Shown here piece after piece: positions 1 through 64,000 of a DNA stretch of 64,000 nt (position 1 is the first letter of the stretch; every line of letters begins with the position of its first letter). Source of the stretch: an uncultured Clostridia bacterium (GTDB lineage Bacteria; Bacillota; Clostridia; UBA1381); contig CALXWJ010000021.1 in NCBI GenBank assembly GCA_944392335.1, positions 1 to 64,000 of the forward strand, in the 5' to 3' direction. The notes beneath the pieces are model-generated. The model was not told the DNA's origin, ran no database searches, and saw only the letters and a list, made by a program, of their open reading frames with translations. The position numbers were made by a program, and so were the translations under genes.

Positions 1-130
1 TCCGTTCATGGTTTCTTGCTAATTCCATTTTAACGGATTTTTACCAAATATGCTCTACTTTTTTTAAAATTTATTAAAATTTTTTTTCGAACTCTATTTG
101 GTTACCCCAACATTTATTATAGAGCCTTTT

Positions 131-180
131 TATCATAGAAGACCTTTATTTTCAACTTTTACAGAAAAACTTTCACAGAC
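131..180 (-). mobile_element. Solo end of an IS256-like element
   Basis: These 50 bases match 30123-30172 with a single difference, and that second copy is the transposase-upstream end of an IS256-type remnant. By analogy the element body would lie to the left, with its transposase on the minus strand. Bases 1-130 do not continue the match closely, so this copy is either internally deleted or disrupted by another event. I see no coding sequence in 1-252. Confidence 0.6.
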
Positions 181-252
181 TCGGTTTAAGGTAAATATTT
201 TTTACATGATCTTTTTAGTATTATTATTTTATAATATCTTATTCATTCTAAT

Positions 253-600
253 TTAAATCACATCAGGCACTATGCTATAATTTATTTCCACACGTTCTTT
301 AAATATTCCTATTATTGTTTTTATTAATTCTTTATTTTTAAAATCCAACGGATTACATATTTTCAATCTTTTCGGCGCAAGCATTACCAACATATCAATA
401 AGTGTATCATCGTATTCTATAAATGTGAATATGACCTTACCGCAGGAATCCGATATCGTATAGTTGTTATTGATGACGCTGATTATAGCACAATCAATCA
501 AAGCCTCCTGCATATTTACATATAAAGTTAAATAATCAATTAACTCACTGTAATCCCTGTCATCTGCACTGTTGTTTTTTACCTTTTTCAAACCGGACAC
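253..600 (-). CDS. Small hypothetical protein, possible WYL-type C-terminal region
   Basis: This 115-residue protein is not confidently recognised. I chose the GTG at 600 because AGGAG sits 8 bases upstream; the GTG at 609 directly abuts that ribosome site. There is no signal peptide or membrane segment. The second half (about residues 55-110, with LIDMLVMLAP, then a hydrophobic strand and an amphipathic helix) loosely resembles the C-terminal extension of WYL-domain regulators, but no helix-turn-helix or WYL core is present, so this is only a hint. It is the last gene of the yunB-ligA-M20-GME run, about 50 bases behind its neighbour, and it ends about 70 bases before an IS end. It could therefore be a full small gene or a relic. 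Confidence 0.55.
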   Translation of the reverse strand: MSGLKKVKNNSADDRDYSELIDYLTLYVNMQEALIDCAIISVINNNYTISDSCGKVIFTFIEYDDTLIDMLVMLAPKRLKICNPLDFKNKELIKTIIGIFKERVEINYSIVPDVI

Positions 601-652
601 ATATATCACTCCTCATTTTATTTTAAAATTATATCTTCCTCGAACATATGTT

Positions 653-1384
653 CTAAAACGAAACAGGTATTATACTTCCAATATCTTGCGGCACTTCATT
701 TGACAAATTTAATATCTTGATTTTATATTTATTGCAGAAATCAATAACTTTATATGAATTTGATAAAAATTCTATATTGCCGTTCACAGCCAGCACATCA
801 GGAGCTATTTTGCCGCAAATTCCGCCTATAAATCCATACGAAAGCTCAAAAAGTCTAATTTCTTTTGATTCATAAAATAAAGCATCAATATTATTTTTTT
901 CGGCCGTATCAGCTATTATTTTATCAGAAGTAATAATTGCATGTTCATTTAAAATACAAACTGAACATTTTGAATATCCCTGTTTTACATTAATTAATTT
1001 AACACCATGCGACTTATAATATTCAATAATAGACAAATCCGTATATTTTAAATTATGGAAAACACACTTCCCCACTCTTACTGCATTATATGCAATATCA
1101 TAAGGATATTTGCTTGTAAGCGTTGTTTTTCCTTTTAAAACTGATGCATTTATTAATTTAGACTTATAATACTCATATAAAGTTGGTTCGCATACAAAGC
1201 ATTTTTCATCCAATTGATGTATCTGCATATCGGGGTGTGCACAGACTGCATTGTATAGTGTATTTAATTTTAATGTAGGAATAATATTTATATCAAGTTT
1301 TGACAGAGTATTCTTTGATGTTTTTGACATTCTGAAATCAACTATTACATTTTTTATCTTTTTATCAGGTAAATTTGGTATCAT
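653..1384 (-). CDS. DUF6873-like GME-fold protein of unknown function
   Basis: About 244 residues, soluble, with no signal sequence. The repeated pattern of short beta-helix modules, the conserved-looking YPYDIAYNAVRVG, the KQGYSKCSVC segment and a GFIGGICGK segment near residue 190 fit the clostridial family annotated as DUF6873 with a GME (guanidino-group modifying enzyme) fold. I recall no established biochemical function for that family. The ATG at 1384 is preferred over the in-frame TTG at 1390, but neither has a strong ribosome site. It lies 32 bases behind the M20 peptidase gene and is probably co-transcribed with it. The two CxxC-like cysteines and the GGxCG segment might form an active site, by inference only. 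Confidence 0.6.
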   Translation of the reverse strand: MIPNLPDKKIKNVIVDFRMSKTSKNTLSKLDINIIPTLKLNTLYNAVCAHPDMQIHQLDEKCFVCEPTLYEYYKSKLINASVLKGKTTLTSKYPYDIAYNAVRVGKCVFHNLKYTDLSIIEYYKSHGVKLINVKQGYSKCSVCILNEHAIITSDKIIADTAEKNNIDALFYESKEIRLFELSYGFIGGICGKIAPDVLAVNGNIEFLSNSYKVIDFCNKYKIKILNLSNEVPQDIGSIIPVSF

Positions 1385-1416
1385 ATACAATATAAGTTTA
1401 CATAATTATATTATGG

Positions 1417-2583
1417 TTAACTTTCAAGATAATTTATTGCCGTCTCACATAAAATCGCAGCACCCAAGTATAAACTGTTTTCATCAATATTAAATTCAGA
1501 ACTATGCAATGGTTTGTTTATTTCAGAATTTCCTACACCCAGTTTAAAATACGATGACGGCACAATTTGTGCAAAATATGAAAAATCATCTCCTGTCATT
1601 GAAGCGGTTTCAAGTTTTGTTATTTTATCAAAGCCGGGAATGTTTTTTGCAGCCTTAATAACAATATTATTCATATTTTTATCATTTATTACCGGGGGAT
1701 ATGATTTATTAAATTTAAATTCGTATCTGCAATTATTTTTATCACATATTTCACGTGTATATTGTAATAATAAAGATTCTATTTTTGTACGTATTTCATT
1801 ATCAAGAGAACGCGCTGTTCCGGTAATTTCAACTTCATCCGGAATTATATTATTAAAGCTTCCGCCGTTTACAGTGCATACCGAAACAACGCATTGTGAT
1901 TCATTATCAAAATTGTATTCAACCATGTTTTTGATTTTTAAAATCAATTCAGATGATGCGTAAATTGGATTAATACAATTTTTTGCACATGCTCCATGTC
2001 CGCCGGATCCTTTGATAATGATTTTAAAATCATCCGGTGATGCCATAATCGAGCCATCTTTATATTGTAAAGTTCCGACACTGCACAAAGGTTCCACATG
2101 TAAAGCAAGCGCGGCATTTACATCCGGATTTTTCATCACGCCGTTTTCAATCATGGGAAGTGCCCCGCCTTGTCCCTCTTCTGCCGGTTGAAATACTGCT
2201 TTTATATTTCCGCAAAAATCATAGTCCATTTTTTTTAAAATCATACATAAACCAAGTAAACATGTTATATGTGCATCATGTCCGCAAGCATGCATTTTCC
2301 CGTAATGTATGGATCTATAATCGATATTGTTTTTTTCTTCGAGAGGCAAGCCGTCAATATCTGCCCTTATTAATATTGTCTTTCCGGTCCCTTTCTTACC
2401 TTTGATTAATGCAACTATCCCGGTTTCGAGCATTGTTTCATATTCGATCCCAAGCTTGTCCAAACACGATTTAATATATTTACTCGTTTCATATTCTTCA
2501 AATTCAAGCTCAGGTATTTTATGCAGCTGTCTGCGTATTTGCGTCAATTCACTGCTTAAACTTTTTGCAATGTCATAAATCAT
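1417..2583 (-). CDS. M20-family amidohydrolase (N-acyl amino acid or peptide deacylase)
   Basis: Predicted cytosolic metallo-amidohydrolase of the M20D/hippurate-hydrolase group, which removes acyl groups from N-acyl amino acids or related amides. Visible signatures are RADIDGLPL near residue 75, MHACGHDAH near 100 (metal ligands), QPAEEGQGGA near 135 (general-base region), ALHV, and a C-terminal TGDDFSYFAQ with a following LHSSEF that carries the last histidine ligand. About 388 residues, normal for the family. I start at the ATG at 2583, with AAAGGG 8 bases upstream; an in-frame GTG at 2592 is less likely. The gene follows ligA by 5 bases and should share its transcript. The exact substrate (for example N-acetyldiaminopimelate or aminobenzoyl-glutamate) cannot be read from sequence. 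Confidence 0.88.
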   Translation of the reverse strand: MIYDIAKSLSSELTQIRRQLHKIPELEFEEYETSKYIKSCLDKLGIEYETMLETGIVALIKGKKGTGKTILIRADIDGLPLEEKNNIDYRSIHYGKMHACGHDAHITCLLGLCMILKKMDYDFCGNIKAVFQPAEEGQGGALPMIENGVMKNPDVNAALALHVEPLCSVGTLQYKDGSIMASPDDFKIIIKGSGGHGACAKNCINPIYASSELILKIKNMVEYNFDNESQCVVSVCTVNGGSFNNIIPDEVEITGTARSLDNEIRTKIESLLLQYTREICDKNNCRYEFKFNKSYPPVINDKNMNNIVIKAAKNIPGFDKITKLETASMTGDDFSYFAQIVPSSYFKLGVGNSEINKPLHSSEFNIDENSLYLGAAILCETAINYLES

Positions 2584-2588
2584 AAAAA

Positions 2589-5266
<2,678 letters not shown>

Positions 5267-5320
5267 ATATTTATCACCTCATTTTATAATATGCACAAAA
5301 TGAGATAAATGATAATAGAA

Positions 5321-5347
5321 AAGGAATCCCGCAAATCGACATTCCTT
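5321..5347 (-). terminator. Terminator after aspS
   Basis: AAGGAAT (5321-5327) pairs with ATTCCTT (5341-5347). Read on the minus strand the stem is followed by TTCTATTATC. It lies just beyond the aspS stop and upstream of the yunB-like gene, so it probably ends the hisS-aspS transcript. Confidence 0.6.
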
Positions 5348-5368
5348 AACTGTTTATTTTAACTGTAA

Positions 5369-7153
5369 TTACTCTTTTATATCTTCAGATAATTTTAAAA
5401 ACAGCTCATCAAGTTGTTTTTGTTCTACAACATCCGGAGCATTTGACATAAGTTCTGAAGCATTCTGAACTTTAGGGAATGCTATAACATCTTTAATATT
5501 ATCACAGCCTGTCAATAACATAACCAAGCGGTCAAGACCATACGCCATACCGCCATGAGGCGGTGTGCCGTATTTTAGGCCTTCAAGTAAAAATCCAAAT
5601 CTTTCCCATGCATCTTCATCTGAAAATCCCAAAGTTTCAAACATTTTTTGCTGCAGTGCGGAATTATATATTCTTATGCTTCCACCTCCGGCTTCACATC
5701 CGTTTATAACTATGTCGTATGCTTTTGCTCTGACTCTTCCCGGATCGGAATCAAGATATTGTATATCTTCATCCATAGGAGCAGTAAATGGATGATGCAT
5801 AGCCTGGAATCGGTTTTCATCTTCATTAAACTCTAACAAAGGAAATTCGGTTACCCAGAGTAAATCATAGGTTCCATCTTTAATTAATCCCAATTTTTTT
5901 GCAACGTGAACACGTAATGCACCTAATGAATCAAATACAACACTGTTTTTGTCTGCAACAAAAACCAATAAGTCTCCGGGTTTTCCGTCCATAGCATTAA
6001 TTATTGCGTTTACCTCATCTTCGGTTAAAAACTTTGCAAAAGATGATCTGTGCTCTGTTTCTCCTACGTTCAGCCATGCAAGCCCTTTTGCACGATAGGA
6101 TTTAATAAATTCTCCCAATGCATCAATTTCTTTTCTGGAGAATTTTTCGCCGCCGCCTTTTATATTTATGCCTCTTACACTGCCGCCTGATTCAACGGCG
6201 CCCGAAAACACTTTAAATCCGCAGTTCTTAACAATATCGGAAATATCCTGCAATAATAAATCAAATCTTGTATCCGGCTTATCGGAGCCGTACTTTTCCA
6301 TTGCTGTTTTCCATGGTATTCTTCGTAAAGGAATTTCTATATCAATCCCTCTTATTTCTTTAAATAGCTTTTTAATAAATTTCTCATTGACAGACATTAC
6401 ATCATCTTCTTCAACAAAAGACATTTCCAGGTCTATTTGTGTAAATTCAGGCTGTCTGTCCGCTCTCAAATCTTCATCTCTGAAACATTTTACAATTTGA
6501 AAATATCTGTCCATTCCGGCAACCATAAGAAGCTGCTTATAAAGCTGCGGTGACTGCGGAAGAGCATAAAATTTACCCGGATGCACACGGCTCGGAACCA
6601 AATAGTCCCTTGCTCCTTCCGGAGTGCTTTTTGTTAACATAGGTGTCTCTATTTCCAAAAAATTGTTTTCTGAATAGAAAGCTCTTGCAATTTGCGCGAT
6701 TTTGTGCCTTGTGATTAAATTTTTCTGAACATCCGGGCGTCTTAAATCCAGATATCTGTATTTTAAACGTACTTCATCCTTTACATTTGAATTTTCTTCA
6801 ATTGCTATAGGAGGAGTTTGAGCTTCGTCAAGTATTCTGAGTTCTGTGACTTGTATCTCGATTTTACCTGTTTTGATCTTATCATTGACCGCAGAACGCA
6901 TAACTACAGTACCTTTGGCAGCAAGGACATATTCGTTTCTCACTTTTTGAGCTTTATCAAAAGCTTCCTTTGATATATCCTCCGAAAATGATAACTGCAC
7001 TATACCCGATATATCTCTCAAATCAATGAATGTTAAAGCGCCAAGCTGTCTGTATGTTTGTGTCCAACCCATCACAATAACTTCTTGTCCTATGTTGTTT
7101 TCGCTTAATTCACCGCATCTGTGTGTTCGTTTAAATCCTTTTATCGTTTCCAT
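5369..7153 (-). CDS. aspS: Aspartyl-tRNA synthetase
   Basis: Charges tRNA-Asp (and possibly tRNA-Asn) with aspartate. The 594-residue protein has the bacterial-type class II layout: an N-terminal OB-fold anticodon-binding domain (about 1-110, with GWTQTYRQLGALTFIDLRD), motif 2 around CFRDEDLRADRQPEFTQ, a bacterial insertion domain (about 290-420, GAD type), and motif 3 in [16 protein letters not shown] near the C-terminus. The start overlaps the hisS stop (TAATG), so it is translationally coupled. Whether it also serves tRNA-Asn cannot be decided, because no gatCAB genes are in the window. Confidence 0.97.
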   Translation of the reverse strand: METIKGFKRTHRCGELSENNIGQEVIVMGWTQTYRQLGALTFIDLRDISGIVQLSFSEDISKEAFDKAQKVRNEYVLAAKGTVVMRSAVNDKIKTGKIEIQVTELRILDEAQTPPIAIEENSNVKDEVRLKYRYLDLRRPDVQKNLITRHKIAQIARAFYSENNFLEIETPMLTKSTPEGARDYLVPSRVHPGKFYALPQSPQLYKQLLMVAGMDRYFQIVKCFRDEDLRADRQPEFTQIDLEMSFVEEDDVMSVNEKFIKKLFKEIRGIDIEIPLRRIPWKTAMEKYGSDKPDTRFDLLLQDISDIVKNCGFKVFSGAVESGGSVRGINIKGGGEKFSRKEIDALGEFIKSYRAKGLAWLNVGETEHRSSFAKFLTEDEVNAIINAMDGKPGDLLVFVADKNSVVFDSLGALRVHVAKKLGLIKDGTYDLLWVTEFPLLEFNEDENRFQAMHHPFTAPMDEDIQYLDSDPGRVRAKAYDIVINGCEAGGGSIRIYNSALQQKMFETLGFSDEDAWERFGFLLEGLKYGTPPHGGMAYGLDRLVMLLTGCDNIKDVIAFPKVQNASELMSNAPDVVEQKQLDELFLKLSEDIKE

Positions 7154-8406
7154 TATTTATTATCTCCCTTAAAAAATTCACATAAATCGTCGATTTTAAC
7201 TTCTGTCTGTTGTCCGGTTTTCATATTTTTTACATTTACGGTACCTTTTTCAATTTCGTTATCTCCAAATACGGCAGTATATTTGCAATTTAACTTATCG
7301 GCATATTTCATTTGGGATTTTAAACTTCTCGACATATGATCTATATCAACTTTAATGCCATTTTTTCGCAGATCATAGGTCAGCTTATAGGTAAAATCAC
7401 TTGCCTTTTCCCCTAATGCAATTACATATAAATCAAGTAATTCATCATTTGGTATCTCCACACCCAAATCCTCAAGCCTTATTAGCAATCTCTCTATTCC
7501 AAGACCAAAACCGATACCCGGCGTCGGATCTCCTCCTAATTCTTCGATCAGTCCGTCATATCTTCCGCCGCCGCAAACTGTGAACGAACCGCTGATAATC
7601 TCAAAAACAGTTTTGGTATAATAGTCAAGGCCTCTTACTATTCCCTTATCGATTTTATAATCTATTCCGAGACAATCAAGCTGTTTTTTAAATCCTTCAA
7701 AATGTTCACGGCAGTCATCACATATATAATCCAATAAACTCGGTGCGCCTTTTGCAATACCATGACATATTTCCGATTTACAATCAAGAATCCTCAAAGG
7801 ATTCCTTTCAAATCTGTCATTGCATGTTGAACAAAGTTTATCAAGATTAGGTCTTAAATAATCTTTTAATATTTCCTTGTATTTTGTACGGCACGACGGG
7901 CATCCGATACTGTTAATATTTACAGACATATCATTAAGCCCGCAATTTTGTAAAAAAGTTAAAGCTAAACTTACCACTTCTGCATCGATGGATGGACCTT
8001 TTGCACCAAAAACCTCAACACCAAACTGATGAAATTCTCTCAATCTTCCTTTTTGTTTATTTTCATATCTGAAACACGGTATATCATAATATGTCTTGAT
8101 CGGCATAGGTTCTGCATATAAATTATTTTGCAGAAAGCTTCTGCAAACAGAAGATGTTCCTTCCGGGCGAAGAGTAATACTCCTCCCTCCTTTGTCGTTA
8201 AAGGTATACATCTGCTTTTGTACAACATCGGTTGTATCACCTACACCGCGTTCAAAAAGCTCTGTATGTTCAAAGGTTGGAAATCTTATTTCTTTATATC
8301 CGAAGCAATCGCATACTTTTTTAAAATTTCTTTCAAGATAATGCCATTTATAACTGTCATTTGGCAATAAATCCTCTGTTCCCTTAGGTGCCTGAGTAAT
8401 CAACAT
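7153..8406 (-). CDS. hisS: Histidyl-tRNA synthetase
   Basis: Charges tRNA-His. Class II synthetase with the opening APKGTEDLLP, motif 2 in PCFRYENKQKGRLREFHQFG, the two family-specific histidine motifs LDYYTKTVFE and CGGGRYDGL, motif 3 in GIGFGLGIERLLI, and a C-terminal anticodon-binding domain from about 330. I start at ATG 8406 (MLITQAP), preceded by AAAGGA. Upstream in-frame ATGs (8418, 8457) are possible but extend past the usual family N-terminus. A strong promoter lies about 100 bases upstream. No T-box motif is visible in the leader. Confidence 0.96.
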   Translation of the reverse strand: MLITQAPKGTEDLLPNDSYKWHYLERNFKKVCDCFGYKEIRFPTFEHTELFERGVGDTTDVVQKQMYTFNDKGGRSITLRPEGTSSVCRSFLQNNLYAEPMPIKTYYDIPCFRYENKQKGRLREFHQFGVEVFGAKGPSIDAEVVSLALTFLQNCGLNDMSVNINSIGCPSCRTKYKEILKDYLRPNLDKLCSTCNDRFERNPLRILDCKSEICHGIAKGAPSLLDYICDDCREHFEGFKKQLDCLGIDYKIDKGIVRGLDYYTKTVFEIISGSFTVCGGGRYDGLIEELGGDPTPGIGFGLGIERLLIRLEDLGVEIPNDELLDLYVIALGEKASDFTYKLTYDLRKNGIKVDIDHMSRSLKSQMKYADKLNCKYTAVFGDNEIEKGTVNVKNMKTGQQTEVKIDDLCEFFKGDNK

Positions 8407-8504
8407 TAGTATTTCCATTCCTTTCGATTTTTCGGTACATTTATCCATAAAAAGCATATAACTTTGAATATCACTATATACCGTTAGTGTAATGTATCCT
8501 ATAT

Positions 8505-8533
8505 ATTTTATATTTTTATTTTATTGATGTCAA
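8505..8533 (-). promoter_or_regulatory. Promoter for hisS-aspS
   Basis: On the minus strand TTGACA (8528-8533) is followed after exactly 17 bases by TAAAAT (8505-8510), one mismatch from TATAAT. The predicted start near 8498 leaves a leader of about 90 bases before hisS. The remainder of the gap 8534-8705 is AT-rich and shows nothing else I can name. Confidence 0.7.
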
Positions 8534-8705
8534 GTAATTTTATAATAAATTTTATAAAATTTATCCTATTACCGATATATAATTTATTTTGAGAAAATTC
8601 TCATTTTATAAAACTATAAAATGTATTCAAATAATTAATATGATACTATAAGTTAATCGGTATTCAAGAATTAAAATTCACTATCCTTGTAACTTTACAC
8701 GATAT

Positions 8706-10433
8706 TTAAACCATTCTGTCAGCCAACACTAACAAATTGCTGACTTCACACCAACAGCTTCCGTTAAATACGCCTCCGACACACCGTGAGCTTTCCCAAT
8801 CGGACATATTAACACGTTCACAAATAAAACCCTGCGGCAATTTTTCGCCCTTTACTCTTATTGTATCATCATTTAACAAGCTGGCATCCTTAGGTACATC
8901 CCATGAATATATCGGACGTTTTTCTGTAGACATATATTGCGCTATGGTTAATGTGATATCATCATATAATTCTTTATATAATTCATTTTTTGTCCACTGA
9001 TAAAGCTTATATAAACTATCGCCCGACAGTGTGCATATTCCGGGAGCTGCATGCTTGTTTTGAACATTGGCAAAAACACATCCGACAGTTTTCATATCCA
9101 ATCTGTTGAATTCACTTCCCAAAGGAAAGCTATAATTATAACTTACCACCCAGCTGCTGCAAAAATGCGCCATAAATTCAGCATAATCAAGCCATTTCTT
9201 ATCTTTTGTGGCCTCATACAGAACAACCACGCTTTCTAAAAGTCCAAATGCGCTTTCGCTGTCGGGACATTGTAAAATTTCTCCCGGGCCTCCTGTAGTA
9301 TAGCCATTTAAGGCATCTTTTTCATACATTGCCTGCGCACTTTCTTTCGCGACTTTTAAATATCTTTCATCGCCGAAATACTTATATGCCGAAACCAGAC
9401 CTGCCGGTGTTATTGCACCGCTGGTAGAACCTCCTGCAACTATTTCCCCCGAATTACAATCAACAAATTGTCCGAATTGTCCATATTGTTCCCAAAGGGC
9501 TACAAAACGTTCAGCTAATTTTTTTGTTCCGGTAATAAAATGTTGAGGAATATTATTCATTAGATTAAAATGTTTAAAAATGAAATAGAGGCAATCAGCT
9601 GATTTTCGTACCAAAACCCAGTTTGTTGTTCCCGGTGTTTTGAATCCATCATTAATATGATTACTTCTTCCGTAAAATAAACCGCTCGGTGATTGATTAT
9701 CAAACAAATATTCCAAAGTTTTTATTGCACGTTCTTTTTCTGTTTTACCGCCTAATTTCATTAAAGGATAACTGGATATAGCACCTCCAACCCATCCCGG
9801 TTGCCATGATCCGTCTGTATCGACTGCATAATATTTTCCTGTCCAGTTCATAGAATTATATTTATTTTTTTGTATTTGGAATTGTTCGGTAAAACTTAAA
9901 GTTTTAGCTCTCATGTTATCCATTTTCATTATATTTCTGTTTTTAAAATAAACATTATAAAATTCTTCCATGCTTTTACAGCTGAATTCTATCTTCTTAT
10001 AAGGTATTTCAGCATTAATGTCTATATACGGGTCTGTATTTTTCTTCATATGGGGCCAACGGTAAATTTCTTCTCGATACGCCGGATAACTGATTTCTAT
10101 TTTACCTTTTTCATATGCCAATCCCAGATTTTTTCCTTCTATCTCCTGTATGGTATACACTAAAACAGCTTTTTGTTTTTGACTGTGAAATATACCTACA
10201 CATGGAGTTGCCACATCACCGGTGGTTACCTGAATCTTTCCGCTTCCGTCTTTTTCCAATCGAGGAACATCAGTGATTGTTATTTCCTGATCCACGTTTG
10301 CCTCTTCGGGTAAAAACATCGGAGGATATTCTTTTTTTAATACCTTGAATTTATTCCCGTTATATGCGCAAGCGGGAAACAAAACATATTCATTCCCATC
10401 ACAATAATCAAGTTTTATTTCGATTTTTGACAT
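8706..10433 (-). CDS. Unassigned alpha/alpha-barrel (six-hairpin glycosidase-like) protein
   Basis: About 575 residues, no signal peptide, so probably cytoplasmic. An N-terminal beta-rich region (1-190) precedes an alpha-helical region (about 200-575) with repeated helical-hairpin spacing, e.g. KTLEYLFDNQSPSGLFYGR, AERFVALWEQYGQFGQF and YKYFGDERYLKVAKESAQAM, and the segment PGWVGGAISSYPL. This resembles six-hairpin glycosidases, but I cannot place it in a numbered GH family or name catalytic residues. The start is ATG 10433, because GGAGGT sits 7 bases upstream; the ATG at 10448 has no ribosome site. It lies directly downstream of a GH29 fucosidase gene, suggesting a linked role in intracellular breakdown of an imported fucosylated or plant glycan. 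Confidence 0.7.
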   Translation of the reverse strand: MSKIEIKLDYCDGNEYVLFPACAYNGNKFKVLKKEYPPMFLPEEANVDQEITITDVPRLEKDGSGKIQVTTGDVATPCVGIFHSQKQKAVLVYTIQEIEGKNLGLAYEKGKIEISYPAYREEIYRWPHMKKNTDPYIDINAEIPYKKIEFSCKSMEEFYNVYFKNRNIMKMDNMRAKTLSFTEQFQIQKNKYNSMNWTGKYYAVDTDGSWQPGWVGGAISSYPLMKLGGKTEKERAIKTLEYLFDNQSPSGLFYGRSNHINDGFKTPGTTNWVLVRKSADCLYFIFKHFNLMNNIPQHFITGTKKLAERFVALWEQYGQFGQFVDCNSGEIVAGGSTSGAITPAGLVSAYKYFGDERYLKVAKESAQAMYEKDALNGYTTGGPGEILQCPDSESAFGLLESVVVLYEATKDKKWLDYAEFMAHFCSSWVVSYNYSFPLGSEFNRLDMKTVGCVFANVQNKHAAPGICTLSGDSLYKLYQWTKNELYKELYDDITLTIAQYMSTEKRPIYSWDVPKDASLLNDDTIRVKGEKLPQGFICERVNMSDWESSRCVGGVFNGSCWCEVSNLLVLADRMV

Positions 10434-10449
10434 TTTGCCTACCTCCATT

Positions 10450-10602
10450 TTATATTATCTTTATCATATTTAATTCAATAAGGGGCAGATTCTCCCATTC
10501 AATATTTTTGGCAAAGGGCTGTACTTCTTCCACAAAATAAAACGGGGCACATCTTAATTTTATTGTACTTTCAGATTTACAAAACGTGTAGGAAATTATA
10601 AA
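10450..10602 (-). pseudogene. In-frame coding remnant behind the fucosidase stop
   Basis: Directly after the TAA of the fucosidase the same reading frame stays open for about 50 codons to a stop at 10450-10452. The implied peptide looks protein-like, with STIKLRCAPFYFVEEVQPF followed by NIEWENLPLIEL. It has no start codon with a ribosome site. It may be the decayed tail of a lost gene, or an old C-terminal extension cut off by a new stop codon. I do not recognise the family. Confidence 0.4.
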
Positions 10603-11871
10603 TTATGCTTTGATTCCTCCGCCTTCTCCGACATATAGATCCAGTTCGCCGTCAAGCTCTATTTTTATGACCGTACAAACCTTATTGCATACTTGCTGCG
10701 GAAGTTTGATCCAAAGCATCCCCGGTACCTCCGCAAAACCGCCGAGTTTATAATACTCAAGCTCTGTATTATTTTGTAAAACGGTTATCTTTTTTATATC
10801 ATTTCTTATTCCTTTTACGCATATTTCATCAATAGGCAGATCATAATAAAAAAGATATACGTTTTTATTATCCTCAGAAATTGTTGAAGAACCCAAAAAG
10901 TGTCCTGCCGGCAATCCTCTTTTTGTATCATAAATTGCTTCCTTTACCGGTTCAATCCATTCGCCGAGCTGCAATAAACATTTTTCGTCCCGCTCATCTA
11001 TTGTTCCGTCAGCTTTCGGGCCGATATCCAAAAGCATATTTCCTCCGCCCGAGATACATTCCGTAAATATCCTTACAATTTGCCTTAACGACTTGTAATT
11101 GTTATCATTTTCAACATATCCCCAGCTGTCATTCAATGTTATACATAATTCCCACGGGCCATCCGGCGCAACTGTCGGCACTCCCTGTTCGGGACATTTG
11201 TAATCACCGTAGCTGCCTATTCTTTCGTTCACGATCGTATCGGGACTCAATTTTTTTATGTATTCCCGCATCTCTTTGAATTTCCATTGTTCTTCGGTTC
11301 TCTCCCATGTCCCATCAAACCACAATAAATCGATTTTTCCGAACTTTGTTAAAAGTTCTGTAAGCTGTTCTTTATGGAATTTTAAAAATCTTTCCCATTT
11401 TTCAAGGTCATCCGGCTCATTTTCGGCAGGTGAAGTATATTTATTTGTTGCCCACCACTCGTCTGAATGAGGATGAATGGCGGCATAGTCTTTGTGATTC
11501 CAATCAAGATGTGAAAAATACAATCCGACCTTAATACCCGCATTACGCATTGCTTCACAATACGGCGCGATCAGATCTCTTTTGGCAGGTGTTTTCTCAA
11601 CAACATTTAAATGGCTTGCTTTTGTATCCCACAAAGCAACTCCGTCGTGATGTTTACTTGTCAAAACAGCATATTTTGCGCCGCATTTTTTAAATAATTC
11701 CGCCCATTTTTCCGGATCATAATTTGCGGCTGTAAAACCGTTTAATTGATCCATATATTCATCATAAGGGACTTCCCCCTTATAAAAAGACCATGATTCG
11801 CCAACACCTTTTACGGCATATATTCCCCAATGCATAAAAATCCCCAATTTTGCTTTATTAAACCATTCCAT
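10603..11871 (-). CDS. GH29-type alpha-L-fucosidase
   Basis: Predicted retaining exo-alpha-L-fucosidase that releases terminal fucose from oligosaccharides. There is no signal peptide, so it acts inside the cell on imported glycans. The 422-residue barrel begins WFNKAKLGIFMHWG, carries AKYAVLTSKHHDGVALWD near residue 70, and has the nucleophile motif DLLWFDGTWE with the likely nucleophile Asp186, then GGGNMLLDIGPKADGTI typical of the family. A short beta-sandwich follows from about 335. I start at ATG 11871: GGAGG is 7 bases upstream and a promoter ends just before it. The longer ATG at 11925 lies inside the -35 element. It forms a pair with the six-hairpin-like gene downstream. Confidence 0.9.
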   Translation of the reverse strand: MEWFNKAKLGIFMHWGIYAVKGVGESWSFYKGEVPYDEYMDQLNGFTAANYDPEKWAELFKKCGAKYAVLTSKHHDGVALWDTKASHLNVVEKTPAKRDLIAPYCEAMRNAGIKVGLYFSHLDWNHKDYAAIHPHSDEWWATNKYTSPAENEPDDLEKWERFLKFHKEQLTELLTKFGKIDLLWFDGTWERTEEQWKFKEMREYIKKLSPDTIVNERIGSYGDYKCPEQGVPTVAPDGPWELCITLNDSWGYVENDNNYKSLRQIVRIFTECISGGGNMLLDIGPKADGTIDERDEKCLLQLGEWIEPVKEAIYDTKRGLPAGHFLGSSTISEDNKNVYLFYYDLPIDEICVKGIRNDIKKITVLQNNTELEYYKLGGFAEVPGMLWIKLPQQVCNKVCTVIKIELDGELDLYVGEGGGIKA

Positions 11872-11896
11872 ATCCATTCCTCCGTAATTTTTTTTA

Positions 11897-11925
11897 ATTA
11901 TAGCATATATTTTTCTTCTTTTCAA
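11897..11925 (-). promoter_or_regulatory. Promoter for the fucosidase gene
   Basis: On the minus strand TTGAAA (11920-11925) and TATAAT (11897-11902) are separated by 17 bases. The leader is only about 20 bases, which supports the start at 11871. A perfect inverted repeat sits immediately upstream of the -35 element. Confidence 0.75.
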
Positions 11926-11927
11926 TT

Positions 11928-11952
11928 AAATTTACAATATTCTTGTAAATTT
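11928..11952. promoter_or_regulatory. Perfect 10-bp inverted repeat between divergent promoters
   Basis: AAATTTACAA, five bases (TATTC), then TTGTAAATTT form an exact palindrome. It lies just upstream of the fucosidase -35 element and covers the -35 element of the divergent rqcH promoter. The geometry fits an operator for a dimeric regulator of the glycan genes. No regulator gene is adjacent, so the factor is unknown. Confidence 0.5.
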
Positions 11953-11971
11953 TTTATAAATATGGTATAAT
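11943..11971 (+). promoter_or_regulatory. Promoter for rqcH
   Basis: TTGTAA (11943-11948) and TATAAT (11966-11971) are spaced by 17 bases on the plus strand. The leader to the start at 12089 is about 110 bases and AT-rich. Confidence 0.7.
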
Positions 11972-12088
11972 ATTACAAAACATTTTTTTAAATAATAATA
12001 TTTATTTACATTGGCTTAAAATACTGTCATACGGCTTTGCTTTTTATTGCAGAACAAATTACATATTGTAAAATACGGAGGAACCAAA

Positions 12089-13834
12089 ATGGCATTCGAC
12101 ACCTTAACCATACACCAATTGGTAAAAGAATTAAACGATAAGCTCAGCGGAGGAAGAATCGAAAAAGTACATCAACCCGAAAAAGATGAAATAATACTCA
12201 TATTTAAAACATATACGGATACGTACAGGCTTGTTATCTCAGCAAATGCCGCACAGCCGAGGATGCATCTTACGTCCATACAAAAAGAAAACCCCAAAAA
12301 AGCGCCGATGTTTTGCATGCTTTTAAGAAAACATCTGCAAACCGGGCGCCTTATCGGTATTTCGCGGATAGAATATGAAAGAATAATCAGAATTGATATT
12401 GATTCATATGACGAACTGGGTGATCTAACCAGAAAATATCTGTTCTGCGAAATAATGGGCAGACATTCAAACATTATACTCACTACCGCCGATTTTAAAA
12501 TTATTGACAGCATTAAACATATTGATTTTTCAATAAGCTCTAAAAGACAAGTTTTACCCGGGCTCTCATACACTACCCCTCCCGCCCAAGATAAAACGCC
12601 TATATTATCCGAAAATATCCCCGCGGATATTTTTGACTTTTCAAAAGAGGGTATAACACCTGATAAGGTCATAATGAATTCTGTTTCGGGTATATGTCCT
12701 TTAGCAGCCCGTGAAGCTGTATCAAAGGCGATAGGTAAAAATTGTGACTGTTCGCTTCTTACACAGAGCATGAAGGATAAAATAATAGATGAAGTCAGAA
12801 AAATAAAAAACTACCCGATCAAACCTTGTATAATTATCGATAATACAACAGGGAAAATAATAGAATTTTCTATTTTTGAAATAAAGCAATATTCATCTGC
12901 CGCATCTATCATTTATTATGATAATTTGAACGAATTGCTTGATGTGTTTTTTAAAGACCGTGACAGCTATGAGCGAATGAAACAAAAAAGCTCTGATCTG
13001 GTACATCTTTTGAATACAAATATAGACCGTATTTCAAAAAAGATCTCAATACTCAAAAAAACGGTGGATGAAGCTAAAAATAAAGACATGTATAAGATCA
13101 AAGGGGATTTATTGACGGCAAATATATACAAAATCAAACAAGGGGAGAAAAATGTTATATTGGAAAACTATTATGACGAAGCTCTTTCAGATATTTCCAT
13201 CGATTTAAACCCAAGCTTTACCCCTTCACAAAATGCACAGCGTTATTACAAATTATATCAAAAAGCAAAAAATGCTGAAATAGAAGCCGCAAAACAATTT
13301 GAGGCGGCATTTGATGATTTGCAGTATCTTGAGTCCACCCTTGTCTTGACTCAAAATGCCCAATCAGAATCTGATTTGAATGCGATAAGGAATGAATTGT
13401 CGGAATTGGGATACATGAAAAGAAAGAGTGTAAACAAAAAACAAAAGCTTCAAAACACTTCAAAACCGTATCATTATATCAGCAGTGACGGATTTGATAT
13501 TTATGTCGGAAAAAACAATACTCAAAATGACTATCTTACATTAAAATATGCAAATTCGCAGGATATATGGTTCCACACAAAAAAAATTCACGGTTCCCAT
13601 ACCATAATAAAGCTAGGTGTCAATAAAGAAGTGCCCGATTCAACAATAAAAGAAGCTGCTATTCTTGCAGCTTATTATTCAAAAGGACGTGATTCTTCAA
13701 ACGTACCGGTCGATTATACAACAGTAAAAAATGTCAGGAAGCCAAACGGAGCAAAACCCGGGATGGTGATATATGATAATTATAATACAATATATGTGAC
13801 TCCAACACTTCCCGATTTAAAAAAAATCAACTGA
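12089..13834 (+). CDS. rqcH: Ribosome quality-control factor RqcH (NFACT family)
   Basis: RqcH binds stalled 50S subunits carrying peptidyl-tRNA and recruits tRNA-Ala to add C-terminal alanine tails, marking the nascent chain for degradation. Previously annotated as fibronectin-binding protein FbpA. The 581-residue protein shows an NFACT-N domain (FDTLTIHQLVKELNDKLSGG at the start), helix-hairpin-helix and coiled-coil middle regions (about 295-450), and the NFACT-R domain near 470-560 with DGFDIYVGKNNTQND and DIWFHTKKIHGSH. I start at ATG 12089, with CGGAGG upstream; the ORF opening at 12047 lacks a ribosome site. It is monocistronic, and its 3' end overlaps the convergent AEC gene by 8 bases. 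Confidence 0.93.
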   Translation: MAFDTLTIHQLVKELNDKLSGGRIEKVHQPEKDEIILIFKTYTDTYRLVISANAAQPRMHLTSIQKENPKKAPMFCMLLRKHLQTGRLIGISRIEYERIIRIDIDSYDELGDLTRKYLFCEIMGRHSNIILTTADFKIIDSIKHIDFSISSKRQVLPGLSYTTPPAQDKTPILSENIPADIFDFSKEGITPDKVIMNSVSGICPLAAREAVSKAIGKNCDCSLLTQSMKDKIIDEVRKIKNYPIKPCIIIDNTTGKIIEFSIFEIKQYSSAASIIYYDNLNELLDVFFKDRDSYERMKQKSSDLVHLLNTNIDRISKKISILKKTVDEAKNKDMYKIKGDLLTANIYKIKQGEKNVILENYYDEALSDISIDLNPSFTPSQNAQRYYKLYQKAKNAEIEAAKQFEAAFDDLQYLESTLVLTQNAQSESDLNAIRNELSELGYMKRKSVNKKQKLQNTSKPYHYISSDGFDIYVGKNNTQNDYLTLKYANSQDIWFHTKKIHGSHTIIKLGVNKEVPDSTIKEAAILAAYYSKGRDSSNVPVDYTTVKNVRKPNGAKPGMVIYDNYNTIYVTPTLPDLKKIN

Positions 13835-14750
13835 AAAGTGAAATATATGAGAGCATAATTGGCATTGTCACTGCTGAGAGTACGGTTGATGCCGCAAATA
13901 TTTCGGACGCATATACAGCGTTTTTATCATGCTCTATTGCAAATAAAATACCGATGGTCGCCGTTGGTGAGCATACCGAAAGCATAACGGTCATATATGC
14001 AATCCTGTTTGCCGGTATAAAGCTCATCAGCGGTATTATTATAATCGGAATAAGGATCAGTCTGAAAAAAGTGATCAGAAAAACTCTTTTGTTTTTTATT
14101 ATTTTAATAAAATTGCTTTGAGCAATAGTTATACCCGAAACGATCATTGCAAGCGGAGTATTCATAGAACCTATATACTCCAATGGTTTTTCAATTATCT
14201 CAGGCAGACGTATATTTAATATGTAAAACACAACACCGATCGTTATTGAAATAATAACAGGTGATTTAATAACATTTAATAATTCTTTTTTTGAGAATCC
14301 GTCTTTTATGGTTGCAAGGCCGTGCGACCATGCAAGAAAATTAAATACCGTAACATATGCCGTGGCATATAAAACGCCTTCCGGGCCAAACACACCTTCT
14401 GCCAACGGAATCCCCATAAATCCGCAGTTTGAATACACCGACGAAAATCGCTCTATCCTGTATTCATTTTTTTCATTTTTCCTAATAAGAATGTTGGAAA
14501 TGATTATCATTAAAAGATGAGAAAGCACACTCAGCAAAAAAGACGCGAAAAGGCCTTTTAACAGAGTTTGTGAAAACTCGGTCTGATATGATGTGAAAAT
14601 AAAAATGGGTGATACGATTTTAAGCAAAAGAGAGGAAAAATATTTTCCCCCCTCTTTCGGTATAAGCTTTGTTTTATAGCAGCATATCCCTATACAGATT
14701 ATCGCAAACATTATTATAACCTGCTTTAGTAATATTAATGAATATTGCAT
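13827..14750 (-). CDS. AEC-family (auxin efflux carrier-like) membrane transporter
   Basis: 307 residues, with about ten hydrophobic segments arranged as two five-helix halves, as in the AEC/malate permease-like family. Recognisable pieces are GICCYKTKLIPKEGGKYFSSLLLKI after the first helix (shown here only in part), NCGFMGIPLAEGVFGPEG near residue 100, and TPLAMIVSGITIA near 195. Family members export or exchange carboxylates and other organic anions; the substrate here is unknown. The start follows GGAGG with 6-7 bases. It is separated from the rseC-like gene by about 50 bases that include the solo repeat end at 14778, so co-transcription is uncertain. Confidence 0.85.
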   Translation of the reverse strand: MQYSLILLKQVIIMFAIICIGICCYKTKLIPKEGGKYFSSLLLKIVSPIFIFTSYQTEFSQTLLKGLFASFLLSVLSHLLMIIISNILIRKNEKNEYRIERFSSVYSNCGFMGIPLAEGVFGPEGVLYATAYVTVFNFLAWSHGLATIKDGFSKKELLNVIKSPVIISITIGVVFYILNIRLPEIIEKPLEYIGSMNTPLAMIVSGITIAQSNFIKIIKNKRVFLITFFRLILIPIIIIPLMSFIPANRIAYMTVMLSVCSPTATIGILFAIEHDKNAVYASEIFAASTVLSAVTMPIMLSYISLFS

Positions 14751-14777
14751 TTTTTCCTCCGAATATTCCTACAAATT

Positions 14778-14799
14778 TATTCAATAAGGGCTTATCTGT
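14778..14799 (+). repeat. Solo left end of the dispersed repeat family
   Basis: TTCAATAAGGGCTTATCTG matches the left end of the copy at 63459 almost exactly, but no hairpin or right end follows. It abuts the stop codon of the rseC-like gene. It is either a deletion remnant or a preferred target sequence. Confidence 0.5.
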
Positions 14800-15198
14800 T
14801 TATATTATTTCAATTATTTTGCTGTTTATTGATTTTTTTCTTTTTTTATCATATAAATGAAGACATAAGAAAGTGAATATAAACAAAATAAATCCGCAAA
14901 TCATTGATCCGGCCTCTTCAAGCCCCATATACTCCGCAATAAAATATCCCAGACACAGAAAAATGACTGGAAGAATATATACCAAAAAAGCCGAAAAAAG
15001 CACAGACTTGGTTTCTGTTTCAATTACAACATAATCTCCTACTTTTGCACCCAACGGATTTTCTGCTTCGATACTGTTATTTGTTATTGTACAATTTCCG
15101 GAACAATTTGCACATGATCCGCCGCACGTTGTTGGCCGATCAACGATAATTAATGCTTTATTACCGTTAATCTGAGTGACTGTTCCCTTTGCATGCAC
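14800..15198 (-). CDS. RseC/MucC-like SoxR-reducing-system membrane protein
   Basis: About 132 residues: a soluble N-terminal part with the cysteine cluster CGGSCANCSGNC (about residues 25-37), then two adjacent membrane helices and a basic C-terminal tail. This is the layout of the RseC/MucC family, associated with redox or electron-transfer (Rnf-type) modules; its exact job in Clostridia is not established. The likely start is GTG 15198, with AAAGGGG 8 bases upstream inside the recN 3' end. The ORF opening at 15231 has no ribosome site. It overlaps recN by about 32 bases and is the last gene of the nadK-argR-recN run. Confidence 0.75.
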   Translation of the reverse strand: MHAKGTVTQINGNKALIIVDRPTTCGGSCANCSGNCTITNNSIEAENPLGAKVGDYVVIETETKSVLFSAFLVYILPVIFLCLGYFIAEYMGLEEAGSMICGFILFIFTFLCLHLYDKKRKKSINSKIIEII

Positions 15199-16858
15199 CG
15201 TAAAATCCCCTTTCCAACATTTCTCTTGCATGTAAAATGGATGTTTCGGTTATGTCATTACCGTCAATGATCCTTGCAAGCTCATTTATTCTTTCTTCTT
15301 TATTAAGTTTTTTGATTTCGGTCCGTGTATTGTTTTTTGAAATATTTTTTGTTATTTTAAAATGGTTTTTACTTTCAGCTGCAAGCTGCGGCTGATGGCT
15401 GATACATATTACTTGTTTACTCTTGCCCAAAAGTGCGAGTTTTTTTGCGATTTTTGAAGCGGCACTGCCCGAAACGCCCGTATCTATTTCATCAAATATC
15501 AGGGTATCAACGGTATCCGAATCCGCAAGAACAGTTTTCATCGCAAGCATTACCCTTGAGAGCTCACCGCCCGATGCAATGGATGCCAATGATTTCATTG
15601 GCTGTCCCGGATTGGCAGTAAAAACAAATTCAACATTGTCAATACCCTTATTGGTATATTCCTTTGCTCTTGTTATTTCAACACCGAATTGTGCCTTTTC
15701 CATGTCCAGTTCATGCAAATTTTTTTCTATTTTTTTTGCAAGCTCTTGTGCAGCCTTTTTTCTGGATTGCGTAAGTTTTTCACCTACCGCCGATATTTTT
15801 ATATATGTCTTTTCGATTTTTTTTGAGAGTTGTTCCCGTTTTTCATCCGAATTTTGAAGGCTGTCCAATTCTTCACGGGCTTCTTTTAAATACGATATAC
15901 AACTTTCAACACTTCCGCCATACTTTCTTTTTAGTTTTTTTATTAAATCAAGACGCGATGAAACTTCTTCAAGACGCCCGGGATCGAATTCTGTTTTTGA
16001 AGAATAGTCTTTTATTTCGTGAGAAATATCTTCGATTGCGTATGAAGCATCACTTAACCTTGAATACAGCTGCAAAAGCTGATCATCATATCCGCTTATT
16101 GCCGAAAGCTTTGAAAGGGCGTTGCTTATATTATCATATGCACTGTATTGAGATTCATACAGAAATTGATATGCATCATTGATATTTTCGGTAATTTTTT
16201 CCGCATTGGTTATCAATACGCTTTCATCTTCAAGTTCTTCTTCTTCGCCCAAAACAAGGTCAGCCTTTGACAATTCGTTTATTTGATATTCAAGCAGATC
16301 AATTTTTGACAGTCTTTCCTGTTCATCCTGTGATAATTTTTTTAATTCATTCTCGTCTTTTTTTAATGTATTATATAAGTCAATATACTCATCAAAGATC
16401 GAACCGTTTCCCGCATATGAATCGAGAAAATCAATATGTTTGGAAGGAGTAAGAAGAGCTTGATTGTCATGCTGCCCGTGTATATCGATCAATAAATGTG
16501 ATAAATCACGCAAAAGAGACAATTGAACCATACTGCCGTTGATCCTGGCAATATTTCTCCCATCCGAGGTGATCTCTCTGGTGATAACAAAACTGTCATC
16601 TTCCGCGGCAATGCCGTTTCGTTCTAATATTTCTCTTATTTTGTCATTCACGGAAAACATTGCTGATACAACTGCTTTATCACTTCCGTATCTCAGCAAA
16701 GATTTATTGACTCTTGCTCCCAAAATAAGATTTACAGAATCAATGATAATTGATTTTCCTGCACCTGTTTCACCGGTCAATACAGTCATGCCGTCACCGG
16801 GGGCAAAGCTGATATCTTCGATAACAGCAACATTTTTTATATCAAGATTGTAAAGCAT
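15167..16858 (-). CDS. recN: DNA repair protein RecN
   Basis: SMC-like ATPase acting early in double-strand-break repair. The 563 residues hold a Walker A motif in LTGETGAGKSIIID near residue 30, a long central coiled coil (about 150-360), the signature ASGGELSRVMLAMK near 430, and Walker B in LIFDEIDTGVSGSAA near 455, followed by the H-loop region VICISHQPQLA. The start at 16858 (MLYNLDIKNVAVIE) is the family start. It sits downstream of argR by about 36 bases, the conserved argR-recN pair of Firmicutes. Confidence 0.96.
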   Translation of the reverse strand: MLYNLDIKNVAVIEDISFAPGDGMTVLTGETGAGKSIIIDSVNLILGARVNKSLLRYGSDKAVVSAMFSVNDKIREILERNGIAAEDDSFVITREITSDGRNIARINGSMVQLSLLRDLSHLLIDIHGQHDNQALLTPSKHIDFLDSYAGNGSIFDEYIDLYNTLKKDENELKKLSQDEQERLSKIDLLEYQINELSKADLVLGEEEELEDESVLITNAEKITENINDAYQFLYESQYSAYDNISNALSKLSAISGYDDQLLQLYSRLSDASYAIEDISHEIKDYSSKTEFDPGRLEEVSSRLDLIKKLKRKYGGSVESCISYLKEAREELDSLQNSDEKREQLSKKIEKTYIKISAVGEKLTQSRKKAAQELAKKIEKNLHELDMEKAQFGVEITRAKEYTNKGIDNVEFVFTANPGQPMKSLASIASGGELSRVMLAMKTVLADSDTVDTLIFDEIDTGVSGSAASKIAKKLALLGKSKQVICISHQPQLAAESKNHFKITKNISKNNTRTEIKKLNKEERINELARIIDGNDITETSILHAREMLERGFYGACKGNSHSD

Positions 16859-16894
16859 ACCGACCCTTCTTCACATATTTTATTTTTATAAAAT

Positions 16895-17341
16895 TTACAT
16901 CTTAAATATTTTTTTTAGCTCCGTATACATATCGCCGGCGGCGGCTTCCGATTGTGTTATTATCAATATCGTATCATCACCGGCTACTGATCCCAATATT
17001 TTATTCCCTACAAGTATGTCGCATGAAGCGCAAACGGCCTGCGCCATACCGGGATATGTCCTAATAACAACTGTATGCAATGCATAGGAAATATTTATAA
17101 CCGCGTCCGAAAAGATTTCAATGTGTTTTTGTTCTATCGTCGAAGACGGTTTCGCGGCATATTTATAACCGCCGTCTTTTGAAGATATTTTTATAAGACC
17201 GAGTTCTTTTATATCTCTTGAAACCGTTGCCTGGGTAGTGATATAACCTAAAGCACGTAATGCTTCAGTTAACTGTTCCTGTGTTTTTATATCATTTTCT
17301 GATATTATTTGTAATATTTGTTCCTGTCTTTTTTGGCGCAT
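16895..17341 (-). CDS. argR: Arginine repressor ArgR/AhrC
   Basis: Hexameric, arginine-sensing regulator of arginine synthesis and catabolism. 148 residues: an N-terminal winged helix (residues 1-70, including TQATVSRDIKELGLIKI) and a C-terminal oligomerisation and arginine-binding domain with GSVAGDDTILIIT near residue 120. No arginine biosynthesis gene is in the window. It is 32 bases downstream of nadK and 36 upstream of recN, all one run. Confidence 0.95.
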   Translation of the reverse strand: MRQKRQEQILQIISENDIKTQEQLTEALRALGYITTQATVSRDIKELGLIKISSKDGGYKYAAKPSSTIEQKHIEIFSDAVINISYALHTVVIRTYPGMAQAVCASCDILVGNKILGSVAGDDTILIITQSEAAAGDMYTELKKIFKM

Positions 17342-17373
17342 TGTTATTCCCTTTCTGGCATTTCCTATAAATT

Positions 17374-18213
17374 TTATTTTAATTTATCAATCAATACATC
17401 ATAAAATGATTGATTACCTATCTTTGCGATGCTTACATAATATTGAGATTTATTTATAAGGACCTTATCTTCAGCCGATAAATGCTCTTTTGTATCTCCG
17501 TCTACGCTTAAAGCTGCACTGAAGGATGTTTTATCTGCAGGAGTAAGTAAAATTTCTTTATTGCTTGGCATGAGTGCGGGTCTTGCATGGAGCATATGCG
17601 CGCAAATCGGAGACGCGATAAAAAGTTCCATTGTCGGATCGGCAACCGGTCCTCCTGCCGATAAGGAATACCCGGTAGAGCCTGTCGGGGTGGAAATAAT
17701 CAGCCCGTCAGCCTTATATTCATTGATTTTTTCCCCCTGTGAATGTATTTGTATACCTATCATTGAAGATTCTTTTTTTGATATCACCGCATCATTTAAA
17801 GCATGATATTCTCCGCTGTTTCTTCCCCCTTTTATAACGGTGACTTTCATCATCATACGTTTTTCAATTTTATAATTACCGTCAAGCAAAGAATTAATTG
17901 CGGTCTTGATATCTTCGACTTTGACTTCTGCCATAAAACCTACCGTGCCGAGATTTATTCCGAGTATCGGAATATTTTTTTTCCCGCATGGTTCGGCTAC
18001 CCCTAAAATAGTGCCGTCGCCTCCCAAAACAATTACAAAATCCGTATTGTCATAAATTTTGTCAATTTCGCAAAATTCTACGTCAAATCCGGTTTTCATA
18101 AATCTGCTTTCCATTTTGGTATTGACTCTGCCTTTTAAAATATCAATAAGGTTTTTTGTAACGCCGAGACCGATGTCTTTGCTTTCATTAGGTATAATAG
18201 CGATATTTTTCAC
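17374..18213 (-). CDS. nadK: NAD kinase
   Basis: Phosphorylates NAD+ to NADP+. The 279-residue protein has the GGDGT motif in VLGGDGTILG near residue 65, NLGTVGFMAEV near 87, the NDAVI segment near 142 and the conserved STPTGSTGYSLSAGGP near 175. It heads the nadK-argR-recN-rseC-like run, with a strong promoter about 60 bases upstream. Start at ATG 18213, preceded by AAGAGGTGA. Confidence 0.96.
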   Translation of the reverse strand: MKNIAIIPNESKDIGLGVTKNLIDILKGRVNTKMESRFMKTGFDVEFCEIDKIYDNTDFVIVLGGDGTILGVAEPCGKKNIPILGINLGTVGFMAEVKVEDIKTAINSLLDGNYKIEKRMMMKVTVIKGGRNSGEYHALNDAVISKKESSMIGIQIHSQGEKINEYKADGLIISTPTGSTGYSLSAGGPVADPTMELFIASPICAHMLHARPALMPSNKEILLTPADKTSFSAALSVDGDTKEHLSAEDKVLINKSQYYVSIAKIGNQSFYDVLIDKLK

Positions 18214-18266
18214 AGATAGTCACCTCTTAAAATACAATTGTCTGCAAAGTGAATAATTATACATAT

Positions 18267-18295
18267 ATTATACACTCTTTTTTTATATTTTTCAA
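18267..18295 (-). promoter_or_regulatory. Promoter for the nadK-argR-recN run
   Basis: Minus-strand TTGAAA (18290-18295) and TATAAT (18267-18272) with a 17-base spacer. Near-consensus for sigma A. Confidence 0.75.
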
Positions 18296-18328
18296 TATGT
18301 GTTAAAAAAACAATTCACAAAATAAATG

Positions 18329-20287
18329 TTATAGGATAATATGAACTTTGTTAATTTGTTTTTCTTCAAGGTTAATCATTAATACATCTGATTCATATTC
18401 AAAATTATGAATTATACCGTTTACCATTACTTTTTCGGGCTTCTTTTCACTGTATATCAACAGTTTCCCTCCATCGCCTACAGTAAGTGCAATATTGTTT
18501 TCAATGCGTTCATAGGAGGTTATTGTTCCGCCGCAGTTATATTTATTTGTCAAACCTATAGGCGCAATTTTATCAATTATTTTTGTCACGGTATAAATAT
18601 TAAAATCGATGGGATCAAGATCATAGTCAATTGTATCATTGTATGACATTTTTATAAGCTTATCATTATTTGCGTCATAAACCGCATACTCCCCTTTATC
18701 ATATCCGTCAATATCGCAAGGTGATACCGATTTTGACAGATGAGTATCGGAGGTAAGATTAAACGCCCCGATAACTCCCGTATATTTATTGTAATTAAAT
18801 ATCTTGAATATTTCATTTCGATTTTCACTGTCAATAAACAGACTGTCCGCAGTCGGACGAGCATTGCGTGTACAAAGCGGCAACACGGAATCTGCCATAA
18901 TCAATTTTTCGATCACATCAAAATCATGTTCTCCGACTCTGTCCGAAACATACACAGGGCTTCCGCTTATAGCACGGGACGCCGCATGAAATTTACCGAA
19001 TTCATGCTTTGTTTGGAACATATCCCAATCGCAAATTAAAAATTCTCCCATAAACATGCTTGCAAATGCATTTGTGAATATATGTACGCCGTGACTTTGC
19101 GGTTGATTAGGGAAAAAATCATTGCTCGAACGCATAACAACACTTGACAGAGTGTTTAAAATATGGTCGTTTGAACATGACATACAGTTTATAAGATTTC
19201 CCTTAAAGTTTCTGTTTACAGATGCTTCAAGACCTTTTCTGAATGATTTGACCACAGCTACCCTTCCGCCTTCGGCATAACCCAACGCTTCGATCGCGGC
19301 CTGAACGTCCACCTTTACTCCGTCCACACCCTCGTGACGCAGTAAAGTATGGTATGTATTGTAAAAATCAAATGCTTTTTTAGGATTTATAAAACCGTAA
19401 GGAAAATGCAGAGATTCACAGTATTTAGGATTAACTTCATACATTGTGTCAGAATGATTTTCCGTTTTTAATTTTACATCATATTCGGACATTTCCGGAG
19501 ACTTAGGATAAGTTCCGCCCCAGTATCCCATAACGGCATGCCATACCATGAATATCTTTACACCAAAATCCTCTTTTGCCATTTTTACCGTGGGAGTAAG
19601 GTCATTATTAAATTTTTCATTTGCCTTAAATGATGTTAACTGATGTTTCCCTCTGTCTTGTGATATCTGCTCTACACTTTGCCATCCATCATCAAGAATC
19701 AAAAGCCCCGGCACGATTCCTCCTTCTTTAAAGCTTTCCAATCCGTTTTTAATATCTTCTGCCGTTACCTTTTCGTAAAAACTGTCCCAAGTACACCATC
19801 CGAAATAGTTTATAAATTCAGGTATTGTTTTATCATCTCTGACTCTAAGATCCGGAAGAAAATCGGCAATTTCTTTTGCAGCCTCTCTCATCATTTGATA
19901 CGGATTGGCGCCTTCTGCCAAATATGCCAAAACAGCTTCATCTATTTCTGTTGCTTCGTCTCCGGTTTCACAATATATGTAAAGGTTATCATCTTTACTT
20001 CTTATCGCGCATCTATATGGCTCATTTACCAGAGGAACAATTATTAAATATGAATTATCGGTGTATTCTATTAAAAGCCATTGCGTTTCGGGCGGGATTT
20101 CACTTATGTTTTTTCCTGTTTTTACATGCTGAAAATATACATCACCTCTGCAAACAGATGCAAAGTTTTTTAACTTGTCACATTTGCCTATATCGGCCAT
20201 AAAAAAACTTTTCTTTTCTTCCGATTTAAAATAGATCTTATTGTTATCGATTTTTATATTTTTGTTGGCTGTTTCAAAATATTTCAT
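18329..20287 (-). CDS. GH36 glycosidase of the raffinose-synthase-like branch
   Basis: 652 residues, no signal peptide. The central barrel carries FGWCTWDSFY near residue 165, LLILDDGWQSVEQ near 198, EGVDGVKVDVQAAIE near 332 with the likely catalytic nucleophile Asp in KVDVQ, and ASRAISGSPVYVSDRVG near 430 with the probable acid/base Asp. These match the raffinose-synthase/seed-imbibition (Sip) branch of GH36 rather than ordinary bacterial alpha-galactosidases. The predicted action is hydrolysis or transfer of alpha-galactosyl groups; plant homologues transfer galactose, but bacterial function must be tested. It overlaps the upstream SGNH esterase gene by 4 bases (ATGA), so the two are translationally coupled. 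It is distinct from the GH36 enzyme at 35494. Confidence 0.85.
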   Translation of the reverse strand: MKYFETANKNIKIDNNKIYFKSEEKKSFFMADIGKCDKLKNFASVCRGDVYFQHVKTGKNISEIPPETQWLLIEYTDNSYLIIVPLVNEPYRCAIRSKDDNLYIYCETGDEATEIDEAVLAYLAEGANPYQMMREAAKEIADFLPDLRVRDDKTIPEFINYFGWCTWDSFYEKVTAEDIKNGLESFKEGGIVPGLLILDDGWQSVEQISQDRGKHQLTSFKANEKFNNDLTPTVKMAKEDFGVKIFMVWHAVMGYWGGTYPKSPEMSEYDVKLKTENHSDTMYEVNPKYCESLHFPYGFINPKKAFDFYNTYHTLLRHEGVDGVKVDVQAAIEALGYAEGGRVAVVKSFRKGLEASVNRNFKGNLINCMSCSNDHILNTLSSVVMRSSNDFFPNQPQSHGVHIFTNAFASMFMGEFLICDWDMFQTKHEFGKFHAASRAISGSPVYVSDRVGEHDFDVIEKLIMADSVLPLCTRNARPTADSLFIDSENRNEIFKIFNYNKYTGVIGAFNLTSDTHLSKSVSPCDIDGYDKGEYAVYDANNDKLIKMSYNDTIDYDLDPIDFNIYTVTKIIDKIAPIGLTNKYNCGGTITSYERIENNIALTVGDGGKLLIYSEKKPEKVMVNGIIHNFEYESDVLMINLEEKQINKVHIIL

Positions 20288-21543
20288 AATTTTCTCTCCG
20301 TTTCATTATTTTTTCTTATAAATTCAATCACTCCTGCCAATGCGTCCCCCATCTGACAATAGCCCGACAAATTCGGATGTACCCAGTTTGATTGCTTTTT
20401 AACCATTTCCTCTGTATATTTATTTGCCTTTACATATGTGTATGGAAATCCGTTTATGGGATCAATGCATGCGATCATCGCAGATACATATATGTTTTCT
20501 TTCTGTCTGTTGTCAAAGCTTTTCAATATCTCATCACAAGCATGCATTATATTAAATCGATACATCTTTTCGCTGCCCTGACAGCCAAGCTGCGCTCCCC
20601 AGCAATACTGTTCCGCTCCCAAAACCGGCATATTAATGATTATTTTAATGTTTTTATCCGTTTTATGTATCTCGTTAATCATTTTTTTAGTGTTGTTTAT
20701 ATATTTTTTTATTCTTTCCTCTGATTCTTCATACGGCGTGATCTGCAAGTCGTTCGCGCCCATCAAAAGAGATACTATTTCAGGTTTTTCAAGTTCAAAT
20801 CTTTCAAGATATTTACCGAAATCAAATTCGAATATGGGATTTACCGAAATCAATTCATCTTTATCTTTGTTTTTCCTATACAGCTTTCTGTCCGATGTGT
20901 AATATTGTCCCTCTTTCAATTCACCGTAATTATGTCCGTAATACTGATATGTGACCGCATCTTTGTAATTTGCATTGTCAGTAAAGTCCTTATTGCCGTA
21001 ATATTCCGATCCGCGGATATTTTTGGGAAATAAAAACGGGGACAGTCCAAACTCTTCATACCAGGAATTAAAATACTGCTCATATGCCCAGCCGCCTCTG
21101 CCCTCCTGTTTAATATTGGCATTAAGACTTCTCATGCCTATGGTTTCAATACCTCTTAAACTTTCAAAAATATGTTCAATATATTTTTGAGAATAAGTCA
21201 TGCTGTCTCCGATAAACATTATCTTAGTACGTATATTTTCCGATCGGTCGACCATAACAATCCTGCTTTTTTTTGAATTTAATTTTTCACCGTATTCATT
21301 ATAAATAACCAATTCAAAATCAAATTCATTATCATCTTCAAGATAATCGGACAATCTCCAGCAATCGCCCAAATTTTGCCCATATTTGCATTTTACTTGA
21401 ATATCCCATTTTTCATCATACGGTAACAATATATTTTTAAAATAAATATTATATTCTTCACTCATGGTTATAATATTTTGATTTTTCTTCATTTTTTTTA
21501 TATATATTGTATCCGGAAGCAATATTATATTTTTATTAATCAA
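20284..21543 (-). CDS. SGNH/GDSL-type esterase
   Basis: About 419 residues. An N-terminal beta-rich domain (1-100) precedes an SGNH hydrolase with block I IMFIGDSMTYS (nucleophile Ser near residue 114 from the TTG start), block III LLMGANDLQ, and block V NWVHPNLSGY carrying the catalytic His. These enzymes commonly remove acetyl or acyl groups from sugars. Intracellular, as no signal peptide is seen. The probable start is TTG 21543, because GGGAGG sits 7 bases upstream; the ATG at 21561 lies ahead of that site. Coupled to the GH36-like gene, so a joint role in dismantling a decorated galactoside or glycolipid is plausible but inferred. Confidence 0.8.
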   Translation of the reverse strand: MINKNIILLPDTIYIKKMKKNQNIITMSEEYNIYFKNILLPYDEKWDIQVKCKYGQNLGDCWRLSDYLEDDNEFDFELVIYNEYGEKLNSKKSRIVMVDRSENIRTKIMFIGDSMTYSQKYIEHIFESLRGIETIGMRSLNANIKQEGRGGWAYEQYFNSWYEEFGLSPFLFPKNIRGSEYYGNKDFTDNANYKDAVTYQYYGHNYGELKEGQYYTSDRKLYRKNKDKDELISVNPIFEFDFGKYLERFELEKPEIVSLLMGANDLQITPYEESEERIKKYINNTKKMINEIHKTDKNIKIIINMPVLGAEQYCWGAQLGCQGSEKMYRFNIMHACDEILKSFDNRQKENIYVSAMIACIDPINGFPYTYVKANKYTEEMVKKQSNWVHPNLSGYCQMGDALAGVIEFIRKNNETERKL

Positions 21544-21641
21544 TTTTATCCCTCCCATCATTTTAAATATAAAAATTTCGTCCGTAATGACTTTTAAAGT
21601 GCTTTAATCTTCTATGATCGTATTTCTTCACATTGCCTATG

Positions 21642-21670
21642 ATTATATCATTTTATTCTGATTAAATCAA
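21642..21670 (-). promoter_or_regulatory. Promoter for the SGNH-GH36-like pair
   Basis: Minus-strand TTGATT (21665-21670) and TATAAT (21642-21647) with a 17-base spacer. The leader to the TTG start is about 90 bases. Confidence 0.7.
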
Positions 21671-21744
21671 CCTTATTTGATAAAATTATTCAATTTTTTC
21701 GCTGTTTTACGTGAAACCTCAATTCCCAAAAATAAATAATCATT

Positions 21745-21910
21745 TAATAAGGATTTGTCCCGTCATTCAACTATGACAAGAGCGAAACAGGTGATTCGTG
21801 AATCGCCCATACGTTACTGCACTGTGAGCAGTGGGAGATCGTACCCTCACTGCTCACAAATATGGAACCCGCCGCCGATTACGGCGGGGGACAACATGTT
21901 CGCAGTAATA
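21745..21910 (+). repeat. Dispersed structured repeat, copy 1 (most complete)
   Basis: Begins AATAAGGATTTGTCCCGTC and ends with a GTTCGCAGT version of the shared right end. It contains a small GATTC-GT-GAATC hairpin (21793-21804), a main hairpin of 11 perfect pairs (21823-21833 with 21848-21858) around ATCGTAC, and a second hairpin CCCGCCG/CGGCGGG (21868-21888). Related copies are at 43392, 49359, 52074 and 63459. It lies between the divergent SGNH and cysE genes. The 62-codon ORF across it appears spurious. The rest of the 21562-22213 gap is AT-rich promoter and leader DNA. Confidence 0.75.
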
Positions 21911-22050
21911 AATTGTTATACCGGAAAATCTGTACTGTTTTAAATAAAATATATTTTATATTTGTTTTGCTTGTCTTGCCATAAAATTCAGTTAAAGTTA
22001 CTGCTTTTTTTATGCATTTTGTTTTTTTTAAAAAAATTTATAAATTAAAG

Positions 22051-22079
22051 TTGTTTTTTTTTATAATTTGTTGTATAAT
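22051..22079 (+). promoter_or_regulatory. Promoter for cysE-cysS-mrnC
   Basis: TTGTTT (22051-22056) and TATAAT (22074-22079) with 17 bases between. The leader to cysE is about 130 bases and contains a GATATT-TT-AATATC palindrome but no T-box signature. Confidence 0.6.
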
Positions 22080-22213
22080 TTAATGTGAAATAATATGGTT
22101 TTTATTTGATATTTTAATATCTGAAGCTGAAATAATACGGCGCATGATGTTGTTTTTTCGAAATATAATATTTTACATATTTGGTGATATTATGAAAGCG
22201 GGTGAATATTTTA

Positions 22214-22885
22214 ATGCTATTTAAACATTTGCGAGAAGACGTTAAAGCTGTTTTGGAACGTGATCCGGCAGCCAGAAATTTTATTGAAGTGCTTCTTCTC
22301 TATCCCGGTATTTCCGCCGTAATGTGGCATCGTATTTCTCATTTTCTTTATAGACATAATATAAAATTTTTGGCACGATGGATCTCTCAAACCGTAAGAT
22401 TTTTTACAGGGATTGAAATACATCCGGGTGCATCAATAGGCAGAAGATTTTTTATAGACCACGGTATGGGTGTAGTTATCGGGGAAACTGCCGTTATCGG
22501 AGATGATTGTACAATATATCAGGGTGTAACTTTGGGCGGAACCGGAAAAGAAACCGGTAAAAGACACCCAACATTGGGCAATAATGTTATGGTCGGCAGC
22601 GGTGCAAAAATATTGGGCCCCTTCACTGTAGGTGATAATTCAAAAATTGCCGCAGGCGCCGTTGTTTTATCAGAAGTTCCTCCTGATTCGACCTGTGTGG
22701 GTGTTCCGGCACGGATCGTAAAACGCGAAGGAGTGAGAGTTGATCGTTCGGATCTTGACCAAGTTAAAATTCCGGATCCCGTATCCTTGCAGTTATGTAC
22801 TCTTTCGGTACATATTGCCAATATCGAAAAAAAATTAAAAGAAATGGAAAAAATATCCGAAACAACAGAAAAAACTACCGATTAA
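22214..22885 (+). CDS. cysE: Serine O-acetyltransferase
   Basis: Makes O-acetylserine from serine and acetyl-CoA, the first step of cysteine synthesis. An N-terminal helical domain (about 1-60, with LERDPAARN) is followed by a left-handed beta-helix of hexapeptide repeats: [20 protein letters not shown] with the catalytic His, [20 protein letters not shown] and the acetyl-CoA loop. About 223 residues, of the short EpsC-like type. I prefer ATG 22214 over the in-frame GTG at 22202; AGCGGGTGA overlaps the latter. It leads cysE-cysS-mrnC, a conserved clostridial order linking cysteine supply and its charging. Confidence 0.94.
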
Positions 22886-22928
22886 AATTATTTGGTGAAT
22901 TAATATTATAAAGAAAGGATATCTTTTT

Positions 22929-24335
22929 ATGAAAATATACAATACCTTGACAAGGAAAAAAGAAGAGTTCATACCTATTAATAAAGATGAGGTTACCATG
23001 TATTCCTGCGGGCCTACCGTTTATGATTACTTTCATATAGGAAATGCTCGTCCTTTTATCATATTTGACACAATGCGCCGATATCTTGAATATTCAGGTT
23101 ATAAAGTCAAGTTTGTACAGAATTTTACCGATATTGACGATAAAATGATCAACCGCGCCAACCGTGAAGGTATTACAGTCAAAGAATTGGGTGATAAATT
23201 TATTGCTGAATATTTTAAAGATGCAAAGGCTCTCGGAATTAATGAAGCAAGCGTCCATCCGAAAGCAACGGAAAATATTGACGCTATTATAGATATAATA
23301 AAAAAACTGGAAGAAAACGGCTATGCATATAATGTTGACGGTGATGTATATTTTTCAACAAAGAAATTCAGAGAATACGGAAAACTTTCAAAACAGCCTT
23401 TGGAGGATCTTGAAGCAGGCGCGAGAATTGACGTCAACGAGCACAAGAAAGACGCAATGGATTTTGCTTTATGGAAAGCGCAAAAAGAAGGAGAACCGGC
23501 ATGGGAAAGCCCTTGGGGCATGGGACGTCCGGGCTGGCATATCGAATGTTCCGCAATGGCTAATAAATATTTAGGTGAAACAATTGACATTCACTCGGGC
23601 GGACAGGATCTGATTTTTCCCCATCATGAAAATGAAATCGCACAAAGCGAATGTGCAAATCACAAACCTTTTGCACACTATTGGATGCACAATGGGTATA
23701 TTAACATCAATAATCAGAAAATGAGTAAATCCCTCGGGAATTTCTTTACAGTCCGTGATATAATAAAAAAATATGACCCTGAAATTGTCCGATTTTTTAT
23801 GCTGTCGTCACATTACAGGAATCCGATTAATTTTTCCGAAGTATTAATGGAACAATCAAAGTCTGCCGTGGAGAGAGTTTATACCTGTATCGATAATCTG
23901 CATTTTCTGTTAGATAACAGTGAAGAAAGAGATTTAAATGACAGGGAAAAAGAATATTCACAAAAACTTGATGAATACAAGCAGAAGTTTATTGATGCAA
24001 TGGATGATGACTTAAATACTGCCGATGCAATTGCAGCTGTATTTGATATTGTTTATGCTTCAAATACTTATCTTTCAACAGATACGAAAAATGCACATTC
24101 AATAATAGACAAGGCTTTGTCAACAATAAAAGAATTGGGTGATGTTCTGGGATTATTCAACAAAAACAAAAATAACTCACTTAATACGGAAATTGAGGCA
24201 ATGATTGAAGAACGTAACCGCGCAAGGAAAGATAAAAACTGGGCAAAAGCCGATGAAATAAGAGATAGACTCAAAGAAATGCATATTATTTTAAAAGATA
24301 CACCGATGGGTGTTAAATGGAGCTATGAAGAGTAA
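22929..24335 (+). CDS. cysS: Cysteinyl-tRNA synthetase
   Basis: Class I synthetase for tRNA-Cys. 468 residues with the HIGH-type motif in [11 protein letters not shown] near residue 35, zinc ligands CGP near 28 and [13 protein letters not shown] near 210-240, KMSKS in [11 protein letters not shown] near 268, and a C-terminal DALR-like helical domain. It follows cysE by 43 bases with an AAAGGA site, and its TAA overlaps the mrnC ATG. Confidence 0.97.
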
Positions 24336-24730
24336 TGAGTATTATAAAACCTTCACAATATTCGCCTTTGGTCCTTGCATATATCGGAGACAGCGTTTAT
24401 GAATTATTTGTAAGAGAAAAAATAATTGAAGAACATACCGATATGCCCCCGAATAAACTGCACAGGCTTTCGATAACGCATGTAAGCGCCCATGCACAAA
24501 GCAATTCAATGCTTGCTGTTGAAACGGTTTTAACCGATGATGAATTATCTGTTTTCAGAAGAGGAAGAAACGCGAAATCAGCTACTGTCCCAAAAAATGC
24601 AGATATTACCGACTATCGGCGTGCAACAGGCTTTGAGGCCTTAATAGGTTATATATATTTAAGCGGCAATATGCAAAGATTAAAAGAAATTATGGAACTG
24701 GCATATGCCAATTCTGTTGATAAATTTTAA
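24335..24730 (+). CDS. mrnC: Mini-ribonuclease III
   Basis: Single-domain RNase III-like enzyme that matures 23S rRNA ends in Gram-positive bacteria. It has no double-stranded-RNA-binding domain. 131 residues: the catalytic signature YIGDSVYELFVR with Asp19 near the start, RRGRNAKSATVPKNA in the middle and FEALIGYIYLSG with the second acidic residue near 109. The start overlaps the cysS stop (TAATG). This cysS-mrnC coupling is typical of Firmicutes. Confidence 0.93.
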   Translation: MSIIKPSQYSPLVLAYIGDSVYELFVREKIIEEHTDMPPNKLHRLSITHVSAHAQSNSMLAVETVLTDDELSVFRRGRNAKSATVPKNADITDYRRATGFEALIGYIYLSGNMQRLKEIMELAYANSVDKF

Positions 24731-24766
24731 GCTATTACAGCCATGACAAGAAAGGAATGTTTACAC

Positions 24767-25621
24767 ATGGAAAAGAAAAGAGTTCTTGAGCTATCGATCA
24801 TAGCAAACAAGGTTCGGAAAGATGCATTGACAGCAGTATATACACCCGGATCGGGTCATCCGGGCGGTTCATTATCAATCGCGGATGTTCTTACTTTATT
24901 ATATTTTGAAATTATGAATATAGATCCGAAAAATCCCAAAGATCCGGATCGTGACAGATTTGTATTATCAAAAGGCCATACTGCTCCTGCTTTATATTCG
25001 GTATTGGCAGAGCGTGGTTATTTTCCGGCGGAAGATGTTAAAACATTCAGGAACATACACAGTTATCTGCAGGGTCATCCCGATATGAAGAGTGTTCCGG
25101 GTGTTGATATGTCAACAGGCTCATTAGGTCAAGGCATTTCCGCTGCCGGCGGTATGGCTCTTGCCGCAAAGCTTGACAATAAATCATACAGAGTTTACTC
25201 GATCATCGGAGACGGTGAATCGGAAGAAGGACAAGTATGGGAACAGGCTATGTTTGCCGCTCATTACAAGCTTGATAACTTTACGGTTTTTGTGGACTTT
25301 AACGGTCTGCAAATCGACGGTGATATAAAAGAAGTTATGAATCCCACTCCTCTTGATAAAAAATTCGAAGCCTTCGGCTGGCATGTTATCACATGTTCTG
25401 CTCATGACTTTAATGAACTGTACAATGCAATTGAAGAAGCCAAAAACACAAAAGGAAAACCGACTGCGATTATTATGCATTCAATTAAAGGTAAAAATGT
25501 TTCTTTCATGGAAAATAACCCGGCATGGCACGGTTCTGCTCCGAATAAAGAGCAATATGAACAAGCAATCAAAGAACTTGATGCTATAATTGAAAAATTG
25601 GAGGTAGAATACAATGGCTAA
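24767..25621 (+). CDS. Transketolase, N-terminal subunit
   Basis: Carries the thiamine-diphosphate-binding half of a split transketolase of the non-oxidative pentose phosphate pathway. 284 residues with PGSGHPGGSLSIAD near residue 30, SKGHTAPALYSVL, and the TPP motif GDGESEEGQVWEQAMFAA with a downstream NGLQIDG. I start at ATG 24767, with AGAAAGGA upstream; the ATG at 24743 lacks a site. It overlaps the C-terminal subunit gene by 8 bases, so equal amounts are probably made. Confidence 0.93.
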   Translation: MEKKRVLELSIIANKVRKDALTAVYTPGSGHPGGSLSIADVLTLLYFEIMNIDPKNPKDPDRDRFVLSKGHTAPALYSVLAERGYFPAEDVKTFRNIHSYLQGHPDMKSVPGVDMSTGSLGQGISAAGGMALAAKLDNKSYRVYSIIGDGESEEGQVWEQAMFAAHYKLDNFTVFVDFNGLQIDGDIKEVMNPTPLDKKFEAFGWHVITCSAHDFNELYNAIEEAKNTKGKPTAIIMHSIKGKNVSFMENNPAWHGSAPNKEQYEQAIKELDAIIEKLEVEYNG

Positions 25622-26543
25622 AAGAGCAACAAGAGAATCATACGGCGCTGCATTGGTTGCATACGGGGCTGATAAAAATATAATTGTTCTTGATGCGGAT
25701 TTATCCAAATCAACTAAAACCGATATGTTTAAAAAAGCATACCCGGACAGATTTATAAATATGGGTATAGCTGAGGGAAACATGATGAGTGTCGCAGCAG
25801 GTATAGCCTCAACGGGCAAAACGGTATTTGCCTCATCATTTGCAATGTTTGCGGCAGGCAGAGCATTTGAACAGATCAGAAATTCAATTGCGTATCCCAA
25901 TCTTAATGTAAAAATAGGAGCAACTCATGCAGGTATTTCCGTCGGTGAGGACGGAGCAACACATCAGTGTCTTGAAGATATTGCACTTATGCGTTCACTC
26001 CCCAACATGATCATTATTAACCCTGCCGATGATATTGAAGCACAGCTTGCAGTTAAAGCTGCCATTGATCATAAAGGCCCCGTATACATGAGATTTGCAC
26101 GTTTGGCCGTTGATGATATAAACCCGGCCGATTATAAATTTGAACTTGGAAAAGGTGTTACATTGTCAGACGGGAATGACATAACCATTATTGCAACCGG
26201 ACTTATGGTCGCCGAAGCATTAAAGGCGAAAGATATTCTTTCAAAAGAAGGTATTTGTACACGTGTAATAAACATTCATACAATAAAACCCATTGACGAA
26301 GATATAATCACAAAGGCAGCAAAAGAAACAGGCGCCATTGTAACCTGTGAAGAACACTATATAATGGGCGGCCTCGGAAGCGCCGTTTGTGAAGTTGTAT
26401 GTAAAAATTGTCCTGTACCGATTAAAATAATAGGTACCGACAGATTCGGAAAGTCAGGAAAACCAAATGAATTATTTATTGAATACGGTTTAACTGCCGA
26501 AAACATTGTAAAACAGGCTAAGGAACTGATAAAATTAAAATAA
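25614..26543 (+). CDS. Transketolase, C-terminal subunit
   Basis: Partner of the preceding gene: the pyrimidine-binding half plus the C-terminal transketolase domain. 309 residues, with NMGIAEGNMMSVAAGIAS near 45 (the catalytic glutamate), HAGISVGEDGATHQ near 103 and EEHYIMGGLGSAVCEV near 245. Together the two subunits equal a normal single-chain transketolase. Start ATG 25614, preceded by GGAGG inside the upstream gene. Confidence 0.93.
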   Translation: MAKRATRESYGAALVAYGADKNIIVLDADLSKSTKTDMFKKAYPDRFINMGIAEGNMMSVAAGIASTGKTVFASSFAMFAAGRAFEQIRNSIAYPNLNVKIGATHAGISVGEDGATHQCLEDIALMRSLPNMIIINPADDIEAQLAVKAAIDHKGPVYMRFARLAVDDINPADYKFELGKGVTLSDGNDITIIATGLMVAEALKAKDILSKEGICTRVINIHTIKPIDEDIITKAAKETGAIVTCEEHYIMGGLGSAVCEVVCKNCPVPIKIIGTDRFGKSGKPNELFIEYGLTAENIVKQAKELIKLK

Positions 26544-26577
26544 TATATAAAACTTGAAGGGAAGGATATTTGATCTC

Positions 26578-27141
26578 ATGAAAAAAATAATTCCATTGAT
26601 TATTTGTATATCCGTATTTTTAACCTCATGCGGCAATAATGATACAATAGAAACAAAAGATACTGTATATCCTTCCGAGCTTATAACTGTTGAAGAGCTT
26701 TCCGCATTTATCGGATATACCCCGGTTATGAATGAAACACGCTCAAGACGTGTATCTGATGCGGTTTTTGTAAGTGACCCCATCGGCAAAGAAGATATTG
26801 TAGAAATTAAGGTTCGTCAGAAAAACGGGCTGCAAAGCGAAGAAAAAGTAAAAGAATATTATGATGAATGTAAAAGTATGCGTCCTGATTCTTTTGAAAT
26901 CCAGCTTGATTATCCTGCCGAAGCCTTTATTGCATATCCGACTCTTCATTACTATATAAACGGCTATCACATTGAGGTCACGGCAGGTTCGGGAAATGAT
27001 GATCTGCAAAAAAATCTTTTACAAAATATTGCAAATATAACTTTGGAAAAGCTTATACAAATTACCGATATGGATATTGATAATACTGTAATAAGTGACG
27101 ATTCTGTTGATTTAGTTGAAAATACAGATAATAACGAATAA
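26578..27141 (+). CDS. Predicted lipoprotein of unknown function
   Basis: 187 residues. The N-terminus has lysines, a hydrophobic stretch and a lipobox ending LTSCG, so Cys about 18 should be lipidated and the protein anchored outside the membrane. The rest is acidic, with mixed alpha/beta character and an Asp-rich tail; I recognise no domain. Start ATG 26578, with GGGAAGGA upstream; the ATG at 26554 is less likely. It follows the transketolase gene by 34 bases and its end lies in the ilvB leader. Confidence 0.75.
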   Translation: MKKIIPLIICISVFLTSCGNNDTIETKDTVYPSELITVEELSAFIGYTPVMNETRSRRVSDAVFVSDPIGKEDIVEIKVRQKNGLQSEEKVKEYYDECKSMRPDSFEIQLDYPAEAFIAYPTLHYYINGYHIEVTAGSGNDDLQKNLLQNIANITLEKLIQITDMDIDNTVISDDSVDLVENTDNNE

Positions 27142-27168
27142 CCGGTTATTAATTTTAAGCCTTGAAAT

Positions 27169-27218
27169 ATGCAAGAAAAAAGACAGATTTGATTTTTACT
27201 TGTCTTTAACTCTTGCGT
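27169..27218 (+). promoter_or_regulatory. Two-stem hairpin in the ilvB leader
   Basis: ATGCAAGA (27169-27176) pairs with TCTTGCGT (27211-27218), and inside it AAAGACA (27179-27185) pairs with TGTCTTT (27201-27207). It is followed by ATTTTATTAC. It could terminate the lipoprotein transcript or attenuate ilvB. The frame upstream of ilvB, open from 27116, is rich in Leu and Ile codons, which is suggestive of a leader but unproven. Confidence 0.5.
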
Positions 27219-27253
27219 ATTTTATTACTCGATTAAAACGGAGGATGAGAAAA

Positions 27254-28912
27254 TTGGAGCATACAGGTTCTGAAATATTAATTGAAACATTAATAGAACA
27301 AGGCGTTGATACAGTATTCGGATATCCCGGCGGAAATGTACTGAAAATATATGATGAATTATATAAAACAGACAAAATAAAACATATAACTGCCTGTCAC
27401 GAACAAGGTGCCTGTCATGCTGCGGATGGTTATGCCCGAACAACGGGTAAAGTGGGTGTTGTCATTGCTACATCAGGCCCGGGGGCAACAAATCTTGTGA
27501 CCGGGATTGCAACGGCTGCTCTTGACTCAACACCGCTGGTAGCCATATGCGGAAACGTTTCCACATCAGCCCTCGGAAAAGACAGCTTCCAGGAAGTTGA
27601 TATCATGGGCGTAACTCTTCCGTTAACAAAGCATAATTACATAGTAAAACATGTACAGGATCTTGCAGATACAATACGTGAAGCCTTTTTAATCGCCAAA
27701 TCGGGCAGATGCGGTCCCGTGCTTATCGATATACCGCAGGATGTTCAGTTTGCGGTATGTGATTTTGAAAAAAAAGACATTGTTCCTCCCCTACCCGCTC
27801 CGCTCCCGTCAGATGAAGACATTGAGCGCGCGGTTGAAATGATAAACTTTTCAAAAAGACCTTTTATATATTCCGGCGGAGGAGTTGTTCTTTCCGGTGC
27901 ATGTAATGAATTAGTAAAATTATCTGAAGAAATTGATGCACCGGTGGGTACAAGCATGATGGGATTGACATCAATTCCGAGAAAACATGAAAATTTTGTT
28001 GGAATGACCGGTATGCATGGACGATATGCCGCTACAAATTCCATGATGAATTCTGATTTGATTATAGCATGCGGAACACGTTTTTCGGATCGTGCTACGG
28101 GAAATAAATCAAAATTTGCGACAAATATTCCCATACTGCATATAGATATAGATCAATCGGAAATAAATAAAAACATAAAGGCAACTCACAGTTTGGTCGG
28201 TGATTTAAAATATATACTTCCAAAGCTTATTGAAGGGGCCGATAAACAAAAAAGACCTTTGTGGCATAATGAAATACAGCAATATAAAGAATTTGAAGCT
28301 TCAAAAGTCATTTCACAGCCTAACGTTATGACCCCAAAGAATATAATAGAGGAAATTCAAAAATATACAAATGAAGATACAGTAATCGTTACCGATGTGG
28401 GACAACACCAAATGTGGACAACACAATTTTATGATTTTGTAAAACCGCGTACACTGCTTACATCGGGCGGGCTGGGAACAATGGGATTCGGTTTGGGAGC
28501 CGCTATAGGTTCTTCAATTTCAACAGGTAAAAAACAGGTTGTGCTGATAACAGGAGACGGAAGTTTTCATATGAATATGATTGAACTTGCTACTGCTGTT
28601 GAATATAAATTACCGATAAAGGTATTCATAATAGACAATCACGCCTTGGGAATGGTTAAACAATGGCAGTCTATTTTTTATAACCACAGATATTCATGTA
28701 CCCTGCAAAACAAAAAAACCGATTTTGTTCTCGCGGCAAAGGCTTTTGGTGCGTCAGGCTTCAAAGCAGAAAATACGGAAGAATTACATACTTTTGTAAA
28801 AAAGGTTTTTTCAACCGATGACGTATGTGTTGTAGATTGTGTTATAAGCTCTGATGAATGTGTTCTTCCAATGATACCGCCAAACGGCAGTATATCAGAT
28901 ATTATCATGTAA
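27254..28912 (+). CDS. ilvB: Acetolactate synthase, large subunit
   Basis: Thiamine-diphosphate enzyme that makes acetolactate (or acetohydroxybutyrate), the first common step of branched-chain amino acid synthesis. About 552 residues with VDTVFGYPGGNVLKIYDELY near the start, ACHEQGACHAADGYAR (catalytic glutamate) near 45, an FAD-binding middle domain, and the TPP motif GDGSFHMNMIELATAVEY near 435. The likely start is TTG 27254, 9 bases after GGAGG; ATG 27245 directly abuts the ribosome site. It is followed by ilvN after 37 bases. Confidence 0.95.
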   Translation: MEHTGSEILIETLIEQGVDTVFGYPGGNVLKIYDELYKTDKIKHITACHEQGACHAADGYARTTGKVGVVIATSGPGATNLVTGIATAALDSTPLVAICGNVSTSALGKDSFQEVDIMGVTLPLTKHNYIVKHVQDLADTIREAFLIAKSGRCGPVLIDIPQDVQFAVCDFEKKDIVPPLPAPLPSDEDIERAVEMINFSKRPFIYSGGGVVLSGACNELVKLSEEIDAPVGTSMMGLTSIPRKHENFVGMTGMHGRYAATNSMMNSDLIIACGTRFSDRATGNKSKFATNIPILHIDIDQSEINKNIKATHSLVGDLKYILPKLIEGADKQKRPLWHNEIQQYKEFEASKVISQPNVMTPKNIIEEIQKYTNEDTVIVTDVGQHQMWTTQFYDFVKPRTLLTSGGLGTMGFGLGAAIGSSISTGKKQVVLITGDGSFHMNMIELATAVEYKLPIKVFIIDNHALGMVKQWQSIFYNHRYSCTLQNKKTDFVLAAKAFGASGFKAENTEELHTFVKKVFSTDDVCVVDCVISSDECVLPMIPPNGSISDIIM

Positions 28913-28949
28913 TTAAAATGCTGTATCAAACAGCATGCGGAGGTTAATT

Positions 28950-29459
28950 ATGAATGAAAAACAACATGTAATTTTAGGTGTTCTCGTCGCAAACCATTTT
29001 GGTGTTCTTATGCGCGTTTCTTCTCTTTTTACAAGACGAGGATACAATATTGACAGCCTTACAGTCGGTGAAACAAACAATCCCGAATTTTCAAGAATGA
29101 CAATTACAACAACGGTCGATGAAAATACAAAAGAACAGATCGTAAAACAGTTATCAAAAATTTATGATGTGAAAAAAATAGAAGTCATGGTAAAAGAAAA
29201 TACAATAGAAAAAGAGCTCATGCTCATTAAAATTTCAATTACCAATGATACAAGAACCGAAATAATGAATGCGATAAATCTCTATATGGGAAAAATTGTT
29301 GATTTGACTCCCGATACGATAACTATTGAGATAACGGCAGAACAATCCAAATTGAATGACTTTGTGAAATATTTGGAACCTTACGGTATTATTGAACTTT
29401 GCCGGACCGGTATTACGGCAATAGGCAGAGGAAATGACAATACATTTTCTCTATCATAA
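28950..29459 (+). CDS. ilvN: Acetolactate synthase, small regulatory subunit
   Basis: ACT-domain subunit that binds valine and tunes the large subunit. About 169 residues: an N-terminal ACT domain with VLVANHFGVLMRVSSLFTRR and NIDSLTVGETN, a linker, then the C-terminal ALS_ss domain with LMLIKISI and a terminal GITAIGRG. Start ATG 28950, 6 bases after CGGAGG. Also called ilvH. No clear terminator is seen before the IS remnant at 29.5 kb. Confidence 0.94.
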   Translation: MNEKQHVILGVLVANHFGVLMRVSSLFTRRGYNIDSLTVGETNNPEFSRMTITTTVDENTKEQIVKQLSKIYDVKKIEVMVKENTIEKELMLIKISITNDTRTEIMNAINLYMGKIVDLTPDTITIEITAEQSKLNDFVKYLEPYGIIELCRTGITAIGRGNDNTFSLS

Positions 29460-29501
29460 ATAAAAAAGGACCGCTATCAATTTAGTGAGTGTATGAAAGA
29501 A

Positions 29502-30172
29502 AGTCTGTAAATACAGATCTTCTATGATAATTACTTGATTATACAGCCGTAAATTTGATTTCGGCTTACGATTTAGTTATACTGCAAAATTCTACGCATG
29601 TCAAGAAAAGGCGTAAAATTCACGTCTTTTTTTGATGTGAATTTTAAGTTATTCCGGCAGTCGCCCTCCATACATTATACTTAATTCGCCATAGACTTGT
29701 GCCTAATTTCGAATTGTTACAGTCTATTTTTTTTGTTGCTTCAAAAGTTGACAGATATAGAGCTTTTAAAAGAGCTATATCGCTCGGAAATACGCTTCTC
29801 TGTCGATTAAGTTTCGATACACAGCATTCAGTCTTTTGATAGCATTGGTGGTATAAATGACCTTCCTGACTGTGGATGAAAATTTAAAAATTGGAGATAT
29901 TGAATCCCATTTATCTTTCCAGCACTTCATTGAATTTGGGTATTTAGGTGTCCATTCTGCTGTAACTCGTTCTAATGCCTCCTGAATATCCTCTGTTGTT
30001 TCGATGTCATACTCCTGAAGAAGTTGACGGATAATGTTCCTTTTTCCCTCTGTCATTACTACTTTGTGTACTGGTTTCTTTTCTTTTGCCATGATTAAAG
30101 GCCTTCTTATGATTTTTATTTTATCATGGAAGACCTTTATTTTCAACTTTTACAGAAAAACTTTCACAGACA
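29502..30172 (-). mobile_element. Internally deleted IS256-family element
   Basis: The right boundary is the end shared with 123-180. The left boundary near 29502 (GTCTGTA, then CTTCTATGATAA) matches that end in inverted orientation, though imperfectly. Inside is a broken transposase with only its first 40 and last 100 or so codons. It cannot transpose on its own. I could not identify target-site duplications with confidence. Confidence 0.7.
29649..30092 (-). pseudogene. IS256-family transposase remnant
   Basis: The start (MAKEKKPVHKVVMTEGKRN) is the normal N-terminus of an IS256/mutator transposase. About 40 codons in, it jumps to the C-terminal part (KYPNSMKCWKDKWDSISPIF, then TVRKVIYTTNAI), so the DDE catalytic core is deleted. 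Near 29780 a frameshift breaks the frame: the family sequence continues as SVFPSDIALLKALYLSTFEA in a second frame. A second shift near 29690 leads to ELSIMYGGRLPE and the stop at 29649. One deletion plus two frameshifts mean it is long dead. Confidence 0.88.
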
Positions 30173-30219
30173 CACAAACCCCAACATTATTCGAAAAAAC
30201 TTTTCGCAAAATATTCTTT

Positions 30220-31410
30220 TTAATATAAGCGCCCCTTAAACTCAATCTTTCCAAACAGTCCATCCACTAATGAACTGACCGCGCTTTCTGAAGGATTGCA
30301 ATTCATCTGTATAAAAGTTGGGTCTTCCGGAAAATACTCTGAGGCAAAGAACTTTGTGCCATAGTTAACTATAATTTTCTTTTCTTTGCTAAACAAGTGT
30401 GACGCCCATATGCGCATGAACGGGACGCCCCATGATGTTTCATAAGCTGTATCCACGCTGAAAATAACAATATCATACATTGCCTGCAAAGCATCTATAT
30501 CATCCTGCCAACATACTCTTGATGGTACATCATATATATCTTTTTTTACCTCGGCAAAATATCTCCTTTTGATCAGTTCATTTTTCAGCATATCAGCCGA
30601 TTTACTGCTATCAGAAACATCCACAATGAGAAACTTTTTAACATCATCCTTAATCGGTAGGAGATTTATTTCATTCCTATGTTCACATATTCCATTCTCT
30701 TTAATTCTTCTAAGTGTTTCGTCAGCAAATTCTGCTGACGGTACAACCGCTTTCTTTTCCGAAACAAATTTATTTCTAAATTCTCTCATTCTATTTATTC
30801 GCGTTAAAGCATCTTCAAGTCTTTCCATTGGTATTTCTCCCGATTCAAGTTTTTCCGCAATAACGTCTGCAGCCTCAACAGGTGGCCATAATAACAGGTC
30901 TGCTCCCGCTTTAAATGCTTGCACGGTTTCAGCAATCAAATCACCAGTTGCCATTCCACCCATTATAAGAGCATCTGTAACAACTGCACCTTTAAATCCT
31001 AATTTTTCTTTCAACAGTTCTGTTGTTAGTTTATAAGAATATGTAGCTATCGGACAAAAACCATCGTGATATTCATCATCATAACTTTTTAACATGACAT
31101 GAGTATTCATAACACACATTACATTTTTTTTGAACATTTCCTGATAAACATATCCATATGTTTTCATCCATGTATCAAAATCAAGCTCATTTTTTCCTGG
31201 AGCAAAGTGCATATTTATAAACCCCCCGCCAAGACCCGGAAAATATTTTGATGTTGCACAAATACCTTGATTTTGTATCCCTTCTATAATTTTTCCGTAA
31301 ACTTTTACAGCTGTTTCTGGATTATGTGTACCACCACTGAATGGGTTTGGATACACAGTTGTAATATCAACAGCAGGTCCCAAAATCCAGTTATTGACTG
31401 GCTTAAACAT
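30220..31410 (-). pseudogene. 5'-truncated GH3-family glycosidase gene
   Basis: 396 codons open, beginning in the middle of a GH3 barrel. The first residues (NWILGPAVDI) normally lie about 100-150 residues into such enzymes. The rest has CATSKYFPGLGGGFINMHF, FKGAVVTDALIMGGM with the likely nucleophile Asp, and an alpha/beta C-terminal domain. There is no ribosome site before the ATG at 31410, and an in-frame stop lies just upstream. It resembles beta-N-acetylglucosaminidase or beta-glucosidase members. The frame itself is undamaged, so the truncation may be recent. It is wedged between the IS remnant and lysS. Confidence 0.8.
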
Positions 31411-31460
31411 GAAAAGAAATATTAATCATTAATTTGTGGAAATATTAGGGTTATAATATA

Positions 31461-31495
31461 AGGGAAGAGTGTTTGTTGCTCTTCCCTATTTTTTT
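31461..31495 (+). terminator. Orphan plus-strand terminator
   Basis: AGGGAAGAG (31461-31469) and CTCTTCCCT (31479-31487) form a perfect 9-bp stem followed by ATTTTTTTG. No plus-strand gene precedes it within 2 kb other than ilvN, which is beyond the debris. It is probably left over from a lost gene. Confidence 0.65.
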
Positions 31496-31534
31496 GCGTT
31501 TTCACGCCATACTTGTATTGTACGCTTCGTAATC

Positions 31535-31569
31535 ATTTTTAGTAAATTTTTAGTAAATCTTTAGTAATG
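31535..31569. repeat. Three tandem 11-bp direct repeats
   Basis: TTTTTAGTAAA occurs three times in near-perfect tandem (third copy CTTTAGTAATG). It lies between the orphan terminator and the lysS stop. It could be a recombination or attachment relic or chance AT-rich repetition. Nothing else is recognised in 31496-31638. Confidence 0.45.
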
Positions 31570-31638
31570 TAACGATTAGTTTTAGAAAAACTACAATTTA
31601 TAGTGTTTTAAAGCGATTACTCTACTATATGTTGTGGT

Positions 31639-33141
<1,503 letters not shown>

Positions 33142-33187
33142 TCAAATATTTTAAGGAAACAATTCCTCATTAAACTTATATCAATAT

Positions 33188-33862
33188 TTAAGCATCTATT
33201 GTGACATTCTTATCTTTATATCTTAAACCTATACACACAGCATTATCTTTATTGAACAAAACCACACTTAATTCTGTTTTATCCAGATCCCATCCGGTTT
33301 TATAATTAAATTGGTTTGTCTTGATAAGATTCATCATTTCTTCCCTATCGTCCGTTTTTAAATCGTCTGATGCAAAACGCAGGTCAATTATATCCGGGTC
33401 GCCGTATCTATCTTTTAAAGAATTTACCAGTTCATCATAATCATCAAGAGTGATCGAACCGCCATCTTTATTTTCTTTTATATAAAATATACCCTGTGCC
33501 AATTTATTATCAATAAATGTATACTCAGCATCAGCCGGATATTCTTCTTCTCTTACCCTTGTGTAATACAATGTATTTTCTTTTGTTTCACGAGCTCCCG
33601 ATCCTTCAACATTTATGACTTCATCTTTTGTCATACCCCATTTTAAATTACGGAAATCAGCCTCTTCCGGCGACAATGTTTCACGAACTGGTTCTGTCTC
33701 AATACCGGAGTTAAATGAATCATCTGTATTGATACCATATCCCGGCTGAGCCGCGTCTGATGAATCGGTCTTTATGTTTGCAGAATCATTTGTTCCGCTG
33801 CATCCTGTGATCAGCATTATAAAAATAAATAAAATCAAAGCGGTAAATATAATTTTTTTCAT
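33188..33862 (-). CDS. Predicted lipoprotein of unknown function
   Basis: 224 residues with a clear lipoprotein signal: two lysines, a hydrophobic core and the lipobox LITGC with Cys21. An acidic, Asp/Ser-rich linker follows (about 22-65), then a folded domain with FRNLKWGMTKDEV near 70, reminiscent of small surface-protein domains that begin with a WGM-x-x-x-EV helix. No enzymatic motif is seen. It has its own promoter and lies upstream of lysS. Confidence 0.75.
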   Translation of the reverse strand: MKKIIFTALILFIFIMLITGCSGTNDSANIKTDSSDAAQPGYGINTDDSFNSGIETEPVRETLSPEEADFRNLKWGMTKDEVINVEGSGARETKENTLYYTRVREEEYPADAEYTFIDNKLAQGIFYIKENKDGGSITLDDYDELVNSLKDRYGDPDIIDLRFASDDLKTDDREEMMNLIKTNQFNYKTGWDLDKTELSVVLFNKDNAVCIGLRYKDKNVTIDA

Positions 33863-33901
33863 TATTGCATTGATCCCCCTATAAAATATACTACCTGAAC
33901 A

Positions 33902-33930
33902 ATTATAACAAAATTTTCAAAAAAAATCAA
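33902..33930 (-). promoter_or_regulatory. Promoter for the lipoprotein gene
   Basis: Minus-strand TTGATT (33925-33930), 17 bases, TATAAT (33902-33907). The ribosome site GGGGGGAT follows downstream. Confidence 0.7.
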
Positions 33931-34030
33931 TACTTATTATTTTTTTATGATAACTGATATAAAAATAAATATAATTTACATACTAATTTTGTCTTTTTTT
34001 ATTGTATTTAAAAATTTTTACATAAAATTA

Positions 34031-34059
34031 TTGAAAAATGTGGTAAACTATAGTATAAT
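34031..34059 (+). promoter_or_regulatory. Promoter for the SEDS gene
   Basis: TTGAAA (34031-34036) and TATAAT (34054-34059) separated by 17 bases. The leader to ATG 34116 is about 50 bases. Confidence 0.75.
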
Positions 34060-34115
34060 ATAAAATGATTACAAATTTTTTACATTCAATTTGTATTATA
34101 GAAAAGGAGCAATTT

Positions 34116-35213
34116 ATGCGAAGTAAAAGACCTGTAAACTTTGACAGATTTTTGCTTGTTACCGTTATTATTGCTGCTTTGTACGGTATTTTTGCAATAT
34201 ACAGCGCTACCTATTCATATGGAACAATATCAAATGTTGTCATACAATCTGTTTCACTGGTTATAGGACTAATTATATTAATTATACTCACGTTATTTGA
34301 CTATGAACAATTTGAGCTGTTTATAAAACCGATTGCGGGAGTATGTATTTTTCTTTTAATACTGGTTTTGATAATCGGCAAATCGGGAGATTGGGGCGCT
34401 CAAAGTTGGATAAGACTCGGACCTGTTGGGATTCAGCCTGCCGAATTTGCAAAAATCGGATTTATAATTACCTTTTCATATCATCTTAATAAAGTATCAA
34501 ATAATATAAACAAACCTCTTAATGTCATACTTCTCGTCCTGCATTTGATAGTACCGGTAGGGCTCATTTTACTCCAGCCTGACGCCGGAAGTGCTATGGT
34601 TTTTTTATTTATTTTTATTGTAATGATGTTTACTGCGGGCATTTCACGAAAATATATTATACCTGCACTTATACTCGGAGTGATCTCCGTTCCGCTTATA
34701 TATATGTTTGTTTTGTCAGACTATCAAAAGCATCGTATACTTGTTTTTCTGAATCCTGAGCTTGACAGACTTGGCAGCGGATATAATGTTATACAGTCAA
34801 AAATAGCAATCGGATCGGGTGGATTTTTTGGAAAAGGTTATTTAAAAGGGACTCAAAATCAACTTGGTTTTTTGCCTACAAAGCATACAGATTTTATTTT
34901 TAGCGTAATATCGGAAGAGCTTGGATTTATCGGAGCGGCTTTGGTGATAATTCTATTGTATATAATCATATTAAGATGCATTAAAACGGCAATGATATCG
35001 CAAACACTGTTTGGGAAATATCTATGCTGCGGCGTGAGCGCCATGCTTATTTTCCATACATTGGAAAATATAGGCATGTGTATAGGCTTAATGCCGGTAA
35101 CGGGAATTCCTCTTCCTTTCTTCAGTTACGGAGGAAGTTCCCTTATTACAAATTTTATTGCTATAGGGATTGTCATGAGTGTATCATTCCACAGTGCCAG
35201 AAGAATATACTGA
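34116..35213 (+). CDS. rodA: SEDS-family peptidoglycan polymerase, RodA/FtsW type
   Basis: Polytopic glycosyltransferase that polymerises lipid II together with a class B penicillin-binding protein. About 365 residues with roughly ten membrane helices. Family motifs are RLGPVGIQPAEFAKIG near residue 100, LLQPDAGSAMVF near 150, the extracellular SKIAIGSGGFFGKGYLKGTQ near 225 with FLPTKHTDFIFSVISEE, and GIPLPFFSYGGSSL near the end. It starts at ATG 34116 with AAAGGAG upstream. The RodA assignment is favoured by the PBP2/mre cluster in the same window, but sequence alone does not exclude FtsW or SpoVE. Confidence 0.88.
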   Translation: MRSKRPVNFDRFLLVTVIIAALYGIFAIYSATYSYGTISNVVIQSVSLVIGLIILIILTLFDYEQFELFIKPIAGVCIFLLILVLIIGKSGDWGAQSWIRLGPVGIQPAEFAKIGFIITFSYHLNKVSNNINKPLNVILLVLHLIVPVGLILLQPDAGSAMVFLFIFIVMMFTAGISRKYIIPALILGVISVPLIYMFVLSDYQKHRILVFLNPELDRLGSGYNVIQSKIAIGSGGFFGKGYLKGTQNQLGFLPTKHTDFIFSVISEELGFIGAALVIILLYIIILRCIKTAMISQTLFGKYLCCGVSAMLIFHTLENIGMCIGLMPVTGIPLPFFSYGGSSLITNFIAIGIVMSVSFHSARRIY

Positions 35214-35269
35214 AATTATTATCAAAATTACAAAAACCTATTAAGGGGTTTGTAGCAAAATAACATCTC

Positions 35270-35440
35270 AAACTAGGATAGACGGAGGGCGGTAGCCCTC
35301 CGTCTATCGTTACACCGTATGTGAGGGTCTCGTATACGGCGTTGCACAACTGTAGTTAAAGGCTTGCGGTTCACTACGCTTAGCGGTAAATACCCGTGGA
35401 TGGCTTTTCACCACCCAGATATGCGCCATGCCCGACACAC
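35270..35440 (-). mobile_element. Internally deleted group II intron remnant, ORF-less
   Basis: On the minus strand the sequence opens GTGTGTCGGGCATGG (from 35440), as group II introns do. It keeps a domain I-like stretch with TACCGCTAAGCGTAGTGAAC, then a domain V-like hairpin (ACGCCGTAT paired exactly with ATACGGTGT, with a short GAG/CTC arm) and a 13-bp hairpin (ATAGACGGAGGGC/GCCCTCCGTCTAT) in the domain VI position. Domains II-IV and any reverse transcriptase are absent. The 3' boundary (35262-35280) is uncertain. It starts 5 bases after an intrinsic-terminator stem, the usual target of group IIC introns. Confidence 0.6.
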
Positions 35441-35444
35441 AAGT

Positions 35445-35484
35445 AAAACAAGAATTTTGCACAAACGGTGGAAATTCTTGTTTT
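35445..35484. terminator. Bidirectional terminator between the SEDS gene and aga
   Basis: AAAACAAGAATTT (35445-35457) and AAATTCTTGTTTT (35472-35484) form a 13-bp stem. The plus side runs into TTTTTTATTA, and the minus side into TTTTACTT. It serves the convergent SEDS gene and alpha-galactosidase operon. Confidence 0.75.
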
Positions 35485-35493
35485 TTATTATAG

Positions 35494-37683
35494 TTATTTT
35501 TTATCATTAACAGTGATATGAAGCTTTATCGTACAGTAATCACCGGATGTCGCGGGCAGCAGGATCCCGCCTTCCATGAGAGCTCTGCCGGTATATATTC
35601 TGTCATCACCTTCAATTCGATATTCTGCATCCTGTAAAAGCCCCCTTAGCTTTAAAACACACCTCAAAGAATTAGGCTTTGTCCGAAAAACTACCCCGTA
35701 CACAAGCATTTCTGTTTTATCATCCGATACAAATTCCCAAGCGGCATATTCATCATTTATCGGATCGCTCAACCTATAATATGTTCCATTATGGATCAAT
35801 TTTCTGTTTTTCTTAAATTCTTTGATTTGTTCTTTTACTTCAGCTTTTTCTTTTTCTGTTAAAGAATTCAGATCCAACTCATAACCAAAGCTTCCTGCCA
35901 TTGCAACCGCTGCTCTGGTATCAAGAGGTGTTATTCTACCGGTTTGATGATTTGGCACTGCAGAAACATGAGAACCAACAGCAGATATCGGATAGAAAAA
36001 TGATGTACCATATTGAATTTTAGTACGTTCATAAGCATCTGTATCGTCGCTGCACCAAATCTGAAGGCAGTAATATAACATACCTGCGTCAAAGCGTCCG
36101 CCGCCTCCTGAACATCCTTCAAACAAAACATCGGGAAAATCCGTAGTCAAACGTTCTAACAATTCATATAATCCCAACACATATCTATGCTGTATTTCAC
36201 CCATTCTTTCTGCCGTAAGCCCGGCCGAATACCAATCACATATACTTCTGTTCATATCCCATTTTACATATGAAATATCAGCACTGTTTAAAACATTGCT
36301 TATCGATTTATATAAATATTCTCTCACATCCTTACGTGTCATATCAAGGACAAGCTGATAACGGCTGCGTACAGGATTCCTGCCCGGAATTTTTATTACC
36401 CACTCCGGATGGGTACGGTAAAGCGCACTGTCCTCCGAAACCATTTCCGGCTCGAACCATATACCGAATTTCATTCCGAGTTTTGTTATTTTATTTGTCA
36501 ATTCAGCAAGTGATCCCCGCAATTTATTTTCATTAACTGTCCAATCGCCTAAACCCGACATGTCATTATCACGATTACCAAACCAGCCGTCGTCCATTAC
36601 AAGCATATCGATTCCAAGCTGAGATGCGGTCTTTGCGATTTCATACAGTTTATCGGAATTAAAATCAAAATATGTTGCCTCCCAATTGTTTATAAGAACC
36701 GGACGTTCTGCCAGTTTATATGTTCCTCGGCACACATTATTACGTATAATATTATGAAAATTTTGTGACAATTTTGAAAATCCGTTACTACTGTATGACA
36801 AAATGACCTCGGGTGTATAAAATTTTTCACCATGATTCAGTGTCCATTCAAACTGTTCGTTATTAATGCCCATGATCATTCTTGTCTGATTAAGCTGGTC
36901 ACGCTCTATTCTCGTTTTGAAGCTGCCGCTGTACATCAATGCGGCGCCGATACAACCGCCGTGATCTTCGTCACAATTCTTTTCGCAAAGTATCGCGGAT
37001 GGATTTTGCTGATGGCTTGAAGCTCCTCTGATGCTTGAACTTTCTTGTATTCCATGAATAATGCCTGTTCTTTCTACTATACGTTCTTCATTATGACGTC
37101 CGTGAAAATGTATCCATTCCCATTCTCCGTGGGGCAAATCGAGACAAAAACTTGAAGCATTTTTTATTTTTATGAGATCATAGCTATGATTACATATAAC
37201 TGCGCTGCGGGTGATTATATCCCATTTATCAATAACTCCATATTTTAAAATAACCTGAACATTTGTACATTTATCGATAAGATATATTTCAAGTGTATCG
37301 GCTTCGTCATCATCTGCATATACTGCCGGAAGCCCCGGAATTTTATACTTTCCTTTATAAATTTTGTGGTTGATATACCGTAGATCAACAGCCTGTGAAC
37401 CATCCGGATTTAATACAGACAATGCGGTTATTCTATAATCTCCGTTACCGTAAGAAGAATACTCCTGTGGTATGGTATCAAGCGAATATCTTCTGTTTTC
37501 TCCAGCATCATATGGATTTCCGGAAAACCCCACATCCGGATAATCAAGCAAATACCCCATATCAGTATTTGTTTTTTGACCGTACCACAAATGCCGCAAT
37601 ATACCGGTATCATCGATTTTCATCTGATAAAGCGTATTTTTTGTTTCAATAGATATTGTTTTATTTTCAACTCTTATTGGCAT
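35494..37683 (-). CDS. aga: Alpha-galactosidase, GH36
   Basis: Releases galactose from raffinose-type oligosaccharides and melibiose. 729 residues, cytosolic. It has a beta-supersandwich N-terminal domain (about 1-320), then a barrel with WEATYFDF, LVMDDGWFGNRDNDMSGLGDW (shown in part), SYVKWDMNRSICD with the likely nucleophile Asp near 473, and IWCSDDTDAYERT with the likely acid/base near 545. I start at ATG 37683, 8 bases after GGAGG; the ATG at 37704 precedes that site. It overlaps the sucrose phosphorylase 3' end by 17 bases and is the last gene of the transport operon. Confidence 0.93.
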   Translation of the reverse strand: MPIRVENKTISIETKNTLYQMKIDDTGILRHLWYGQKTNTDMGYLLDYPDVGFSGNPYDAGENRRYSLDTIPQEYSSYGNGDYRITALSVLNPDGSQAVDLRYINHKIYKGKYKIPGLPAVYADDDEADTLEIYLIDKCTNVQVILKYGVIDKWDIITRSAVICNHSYDLIKIKNASSFCLDLPHGEWEWIHFHGRHNEERIVERTGIIHGIQESSSIRGASSHQQNPSAILCEKNCDEDHGGCIGAALMYSGSFKTRIERDQLNQTRMIMGINNEQFEWTLNHGEKFYTPEVILSYSSNGFSKLSQNFHNIIRNNVCRGTYKLAERPVLINNWEATYFDFNSDKLYEIAKTASQLGIDMLVMDDGWFGNRDNDMSGLGDWTVNENKLRGSLAELTNKITKLGMKFGIWFEPEMVSEDSALYRTHPEWVIKIPGRNPVRSRYQLVLDMTRKDVREYLYKSISNVLNSADISYVKWDMNRSICDWYSAGLTAERMGEIQHRYVLGLYELLERLTTDFPDVLFEGCSGGGGRFDAGMLYYCLQIWCSDDTDAYERTKIQYGTSFFYPISAVGSHVSAVPNHQTGRITPLDTRAAVAMAGSFGYELDLNSLTEKEKAEVKEQIKEFKKNRKLIHNGTYYRLSDPINDEYAAWEFVSDDKTEMLVYGVVFRTKPNSLRCVLKLRGLLQDAEYRIEGDDRIYTGRALMEGGILLPATSGDYCTIKLHITVNDKK

Positions 37684-39112
37684 AAACAATTCCTCCGCTC
37701 TCATCCGTTATAACAAATTTATGTGTTGTAAGATCTGCATTTAACGTTAAACTCTGTGTGTCATAAGCTCTCGTTATTGTTAATTGATCATCCAAAGCTT
37801 CGATCTTTATCGTTCCGTCAATACTAAATGCCTTATGAGTGTTTCTGAGTTCCATAAGCTGTTTTAATTTTCTTACAACAGTTCGTTCCTGCTCTTTATC
37901 CACATCTTCTGATGTATAATAATGCCGATTGATATCTCTGCCATTTTTTGTACGCTCCATTAGTTCAATATCATTCACGCCTGCAAGCAAGCCCACATAA
38001 TATACCTGCGGGATACCGGGTGCAAAAAATTGTATTGCTCTTGCCAAAAGGTATGCATCATCGTTGTTTCCGAGCGCGGAATAATATGTTGTATTGACCT
38101 GATAGATATCAAGATTATTATATGCTTCGGAACTATAGATTTTTTTTACATTAGCACCATGGGAATACATTTGTTCCTTAACCATATCGATTTCTTCATC
38201 AGGCATCAGATCTTTAACATCAACTATGCCTATACCGTCATGTGTATCAAGTGTGGTAAATTGCTTCATCGGGCACATTTGCATCCATTTCTTTAAATAT
38301 ATGCCTGTATGATTATAAAGAGCATGAAGTGTTAATACCGGTAATGCAAAATCATATATCCAGAAGTCCTTTTGTGCAAGCTTCAGCGGAATGGTGTAAT
38401 GTTCATGTATCTCCGGAAGAATTTGCGCACCGTAGTTGTTTGTTATTTTCTGTATATCAAACAACAAGTCCCATATATCGGGTTCAACAAAGAAACAGCT
38501 TGTATTTGCTTTCTTTACCGCATATGCAAATGCATCAAGACGAATAATTGAAGCTCCTTTTTTACACATAAATTCCAAAGTATCTTGTATGAATTTCTTT
38601 GTGGCGGGCTTTGTTATATCAAGATCGATTTGTTCTTCGGAAAATGTGCACCAAATTTTTTCTTTACTTCCGTCTGCAAATTCTGCTTCAATATACGGCG
38701 CGCGCGGTTTGCGTTTATATATCAGGTCTATCTGCTCCTGTGTGGGTTCGCCGTTTTGCCAAAATTCGCTGTATCGGATGAAATAGTCCTTATATGCAGA
38801 AGCGTCTTTTTTTTCCAAAAAATCTTTATAGTATTCGGATTGGGCCGAGATATGATTTACCATAAAATCAAACATAAGATAATATTCTTTTGATAATTCT
38901 TCAATGTCGTCAAAGCTTCCGAAAGCTTTATCAACCTCATCATATTTTATCGGAGCAAAACCGCGGTCGGCCGATGATGGAAAAAAGGGCAGTATATGCA
39001 CTCCGCCTATTGCGTTTTTGTAGTTTTTATCCAAAACAGCCTTAAGCTCTTTTAAATTTTTTCCCATACTGTCTGCATAAGTTATAAGCATTATTTCATT
39101 TTTTAGTTTCAT
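37667..39112 (-). CDS. gtfA: Sucrose phosphorylase, GH13_18
   Basis: Splits sucrose with phosphate into glucose-1-phosphate and fructose, saving ATP. 481 residues with the compact GH13_18 layout. Catalytic residues line up with the family: nucleophile Asp193 in IIRLDAFAYA, acid/base Glu234 in LPEIHEHY, and transition-state stabiliser Asp291 in LDTHDGIG. N-terminal VHILPFFPSSADRGFAP is typical of sucrose phosphorylases. Related specificities in this subfamily (glucosylglycerate or sucrose-6-phosphate phosphorylase) are not excluded. The alpha-galactosidase downstream and the transporter upstream argue for sucrose released from raffinose. Confidence 0.9.
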   Translation of the reverse strand: MKLKNEIMLITYADSMGKNLKELKAVLDKNYKNAIGGVHILPFFPSSADRGFAPIKYDEVDKAFGSFDDIEELSKEYYLMFDFMVNHISAQSEYYKDFLEKKDASAYKDYFIRYSEFWQNGEPTQEQIDLIYKRKPRAPYIEAEFADGSKEKIWCTFSEEQIDLDITKPATKKFIQDTLEFMCKKGASIIRLDAFAYAVKKANTSCFFVEPDIWDLLFDIQKITNNYGAQILPEIHEHYTIPLKLAQKDFWIYDFALPVLTLHALYNHTGIYLKKWMQMCPMKQFTTLDTHDGIGIVDVKDLMPDEEIDMVKEQMYSHGANVKKIYSSEAYNNLDIYQVNTTYYSALGNNDDAYLLARAIQFFAPGIPQVYYVGLLAGVNDIELMERTKNGRDINRHYYTSEDVDKEQERTVVRKLKQLMELRNTHKAFSIDGTIKIEALDDQLTITRAYDTQSLTLNADLTTHKFVITDESGGIVYANKS

Positions 39113-39125
39113 TATAATTCCCCCG

Positions 39126-39959
39126 TTATCCTTTTACCGCACCGTTTGCAACGCCGTTTAGTATTTGTTTCTGACATATAATATAGAATACCAGTATCGG
39201 TAATAACGCAAGCAGGTATGATGCGAATGCAAGGTTATAATTTGTTCCGAACTGCGTCTGGAAATTAAGCTGGGCAAGCGGAAGTGTTGTATTGTTTGTA
39301 CCGGACATAATAACCAACGGCGTCATAACGTCATTCCATGTTCCAAGTGCAGTAAGAACCGCTACCGTTGCGTGCATCGGCTTCATCATAGGAAATATAA
39401 CCTTCCAATATGTCCGCCATGTAGACGCGCCGTCAATTTCAGCCGCTTCTTCCATTGCCGTCGGAATATTTTTTAAATATCCGCTGTAGAGCATTACATT
39501 TATCGGCATATAAAATACCAAATACAGGATTATTACACCGAGCTTGTTGTCTATACCCAGAATAGAAGTTTCTTTAACTAAAGGCATCATAAGAATCGCG
39601 AAAGGTACAAACATTCCGCTTACAATATAGTAATATAAGAATCTATATATCTTTTTTCTGCCCATATTTCTGCCGATGGTATAACCCGCAAGAGAATGTA
39701 TAATAATTGCAAAAACGATTGTTGACACCGTGATGATAATACTGTTTAAAAGAGAATGCCAAAAATCTGTAACGATCATTGCTTCTTTAAAGTTATCTAA
39801 GCTCCAGGATGAGGGCAATGCAAGTGCACCTGCAACATTGTTTGTCATTTCCGAAGGGCTTTTAAACGCGATAATTATTGTCATATACAATGGAAATAAT
39901 ATAGTGAGCGCGCCAAGTACTAACAATACTGTAAGTAAAATACTGTTTCTCTTTTTCAT
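39126..39959 (-). CDS. msmG: Sugar ABC transporter permease, MsmG/RafG type
   Basis: One of two membrane subunits of a carbohydrate ABC importer. 277 residues, six predicted membrane helices, and the EAA loop EEAAEIDGASTWRTYWKVIF near residue 185, which contacts the ATPase. It overlaps the partner permease by 4 bases (ATGA). The MalG-like C-terminal end (QILNGVANGAVKG) is intact. Confidence 0.9.
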   Translation of the reverse strand: MKKRNSILLTVLLVLGALTILFPLYMTIIIAFKSPSEMTNNVAGALALPSSWSLDNFKEAMIVTDFWHSLLNSIIITVSTIVFAIIIHSLAGYTIGRNMGRKKIYRFLYYYIVSGMFVPFAILMMPLVKETSILGIDNKLGVIILYLVFYMPINVMLYSGYLKNIPTAMEEAAEIDGASTWRTYWKVIFPMMKPMHATVAVLTALGTWNDVMTPLVIMSGTNNTTLPLAQLNFQTQFGTNYNLAFASYLLALLPILVFYIICQKQILNGVANGAVKG

Positions 39960-40834
39960 AACTGTTGCTCCTTTCTTCCGGTTAATGATAATTGAATTAC
40001 AGATATTGTAACAATAACTATAAAGAACAATACTGCATTTGCACTTTGGAATCCAAACTGGCCGCCGTCCATCCCATTTTTGTAAATCAAATATGAAATT
40101 GATTCCGTACTTTGTGCGGGGCCGCCTTTTGTCAAAGACATGATCTGGTCAAATACCATTAAAAGATTTTTTGTACTGAGCACAAGATTTATCGAAACAA
40201 AAGGTATAAGCATCGGTAATGTTAACTTTCTGAACCTTTGCCACCAGTTTACACCGTCGATCATCCCTGCTTCATATATATCAAGGGGTATTGTTTGTAA
40301 GCCTGAAATGTAAATAATCGTATTCATTGCAACTGCCTGCCATACTCCAACGATAAGCACCCCGATCCATGCAGTATTCGCACTTGCAAGTATGCTGTTT
40401 TTCAAAAAACCGATATTCAACGCTTCACCGACCGCAGGTAAAATATACGTAAATATAAAGCTGAAAATGTAACCTACTATAAGACCTCCAAGAATATTGG
40501 GTATGAAATACAGTCCTCTTAATGCGCTTTTTGCATATATTTTGCTGTTTAAAGCCATAGCAAGTATCAAGCTTATTACATTTACCAGAACTGTTCCGAC
40601 AATGGCATATTTAAAGGTAAATAAATATGATCCGCCTACTCTGCTGTCTTCAAACAAGTCTATATAATTTCTGATTCCCACAAAATCATAGCTTCCGTAG
40701 CCACGGTAATTTGTTAAGCTGTAGAAGGCTCCTATAATCAGCGGTAATGTATTAAACATAAAGAACAATACGGTAATCGGAATTATGATTGCCATAAATG
40801 TTAAATTTTTGTTGGATAATGATTTCCCCTTCAT
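39956..40834 (-). CDS. msmF: Sugar ABC transporter permease, MsmF/RafF type
   Basis: Partner permease: 292 residues, six membrane helices, with the EAA loop YEAGMIDGVNWWQRFRKLTL near residue 185. It lies 2 bases after the binding-protein gene and overlaps msmG. No ATPase follows, so this pair probably shares a multitask ATPase (MsmK/UgpC type) encoded elsewhere. Confidence 0.9.
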   Translation of the reverse strand: MKGKSLSNKNLTFMAIIIPITVLFFMFNTLPLIIGAFYSLTNYRGYGSYDFVGIRNYIDLFEDSRVGGSYLFTFKYAIVGTVLVNVISLILAMALNSKIYAKSALRGLYFIPNILGGLIVGYIFSFIFTYILPAVGEALNIGFLKNSILASANTAWIGVLIVGVWQAVAMNTIIYISGLQTIPLDIYEAGMIDGVNWWQRFRKLTLPMLIPFVSINLVLSTKNLLMVFDQIMSLTKGGPAQSTESISYLIYKNGMDGGQFGFQSANAVLFFIVIVTISVIQLSLTGRKEQQL

Positions 40835-40836
40835 TT

Positions 40837-42108
40837 TTATTCCTCCAATTCTTTAACTCGTCTAATTAAATCTCTGTTATAACGTACCCATTCTCTGTCG
40901 AAACGATCAAGGAAGGTATCAATTGCGTTTTCGCTGTTATCCATTAAAAATGTCTGGATAATGGCGTCAACGCTCATTTCGCTGGGATAATAATGGTCTT
41001 GATAATCTGCCATTCTGCCTTCATCGATATATTGTCTCATACCTTCAAGCATGGATGGAAGTTCAAAATCCCCTTCTTTACACGGGATGGCATTTTGTTC
41101 ATCCAAATATATCTGAATTATTTCATCCTGATACAGAAAATCCAAAACCTCATAAGCCGCTTCTTTGTTTGTGCATTTTTCCATTACAGAAAATTGTAAA
41201 TCAATACCGGAATTTAAAACGTTGTCCGCTTCATTATCATTTGCAGGAAATACAAATGAATCAATATTCATTTCCGGATTTACGGATAATATCTGCGGAA
41301 CGGCATAACTGCCTATCGGATACATTGCTGCTTCTCCTCTTGCAAAAGCCGTACAAGCATCATTATAGCTGTATGCATATGGATTTGGCTCACAATAATC
41401 CAGTAAAACCTTAATCTTTTCTGCTACGGTATAATATTCATTTTTAAAGGTCGTTTCACCCCTGTTAACCATTTTGCATGTATCGGATGGTGCAAGCCCC
41501 ACAGCAAGTGCATTCCACGGAGCAAGTGTCGTCCATGTATCCTTAAAACCGAAATATAAAGGCAGTATCCCTTCTGATTCTATCGTTTGGCATAACGCTA
41601 TAAATTCATCCCATGTTGTCGGAATGGACCAGCCGTGTTCTGCAAACATATCTTTATTATATAAAATACCTGCCGCATTTGCAACGTAGGGCAATGCATA
41701 TGTTCCTTCTTTTGGAAGAAGTTCCAGGCTTTTGTCCATTTCAAGGTATGCCGGCTTTACATCATTTAATCCTTCATAATCGGAAATATCCATAAATAAA
41801 TCGGCATCAAGAAAATTAGAATAGTTAATATCTCCTCCGATACCTACTATATCGGGATAATCTTCTCTAATCAATCTTGTTTTTAAAATTGTCATTGCTT
41901 CGTTAGGCGACAGGATCGTTAGCCGAATATCGCTGTGCGTTTCATTGAATCTATCTTCAATTTTTTCGAACGCTTCGACGGCTTCCTGTTTATATTGTAT
42001 CATTTCGATTTCGATTATGCCGTCCTTTGAAACATCATCGCTGCAGCCCTGAAACAACTGACTTAATAAGCATATGAGTATAATAAATATTAAGTGCTTC
42101 CGCCTCAT
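40837..42108 (-). CDS. msmE: Sugar-binding lipoprotein of the ABC importer
   Basis: Captures the oligosaccharide outside the cell and delivers it to the two permeases. 423 residues with a lipoprotein signal ending LFQGCSDD (Cys22) and a family 1 solute-binding fold, including YKQEAVEAFEKIEDRFNETH, VANAAGILYNKDMFAEHGW near 130 and ARGEAAMYPIGSYAVPQI near 260. It is first in the transport operon and divergent from the AraC regulator. Raffinose-type ligands are inferred from the enzymes downstream. Confidence 0.9.
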   Translation of the reverse strand: MRRKHLIFIILICLLSQLFQGCSDDVSKDGIIEIEMIQYKQEAVEAFEKIEDRFNETHSDIRLTILSPNEAMTILKTRLIREDYPDIVGIGGDINYSNFLDADLFMDISDYEGLNDVKPAYLEMDKSLELLPKEGTYALPYVANAAGILYNKDMFAEHGWSIPTTWDEFIALCQTIESEGILPLYFGFKDTWTTLAPWNALAVGLAPSDTCKMVNRGETTFKNEYYTVAEKIKVLLDYCEPNPYAYSYNDACTAFARGEAAMYPIGSYAVPQILSVNPEMNIDSFVFPANDNEADNVLNSGIDLQFSVMEKCTNKEAAYEVLDFLYQDEIIQIYLDEQNAIPCKEGDFELPSMLEGMRQYIDEGRMADYQDHYYPSEMSVDAIIQTFLMDNSENAIDTFLDRFDREWVRYNRDLIRRVKELEE

Positions 42109-42148
42109 TATTATTCCCCTCCAATAAATTTATTTTTAATTTGTTTAT

Positions 42149-42168
42149 ATTATAACATACCAATATGC
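42149..42168 (-). promoter_or_regulatory. msmE promoter with candidate regulator site
   Basis: Minus-strand TATAAT (42149-42154) lies 40 bases upstream of msmE and is immediately preceded by GCATATTGGTATGTT (42154-42168). No good -35 hexamer is found, suggesting activator dependence. The same 15-base motif, with two differences, occurs in the divergent regulator promoter at 42243. Confidence 0.55.
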
Positions 42169-42240
42169 TATATGTACATAGCCTTATGCAAGCAGTTTTA
42201 TACCATTATTCTATTTTTTTACGTATTTTGTAAATAAATA

Positions 42241-42269
42241 TTGCATTTTGGTATATTTTTTGATATACT
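42241..42269 (+). promoter_or_regulatory. Promoter of the AraC regulator gene with a matching motif
   Basis: TTGCAT (42241-42246) and TATACT (42264-42269) with a 17-base spacer. The motif GCATTTTGGTATATT (42243-42257) overlaps the -35 element and is 13/15 identical to the site in front of msmE. A factor bound here would probably block the regulator's own promoter. Confidence 0.6.
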
Positions 42270-42302
42270 GCATATAAAAAAACAATGAATGAAGGTGATA
42301 TT

Positions 42303-43151
42303 TTGTCAAACTCAATTTTTTCAATATTTCCGAATAAGAATTTTATAGATCTGGGCTTATATCAATATGGCTGGGAACGTTGCGTGCCTTCACATTCCTA
42401 TGGCCCGGCAGCGCGAAACCATTATCTGTTTCATTATATAATATCCGGTACAGGTACTGTTTTTGCCGATGACAAAAACGGAAATACACAAACATACCAT
42501 GTAAAAAGCATGCAGGGTTTTATGATTTTTCCGAATCAGATAACAACATATATTGCTGATAAAGAACTTCCATGGGAATATGTATGGATTGAATTTGATG
42601 GGCTTAAAGTGAAGGAGGCTTTGGATGCTGCCGGATTGTCTTTGGATAATCCTATTTATAAAGCACGTTCCAAAACACTCAGAGAAAGCATGATGAATGA
42701 AATGTTATATATAAAAGATAACAGGGAATCCTCTCCCTTCCATCTTATAGGGCATTTGTATATGTTTCTTGATTATTTAACAAGATCGTCAGACAGAATG
42801 TCTTTTGCAAAAACAAATTCACTCAGGGAATATTATGTTAAAGAAGCTCTTGTATTTATAGAAAATAATTTTCAAAATGATATAACTATAGAAGATATAA
42901 CCAAAGTATGCGGATTGAACAGAAGCTATTTCGGCAAGATATTCAAGGAAACAATGGGAAAATCCCCGCAGGAATTTTTGCTTAATTATCGTATGATAAA
43001 AGCAACAGAGCTTTTAAAGCTGACGAAAATGTCCATTGGTAATATAAGTCAGGCTGTTGGCTATGAAAATCAACTGCATTTTTCAAGAGCTTTTAAAAAG
43101 ATATATAATATGTCCCCGAGAGAGTGGCGAAAACAGAATTTATATTTATAG
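42303..43151 (+). CDS. msmR: AraC-family regulator of the sugar locus, MsmR type
   Basis: About 282 residues. An N-terminal cupin-like sugar-sensing domain (about 30-120, with YIISGTGTVFADD and FPNQITTYIADKELPWEYVW, shown in part) is followed by a C-terminal double helix-turn-helix (about 180-280: ITIEDITKVCGLNRSYFGKI and ISQAVGYENQLHFSRAFKK). The divergent position next to the transporter fits an activator of raffinose/sucrose use. The likely start is TTG 42303, just behind AAGGTGAT; an in-frame ATG at 42285 lies upstream of that site, close to the predicted transcription start. Confidence 0.88.
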   Translation: MSNSIFSIFPNKNFIDLGLYQYGWERCVPSHSYGPAARNHYLFHYIISGTGTVFADDKNGNTQTYHVKSMQGFMIFPNQITTYIADKELPWEYVWIEFDGLKVKEALDAAGLSLDNPIYKARSKTLRESMMNEMLYIKDNRESSPFHLIGHLYMFLDYLTRSSDRMSFAKTNSLREYYVKEALVFIENNFQNDITIEDITKVCGLNRSYFGKIFKETMGKSPQEFLLNYRMIKATELLKLTKMSIGNISQAVGYENQLHFSRAFKKIYNMSPREWRKQNLYL

Positions 43152-43175
43152 AATTTTTATACTTTTAATTAAACC

Positions 43176-43196
43176 ATGCGACTGTCGCGTAGTTTT
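43176..43196 (+). terminator. Terminator after msmR
   Basis: ATGCGA-CTG-TCGCGT, a short GC-rich stem, is followed by AGTTTTTATAATT, 25 bases after the msmR stop. Confidence 0.5.
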
Positions 43197-43316
43197 TATA
43201 ATTGAGCATAGGATGACTCTTAATAAATTTTGCCCCATTCACACTACCAATATGTACCGTTAGGCATACAGCATTTTAATTCATATTCATATTTTTGCTG
43301 CACTATGCTCATCGCA

Positions 43317-43350
43317 CTGCAAAAAAAATAGTCCGATATAATACCGAACT
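43317..43350 (-). terminator. Terminator of the fatty-acid operon
   Basis: Read on the minus strand, AGTTCGGTAT and ATATCGGACT pair (8 of 10) and are followed by ATTTTTTTTG. It lies about 100 bases beyond accA. The rest of 43197-43316 shows only a distant 8-base inverted repeat (GAGCATAG at 43204, CTATGCTC at 43303). Confidence 0.6.
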
Positions 43351-43391
43351 AAAAACAGATTTTAACACGTCTAAGCCTATGATTTTATATT

Positions 43392-43453
43392 CCCTGATTA
43401 CAGATATGTCCCCCGCCGTTTCAGAGGCGAGGGATATTTTGTCCGCCGTTATA
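43392..43453 (+). repeat. Dispersed structured repeat, copy 2 (3' half)
   Basis: Contains CCCTGATTACAGATATG, corresponding to the 3' arm of the main hairpin in other copies, then a second hairpin CCCCCGCC/GGCGAGGG (43410-43433) and the right end TTTTGTCCGCCGTTATA. The left half is missing or diverged. The right end overlaps the accA stop codon by a few bases. Confidence 0.6.
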
Positions 43454-44219
43454 TAATATCTCTGTATTTGTTATATCGATTTGTAAGCAGTTCTTTTTCC
43501 GGAAGTTTCATATTTTCTTTAATAATATTCATTATTGTAATCTTTAAATTATTGCAGATTTCTTCATTTGTTTTTCCTGATTCTTCTATTATTACATCTG
43601 CAATACCTTGCTCTTTAAGGTAATCCGCAGTAAGTTTTAATGCTTCCGCTGCTTCATCAGCCTTTTTTGCATCCTTCCATAGGATGCTTGCACATCCTTC
43701 AGGAGATATAACGGAATAGACAGAATTTTCAAGCATGACAAGCTTATCCGCAACGCTCAACGCGAGCGCTCCTCCGCTTCCGCCTTCTCCTATGACAACA
43801 GATACTATGGGGGTTTTTAGTGTCATCATTTCCATAAGATTTTCGGCAATTGCCTCTCCCTGCCCTCTTTCCTCGGCTCCGATACCGCAATTGGCGCCTG
43901 AACTTCCTATAAAACATATAACAGGTCTTTTAAATTTTTCAGCTTGTTTCATGAGACGCAATGCCTTTCTGTAGCCTTCAGGCTTGGGGCAGCCGAAACT
44001 ACGGCTGATACGCTCATCTATTTTATCTCCTCTTTCCATTGCAATAAGGGTAACAGGTATATTATCTATCATACCGATCCCGCCGATAATAGCCGGATCA
44101 TCCGCAAATCTTCTGTCGCCGTGAAGCTCAATAAAACTGTCTGTAAGATGTTCTATATAAAATTTTCCGGAAGGTCTTGAAGAACTTCTCGCCGCTTGTA
44201 CTTTTTCATATGCATTCAT
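43449..44219 (-). CDS. accA: Acetyl-CoA carboxylase carboxyltransferase, alpha subunit
   Basis: With AccD, transfers the carboxyl group from biotin-carrier protein to acetyl-CoA, giving malonyl-CoA. 256 residues, the short Gram-positive form. Seen are the crotonase-fold segments LHGDRRFADDPAIIGGIGMI near 35, FGCPKPEGYRKALRLMKQAE near 75 and GEGGSGGALALSVADKLVML near 145. It is the last gene of the fab operon, 12 bases after accD. Its stop region merges with repeat copy 2. Confidence 0.93.
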   Translation of the reverse strand: MNAYEKVQAARSSSRPSGKFYIEHLTDSFIELHGDRRFADDPAIIGGIGMIDNIPVTLIAMERGDKIDERISRSFGCPKPEGYRKALRLMKQAEKFKRPVICFIGSSGANCGIGAEERGQGEAIAENLMEMMTLKTPIVSVVIGEGGSGGALALSVADKLVMLENSVYSVISPEGCASILWKDAKKADEAAEALKLTADYLKEQGIADVIIEESGKTNEEICNNLKITIMNIIKENMKLPEKELLTNRYNKYRDII

Positions 44220-44231
44220 CTGCTTTGCCTC

Positions 44232-45035
44232 CTAAGAATGAATTTTCAGAAGAGATACAATACAATCCTTTAATTTAGACCGCTCCTCTATTATATCTAC
44301 AAATCCATGTTTTAATAAAAATTCCGAGCGCTGAAATCCTTCCGGAAGTTTTTCTCCTGTGGTTTGTTCAATAACTCTTGCTCCTGCAAACCCGACAAGC
44401 GCATTAGGTTCTGCAATTATTATATCGCCTTCCATTGCAAAACTTGCAGTAACACCTCCGGTTGTAGGGTCGGTTAGCACTGTAATATATAATAACCCTG
44501 CATCACTGTGTTTTTTTACAACACCGCTTACTTTTGCCATTTGCATAAGTGAAAATATGCCTTCTTGCATTCTGGCGCCTCCTGATGTTGTAAATCCGAC
44601 AACAGGAAGCTCTCTTTCGATAGCAAGTTCAAATAACCTTGTTATTTTTTCACCGACTACGCTTCCCATGCTTCCCATCATAAATGTTGAATCCATTACA
44701 AAAATTGCTGTTTTTACTCCGCCTATTTTACATATACCGCAGGTTACAGCCTCTTTTTTGTCATTCGTTTCAAGAGCCTTTGCAAGTTTTTCGTTATATC
44801 CCGGAAATTCCAGCCTGTTTTTACTTTGCATATCCATGTCTATTTCTTTAAAGCTTCCTTTATCAGTAATGAAATCAAGCCTTTCATCAGCATTCATGCG
44901 TAAATATGTACCGCATTCCGGACAGATCATATATGATTGTTCAAGCTCTTTTACAGAAAACTCCTTACCGCATTTTTTACATAATTTCATTTTATCAGTA
45001 GAACCTTTAAAAATATTTTTTATTTTATTCAGCAT
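44232..45035 (-). CDS. accD: Acetyl-CoA carboxylase carboxyltransferase, beta subunit
   Basis: 267 residues. An N-terminal four-cysteine zinc ribbon (CKKCG near 18, CPECG near 40) precedes a crotonase-fold domain with [19 protein letters not shown] and [20 protein letters not shown] near 145. I start at ATG 45035, 7 bases after AAGGAG; the ORF opening at 45125 runs back into fabZ without a ribosome site. The start lies inside the fabZ 3' end (11-base overlap). The alpha subunit follows. Confidence 0.94.
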
Positions 45036-45468
45036 CTTTATGCTCCTTCTTTTCCTTAACAATTGCAAAAGAAAAATCGCCTTGTACACACAATTTCCCA
45101 TTAACGTAGCCTTTTCCTTTGGCAAATATAAAAGGTAACATTTTTTTTACTATCTCACATTCTGTTTCAAAAACATCGCCCGGTAATACGGAATTTTTAA
45201 ATTTAACATTATTTAAACCAGTAAAAAGCGGAAGTGCGTCGCTGCAATCATCAGCCGAAAGGCAAACACAGGCAGTCTGAGCAATTATTTCACATAAAAT
45301 TACTCCCGGGACCACAGGTTTTCCCGGGAAATGTCCCTTTAAAAACCATTCATCACCGGTAATTTGTTTTTTTCCTCTTCCGATACCGTTTTCATCCAAA
45401 TATGCTTCATCTATCAAAAGCATATTATCTCGATGCGGGATTATTTTTTCTATTTCAGATCTATTCAT
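45025..45468 (-). CDS. fabZ: 3-hydroxyacyl-ACP dehydratase FabZ
   Basis: Removes water from 3-hydroxyacyl-ACP to give trans-2-enoyl-ACP. 147 residues of hot-dog fold, with [14 protein letters not shown] at the start and the catalytic segment [19 protein letters not shown] (His near 48, Glu near 62). ATG 45468 is the family start. In many Firmicutes accB lies between fabF and fabZ; here the two are directly adjacent. Confidence 0.93.
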
Positions 45469-45472
45469 GATA

Positions 45473-46696
45473 TCAATTAACCTTTCTGAAAGCAACACAA
45501 GCATTATGACCGCCGAATCCAAGTGATGATGAAAGTGCTGCCGTAATATTCTTTTTTACCGCTTTATTAGGTGTGTAATTAAGATCACATTCCGGATCGG
45601 CTTGCTTATACCCTATTGTCGGCGGAATAAAAGATTTATTTATTGCCAAAACAGATGCTATCGCCTCTGCTGCTCCTGCTGCACCAAGCATATGTCCTGT
45701 CATTGATTTTGTGGAGCTTATTGATATATCATACACCCTGTCGCCAAAAGCTTTCTTAATAGCAAGAGTTTCGGTTTTATCATTAAGCGGAGTACTTGTT
45801 CCGTGAGCATTTATATATATTTCATCATCTTCCCTAATGGTTTCTGCTGCATCAGAAATGGCTTTTGACGAACCGACAGCTTCAGGATCAGGAGCTGTAA
45901 TATGATGTGCATCACAAGTTGAACCATAGCCGATAACTTCTGCATAAATTTTTGCACCGCGTGCAACGGCATGTTCATATTCTTCAAGGACAAGAGCCCC
46001 TGCACCTTCTCCGATCACAAACCCGCTTCTTCTTGCATCAAAAGGTATTGATGCATTATCAGGATCATTCACTTCCGTCAGTGCCATACAATTTGTAAAG
46101 CCTGCAACAGCCATTTCATTGACAGATGCTTCCGAACCGCCGGCTATTATTGCATCGGCATATCCGGCAGCTATTGCCCTGTATGCTTCTCCGACAGCCG
46201 TTGTTCCGGTAGCACATGCCGTACTCACAGAAATACACGGTCCTTTTGCATTATATGCGATGGCTATTTCTCCGGCTGCCATATTTGAAATCATCTTGGG
46301 TATGAACATCGGAGAAACTCTCTTATTTCCGCGCTGTAAAAGGTTATTATGTTCCTTTATCATTGTGGTAAAACCACCTATACCGGAGCCATAGTATACC
46401 CCAAAACGCTGTGGGTCAATATTTCCCAATATGTTACTGTCGGCAACCGCCTGCGATGCAGATGCCAAAGCATATTGAACAAATAAATCCGTTTTTCTGA
46501 CGGCACTTTTATCCATAAATTGTGAAGGATCAAAATCTTTAACCTCTGCCGCTATTTTAACGGTATAATCTGATGTATCAAATTGCGTAATAAAGCCTAT
46601 CCCGTTTTTTCCGTTTAATAATGATTCATAAAATTCATCAATACTGTTACCTATAGGTGAAATTATACCTAATCCGGTTACAACTACTCTTTTCAT
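45473..46696 (-). CDS. fabF: 3-oxoacyl-ACP synthase II
   Basis: Condensing enzyme for chain elongation with malonyl-ACP. 407 residues with the thiolase-fold triad: Cys161 in SVSTACATGTTAVG, His in NAHGTSTPLNDKTE near 300 and His in KSMTGHMLGAAGAAE near 336. Glycine-rich GFGGHNACVAF at the C-terminus. It follows fabG by 41 bases. Confidence 0.96.
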   Translation of the reverse strand: MKRVVVTGLGIISPIGNSIDEFYESLLNGKNGIGFITQFDTSDYTVKIAAEVKDFDPSQFMDKSAVRKTDLFVQYALASASQAVADSNILGNIDPQRFGVYYGSGIGGFTTMIKEHNNLLQRGNKRVSPMFIPKMISNMAAGEIAIAYNAKGPCISVSTACATGTTAVGEAYRAIAAGYADAIIAGGSEASVNEMAVAGFTNCMALTEVNDPDNASIPFDARRSGFVIGEGAGALVLEEYEHAVARGAKIYAEVIGYGSTCDAHHITAPDPEAVGSSKAISDAAETIREDDEIYINAHGTSTPLNDKTETLAIKKAFGDRVYDISISSTKSMTGHMLGAAGAAEAIASVLAINKSFIPPTIGYKQADPECDLNYTPNKAVKKNITAALSSSLGFGGHNACVAFRKVN

Positions 46697-46737
46697 AAAT
46701 TTCCTGCCTTTCTGAGTTTATAATAGAACAAAACTTT

Positions 46738-47469
46738 TTATATAGTAAGTCCGCCGTCTATTCTGATTACCTGACCTGTTATATAGTCATTGTTACATAA
46801 ATATGCCGCAAGAGAGGCAACCTCTTCAGCCTTCCCTATTCGTTTAAGCGGTATTTTATCGATCAGCTCACTGTTTGCAGACAGCTCTTTTGTCATATCG
46901 GTTTCTATAAATCCCGGAGCAATTGCATTGCAGCAAATATTTCTTGAAGCGAGTTCTTTTGCCGTAGATTTTGTAAATCCGATTATGCCTGCTTTTGATG
47001 CGGAATAATTTGTTTGACCGGCGTTGCCGTCCAACGCAGCAATAGATGAAATATTAATTATTTTTCCGCTACGCTGTTTGGTGAATGTACGGCAACAATT
47101 TTTTGTCATATTAAATACACCGCCGAGATTGACCGAAATAACCTCATTAAAATCATCATCACTCATTGTAAGCAAAAGTTTATCTTTTGTGATTCCGGCA
47201 TTATTTACAAGAACGTCTATTGTTCCAAAGTCCTTTATAATCTCTTTTACAACATCCGAACATTCATTAAAATTTCCGACGTTGCATTTATATGCTTTTG
47301 CTTTTTTACCGCTTATTTTCATACATTCTTCAACAGTCTGATTTGCCTTTTCCGGGTTACCGTTATATATAACGGCAACCTGCGCCCCTTGAGCTGAAAA
47401 TTCTATGGCAATAGCTCTGCCGATACCGCGCGATCCGCCTGTTATTATACATACTTTATCATCAAGCAT
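46738..47469 (-). CDS. fabG: 3-oxoacyl-ACP reductase
   Basis: NADPH-dependent short-chain dehydrogenase that reduces 3-oxoacyl-ACP. 243 residues with the cofactor motif TGGSRGIGRAIA near 10, NNAG near 89, and catalytic Ser141, Tyr155 and Lys159 (NYSASKA). It overlaps the fabD 3' end by 8 bases. Confidence 0.96.
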   Translation of the reverse strand: MLDDKVCIITGGSRGIGRAIAIEFSAQGAQVAVIYNGNPEKANQTVEECMKISGKKAKAYKCNVGNFNECSDVVKEIIKDFGTIDVLVNNAGITKDKLLLTMSDDDFNEVISVNLGGVFNMTKNCCRTFTKQRSGKIINISSIAALDGNAGQTNYSASKAGIIGFTKSTAKELASRNICCNAIAPGFIETDMTKELSANSELIDKIPLKRIGKAEEVASLAAYLCNNDYITGQVIRIDGGLTI

Positions 47470-48382
47470 CTTTCTTCACCGCCTCTGCAGTATGTATTAT
47501 ATCTTCATATTCTTCACAGTTATAAAGCTTACATTCCGGAGCGATGCGTTTGATCAGGCCGGTAAGTGTTTTTCCTGTCCCTGTTTCAATAAATGTATCC
47601 ACGCCGTCTGCAACCATATTAAGTATTGTATCACACCATTTTACAGGGCTTTTCATTTGTATTTCCAAAGCAGATGCAATATCGCCCTTGTACGGCTGTG
47701 CGTTTGAATTGGCATAAACAGGAAGCAAAGGTTGATTAAACGAATACTTGTTAAGCTCTGTTTTAAATTTTTCGGCCGCTTCATTCATGAAAGGGGAATG
47801 GAAAGCGCCGCTTACAGGCAGATCCATTACCCGGCAGGAATGTTTCAGCATTTCCTTTTTAAAAAGCTCTATTTCATCAGCAAGTCCGGAAACTACGGTT
47901 TGAAGCTGGGAATTATAGTTTACGGGATATACATTTTCAAACTGAGCGCATACCTGTTCTATTTCTTTACTTTCACATTTAATGACCGCTGCCATTTTGG
48001 TATTGACCGCTTCTGACGCTTGCTGCATGAAAACACCTCTTTTTAATACGATCTTAAATCCGTCTTCAGCCGAAAATGCACCGGAATATGCCAATGCGGA
48101 AAGCTCACCCAATGAAAATCCTGCAACAGCATGAGGCTTTATTCCAAATTCCGAAAGGGTAAGAGCAGCAGTAAGATTTGCCAGATATAAACATGGCTGT
48201 GTATTTTTTGTCTGCTTAAGCTGTTCGGGTGTACCGTTAAAAGACATATCAAGAATTCCGGGACTGATTGATTCTGCAGTATCGTAAATTTCTTTGGCAA
48301 TTTTACTGTTATCATAAAGTGATTTGCCCATACCCGGATGCTGAGCACCTTGTCCGGGAAATACGAATGCTATTTTACCCAC
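47462..48382 (-). CDS. fabD: Malonyl-CoA:ACP transacylase
   Basis: Loads malonyl groups onto ACP. 306 residues with FVFPGQGAQHPGMGKSLY at the start, the nucleophile Ser90 in AGFSLGELSAL and the catalytic His in VSGAFHSPFM near 198. GTG start at 48382, 9 bases after GGAGG. It overlaps the fabK end by 13 bases. Confidence 0.95.
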   Translation of the reverse strand: MGKIAFVFPGQGAQHPGMGKSLYDNSKIAKEIYDTAESISPGILDMSFNGTPEQLKQTKNTQPCLYLANLTAALTLSEFGIKPHAVAGFSLGELSALAYSGAFSAEDGFKIVLKRGVFMQQASEAVNTKMAAVIKCESKEIEQVCAQFENVYPVNYNSQLQTVVSGLADEIELFKKEMLKHSCRVMDLPVSGAFHSPFMNEAAEKFKTELNKYSFNQPLLPVYANSNAQPYKGDIASALEIQMKSPVKWCDTILNMVADGVDTFIETGTGKTLTGLIKRIAPECKLYNCEEYEDIIHTAEAVKKDA

Positions 48383-49317
48383 CGTTTACATCCTCCTTCT
48401 AATATTTTTTCGGTTTGATCCATAATGGATTTTACAATTTCAGATGCCGGTTCTGAATGAGTAAGCATTCCTGCAACCTGCCCGGCAAGAAAACATCCTT
48501 CTTTTTCGTTTCCTTCTGCAACAGCTTTATACAATGCCCCCACTGCTGACTGTTCCAATTCTTCATCACTTATTGAAGAATATTCTGACTTGGAATAATT
48601 TCTTGAAAACGGGGTTTTAATACTTCTCACAGGATGTCCTAATCTTTTGCCTGTAACAACAGTGGAAATATCGCTTGCCTTAAATATAAGATTTTTGTAA
48701 TTTTGATGTATTAAACATTCATCTGCGGTAAGGAAACGTGTTCCTATCTGCACTCCCTCTGCTCCGAGCATAAAGCTTGCCGCCACACCTCTGCCGTCGG
48801 CAATACCTCCTGCCGCGATTACGGGGATATTGACATTATCACATACCTGAGGGACAAGTGCCATTGTAGTCATTTCTCCCACATGTCCTCCCGATTCGCA
48901 GCCTTCTGCAACGATAGCGCAAGCGCCGGCCTGTTCAACCTTACGTGCCATTGCGACCGAAGCTATAACAGGTATTACTTTTGCCCCAGCTTTATTCCAC
49001 ATATCCATAAATCTTGCCGGACTTCCCGCACCTGTGGTAACAACGGGTACGCCTTCATCAACGATTATTTGCGCCGTTTTTTCAATATCCGGGCTTTGCA
49101 TCATGATATTGACGCCAAAAGGTTTTTCTGTTATTTTTCTGATCTTTTCTATCTCTTTTTTAAGAAAATCGGGATCTCTGTTTACCGAAGTAATAATACC
49201 CAATCCACCCGCATTGGAAACTGCACCTGCAAGCGCAGCATCCGAAATATGAGCCATGCCGCCCTGAATAAGAGGATACTTGATTCCGAGCAATTCTGTA
49301 ATTTTCGTTTTAATCAT
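48370..49317 (-). CDS. fabK: Enoyl-ACP reductase FabK
   Basis: FMN-dependent last step of the elongation cycle; FabK is insensitive to triclosan, unlike FabI. 315 residues, a nitronate-monooxygenase-like barrel with KYPLIQGGMAHIS near 14, VVTTGAGSPARFM near 77, EGCESGGHVGEMTTMALVPQ near 133 and AAGGIADGRGVAASFMLGAE near 170 (flavin phosphate site). I start at ATG 49317, after GGAGT; the ATG at 49353 runs into the repeat-side spacer. Confidence 0.94.
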   Translation of the reverse strand: MIKTKITELLGIKYPLIQGGMAHISDAALAGAVSNAGGLGIITSVNRDPDFLKKEIEKIRKITEKPFGVNIMMQSPDIEKTAQIIVDEGVPVVTTGAGSPARFMDMWNKAGAKVIPVIASVAMARKVEQAGACAIVAEGCESGGHVGEMTTMALVPQVCDNVNIPVIAAGGIADGRGVAASFMLGAEGVQIGTRFLTADECLIHQNYKNLIFKASDISTVVTGKRLGHPVRSIKTPFSRNYSKSEYSSISDEELEQSAVGALYKAVAEGNEKEGCFLAGQVAGMLTHSEPASEIVKSIMDQTEKILEGGCKRWVK

Positions 49318-49358
49318 TTTTGTTACTCCATTCCACTGCTTTATATGCAACACGATTT

Positions 49359-49496
49359 ATAACTGCGGACAAGATATTCCCTCCGTAATCGCCGGCTTCA
49401 GTATTTGTAATCAGTAAGAGTACAATTTCCCGCTGATTACAGAGCAAGCTTTGTTTGCGCTATTATCCCGTCAAATGACAGGACAAGACTTTATTG
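49359..49496 (-). repeat. Dispersed structured repeat, copy 3, inside the fab operon
   Basis: On the minus strand it reads AATAAAGTCTTGTCCTGTC at the left and TCTTGTCCGCAGTTATA at the right. The main hairpin has TGTAATCAG paired perfectly with CTGATTACA (49433-49441 with 49406-49414) around ATTGTACT. It lies 42 bases upstream of the fabK start, in the sense orientation of the operon. The remaining 49497-49818 is AT-rich; a TTAGTATACTA palindrome near 49666 is the only other item seen. Confidence 0.75.
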
Positions 49497-49818
49497 CATA
49501 AAAAAATCAATTCTTTGCATAAATCGCGTTATATAATTTTTACTTAAATTAATATAAATTTCATGTTATATGGCAAAATCTAATAAAATTTTTCACAAAA
49601 TTTAAGAAGCAAAATCAAAGATTCTGTCTTCTTTATGTTTGTTTGCCGAAATAGTATACTAACAAACAAAAGAGTTCCGGAAAATATTTACAATGCAAAC
49701 CGTGCAAAATCTAAATTCGGCAAAATGCTTTGCAAATTGTATTTTCAGTAAACATCTGTACTATAAGAATGACTTAAGCTTCGTTTTGCTTCATCTGTCT
49801 GCAATATCCAAAAAATAA

Positions 49819-50043
49819 TTATTCATTTGTTTTTGAATCGATATAAGCAGCCAAAGATTCAACTGTTTTACCAACATCTTCAAACTGCACTTCAATTCCG
49901 AAAGTATCTTCAACTTCCATCATAATTTCGGCAACATCCAATGAATCTATGCCTAAATCTTCAAAACTCATGTCATCTGAGATTTCAGATACATCCATAT
50001 TAAGATGGTCTGCCAATAATTCCTTTAATTTTTCCATACACAT
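49819..50043 (-). CDS. acpP: Acyl carrier protein
   Basis: Carries growing acyl chains on phosphopantetheine. 74 residues, acidic, with the attachment Ser in GIDSLDVAEIMMEVED (about Ser35). Start ATG 50043, 9 bases after GGAGG; the second ATG two codons later is farther from the site. Unlike its neighbours it is followed by a gap of about 500 bases before fabK. Confidence 0.96.
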   Translation of the reverse strand: MCMEKLKELLADHLNMDVSEISDDMSFEDLGIDSLDVAEIMMEVEDTFGIEVQFEDVGKTVESLAAYIDSKTNE

Positions 50044-50106
50044 TTTTAAAATCCTCCTGAATTATTTTTTTATATTTCATCACATGTAGTGTTGAAATTA
50101 AATTAA

Positions 50107-51063
50107 TTACCATTTAATGACACATGCTGCGCTTGAAAGTCCTCCGCCGAAAGCCGAAAGCACAACAATGTCACCTCTTTTTAATTTTCCGGATCTGTTA
50201 AGCATGTCAAGAGCCATCGGTACGCTTGAAGAAGATGTATTTCCGTATTCACTGATTATGGAAACAAATTTTTCTTCCGGCACGCCGAGACGTTTTGCAG
50301 CAAAATTAATTATCCTGCCGTTAGCCTGATGAGGTACAAAATGATCAACGTCATCAACGGTCAATCCTGCCTCTTTTAAAACATCAAGGCTGTCATTTAC
50401 TATACTGTTTACTGCAAATTTAAAGGTTTCCTGTCCCAACATATATATGGCAGGTTTTTTTGCCTCGCCCCTGTAAAAGGGAGAATTTCCGATATCCAAA
50501 GGAATCAGTATAATATCCGTATCACCCTTTGTAAAAAGCTTTGATGCAAGATAATGCCCGTTTTCTGCTTCAAGCACGGCGGCTCCCGCACCATCTCCGA
50601 AAATCACACATGTACTCCTGTCACTCCAGTCAAGAAGCCTGCTGATCCTTTCCGATCCGACAACAAGTACTTTTTTATATTTCCCGCTGTTCATATACAT
50701 TGCTGCGGTTTCAAGACAAAACAAAAAACCGCTGCAAGCAGAATTTATATCGAACACCGGGCAATTTGCCCCGATAGATTTTTGCACGAAACCGGCAACC
50801 GTCGGGCAAGAAAATTCCGATGAACATGTTGATGCGATTATCAAGTCTATTTCATCAGCTGAAACACCGCATTGTTCCATTGCGTCTTTGGCTGCAAATG
50901 CTCCCATTTCATTTGTTGTATACTTTGTAGAGATATATCTGCTTGCAATACCGACTCTTTGCTTTATCCACTCATCGGATGTGTCAACATATTGTGTGAG
51001 CATATTATTATCAACCGAATAATCAGGTATAAATTTCCCGGTTCCTATAATTTTAAAACTCAT
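50107..51063 (-). CDS. fabH: 3-oxoacyl-ACP synthase III
   Basis: Starts fatty-acid synthesis by condensing acyl-CoA with malonyl-ACP. 318 residues: the catalytic Cys110 in DINSACSGFLF, His in FVPHQANGRII near 245 and Asn in EYGNTSSSSVP near 275. The start overlaps the tetR stop (ATGA), so the regulator and first enzyme are translationally coupled. Confidence 0.96.
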   Translation of the reverse strand: MSFKIIGTGKFIPDYSVDNNMLTQYVDTSDEWIKQRVGIASRYISTKYTTNEMGAFAAKDAMEQCGVSADEIDLIIASTCSSEFSCPTVAGFVQKSIGANCPVFDINSACSGFLFCLETAAMYMNSGKYKKVLVVGSERISRLLDWSDRSTCVIFGDGAGAAVLEAENGHYLASKLFTKGDTDIILIPLDIGNSPFYRGEAKKPAIYMLGQETFKFAVNSIVNDSLDVLKEAGLTVDDVDHFVPHQANGRIINFAAKRLGVPEEKFVSIISEYGNTSSSSVPMALDMLNRSGKLKRGDIVVLSAFGGGLSSAACVIKW

Positions 51064-51665
51064 ATCTGTGCCTCCGTCTTCTTATCTGATTTTAACCCTC
51101 TCATTATGCATTCAAAACCCATTTTAAACGCCAGTAATGCTTCATCAATTGATAAATTATCACCCACAGAATAAGAATTGAAGCTTCTGCAATAACACCA
51201 TATGGCATATGAAATCATGTGCGCGTCTGTTTCTTTGAACACTCCTATATCTATACCATATCTGATCAATTCAGATATTTTCTCAATCCACCATTTTCTG
51301 TTTGAATTGTTCACATCACCATTTTCATAAGTGTATCCGCTGAAATATAATTTATTTTCATATGTTTGTTCAATAACCGACATTGCTATGGACGTAAGAA
51401 ATTCACAGTAATCGGATTTACCATCGTATTTGGCTTCAGCTATGCATTTACGTGTTTTATCTATCAGACGCTGATGAACTATACCAAAAACTTCTTCTAT
51501 ATTTTGAAAACGATTATAAAATACACGATTTGTCATATCCATCTCTTTTAAAATGTCTTTGACCGTCACATTGTTCATACCTTTGCTGTATATCATCTCA
51601 GTAAGTTTATTCACAATATCTTCAGATATATTATCGACAATTTTTTTATCGTTTGAAAAGGCCAT
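51060..51665 (-). CDS. TetR-family regulator, probable controller of the fab operon
   Basis: About 201 residues. The N-terminal helix-turn-helix (residues about 10-60) contains MNNVTVKDILKEMDMTNRVF, then an all-helical ligand domain with a C-terminal LAFKMGFECIMRG. It is the first gene of the fatty-acid operon and coupled to fabH, and a palindrome lies over its promoter, so self-repression and acyl-ligand sensing are likely by context. It is not FapR or FabT, the usual regulators in this setting. Start ATG 51665, 8 bases after GGAG. Confidence 0.85.
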   Translation of the reverse strand: MAFSNDKKIVDNISEDIVNKLTEMIYSKGMNNVTVKDILKEMDMTNRVFYNRFQNIEEVFGIVHQRLIDKTRKCIAEAKYDGKSDYCEFLTSIAMSVIEQTYENKLYFSGYTYENGDVNNSNRKWWIEKISELIRYGIDIGVFKETDAHMISYAIWCYCRSFNSYSVGDNLSIDEALLAFKMGFECIMRGLKSDKKTEAQI

Positions 51666-51681
51666 TTCATGCACTCCATTC

Positions 51682-51702
51682 TTCAGCACTCAGTGTGCTA
51701 AA
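51682..51702. promoter_or_regulatory. Candidate TetR operator
   Basis: TTCAGCAC-TCAGT-GTGCTAAA, an inverted repeat with 8-base arms and one mismatch, placed at or just after the predicted transcription start of the fab operon. The geometry fits autorepression by the adjacent TetR protein. Confidence 0.7.
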
Positions 51703-51710
51703 ACAATATA

Positions 51711-51739
51711 ATAATAACACTTATTTCCTTTTTTGTCAA
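51711..51739 (-). promoter_or_regulatory. Promoter of the tetR-fab operon
   Basis: Minus-strand TTGACA (51734-51739), 17 bases, TATTAT (51711-51716). A perfect -35 element. Upstream (51740-51883) is AT-rich with long A/T runs. Confidence 0.8.
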
Positions 51740-51883
51740 CATTAAAATTTTTCTCGAAATTTTTTTTGAAAAAGTCCCGAAAATCAATGACATTTTTTGT
51801 GATTTTTTATCTTTTTTTAAGGACTTTTTACTGTTTTTTTTACGAAAAAATTCAATTTTTTCAGATTTATTATTAAAGAGTAT

Positions 51884-51915
51884 CAAAAAAAGCCCGTAAA
51901 ATTCCGGACTTTTTT
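51884..51915 (-). terminator. Terminator downstream of enolase
   Basis: AAAGCCCG (51889-51896) and CGGACTTT (51905-51912) pair, one position as G-T. On the minus strand it is followed by a run of T, so it fits the end of the eno transcript about 270 bases past the stop. The segment 51917-52073 shows nothing else recognisable. Confidence 0.6.
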
Positions 51916-52073
51916 AACAGACTTTACATAATTTTTTTAGTTTTAAAATCAGGCTTGAAAATCATCTTACATTACATCAGAGCAACGCTCCATCAATCTG
52001 GTTTGAGGCGGAACTTAAAAACGTTGTAACCAGCAATAAAGAGAGTTAGCTCCTCAGCGTTTCAGTTGTAGGC

Positions 52074-52170
52074 TCAAATAAGGGCTTGTCCCTTTATTCA
52101 TTGTACTCCCACAAATTAAAGACATAAAAACCGACGCCGATTACAAAAGGTGCATCTTGTCCGCAGTTGT
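52074..52170 (+). repeat. Dispersed structured repeat, copy 4 (shortened)
   Basis: Left end AATAAGGGCTTGTCC and right end TCTTGTCCGCAGTTGTA are both well kept, with the ATTGTACT loop and CCGATTAC between them, but the main stem is eroded. It lies just beyond the eno stop codon and antisense to its transcript. Confidence 0.65.
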
Positions 52171-52185
52171 ACTGTGTCTTAATAA

Positions 52186-53484
<1,299 letters not shown>

Positions 53485-53543
53485 TCACTCCTTAAATTCA
53501 TCATTGTAAGTAGTTTTGTCATTAATAGAAAAATTATACATAT

Positions 53544-54683
53544 TTACGGTTTATTAATTTGTCCGTTATCATCCGAAAAATAAACAATTGAGTTTGCGGC
53601 AAAATATATATTTTTTTTAAAACCTTTAATAAGCTTGTCTGCAATCGGATCAAGATTTTTGCCTGTCATGTACTGAGATAATCTTATAAGCAATTGTTTA
53701 TCGCTGAGTTTACCGTTCAAGCTTGAGTTTTCTGTATTATTTTGAGCTGATTTTTTATAAACGGCAACAACCGCATCTTTAAGTGTATCAAAACGATATA
53801 GTTTCAATGGATCAATATTAAAAATTTGCGCTGCATTTTCTATACCTATAATTATGTCTTCGGAATATTTTATCCTTGCCTTATGATAATCCGATATATT
53901 AAAATTATAATTGTAACCTTTAATATAATCGAATGATTTTAGTGTGTCAAAATATCCCAATTTCATCATCTTTGATATACTTTCATCATTAAAATCCATA
54001 TGCCCTATAATTTTTTCGCAGCATTTAATATTTATAATGTTTGTCCCCGAATATTGTAAATCTTTAACTATTCCCACTCCTCCGACATCTACACATATTA
54101 TATTTTTATATCCTTTATTCATGATCATATCTGCCGGAATATTATTTGTTATTCCTCCGTCAATATATTTTTTTTCATTAATTGTTGTACTTTTTAAGCC
54201 CGGTAATGATGAACTTGCCATAAGATAATCAATTAATTTTCCTTCCGGGATTTCTTTTTTAAAAACTGCTGTTTCTTCAAGTTTATCTAATGAATATGCC
54301 GTAAGACCAAAATCTATTTTTGAATTTCTGATCTTCTCTTCATCTATGGTGCTTTCTAAAAGTTTGCGCAGCGGTGCTGTTTCCAGTCCATTGCTTTTAT
54401 ATGCGGCATAAAATACTTTAAAAATATTTTTTATATCGAATAAATTCTGCGAAATGTCTTTGAGTTCTTCCGTGTCCAAAACATTTGATATGGAAATATT
54501 CTTCCAAAGATTTATTGCGTCCTTTGCGTTGCCTTGTACGATTATTGCTCCGTTTATCGCTCCGATAGATGTACCTGTTATACATGTGACGTCAATTTTC
54601 ATATCTTGCAATGCCTGCCATACCCCAAGATGATATGCTCCTTTTGTTCCTCCTCCACCCAAGGCCAGTCCGTATTCTGCCAT
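53544..54683 (-). CDS. Patatin-like phospholipase
   Basis: Predicted cytosolic or membrane-associated lipid acyl hydrolase. 379 residues. The oxyanion loop ALGGGGTKGAYHLGVWQAL opens the protein, the nucleophile is Ser39 in GTSIGAING, and the catalytic Asp175 lies in YIDGGITNNIPAD. The C-terminal third (about 270-379) is not part of the patatin core and is unrecognised. No signal peptide. Upstream of eno by about 65 bases, but with no obvious functional link. Confidence 0.88.
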   Translation of the reverse strand: MAEYGLALGGGGTKGAYHLGVWQALQDMKIDVTCITGTSIGAINGAIIVQGNAKDAINLWKNISISNVLDTEELKDISQNLFDIKNIFKVFYAAYKSNGLETAPLRKLLESTIDEEKIRNSKIDFGLTAYSLDKLEETAVFKKEIPEGKLIDYLMASSSLPGLKSTTINEKKYIDGGITNNIPADMIMNKGYKNIICVDVGGVGIVKDLQYSGTNIINIKCCEKIIGHMDFNDESISKMMKLGYFDTLKSFDYIKGYNYNFNISDYHKARIKYSEDIIIGIENAAQIFNIDPLKLYRFDTLKDAVVAVYKKSAQNNTENSSLNGKLSDKQLLIRLSQYMTGKNLDPIADKLIKGFKKNIYFAANSIVYFSDDNGQINKP

Positions 54684-54771
54684 ATAATCACGCTCCGAAT
54701 GTTTTATTAGCTTTGTTATCCTGTATATTATTTAAATTCTTTATGTAAAATATGCAGTTAAAATTAACACA

Positions 54772-54794
54772 TATAACTGCGGACAAATCCTTAT
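54772..54794 (-). repeat. Minimal footprint of the dispersed repeat family
   Basis: On the minus strand it reads ATAAGGATTTGTCCGCAGTTATA: the family left end and right end fused at a single TTGTCC, with the whole interior missing. It is either an excision or deletion product, or the empty form of the site. Confidence 0.6.
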
Positions 54795-54816
54795 CGGATA
54801 ACTTTTCAAAATAAAA

Positions 54817-54891
54817 AATCACAGAGTGACGAAAATATACCGTAAATATATTAATTTAAAAATATGTATATTTACAGCAGTCTCTGTGATT
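54817..54891 (-). terminator. Long hairpin terminator after mgsA
   Basis: AATCACAGAG (54817-54826) and CTCTGTGATT (54882-54891) pair over 10 bases, with an inner arm GTAAATATA/TATATTTAC. On the minus strand it runs into TTTTTTATTTT. It is about 75 bases long, larger than typical terminators. Confidence 0.7.
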
Positions 54892-54909
54892 AATATGCAG
54901 CTAATATTA

Positions 54910-55314
54910 TTATTTTTTGGGATTAACAATATCTCTCCATTCAAGATCTCCGCGTTCAAGACCATGAATCAAGACCTCAGCCGTGGCTATGTTTGTCGCA
55001 ATAGGAATATTATGCATATCGCATAATCTCAGTAAATTCATTACATCGGGTTCATGCGATTCTTTTGTATTTGGATCTCTGAAAAAAAATACCAAATCAA
55101 TTTCATTGTATGCTACTCTGGCGCCTATTTGTTGGTCGCCTCCCTGATGACCCGGCAAGAACCTGTATACATCCATCCCTGTATTTTCAATTATCATTTT
55201 TCCTGTAGTATCGGTAGCAAAAAGGCTATGTTTATTTAATATTCCTTTGTAAGCTATGCAAAATTGTACCATTAATTCTTTTTTCATGTCATGTGCTATA
55301 AATGCTATATTCAT
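54910..55314 (-). CDS. mgsA: Methylglyoxal synthase
   Basis: Converts dihydroxyacetone phosphate to methylglyoxal, relieving phosphate limitation in glycolysis. 134 residues. [10 protein letters not shown] at the start, ATDTTGKMI near 33, the catalytic Asp60 in [15 protein letters not shown] and [15 protein letters not shown] near 97. It has its own promoter and terminator. Confidence 0.95.
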
Positions 55315-55348
55315 ACCAAGCCCTCCCTATCGTTTTCATATATTATAT

Positions 55349-55377
55349 ATTATAACAAAAAAAATTCATTTTGTAAA
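55349..55377 (-). promoter_or_regulatory. Promoter for mgsA
   Basis: Minus-strand TTTACA (55372-55377), 17 bases, TATAAT (55349-55354). It lies in the 79-base gap after the PBP2 gene. Confidence 0.7.
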
Positions 55378-55393
55378 TAACTTTTTGTGAATT

Positions 55394-57493
55394 TTATCGA
55401 ATTAATTCTCCAATTATGTTATTATTGGGTGTGATCTCATTTTTTTCAAAATATTTATCAAAAATATCTCTTGCAACATATGCAGCATTTGCTCCCTTAA
55501 CACCATGTTCGATTACAACGGCAATGGCAATTTCAGGATCATCAAAAGGTGCAAAGGCTACGAATAAAGCATTATCGGAAACACTGTTGCCGATTTGCGC
55601 CGTACCTGTTTTTCCGCCTATTCTTTCTTGATAATTTTCAAATATCGCACTTGCGGAACCCTCGTCAACAACTCCCAGCATACCTTGCTTTACTGCTTCA
55701 AGATTTTCTTCGCTTACGTCAACTTGTCCGAGTATTTGCGGTTTCGGTTCATAAATGGTTGAACCGTCGACCGATGAACGGACACTTTTTAATATATGTG
55801 TCTTATATCTTGTTCCGCCGTTTGCAATGCCTGCAATATAATTTGCAAGCTGGATCGGGGTGAAATATGAATAAGACTGACCTATAGCAGTTTGTATCGT
55901 ATCACCTGCATACCATGTTTGATCATATTCATTTGTTGCGATCTGTTTTTTGTATTCTCTGCTTGATACATTGCCTTTTGCTTCTTCCGAAAATTCAATT
56001 CCGGTAAGCTCTCCCAAACCGAACTGTTTTGCATAAGAGGCTATGGTATCGATTCCCATTCTTCTTCCCAATTCATAGAAGAAGTAGTTACAAGAAAATT
56101 CAATTGCCTGTGTAACATTAATCGGTCCATGAGTTCGATGATTGTTTGACCATATCCAGCATTTTGGCTGATAGTCTTCGTAATACGTATATACACCTTC
56201 ACATGTTATTATTTCATCCAGCGTAACTGCTCCCGTTTCCAATGCCGCTAATGCCACGACCGGTTTAAATGTCGATCCCGGCGTGTATGTCCCGCTTATT
56301 GCTCTGTTCCACATAGGATTACTTTCATTTTTACTCAATTCCTGATAATCCGCATTAAATGTTTCAGGATTAAAAGTAGGATATGATGCGCAAACCAGCA
56401 AATCACCGTTTTTGATATCAATAACAACAGCCGCTCCGGCATTTGCATCCCCGCCTTTTTTTTCAGCAGGATCTCCGCCGTTTTTTGCAATTTCATTAAT
56501 CCAGTATGCAAGAGATTGCTCTGCTGCTCTTTGCAGCTCGGAATCTATTGTTAAAAGTATATAATTCCCCGGAACAGCTTCCTGAATATCACCGTCCGAT
56601 CCATTAGTCTGATCGTCGTTGTCTTCATCATTGGTAAGCCCCACAATTTGTTTACCGTCGGTTCCCTTTAAAAACTCTTCAAACAGTTTTTCAACTCCTC
56701 TTTTACCGACCAGATCATTATATCCATAGCCTTCGTCTTTCAGGCTTTCATATTCTTCAGGGCTCATTTTGCCTATGCCGCCCACAATATGTGCAGCAAT
56801 ATCTTTTTGATCGTAATTCCTGTAATACTCCTCCGTCACAAGAACATCATTGAATTCATTTTTTCTTTCTTTTAATTCCGTAACAACATTCAGATCAACA
56901 TCTTCGGCAATCATAAATGGCTGTGTTATTGAAAATCCGTTCATAGATGCATCATATCTTATGCCTGCAATTTTACGCTTTTCAATTTCCGAATAATCAT
57001 CGGATATATCAAATATGCTGTCACAATAAATCTCCATTACTCTTTGCGCCGACATTTCTTTTGTTATTTTATTTCTGTTTTCAAACCATTTTTCCTTTTC
57101 ATCGGATATATTGCCATCCCCGTTTTCATCCTCAAATGCAAATTCATAAGGAGGGTAAGTTATCGGCAGACTGTCCTCGTATGTGTAACCATATTTTTCC
57201 AATACCTTAATAATTCCAAGCAGCTCTTCATTTAATTCAGAATTAGATATCAATGATTTCTGCAGCATAACGGAATAACCCTCTCGGTTGGAAACAAGAA
57301 CCTTTCCGTTCCGATCCATAATTTCACCTCTTGGAGCTTTTTGTGTGACCGTTGCGCTTACTCTGTTTTTCGATTGTTCAGAATATTCTTCTCCGTTTAT
57401 TATCTGCAAATCAAACAATCCTAAAATAAGAACAAAAGTCAAAAGAGAAAGCACAGTTATTATAAATATCATTCTTCCCTTATAATTACTCAA
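55394..57493 (-). CDS. mrdA: Penicillin-binding protein 2 (class B transpeptidase)
   Basis: Cross-links peptidoglycan during cell elongation. 699 residues: one N-terminal membrane anchor (about 8-28), a pedestal/dimerisation domain (about 50-290), and a transpeptidase with the nucleophile Ser near 406 in TPGSTFKPV, the SxN motif in EFSCNYFFYELG near 463 and KTG in GGKTGTAQIG near 630. The pedestal carries an EF-hand-like loop, DENGDGNISDEKEK, near residue 127. TTG start at 57493, overlapping the mreD stop, with AGGTG 7 bases before. Last gene of the mre cluster; natural partner of a RodA-type SEDS protein. Confidence 0.93.
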   Translation of the reverse strand: MSNYKGRMIFIITVLSLLTFVLILGLFDLQIINGEEYSEQSKNRVSATVTQKAPRGEIMDRNGKVLVSNREGYSVMLQKSLISNSELNEELLGIIKVLEKYGYTYEDSLPITYPPYEFAFEDENGDGNISDEKEKWFENRNKITKEMSAQRVMEIYCDSIFDISDDYSEIEKRKIAGIRYDASMNGFSITQPFMIAEDVDLNVVTELKERKNEFNDVLVTEEYYRNYDQKDIAAHIVGGIGKMSPEEYESLKDEGYGYNDLVGKRGVEKLFEEFLKGTDGKQIVGLTNDEDNDDQTNGSDGDIQEAVPGNYILLTIDSELQRAAEQSLAYWINEIAKNGGDPAEKKGGDANAGAAVVIDIKNGDLLVCASYPTFNPETFNADYQELSKNESNPMWNRAISGTYTPGSTFKPVVALAALETGAVTLDEIITCEGVYTYYEDYQPKCWIWSNNHRTHGPINVTQAIEFSCNYFFYELGRRMGIDTIASYAKQFGLGELTGIEFSEEAKGNVSSREYKKQIATNEYDQTWYAGDTIQTAIGQSYSYFTPIQLANYIAGIANGGTRYKTHILKSVRSSVDGSTIYEPKPQILGQVDVSEENLEAVKQGMLGVVDEGSASAIFENYQERIGGKTGTAQIGNSVSDNALFVAFAPFDDPEIAIAVVIEHGVKGANAAYVARDIFDKYFEKNEITPNNNIIGELIR

Positions 57494-57987
57494 AATTTAA
57501 CACCTGCCTTTTTATATATGGTTTTGCCGATCAAATACATCATTATAACAGATAGGATAGTATTGTAAAGTGCGGCCGGCAAAATTATATTGAATAAGGG
57601 ATACAAATATCCCACATCTTTTAAAACGCTTATATTAATAATATAAAAAATTGAATTTCCCAATATTGTTAACAGGAATATCATTACAAAACTTACCATT
57701 ATACTGTATTTAAACATCCCGTCACGGACAATAAACATTATAATGGCGCATATTAAATATATTGCAAGATAATTTCCGAAGATTCTTCCCGTAAGGCAAT
57801 CTGTTATGATCCCGCAAATAACCGCTGTTGCCATGACTGTTTTGATATTTTTTTCCCTTGCGGCAATACACATCACAAATACAAAGATTATATCCGGTTT
57901 TATTCCGGCTATACTTATGTACTCCGTAAATAATGCTTGAAATAAAGTAATCAGAAATACCCACAATGCTGTTTTTAAGCGGTTCAA
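57490..57987 (-). CDS. mreD: Rod-shape determining membrane protein MreD
   Basis: 165 residues with about five membrane helices, as in MreD. Recognisable pieces are YISIAGIKPDIIFVFVMCIA near residue 25 and GIITDCLTGRIFGNYLAIYL near 60. It links MreC/MreB to the elongation machinery. The TTG start at 57987 follows AAAGGAG. Between mreC and PBP2 in the standard order. Confidence 0.88.
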   Translation of the reverse strand: MNRLKTALWVFLITLFQALFTEYISIAGIKPDIIFVFVMCIAAREKNIKTVMATAVICGIITDCLTGRIFGNYLAIYLICAIIMFIVRDGMFKYSIMVSFVMIFLLTILGNSIFYIINISVLKDVGYLYPLFNIILPAALYNTILSVIMMYLIGKTIYKKAGVKF

Positions 57988-58001
57988 TAGAATTACTCCT
58001 T

Positions 58002-58964
58002 TCAGCCTACATTTTCAAATTCCGTATCATTTCGGTAAATATCCGTATTTTCCGTATTGGAATAAGCTCCGTTATCCTCGCCGTCATTTAAATAATCATT
58101 GTGATCATCGTAATTTTCCTCTTCCTGATAGATATCACTGTCAAGTGACCATTTTGTTATTACAATAACCTCATACAAATTATCAAAATTGACAAAAGGT
58201 TCAACTATTGCATAGTCCAACCGTCCCATATTGTTTGTTTGCATTTCGGAAATTTTTCCGACCATAAGTCCGGGAGGATAAATTCCTCCAAGACCTGAAG
58301 TTTCAAGTATATCGCCCGGAATGATGGAAGCGTTGCTTACAAGATACGCAAGTTTTGATTTGTTTGATTTCGATAATTTTACGTCCCCTTCCAAAATTCC
58401 GATTTCACCATTTCTGACAATACGCACACCAACAGAGCTTTCACTGTTTATTATTGTAGAAATTTTTGCCCAGTTTTTACCGACATCGGTAACTTGTCCC
58501 AAAAGACCTTGTGCGGTTATTACAGGGTCTGATTTTTTTATCCCGCTTGAAGAGCCTTTATCTATTGTGATATAGGAAAACCAATTATCAGGTTCATACG
58601 CTGCAACCTTAGCTGCTACGGTTTCATATTCGGTCAATTCATTCTTTATTTCCAAAAGCTCTTTAAGTCTGTCATTTTCGGCAATATATTCGGAAATATC
58701 TTTGACCTTTGAGGAAAGCTCCTGATTTTCTGCTTTTAATCGTTCATTCTCCTCTTTAAATTCTTTCATATTGGAAATATACGAAATAAACTCATTCACG
58801 GGGTTCAATATCCATTGATTTAATTTGGACTGTATGGGTGTTAAAACAAAATTAACTGCCTTTGCCGCAGGATTATCTCCGCTTCTTGAAACATATGCTA
58901 TCCCGACTGTAACAGCCATAATTATAATAAATATCAACCATATTTTTTTCTTAAAAAAAGACAA
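58002..58964 (-). CDS. mreC: Rod-shape determining protein MreC
   Basis: Bitopic protein linking the MreB filament to PBP2. 320 residues: one N-terminal membrane helix (about 8-24), a coiled coil (about 60-110, KEENERLKAENQELSSKVKD), then the paired beta domains with FSYITIDKGSSSGIKKSDPV near 130 and TSGLGGIYPPGLMVGKI near 225. An acidic, Asn/Asp-rich tail (about 275-320) is unusual but not exceptional. TTG start, after AAGGTGG. Confidence 0.92.
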   Translation of the reverse strand: MSFFKKKIWLIFIIIMAVTVGIAYVSRSGDNPAAKAVNFVLTPIQSKLNQWILNPVNEFISYISNMKEFKEENERLKAENQELSSKVKDISEYIAENDRLKELLEIKNELTEYETVAAKVAAYEPDNWFSYITIDKGSSSGIKKSDPVITAQGLLGQVTDVGKNWAKISTIINSESSVGVRIVRNGEIGILEGDVKLSKSNKSKLAYLVSNASIIPGDILETSGLGGIYPPGLMVGKISEMQTNNMGRLDYAIVEPFVNFDNLYEVIVITKWSLDSDIYQEEENYDDHNDYLNDGEDNGAYSNTENTDIYRNDTEFENVG

Positions 58965-58979
58965 AATTCATTACCACCT

Positions 58980-60017
58980 TTATCTTCCATGTCCGAACAT
59001 CGATCTGTTTAATACAGTCTCATTTTCCAATGCTTTACCGGTACCGATAACAACACAGTCAAGAGGATTTTCACTTATACTTACCGGTATACCCGTAGCT
59101 TGGCTCACCAGCTTGTCAAGATTTCTGATCATTGCTCCCCCGCCGGTCAAAACAATGCCGGTATTAATTATATCTGACGCCAATTCCGGAGGAGTTTCCT
59201 CAAGAGTTGATACAATCGCTCCGACAATGGCAGATACCGGCTCGCTCATGGCGTCACGGACTTCCGCAGAGGATATTTTTATATTTCTTGGCAAACCCTG
59301 AACCATATCTCTGCCTTTAACGTCAAAATAGCTTTCATTATCATACTGCATTGCCGATCCTATTGCAAATTTTATTTCTTCTGCGGTTTTTGCACCTATA
59401 GAAAGATTATATTCTCTTTTAATATAATTAACAATCGAATTATCCATTGCATCTCCCGCAATACGAATAGATTTTGACGTCACTATCCCGCAAAGAGATA
59501 TTATTGCAACCTCGGTCGTACCTCCTCCTATATCTACGACCATACTGCCGATAGGCTTATCCACAGGCAATCCTGCTCCTATTGCGGCTGCCATCGGCTC
59601 TTCAATAAGATTGACAGTTTTTGCACCCGACATCATAACCGCCTCTAAAACAGCACGTCTTTCCACATCGGTTACTCCGGCAGGGACACACACTATAACC
59701 TGCGGTTTGAAAAAACTGAATTTACCCCCTACAGCTTTTTTTATAAGATATCTGATCATTGAACTTGTAACTTCAAAATCGGCAATAACACCATCCTTCA
59801 ACGGCCTGATAGCAACAATATTTTCCGGAGTCCGCCCTAACATTTCATCGGCCTGATTCCCTACCGCGAGTACTTTTTTATCTATAGCATCAATAGCGAC
59901 AACAGATGGTTCTCTGACAATTATCCCTCTTCCGCCTAAATGCACAAGAGTGTTGGCAGTCCCCAAATCTATACCAATTTTCTTTGAAAATCCGGTAAAT
60001 AATTTATTATAATTCAT
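58980..60017 (-). CDS. mreB: Rod-shape determining protein MreB
   Basis: Actin-like ATPase that orients lateral wall synthesis. 345 residues with phosphate 1 [14 protein letters not shown] near 15, connect 1 [14 protein letters not shown] near 138, phosphate 2 [14 protein letters not shown] near 160 and adenosine motif [14 protein letters not shown] near 290. Start 60017, after AGGAG. First of the mreBCD-pbp2 set, following maf by 10 bases. Confidence 0.96.
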
Positions 60018-60027
60018 AAATATACTC

Positions 60028-60618
60028 CTAATTTAAAATATCAATATCAAATTCATTTTTTAATACATCGTAAAGCTCCGACACAGGAAGACCCACAACA
60101 TTGAAATAATCACCGTCGATTTTTTTTATAAGCACGGCGCCCTTACCTTGTATGCCGTATGCACCTGCTTTATCAAGAGGCTCTCCGGTTTTGATATAAT
60201 CATATATAATATCGTCCGTCAATTCTTTAAACTTTACAATTGTTGATACACTTCTTGTAACAGAAAAACCGTCACTCATACGTAATACACAAATTCCGGT
60301 ATATACTTTATGTTCCTTTGACGAAAGAAGCTTTAACATTTTATAAGCGTCCTTGTCATCTTTAGGTTTTCCCAAAATTTCCCCATCTGCAAAAACGATC
60401 GTATCAGCGGCAATTATAACCGCATGTTTATCTTTTATTTGGTATGCAACCATAGACGCCTTTTTGAGTGCCAATTCATTGCAATATAATTCCGGCGGCA
60501 AGTCCTTATTAATATCATCCTCATTCTGCGATGACACGATTATATCAAATTTTAATCCTATATTTTCAAGAAGCTCACGCCTTCTGGGCGAAGCTGATGC
60601 AAGAATAAATCTGTGCAT
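60028..60618 (-). CDS. maf: Maf-like nucleotide pyrophosphatase
   Basis: House-cleaning enzyme that hydrolyses dTTP/UTP or modified pyrimidine triphosphates; linked to septum inhibition in Bacillus. 196 residues with [15 protein letters not shown] at the start, [20 protein letters not shown] near 68 (catalytic Asp), and [20 protein letters not shown] near 152. The maf-mreB order is common in Firmicutes. Confidence 0.93.
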
Positions 60619-60659
60619 TTTCTCAATCCTTTCGTTTATACCGATACTTTTCTTTTGTA

Positions 60660-62711
60660 TTAATCAATTGCTTTATAAAAACGACCTCTTGTAAAGGTGT
60701 TTTCCTTTATGAAAGGAACAATACCGCTATACAAAGCATTTTCATAATCTTCAACTATTTTCTTTGTTTCATTATAATTTTCAACAGTAAAATCAAGTCT
60801 CAAAAACCTCACGCCAATATTTAATAAATCTTTGATCTTATCAGCCATATATATCGGCTTGGAATTTAACATCTCGCAAAAACAGCCCTCTCGGCAAATC
60901 ATTGGAAAATTTTCGTTCATTCTGTCTTTGAGAACATAATTATTTTTTTTGTCACAAAATCCTGCAGCTTTTTTTGGACAATTCTCATATATCATAAGAG
61001 GGATCCTGCCATAAGCGATAACTTCACAGTCTACCGGCTTTTTTATTGTCCTAATTTCCTTTAATGTTAATTCTGGAGATAATGTGATGCATTGAAAATT
61101 TTTTGCATTTTCAAGAGAATATGAATTTGTAACATTTAATCTAAACTCTCCGTAAAATAATGCATTTTCGTCTACCGACATTTGCCCCCATGAGGATATC
61201 TGTAATTTTTTTGAAGCTTTACAATAATGATTTTTTCCTTCTTTGTCAATAGGCGGCAAAACTTGTATCCAATCCGCGCCGGTATTATCAAAAATTTTTA
61301 TTATTTCCGCCGGTGCGTATATCGTATTTATTCCCATATCCATACAAGCCTTTGCCTGTTCCTTGGTCCTGACATTGGCTGTAAAACTTATTTGCTTGAC
61401 AGGTTTGTTTATGATATCGATATTATACCCCGTTATTCTTTTTTTGCTGCGTTTTATTCTTTTATCAGACAAAAGGTCACATGCCTTTCGTCTGACAGAA
61501 TTGATTTCGCTTATCGGTACGGTGATCCCGTCATCTATATTTATCTCAAGTTTATCAATACTGTATGGCGTTTTACCGAATTTATTTATTTGTCTGAATA
61601 ATATTTCTTTTGTGATAGGTTTGGAATGTGCAATTTCCGATTTCTTTTCGGAATGTACAACTACGCTGTTTTTGTCATGATCAGACATTGTTAAAATCAA
61701 CGGTTTATTGATTTGAAGTGTTGCAATTATGTCTACAAGTATTTTTTTAAATTCCATGTCCTTTATACATCTTTGCTTTGCTTCATCGGTGTATTTGTTT
61801 TCTGCAATATTGGATGGATCATAATACGACATCATTTGTTTACCTAATTTTTTTGTTAAATATCCGTCTGTAAATCCACTTCTGTTAAAGGCGTCAAGAA
61901 GCTGATTATAATCATCGTCGGTAGGAATTGATTTACTGTCCAGTAATTTTCGATACACCCCCGTAACAGTTGATACATATTCAGGACGTTTTAGTCTCCC
62001 TTCAATTTTTAATGAATATACTCCTGCTTTTTCCAAAGAATCCAAATACCCGGCAAGACACATATCCTTGGGACTTAACAAATATCCTGTTTTCATATTT
62101 TTACCATTTTGCAGTAATTTATACGGTAATCTGCATGGTTGAGCACAATATCCTCTGTTACCGCTTCTTCCGCCTATCATACTGCTCATAAGACATTGAC
62201 CGGAATAACTCATGCATATAGCTCCATGTATGAAAACTTCCGTTTCAGAAGAAATATTTTTTGATATTTTCTCAATCGAAGCAATATCCAGCTCTCTTGC
62301 AAGTACGATCCGGGAAAATCCGATATTTTCAAGATATAAAGCAGTATCAAGCGACGCGCATGTGATCTGAGTACTTGCGTGCAGCGAAAGATCGGGATAT
62401 TTCATGTGAATGGTTTTAGCCATTCCGATATCCTGCATAATAACCGCGTCAATCCCGATGTCATTCAACATTCCAATATATTCGATATATTCTTTGGTCT
62501 CTTTTTCCTTTATAACGGTATTTGCGGCAACATGCACGGCAACACCCCTTAAATGGCAGTAATTTACCCAGTCATATATTTGTGATAAACCAAAATTTTG
62601 TGCAGACCCTCTGGCTGAAAATTTATTTCCTCCAATATATACAGCATCTGCTCCGCTTTGTACAGCGGCGACCAATGCTTCGGGTGATCCTGCGGGTGAA
62701 AGCAGTTCCAT
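60660..62711 (-). CDS. U32-family peptidase-like protein, probable RNA hydroxylation factor
   Basis: 683 residues. The N-terminal U32 domain opens ELLSPAGSPEALVAAVQSGAD, has FIHGAICMSYSGQCLMSSMI near 170 with GNRGYCAQPCRLPY (cysteines typical of the family) and SLKIEGRLKRPEYVSTVTG near 245. A long C-terminal region (about 300-683, DUF3656-like in position) includes further cysteines near 590-620 (NCPKKAAGFCDKK and CREGCFCEML). Characterised relatives (TrhP, RlhA) take part in tRNA or rRNA hydroxylation rather than proteolysis; I infer the same here. It follows zapA by 143 bases. Confidence 0.85.
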   Translation of the reverse strand: MELLSPAGSPEALVAAVQSGADAVYIGGNKFSARGSAQNFGLSQIYDWVNYCHLRGVAVHVAANTVIKEKETKEYIEYIGMLNDIGIDAVIMQDIGMAKTIHMKYPDLSLHASTQITCASLDTALYLENIGFSRIVLARELDIASIEKISKNISSETEVFIHGAICMSYSGQCLMSSMIGGRSGNRGYCAQPCRLPYKLLQNGKNMKTGYLLSPKDMCLAGYLDSLEKAGVYSLKIEGRLKRPEYVSTVTGVYRKLLDSKSIPTDDDYNQLLDAFNRSGFTDGYLTKKLGKQMMSYYDPSNIAENKYTDEAKQRCIKDMEFKKILVDIIATLQINKPLILTMSDHDKNSVVVHSEKKSEIAHSKPITKEILFRQINKFGKTPYSIDKLEINIDDGITVPISEINSVRRKACDLLSDKRIKRSKKRITGYNIDIINKPVKQISFTANVRTKEQAKACMDMGINTIYAPAEIIKIFDNTGADWIQVLPPIDKEGKNHYCKASKKLQISSWGQMSVDENALFYGEFRLNVTNSYSLENAKNFQCITLSPELTLKEIRTIKKPVDCEVIAYGRIPLMIYENCPKKAAGFCDKKNNYVLKDRMNENFPMICREGCFCEMLNSKPIYMADKIKDLLNIGVRFLRLDFTVENYNETKKIVEDYENALYSGIVPFIKENTFTRGRFYKAID

Positions 62712-62854
62712 ATTTCAAATACTCCTCTTTTAAATCATTTTTTACATGTTTTAAAATAACTCTTGAAAATATAAGAATATCTACTCTTTACATTAACAGC
62801 ATAATTTTACCGCAAATTTCAATATTAAGTATACTGTATAGTATTAAGAATATA

Positions 62855-63256
62855 TTATTTTTTATTTTTCAGTGCTTCCAGCTCTTTTATTAATGATTTA
62901 TTTTCTTTTTCTAATTTTGACAATTCTTTGGAATAAGCTACAACTTGTTTTCTTAAATTATCAGCTTCCGATTCGATAGTGGTTTTTTCTGCTGTTTGTA
63001 TATGTTCCCGTGATATATTATTATCATCTTCAATATTATCATCTATATTTTTTACATTTGACGCCTCATCACAAAATTTTAATGCAGTAAGGACGGCAGC
63101 TTTTTCAAATGTAAGTCCGGAATTTGAATTTAACAGACCTGTAATGGATTTATCGACCTTTGATGCTATTTGCATCATATATTCAGGCTTGGCATCTGAA
63201 ATAATGGATAAAGCTCGTCCGCCGATTCTAACTCTTATACTATATCCTTTTGACAA
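62855..63256 (-). CDS. zapA: Cell-division protein ZapA
   Basis: FtsZ-associated protein that bundles Z-ring filaments. 133 residues: the ZapA globular head (about 1-55, SKGYSIRVRIGGRALSIISD), then an acidic stretch (NIDDNIEDDNN near 75) and a C-terminal coiled coil (about 95-133). I start at TTG 63256, 7 bases after AGGAGG; the ATGs farther upstream fall in or near the promoter. zapA next to a U32 gene is a common clostridial arrangement. Confidence 0.88.
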   Translation of the reverse strand: MSKGYSIRVRIGGRALSIISDAKPEYMMQIASKVDKSITGLLNSNSGLTFEKAAVLTALKFCDEASNVKNIDDNIEDDNNISREHIQTAEKTTIESEADNLRKQVVAYSKELSKLEKENKSLIKELEALKNKK

Positions 63257-63290
63257 CGATAATCCTCCTATCATATAATAGTATTTTATT

Positions 63291-63319
63291 ATTATACTAC
63301 TTTTTCTGAAATAAATCAA
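63291..63319 (-). promoter_or_regulatory. Promoter for zapA
   Basis: Minus-strand TTGATT (63314-63319), 17 bases, TATAAT (63291-63296). The predicted start point lies downstream of the ATG at 63319, which rules out that ORF opening. Confidence 0.75.
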
Positions 63320-63458
63320 TACAAGTAGGCAAACAAATCCAATTTTTTCTAATCTTTAACAAAAAAAATCAAATTATTTAATAATAATGTTATTTTTTGT
63401 AAGGATAGATACAGTAAAATACATTTTATATAAAATGTATAGTTAAATTTTATATATT

Positions 63459-63560
63459 CGATAAGGGCTTATCTCGTCATTCAACAAGAACAAAAGCAAA
63501 CCGGTGCTGAGCTGTAATCAGTGAGAGATTGTACTTTCACCGATTACAGATATGGATCCT
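63459..63560 (+). repeat. Dispersed structured repeat, copy 5 (no right end)
   Basis: Left end GATAAGGGCTTATCTCGTC. The main hairpin extends CTGTAATC (63512-63519) with GATTACAG (63542-63549) and further inner pairs (GTGA/TCAC), around the ATTGTACT loop, then ATATGGATCC. The second hairpin and the right end are absent. It lies between divergent zapA and ptsH. The rest of 63320-63458 and 63561-63600 is AT-rich. Confidence 0.7.
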
Positions 63561-63603
63561 TTTATGTTTATTTTCAATAATGCAAAATAAATTATTTATA
63601 ATT

Positions 63604-63633
63604 TTGTTTAATTATAAATTTTTAACATATAAT
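63604..63633 (+). promoter_or_regulatory. Probable promoter for the HPr gene
   Basis: TTGTTT (63604-63609), 18 bases, TATAAT (63628-63633). A second TATAAT at 63639-63644 lacks a good -35. An AGAAAGGA ribosome site follows before the start at 63689. Confidence 0.5.
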
Positions 63634-63688
63634 ATCTGTATAATACTTATCAATATTATATTATCAATTTCAGAAAGGAATTTTTATT

Positions 63689-63946
63689 ATGAAGGAATTT
63701 TCATATGTAATCAAGGATAATGTGGGGATACATGCCCGTCCTGCCGGTCTGCTTGTTAAAGAAGCAGAAAAATATAAATCGAATATAACACTTTTCACAA
63801 AAGGTAAAAATGCTGATGCCAAAAAGCTTTTTTCTGTAATGAGCTTGTCTGCGAAGAATGGCGATGAAATAAAGGTAAGCATATTCGGAGCGGACGAAGA
63901 CGTCGCAGAGCTTGGTATCAGAAGATTTCTCGAAAAAAATCTGTAA
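63689..63946 (+). CDS. ptsH: HPr-family phosphocarrier protein
   Basis: Phosphocarrier of the sugar phosphotransferase system. 85 residues, an open-faced beta sandwich. The active histidine is His15 in GIHARPAG. The helix where Bacillus HPr has regulatory Ser46 reads AKKLFSVMSL; aligned on VMSL, the Ser46 position is Lys. So the HPr-kinase control site seems absent, as in several clostridial HPr proteins. Start ATG 63689 with AGAAAGGA upstream. It is followed 11 bases later by a probable EIIA gene. Confidence 0.9.
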   Translation: MKEFSYVIKDNVGIHARPAGLLVKEAEKYKSNITLFTKGKNADAKKLFSVMSLSAKNGDEIKVSIFGADEDVAELGIRRFLEKNL

Positions 63947-63957
63947 GGAGGAGCCGT

Positions 63958-64000
63958 ATGTTTTTCAAAAAACAAAAAAAAGAAATAATATACTCTCCAT
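63958..64000 (+). CDS. Start of a probable PTS EIIA (glucose-type) gene, cut by the window end
   Basis: An ATG at 63958 with GGAGG 6 bases upstream opens a frame reading MFFKKQKKEIIYSP to the window end. A short lysine-rich head followed by a SP or APVDG strand is how glucose-type EIIA proteins begin, and the place behind HPr agrees. Only 14 codons are visible, so the call is tentative. Confidence 0.5.
   Translation, partial: MFFKKQKKEIIYSP

Follow-up and report, generated by a model that had tools for sequence, protein, structure and literature searches.

What is the hairpin-rich repeat that lies between genes at position 21743 of this DNA, and how does it spread? The window, that is, the whole stretch of 64,000 nucleotides that was analysed, belongs to a genome of 3.64 Mb in 99 contigs (99.5% complete; G000). 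An initial annotation had described at least five related dispersed segments in it, which could represent a non-autonomous mobile element (MITE- or REP-like) or a structured RNA. We searched for them with two covariance models, R1, built from 60 copies of this genome, and R2, built across genera.

Copies in the window, the genome and the class

All five segments are real. R1 found four copies in the window and R2 two further degraded ones, including a sixth that had not been listed (10474-10567, + strand, TTCAATAAGGGGC ... CATCTTAATTTTATTGTA; R2 32.9 bits, E=3.3e-5). The first description also holds for the shared ends, for the central and second hairpins and for the AT(T/C)GTA loop of the former. 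Copy 1, which has the long (168-type) form, occupies positions 21743-21905 on the + strand, the one presented here, from TTTAATAAGG to CAG (R1 192.7 bits over 21743-21910), its ends being placed by the nested copies discussed below. Its target pentamer, TAATA where the consensus is TTATA (21906-21910, +), would lie outside the element, since a second element replaces TTATA at tandem junctions. From left to right, copy 1 contains on the + strand the P1 hairpin (TTTGTC ... GACAAG, 21754-21780), the P2 central hairpin (21823-21858) with its loop ATCGTA at 21838-21843, and the P4 hairpin (CCCGCCG/CGGCGGG, 21868-21888), all three of which covary between genera. Between P1 and P2 lies a REP-like block, CGTATGGGCGATTCACGAATCACCTG on the minus strand (21788-21813), which makes the long form: it is missing from the 145-nt form, and the same REP precedes the RAYT gene in G000. 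A short-form copy lies on the minus strand at 49363-49498 (R1 122.9 bits over 49358-49498), with its target TTATA at 49358-49362. The remaining copies are on the + strand: one with a lost or decayed right part at 63457-63600 (R1 86.3 bits over 63457-63596; R2 42.3 bits), a degraded one with an internal deletion at 52074-52171 (R1 36.7 bits; also matched by R2), and another degraded one at 43318-43453, whose clear part is P4 and the right end (R2 27.0 bits, E=9e-4). Just left of the 52074 copy, positions 51990-52066 (...GAGTTAGCTCCTCAGCGTTTCAG) resemble the left part of another, longer subfamily (G045, G049, and G127), and this site may be composite. The window also carries a 53-nt repeat, 98% identical between 128-180 and 30119-30171, which by eye is unrelated to the element.

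At least 150 R1 matches were found in G000, all with E < 1e-16. A sample of 820 kb, drawn from contigs already known to carry copies, gave 90 R1 matches at E up to 1e-3, from which only a rough extrapolation can be made to a few hundred copies in the whole genome. Copies would make up roughly 1% of the genome. The element is 140-170 nt long, intergenic and without a gene, and comes in two forms of ~145 and ~168 nt, the first two hairpins of the longer one being separated by an additional block. Almost every copy (84/85) is intergenic, whereas the figure for target pentamers is 18%, in keeping with a removal by selection of copies that enter genes. No autonomous copy, with its ends enclosing a gene, was found in the 820 kb of G000, nor at the apparently unpaired ends from G055, G070, and G071, most of which proved to be ordinary elements whose right part is changed or extended. 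One copy (L276:2184-2476, +, contig C1) has its P1 and P2 separated by ~150 nt of foreign sequence that resembles a gene fragment with an open frame, which suggests that the P1-P2 slot is able to hold cargo. Elsewhere (L258:13484-13535, contig C97), the palindrome of the P1 part stands alone (AATAAGGGCTTGT...ACAAGCCCTTTTTGAATAA), possibly as a minimal derivative.

Of 69 genomes from the same family, 17 carry diverged subfamilies, and related ones were identified in 40 of 391 sampled Clostridia genomes belonging to many families; the class-wide counts per genome are lower bounds (8 candidates scored in each). Congeners are very unequal: G000 has at least 150 copies and G003 has 9, with none found in G001 and G002, both of which are smaller and less complete. 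A 29-nt core (the P4 pattern) was found in 78 stretches of a contig collection, mostly from MAGs named Oscillospiraceae or Clostridia, and also in Anaerovirgula multivorans and an Alkaliphilus MAG. An exact 37-mer of the local subfamily had no match in this collection, which may not include its own species. From genus to genus the ends, GTCATTCAACG, P4, and ACATCTT stay constant and the stems vary. Several subfamilies also allow pairing of the right end with the sequence that follows P1, e.g., AACGAGGC/GCCTCGTT (seen by eye, uncounted). Extra hairpin blocks in copies of the MAG SIG622 (G071; L361, L342, and L347), located in the P4 loop and between P1 and P2, bring the element to lengths of up to ~300 nt. 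No record of the plasmid and phage collections matched the element; two copies were seen on one viral contig. Rfam 15 gave no relevant match at gathering or relaxed thresholds, group II introns included, and no description of the element was found in the open literature, most subscription papers being outside this coverage.

Ends, target site and hairpins

The copies have in common a left end TTCAATAAGG and a right end GCAGTTATA or similar, beyond which nothing is conserved. Four loci carry two elements head to tail, and there the older AG is followed directly by TTCAATAAGG where a lone copy has AG followed by TTATA; these nested junctions have only TT in common. The simplest reading is that the newer copy was inserted at AG^TTATA of the older one. 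The element would then run from TTCAATAAGG to AG, and TTATA would be a pre-existing, one-sided target. The initial annotation had counted this final TTATA as part of the repeat, whose right boundary is corrected here. Exact TTATA directly follows 53 of 85 copies, and the fixed pentamer is present on the right side only; seen from the complementary strand, insertion would occur directly 3' of TATAA. No repeated flanks were found in a scan of 89 copies for target duplication, and no terminal inverted repeats were found in the element. In the congener G003, no element was present at the places matching the 63457 and 52074 copies, where the flanks are too diverged for exact junctions. G000 and G003 share a stretch of 2.1 kb beside a tRNA at 98% identity (L086 versus L253/L049), compared with ~70-82% for the genes of the window, which may reflect recent transfer or binning contamination.

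Hairpins lie just inside both ends of the element (P1 and P3/P4). Between genera, P1, P2, and P4 showed 86.9% standard pairs, against 82.3% in shuffles, and 35 doubly changed cells, against 13.9 (0/500 shuffles); control b of this test likewise favored the true register. P2 alone was 87% paired, against 80 ± 1.1% (27 sequences, the stems being placed by the loop motif only and one of them, L097, by hand). The claim that compensatory change keeps the hairpin therefore holds between genera, but barely within G000, where pairing in P1, P2, and P4 was not clearly above that of shuffles (91.4 versus 91.1%). Copy 1 is alone, or nearly alone, among 60 copies in having its two doubly changed pairs. 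Moreover, within G000, G.T numbered 73 and A.C 84 on the strand presented here (one consensus G.T pair left out). Since pairing is close to that of shuffles and G.T is not favored, the inserted copies of G000 look like decaying inserts, which decay about neutrally and without detectable function. Either strand of well-kept elements, as single-stranded DNA, folds strongly (z of -5.6 to -9.7), whereas the degraded window copy at 49358 does not.

Orientation relative to replication

In G000, the TATAA^CT strand of the element lies on the G-rich strand in 72 of 85 elements according to GC skew, and a test based on the majority of genes gave an identical 72:13, the G-rich strand being the one from which most genes are read. 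In Firmicutes chromosomes, the G-rich, gene-majority strand is the lagging-strand template. We therefore infer, from GC skew and gene bias alone, that the TATAA^[CT...TTGAA] strand is carried by the lagging-strand template. The ratio was 23:3 at convergent or divergent gene pairs and 8:2 where local genes oppose the skew, so neighboring transcription does not explain the bias. Only 52% of intergenic TATAA are on the bias strand (P of about 3e-10 for the bias against target availability). Promoter -10 boxes were ruled out as the cause of the orientation, given this 52% and the persistence of the bias between convergent genes. Other genomes gave 38:13 by 8-kb local skew, and 5/5 in Anaerovirgula. 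Nine of the 13 copies in the opposite orientation are found in two stretches of G000 (C97:80000-148000 and C1:1-36000) where GC skew is unchanged, possibly as a result of recent rearrangement or of an assembly effect.

Mobility, candidate enzymes and related systems

The absence of target duplication, the fixed one-sided target, the subterminal hairpins and the lagging-template bias are together traits of IS200/IS605 elements and point to single-strand, replication-coupled transposition. Use of the lagging-strand template, subterminal hairpins, and lack of target duplication have been described for IS608 and ISDra2 (PMC6006769; PMC7290912). The element is thus probably a non-autonomous mobile DNA that moves as a single strand in this IS200/IS605- or REP-like way. 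The presumed active strand would be the complement of the one presented here, TATAA^[CT...hairpins...CTTATTGAA]. A HUH nuclease (Y1 type), or a similar single-strand nuclease acting in trans, would recognize the folded ends, cut the element out of the lagging-strand template and join it behind another TATAA, and the fold would be kept in lineages that go on moving while inserted copies decay. What we observe behind this proposal are the fixed ends, the one-sided TATAA, newer copies nested at the TATAA of an older copy, hairpins that covary and lie close to each end, and the strand bias. Counting against it, no transposase could be linked to the element, and 13 of 85 copies, partly clustered, have the opposite orientation. 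The mobile, non-autonomous nature proposed at the outset is supported by the at least 150 dispersed copies, their ends and target, the nested tandem copies and their absence from readable syntenic sites of the congener. The initial annotation had named a lack of further copies, of covarying pairs or of shared boundaries as what would speak against its finding; all three were found.

G000 encodes two Y1-domain proteins. One is a RAYT by NCBIfam (81.4 bits, with a cut-off of 80), encoded at L291:1447-1977 (-) on contig C49, and its gene is preceded by several REP hairpins of type GTAGGGGCGATTCACGAATCGCCC. This REP also makes up the additional block of the 168-nt form, so that the resident RAYT could be thought to move the whole element as an oversized REP/BIME. 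This is improbable: the short form and most other genera are devoid of that REP, no RAYT was seen in several element-bearing genomes (some of them incomplete), and beside the RAYT gene no element was found above E=0.01, different REPs standing there. The evident partner of the RAYT is the GTAGGGGCGATTCACGAATCGCCC-type REP and not the element. The second Y1-like protein (281 aa) shows, by inspection, DKVHM at the place expected for the HUH motif. Across genomes, some of them incomplete, the presence of Y1 or RAYT genes does not track the element, and none of the Y1 loci examined adjoins one, a result weakened by the incomplete genomes. IS200 elements of relatives were ruled out as parents, their ends being unrelated to the element, and no IS608-like guide sequences could be assigned by eye 5' of the hairpin feet. 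A class-wide single-strand family moved by an unrecognized enzyme, or by the replication or repair machinery, rather than by a known Y1, with folded DNA as the main determinant, would be an unlikely version.

The remaining explanations differ in how they account for orientation and fold. Retrotransposition of a group II intron-like or SINE-like kind, in which an RNA copy is inserted into lagging-strand-template DNA, would likewise leave the target unduplicated and produce a strand bias. Such a bias is known for some group II introns, and a fold of several hairpins with conserved unpaired segments would suit an RNA. We consider this very unlikely given the lack of any Rfam match, the absence of a preference for G.T over A.C within G000 and the equally good single-stranded DNA folds on either strand. 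This last point bears also on the idea that insertion is random in orientation and that selection then removes one of the two, for instance because strong hairpins disturb the replication fork. They could indeed matter for the fork, but they form about equally on both strands and the best-kept copies (at least 150 bits) are already biased, 19:4, which leaves this explanation with very little probability. Least likely of all are functional structured RNAs, cis-regulatory or small, kept by selection. The covariation between genera and the intergenic position of 84/85 copies would agree with them. Yet orientation tracks replication rather than neighboring genes and transcription, inserted copies of G000 lose pairing about as fast as shuffles, without compensatory change or a preference for G.T, and copy number is very unequal between congeners. 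The structured RNA offered as an alternative in the initial annotation is accordingly disfavored, and single-strand transposition remains our preferred reading.

Compared with IS200/IS605 elements (IS608 and ISDra2) and their non-autonomous derivatives, the repeat has in common the subterminal hairpins, insertion 3' of a fixed pentanucleotide, the lack of target duplication and the lagging-template bias. It differs by having no tnpA in any copy seen, no assigned IS608-like guides, several extra conserved hairpins and the target TATAA, and by ends unrelated to those of the IS200 elements of relatives. Like the REP/REPIN/BIME sequences associated with RAYTs (GTAG superfamily; Di Nocera 2013, PMC3733652), it is a palindromic DNA present between genes in high copy number and presumed to move in single-stranded form, but it is 115-170 nt long, contains at least three hairpins, has a fixed end on each side and is not beside a RAYT. 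The sole GTAG tag at a hairpin foot belongs to the REP nested in the long form, the short form being without it. CGTC-tagged REPs (PMC3733652) recall the P1 of the element followed by CGTCATTC and have no known dedicated transposase; their stems, however, are of 8-9 bp with the tag directly at the stem, and the likeness may be due to chance. The text of that survey makes no mention of Firmicutes or Clostridia. Classical bacterial MITEs are likewise short, non-autonomous, dispersed, and intergenic, but the element shows a replication-strand bias, and neither terminal inverted repeats nor target duplication were found in it. The element works like REPs and IS200/IS605 derivatives, yet falls outside the REP definition (GTAG tag and RAYT association), and its transposase is only putative.

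Single-strand transposition coupled to replication is known chiefly from IS608, ISDra2, and REPs. Which enzyme moves the element would be a concrete question, and the expected circle junction would be ...TTATTGAA joined to CT... If our reading is true, the direction of replication in assembled genomes could be told from the element as a natural marker. Mobility of this kind would then reach an abundant group of bacteria, through a non-coding element of several hairpins and a defined target that is spread over many families of Clostridia.
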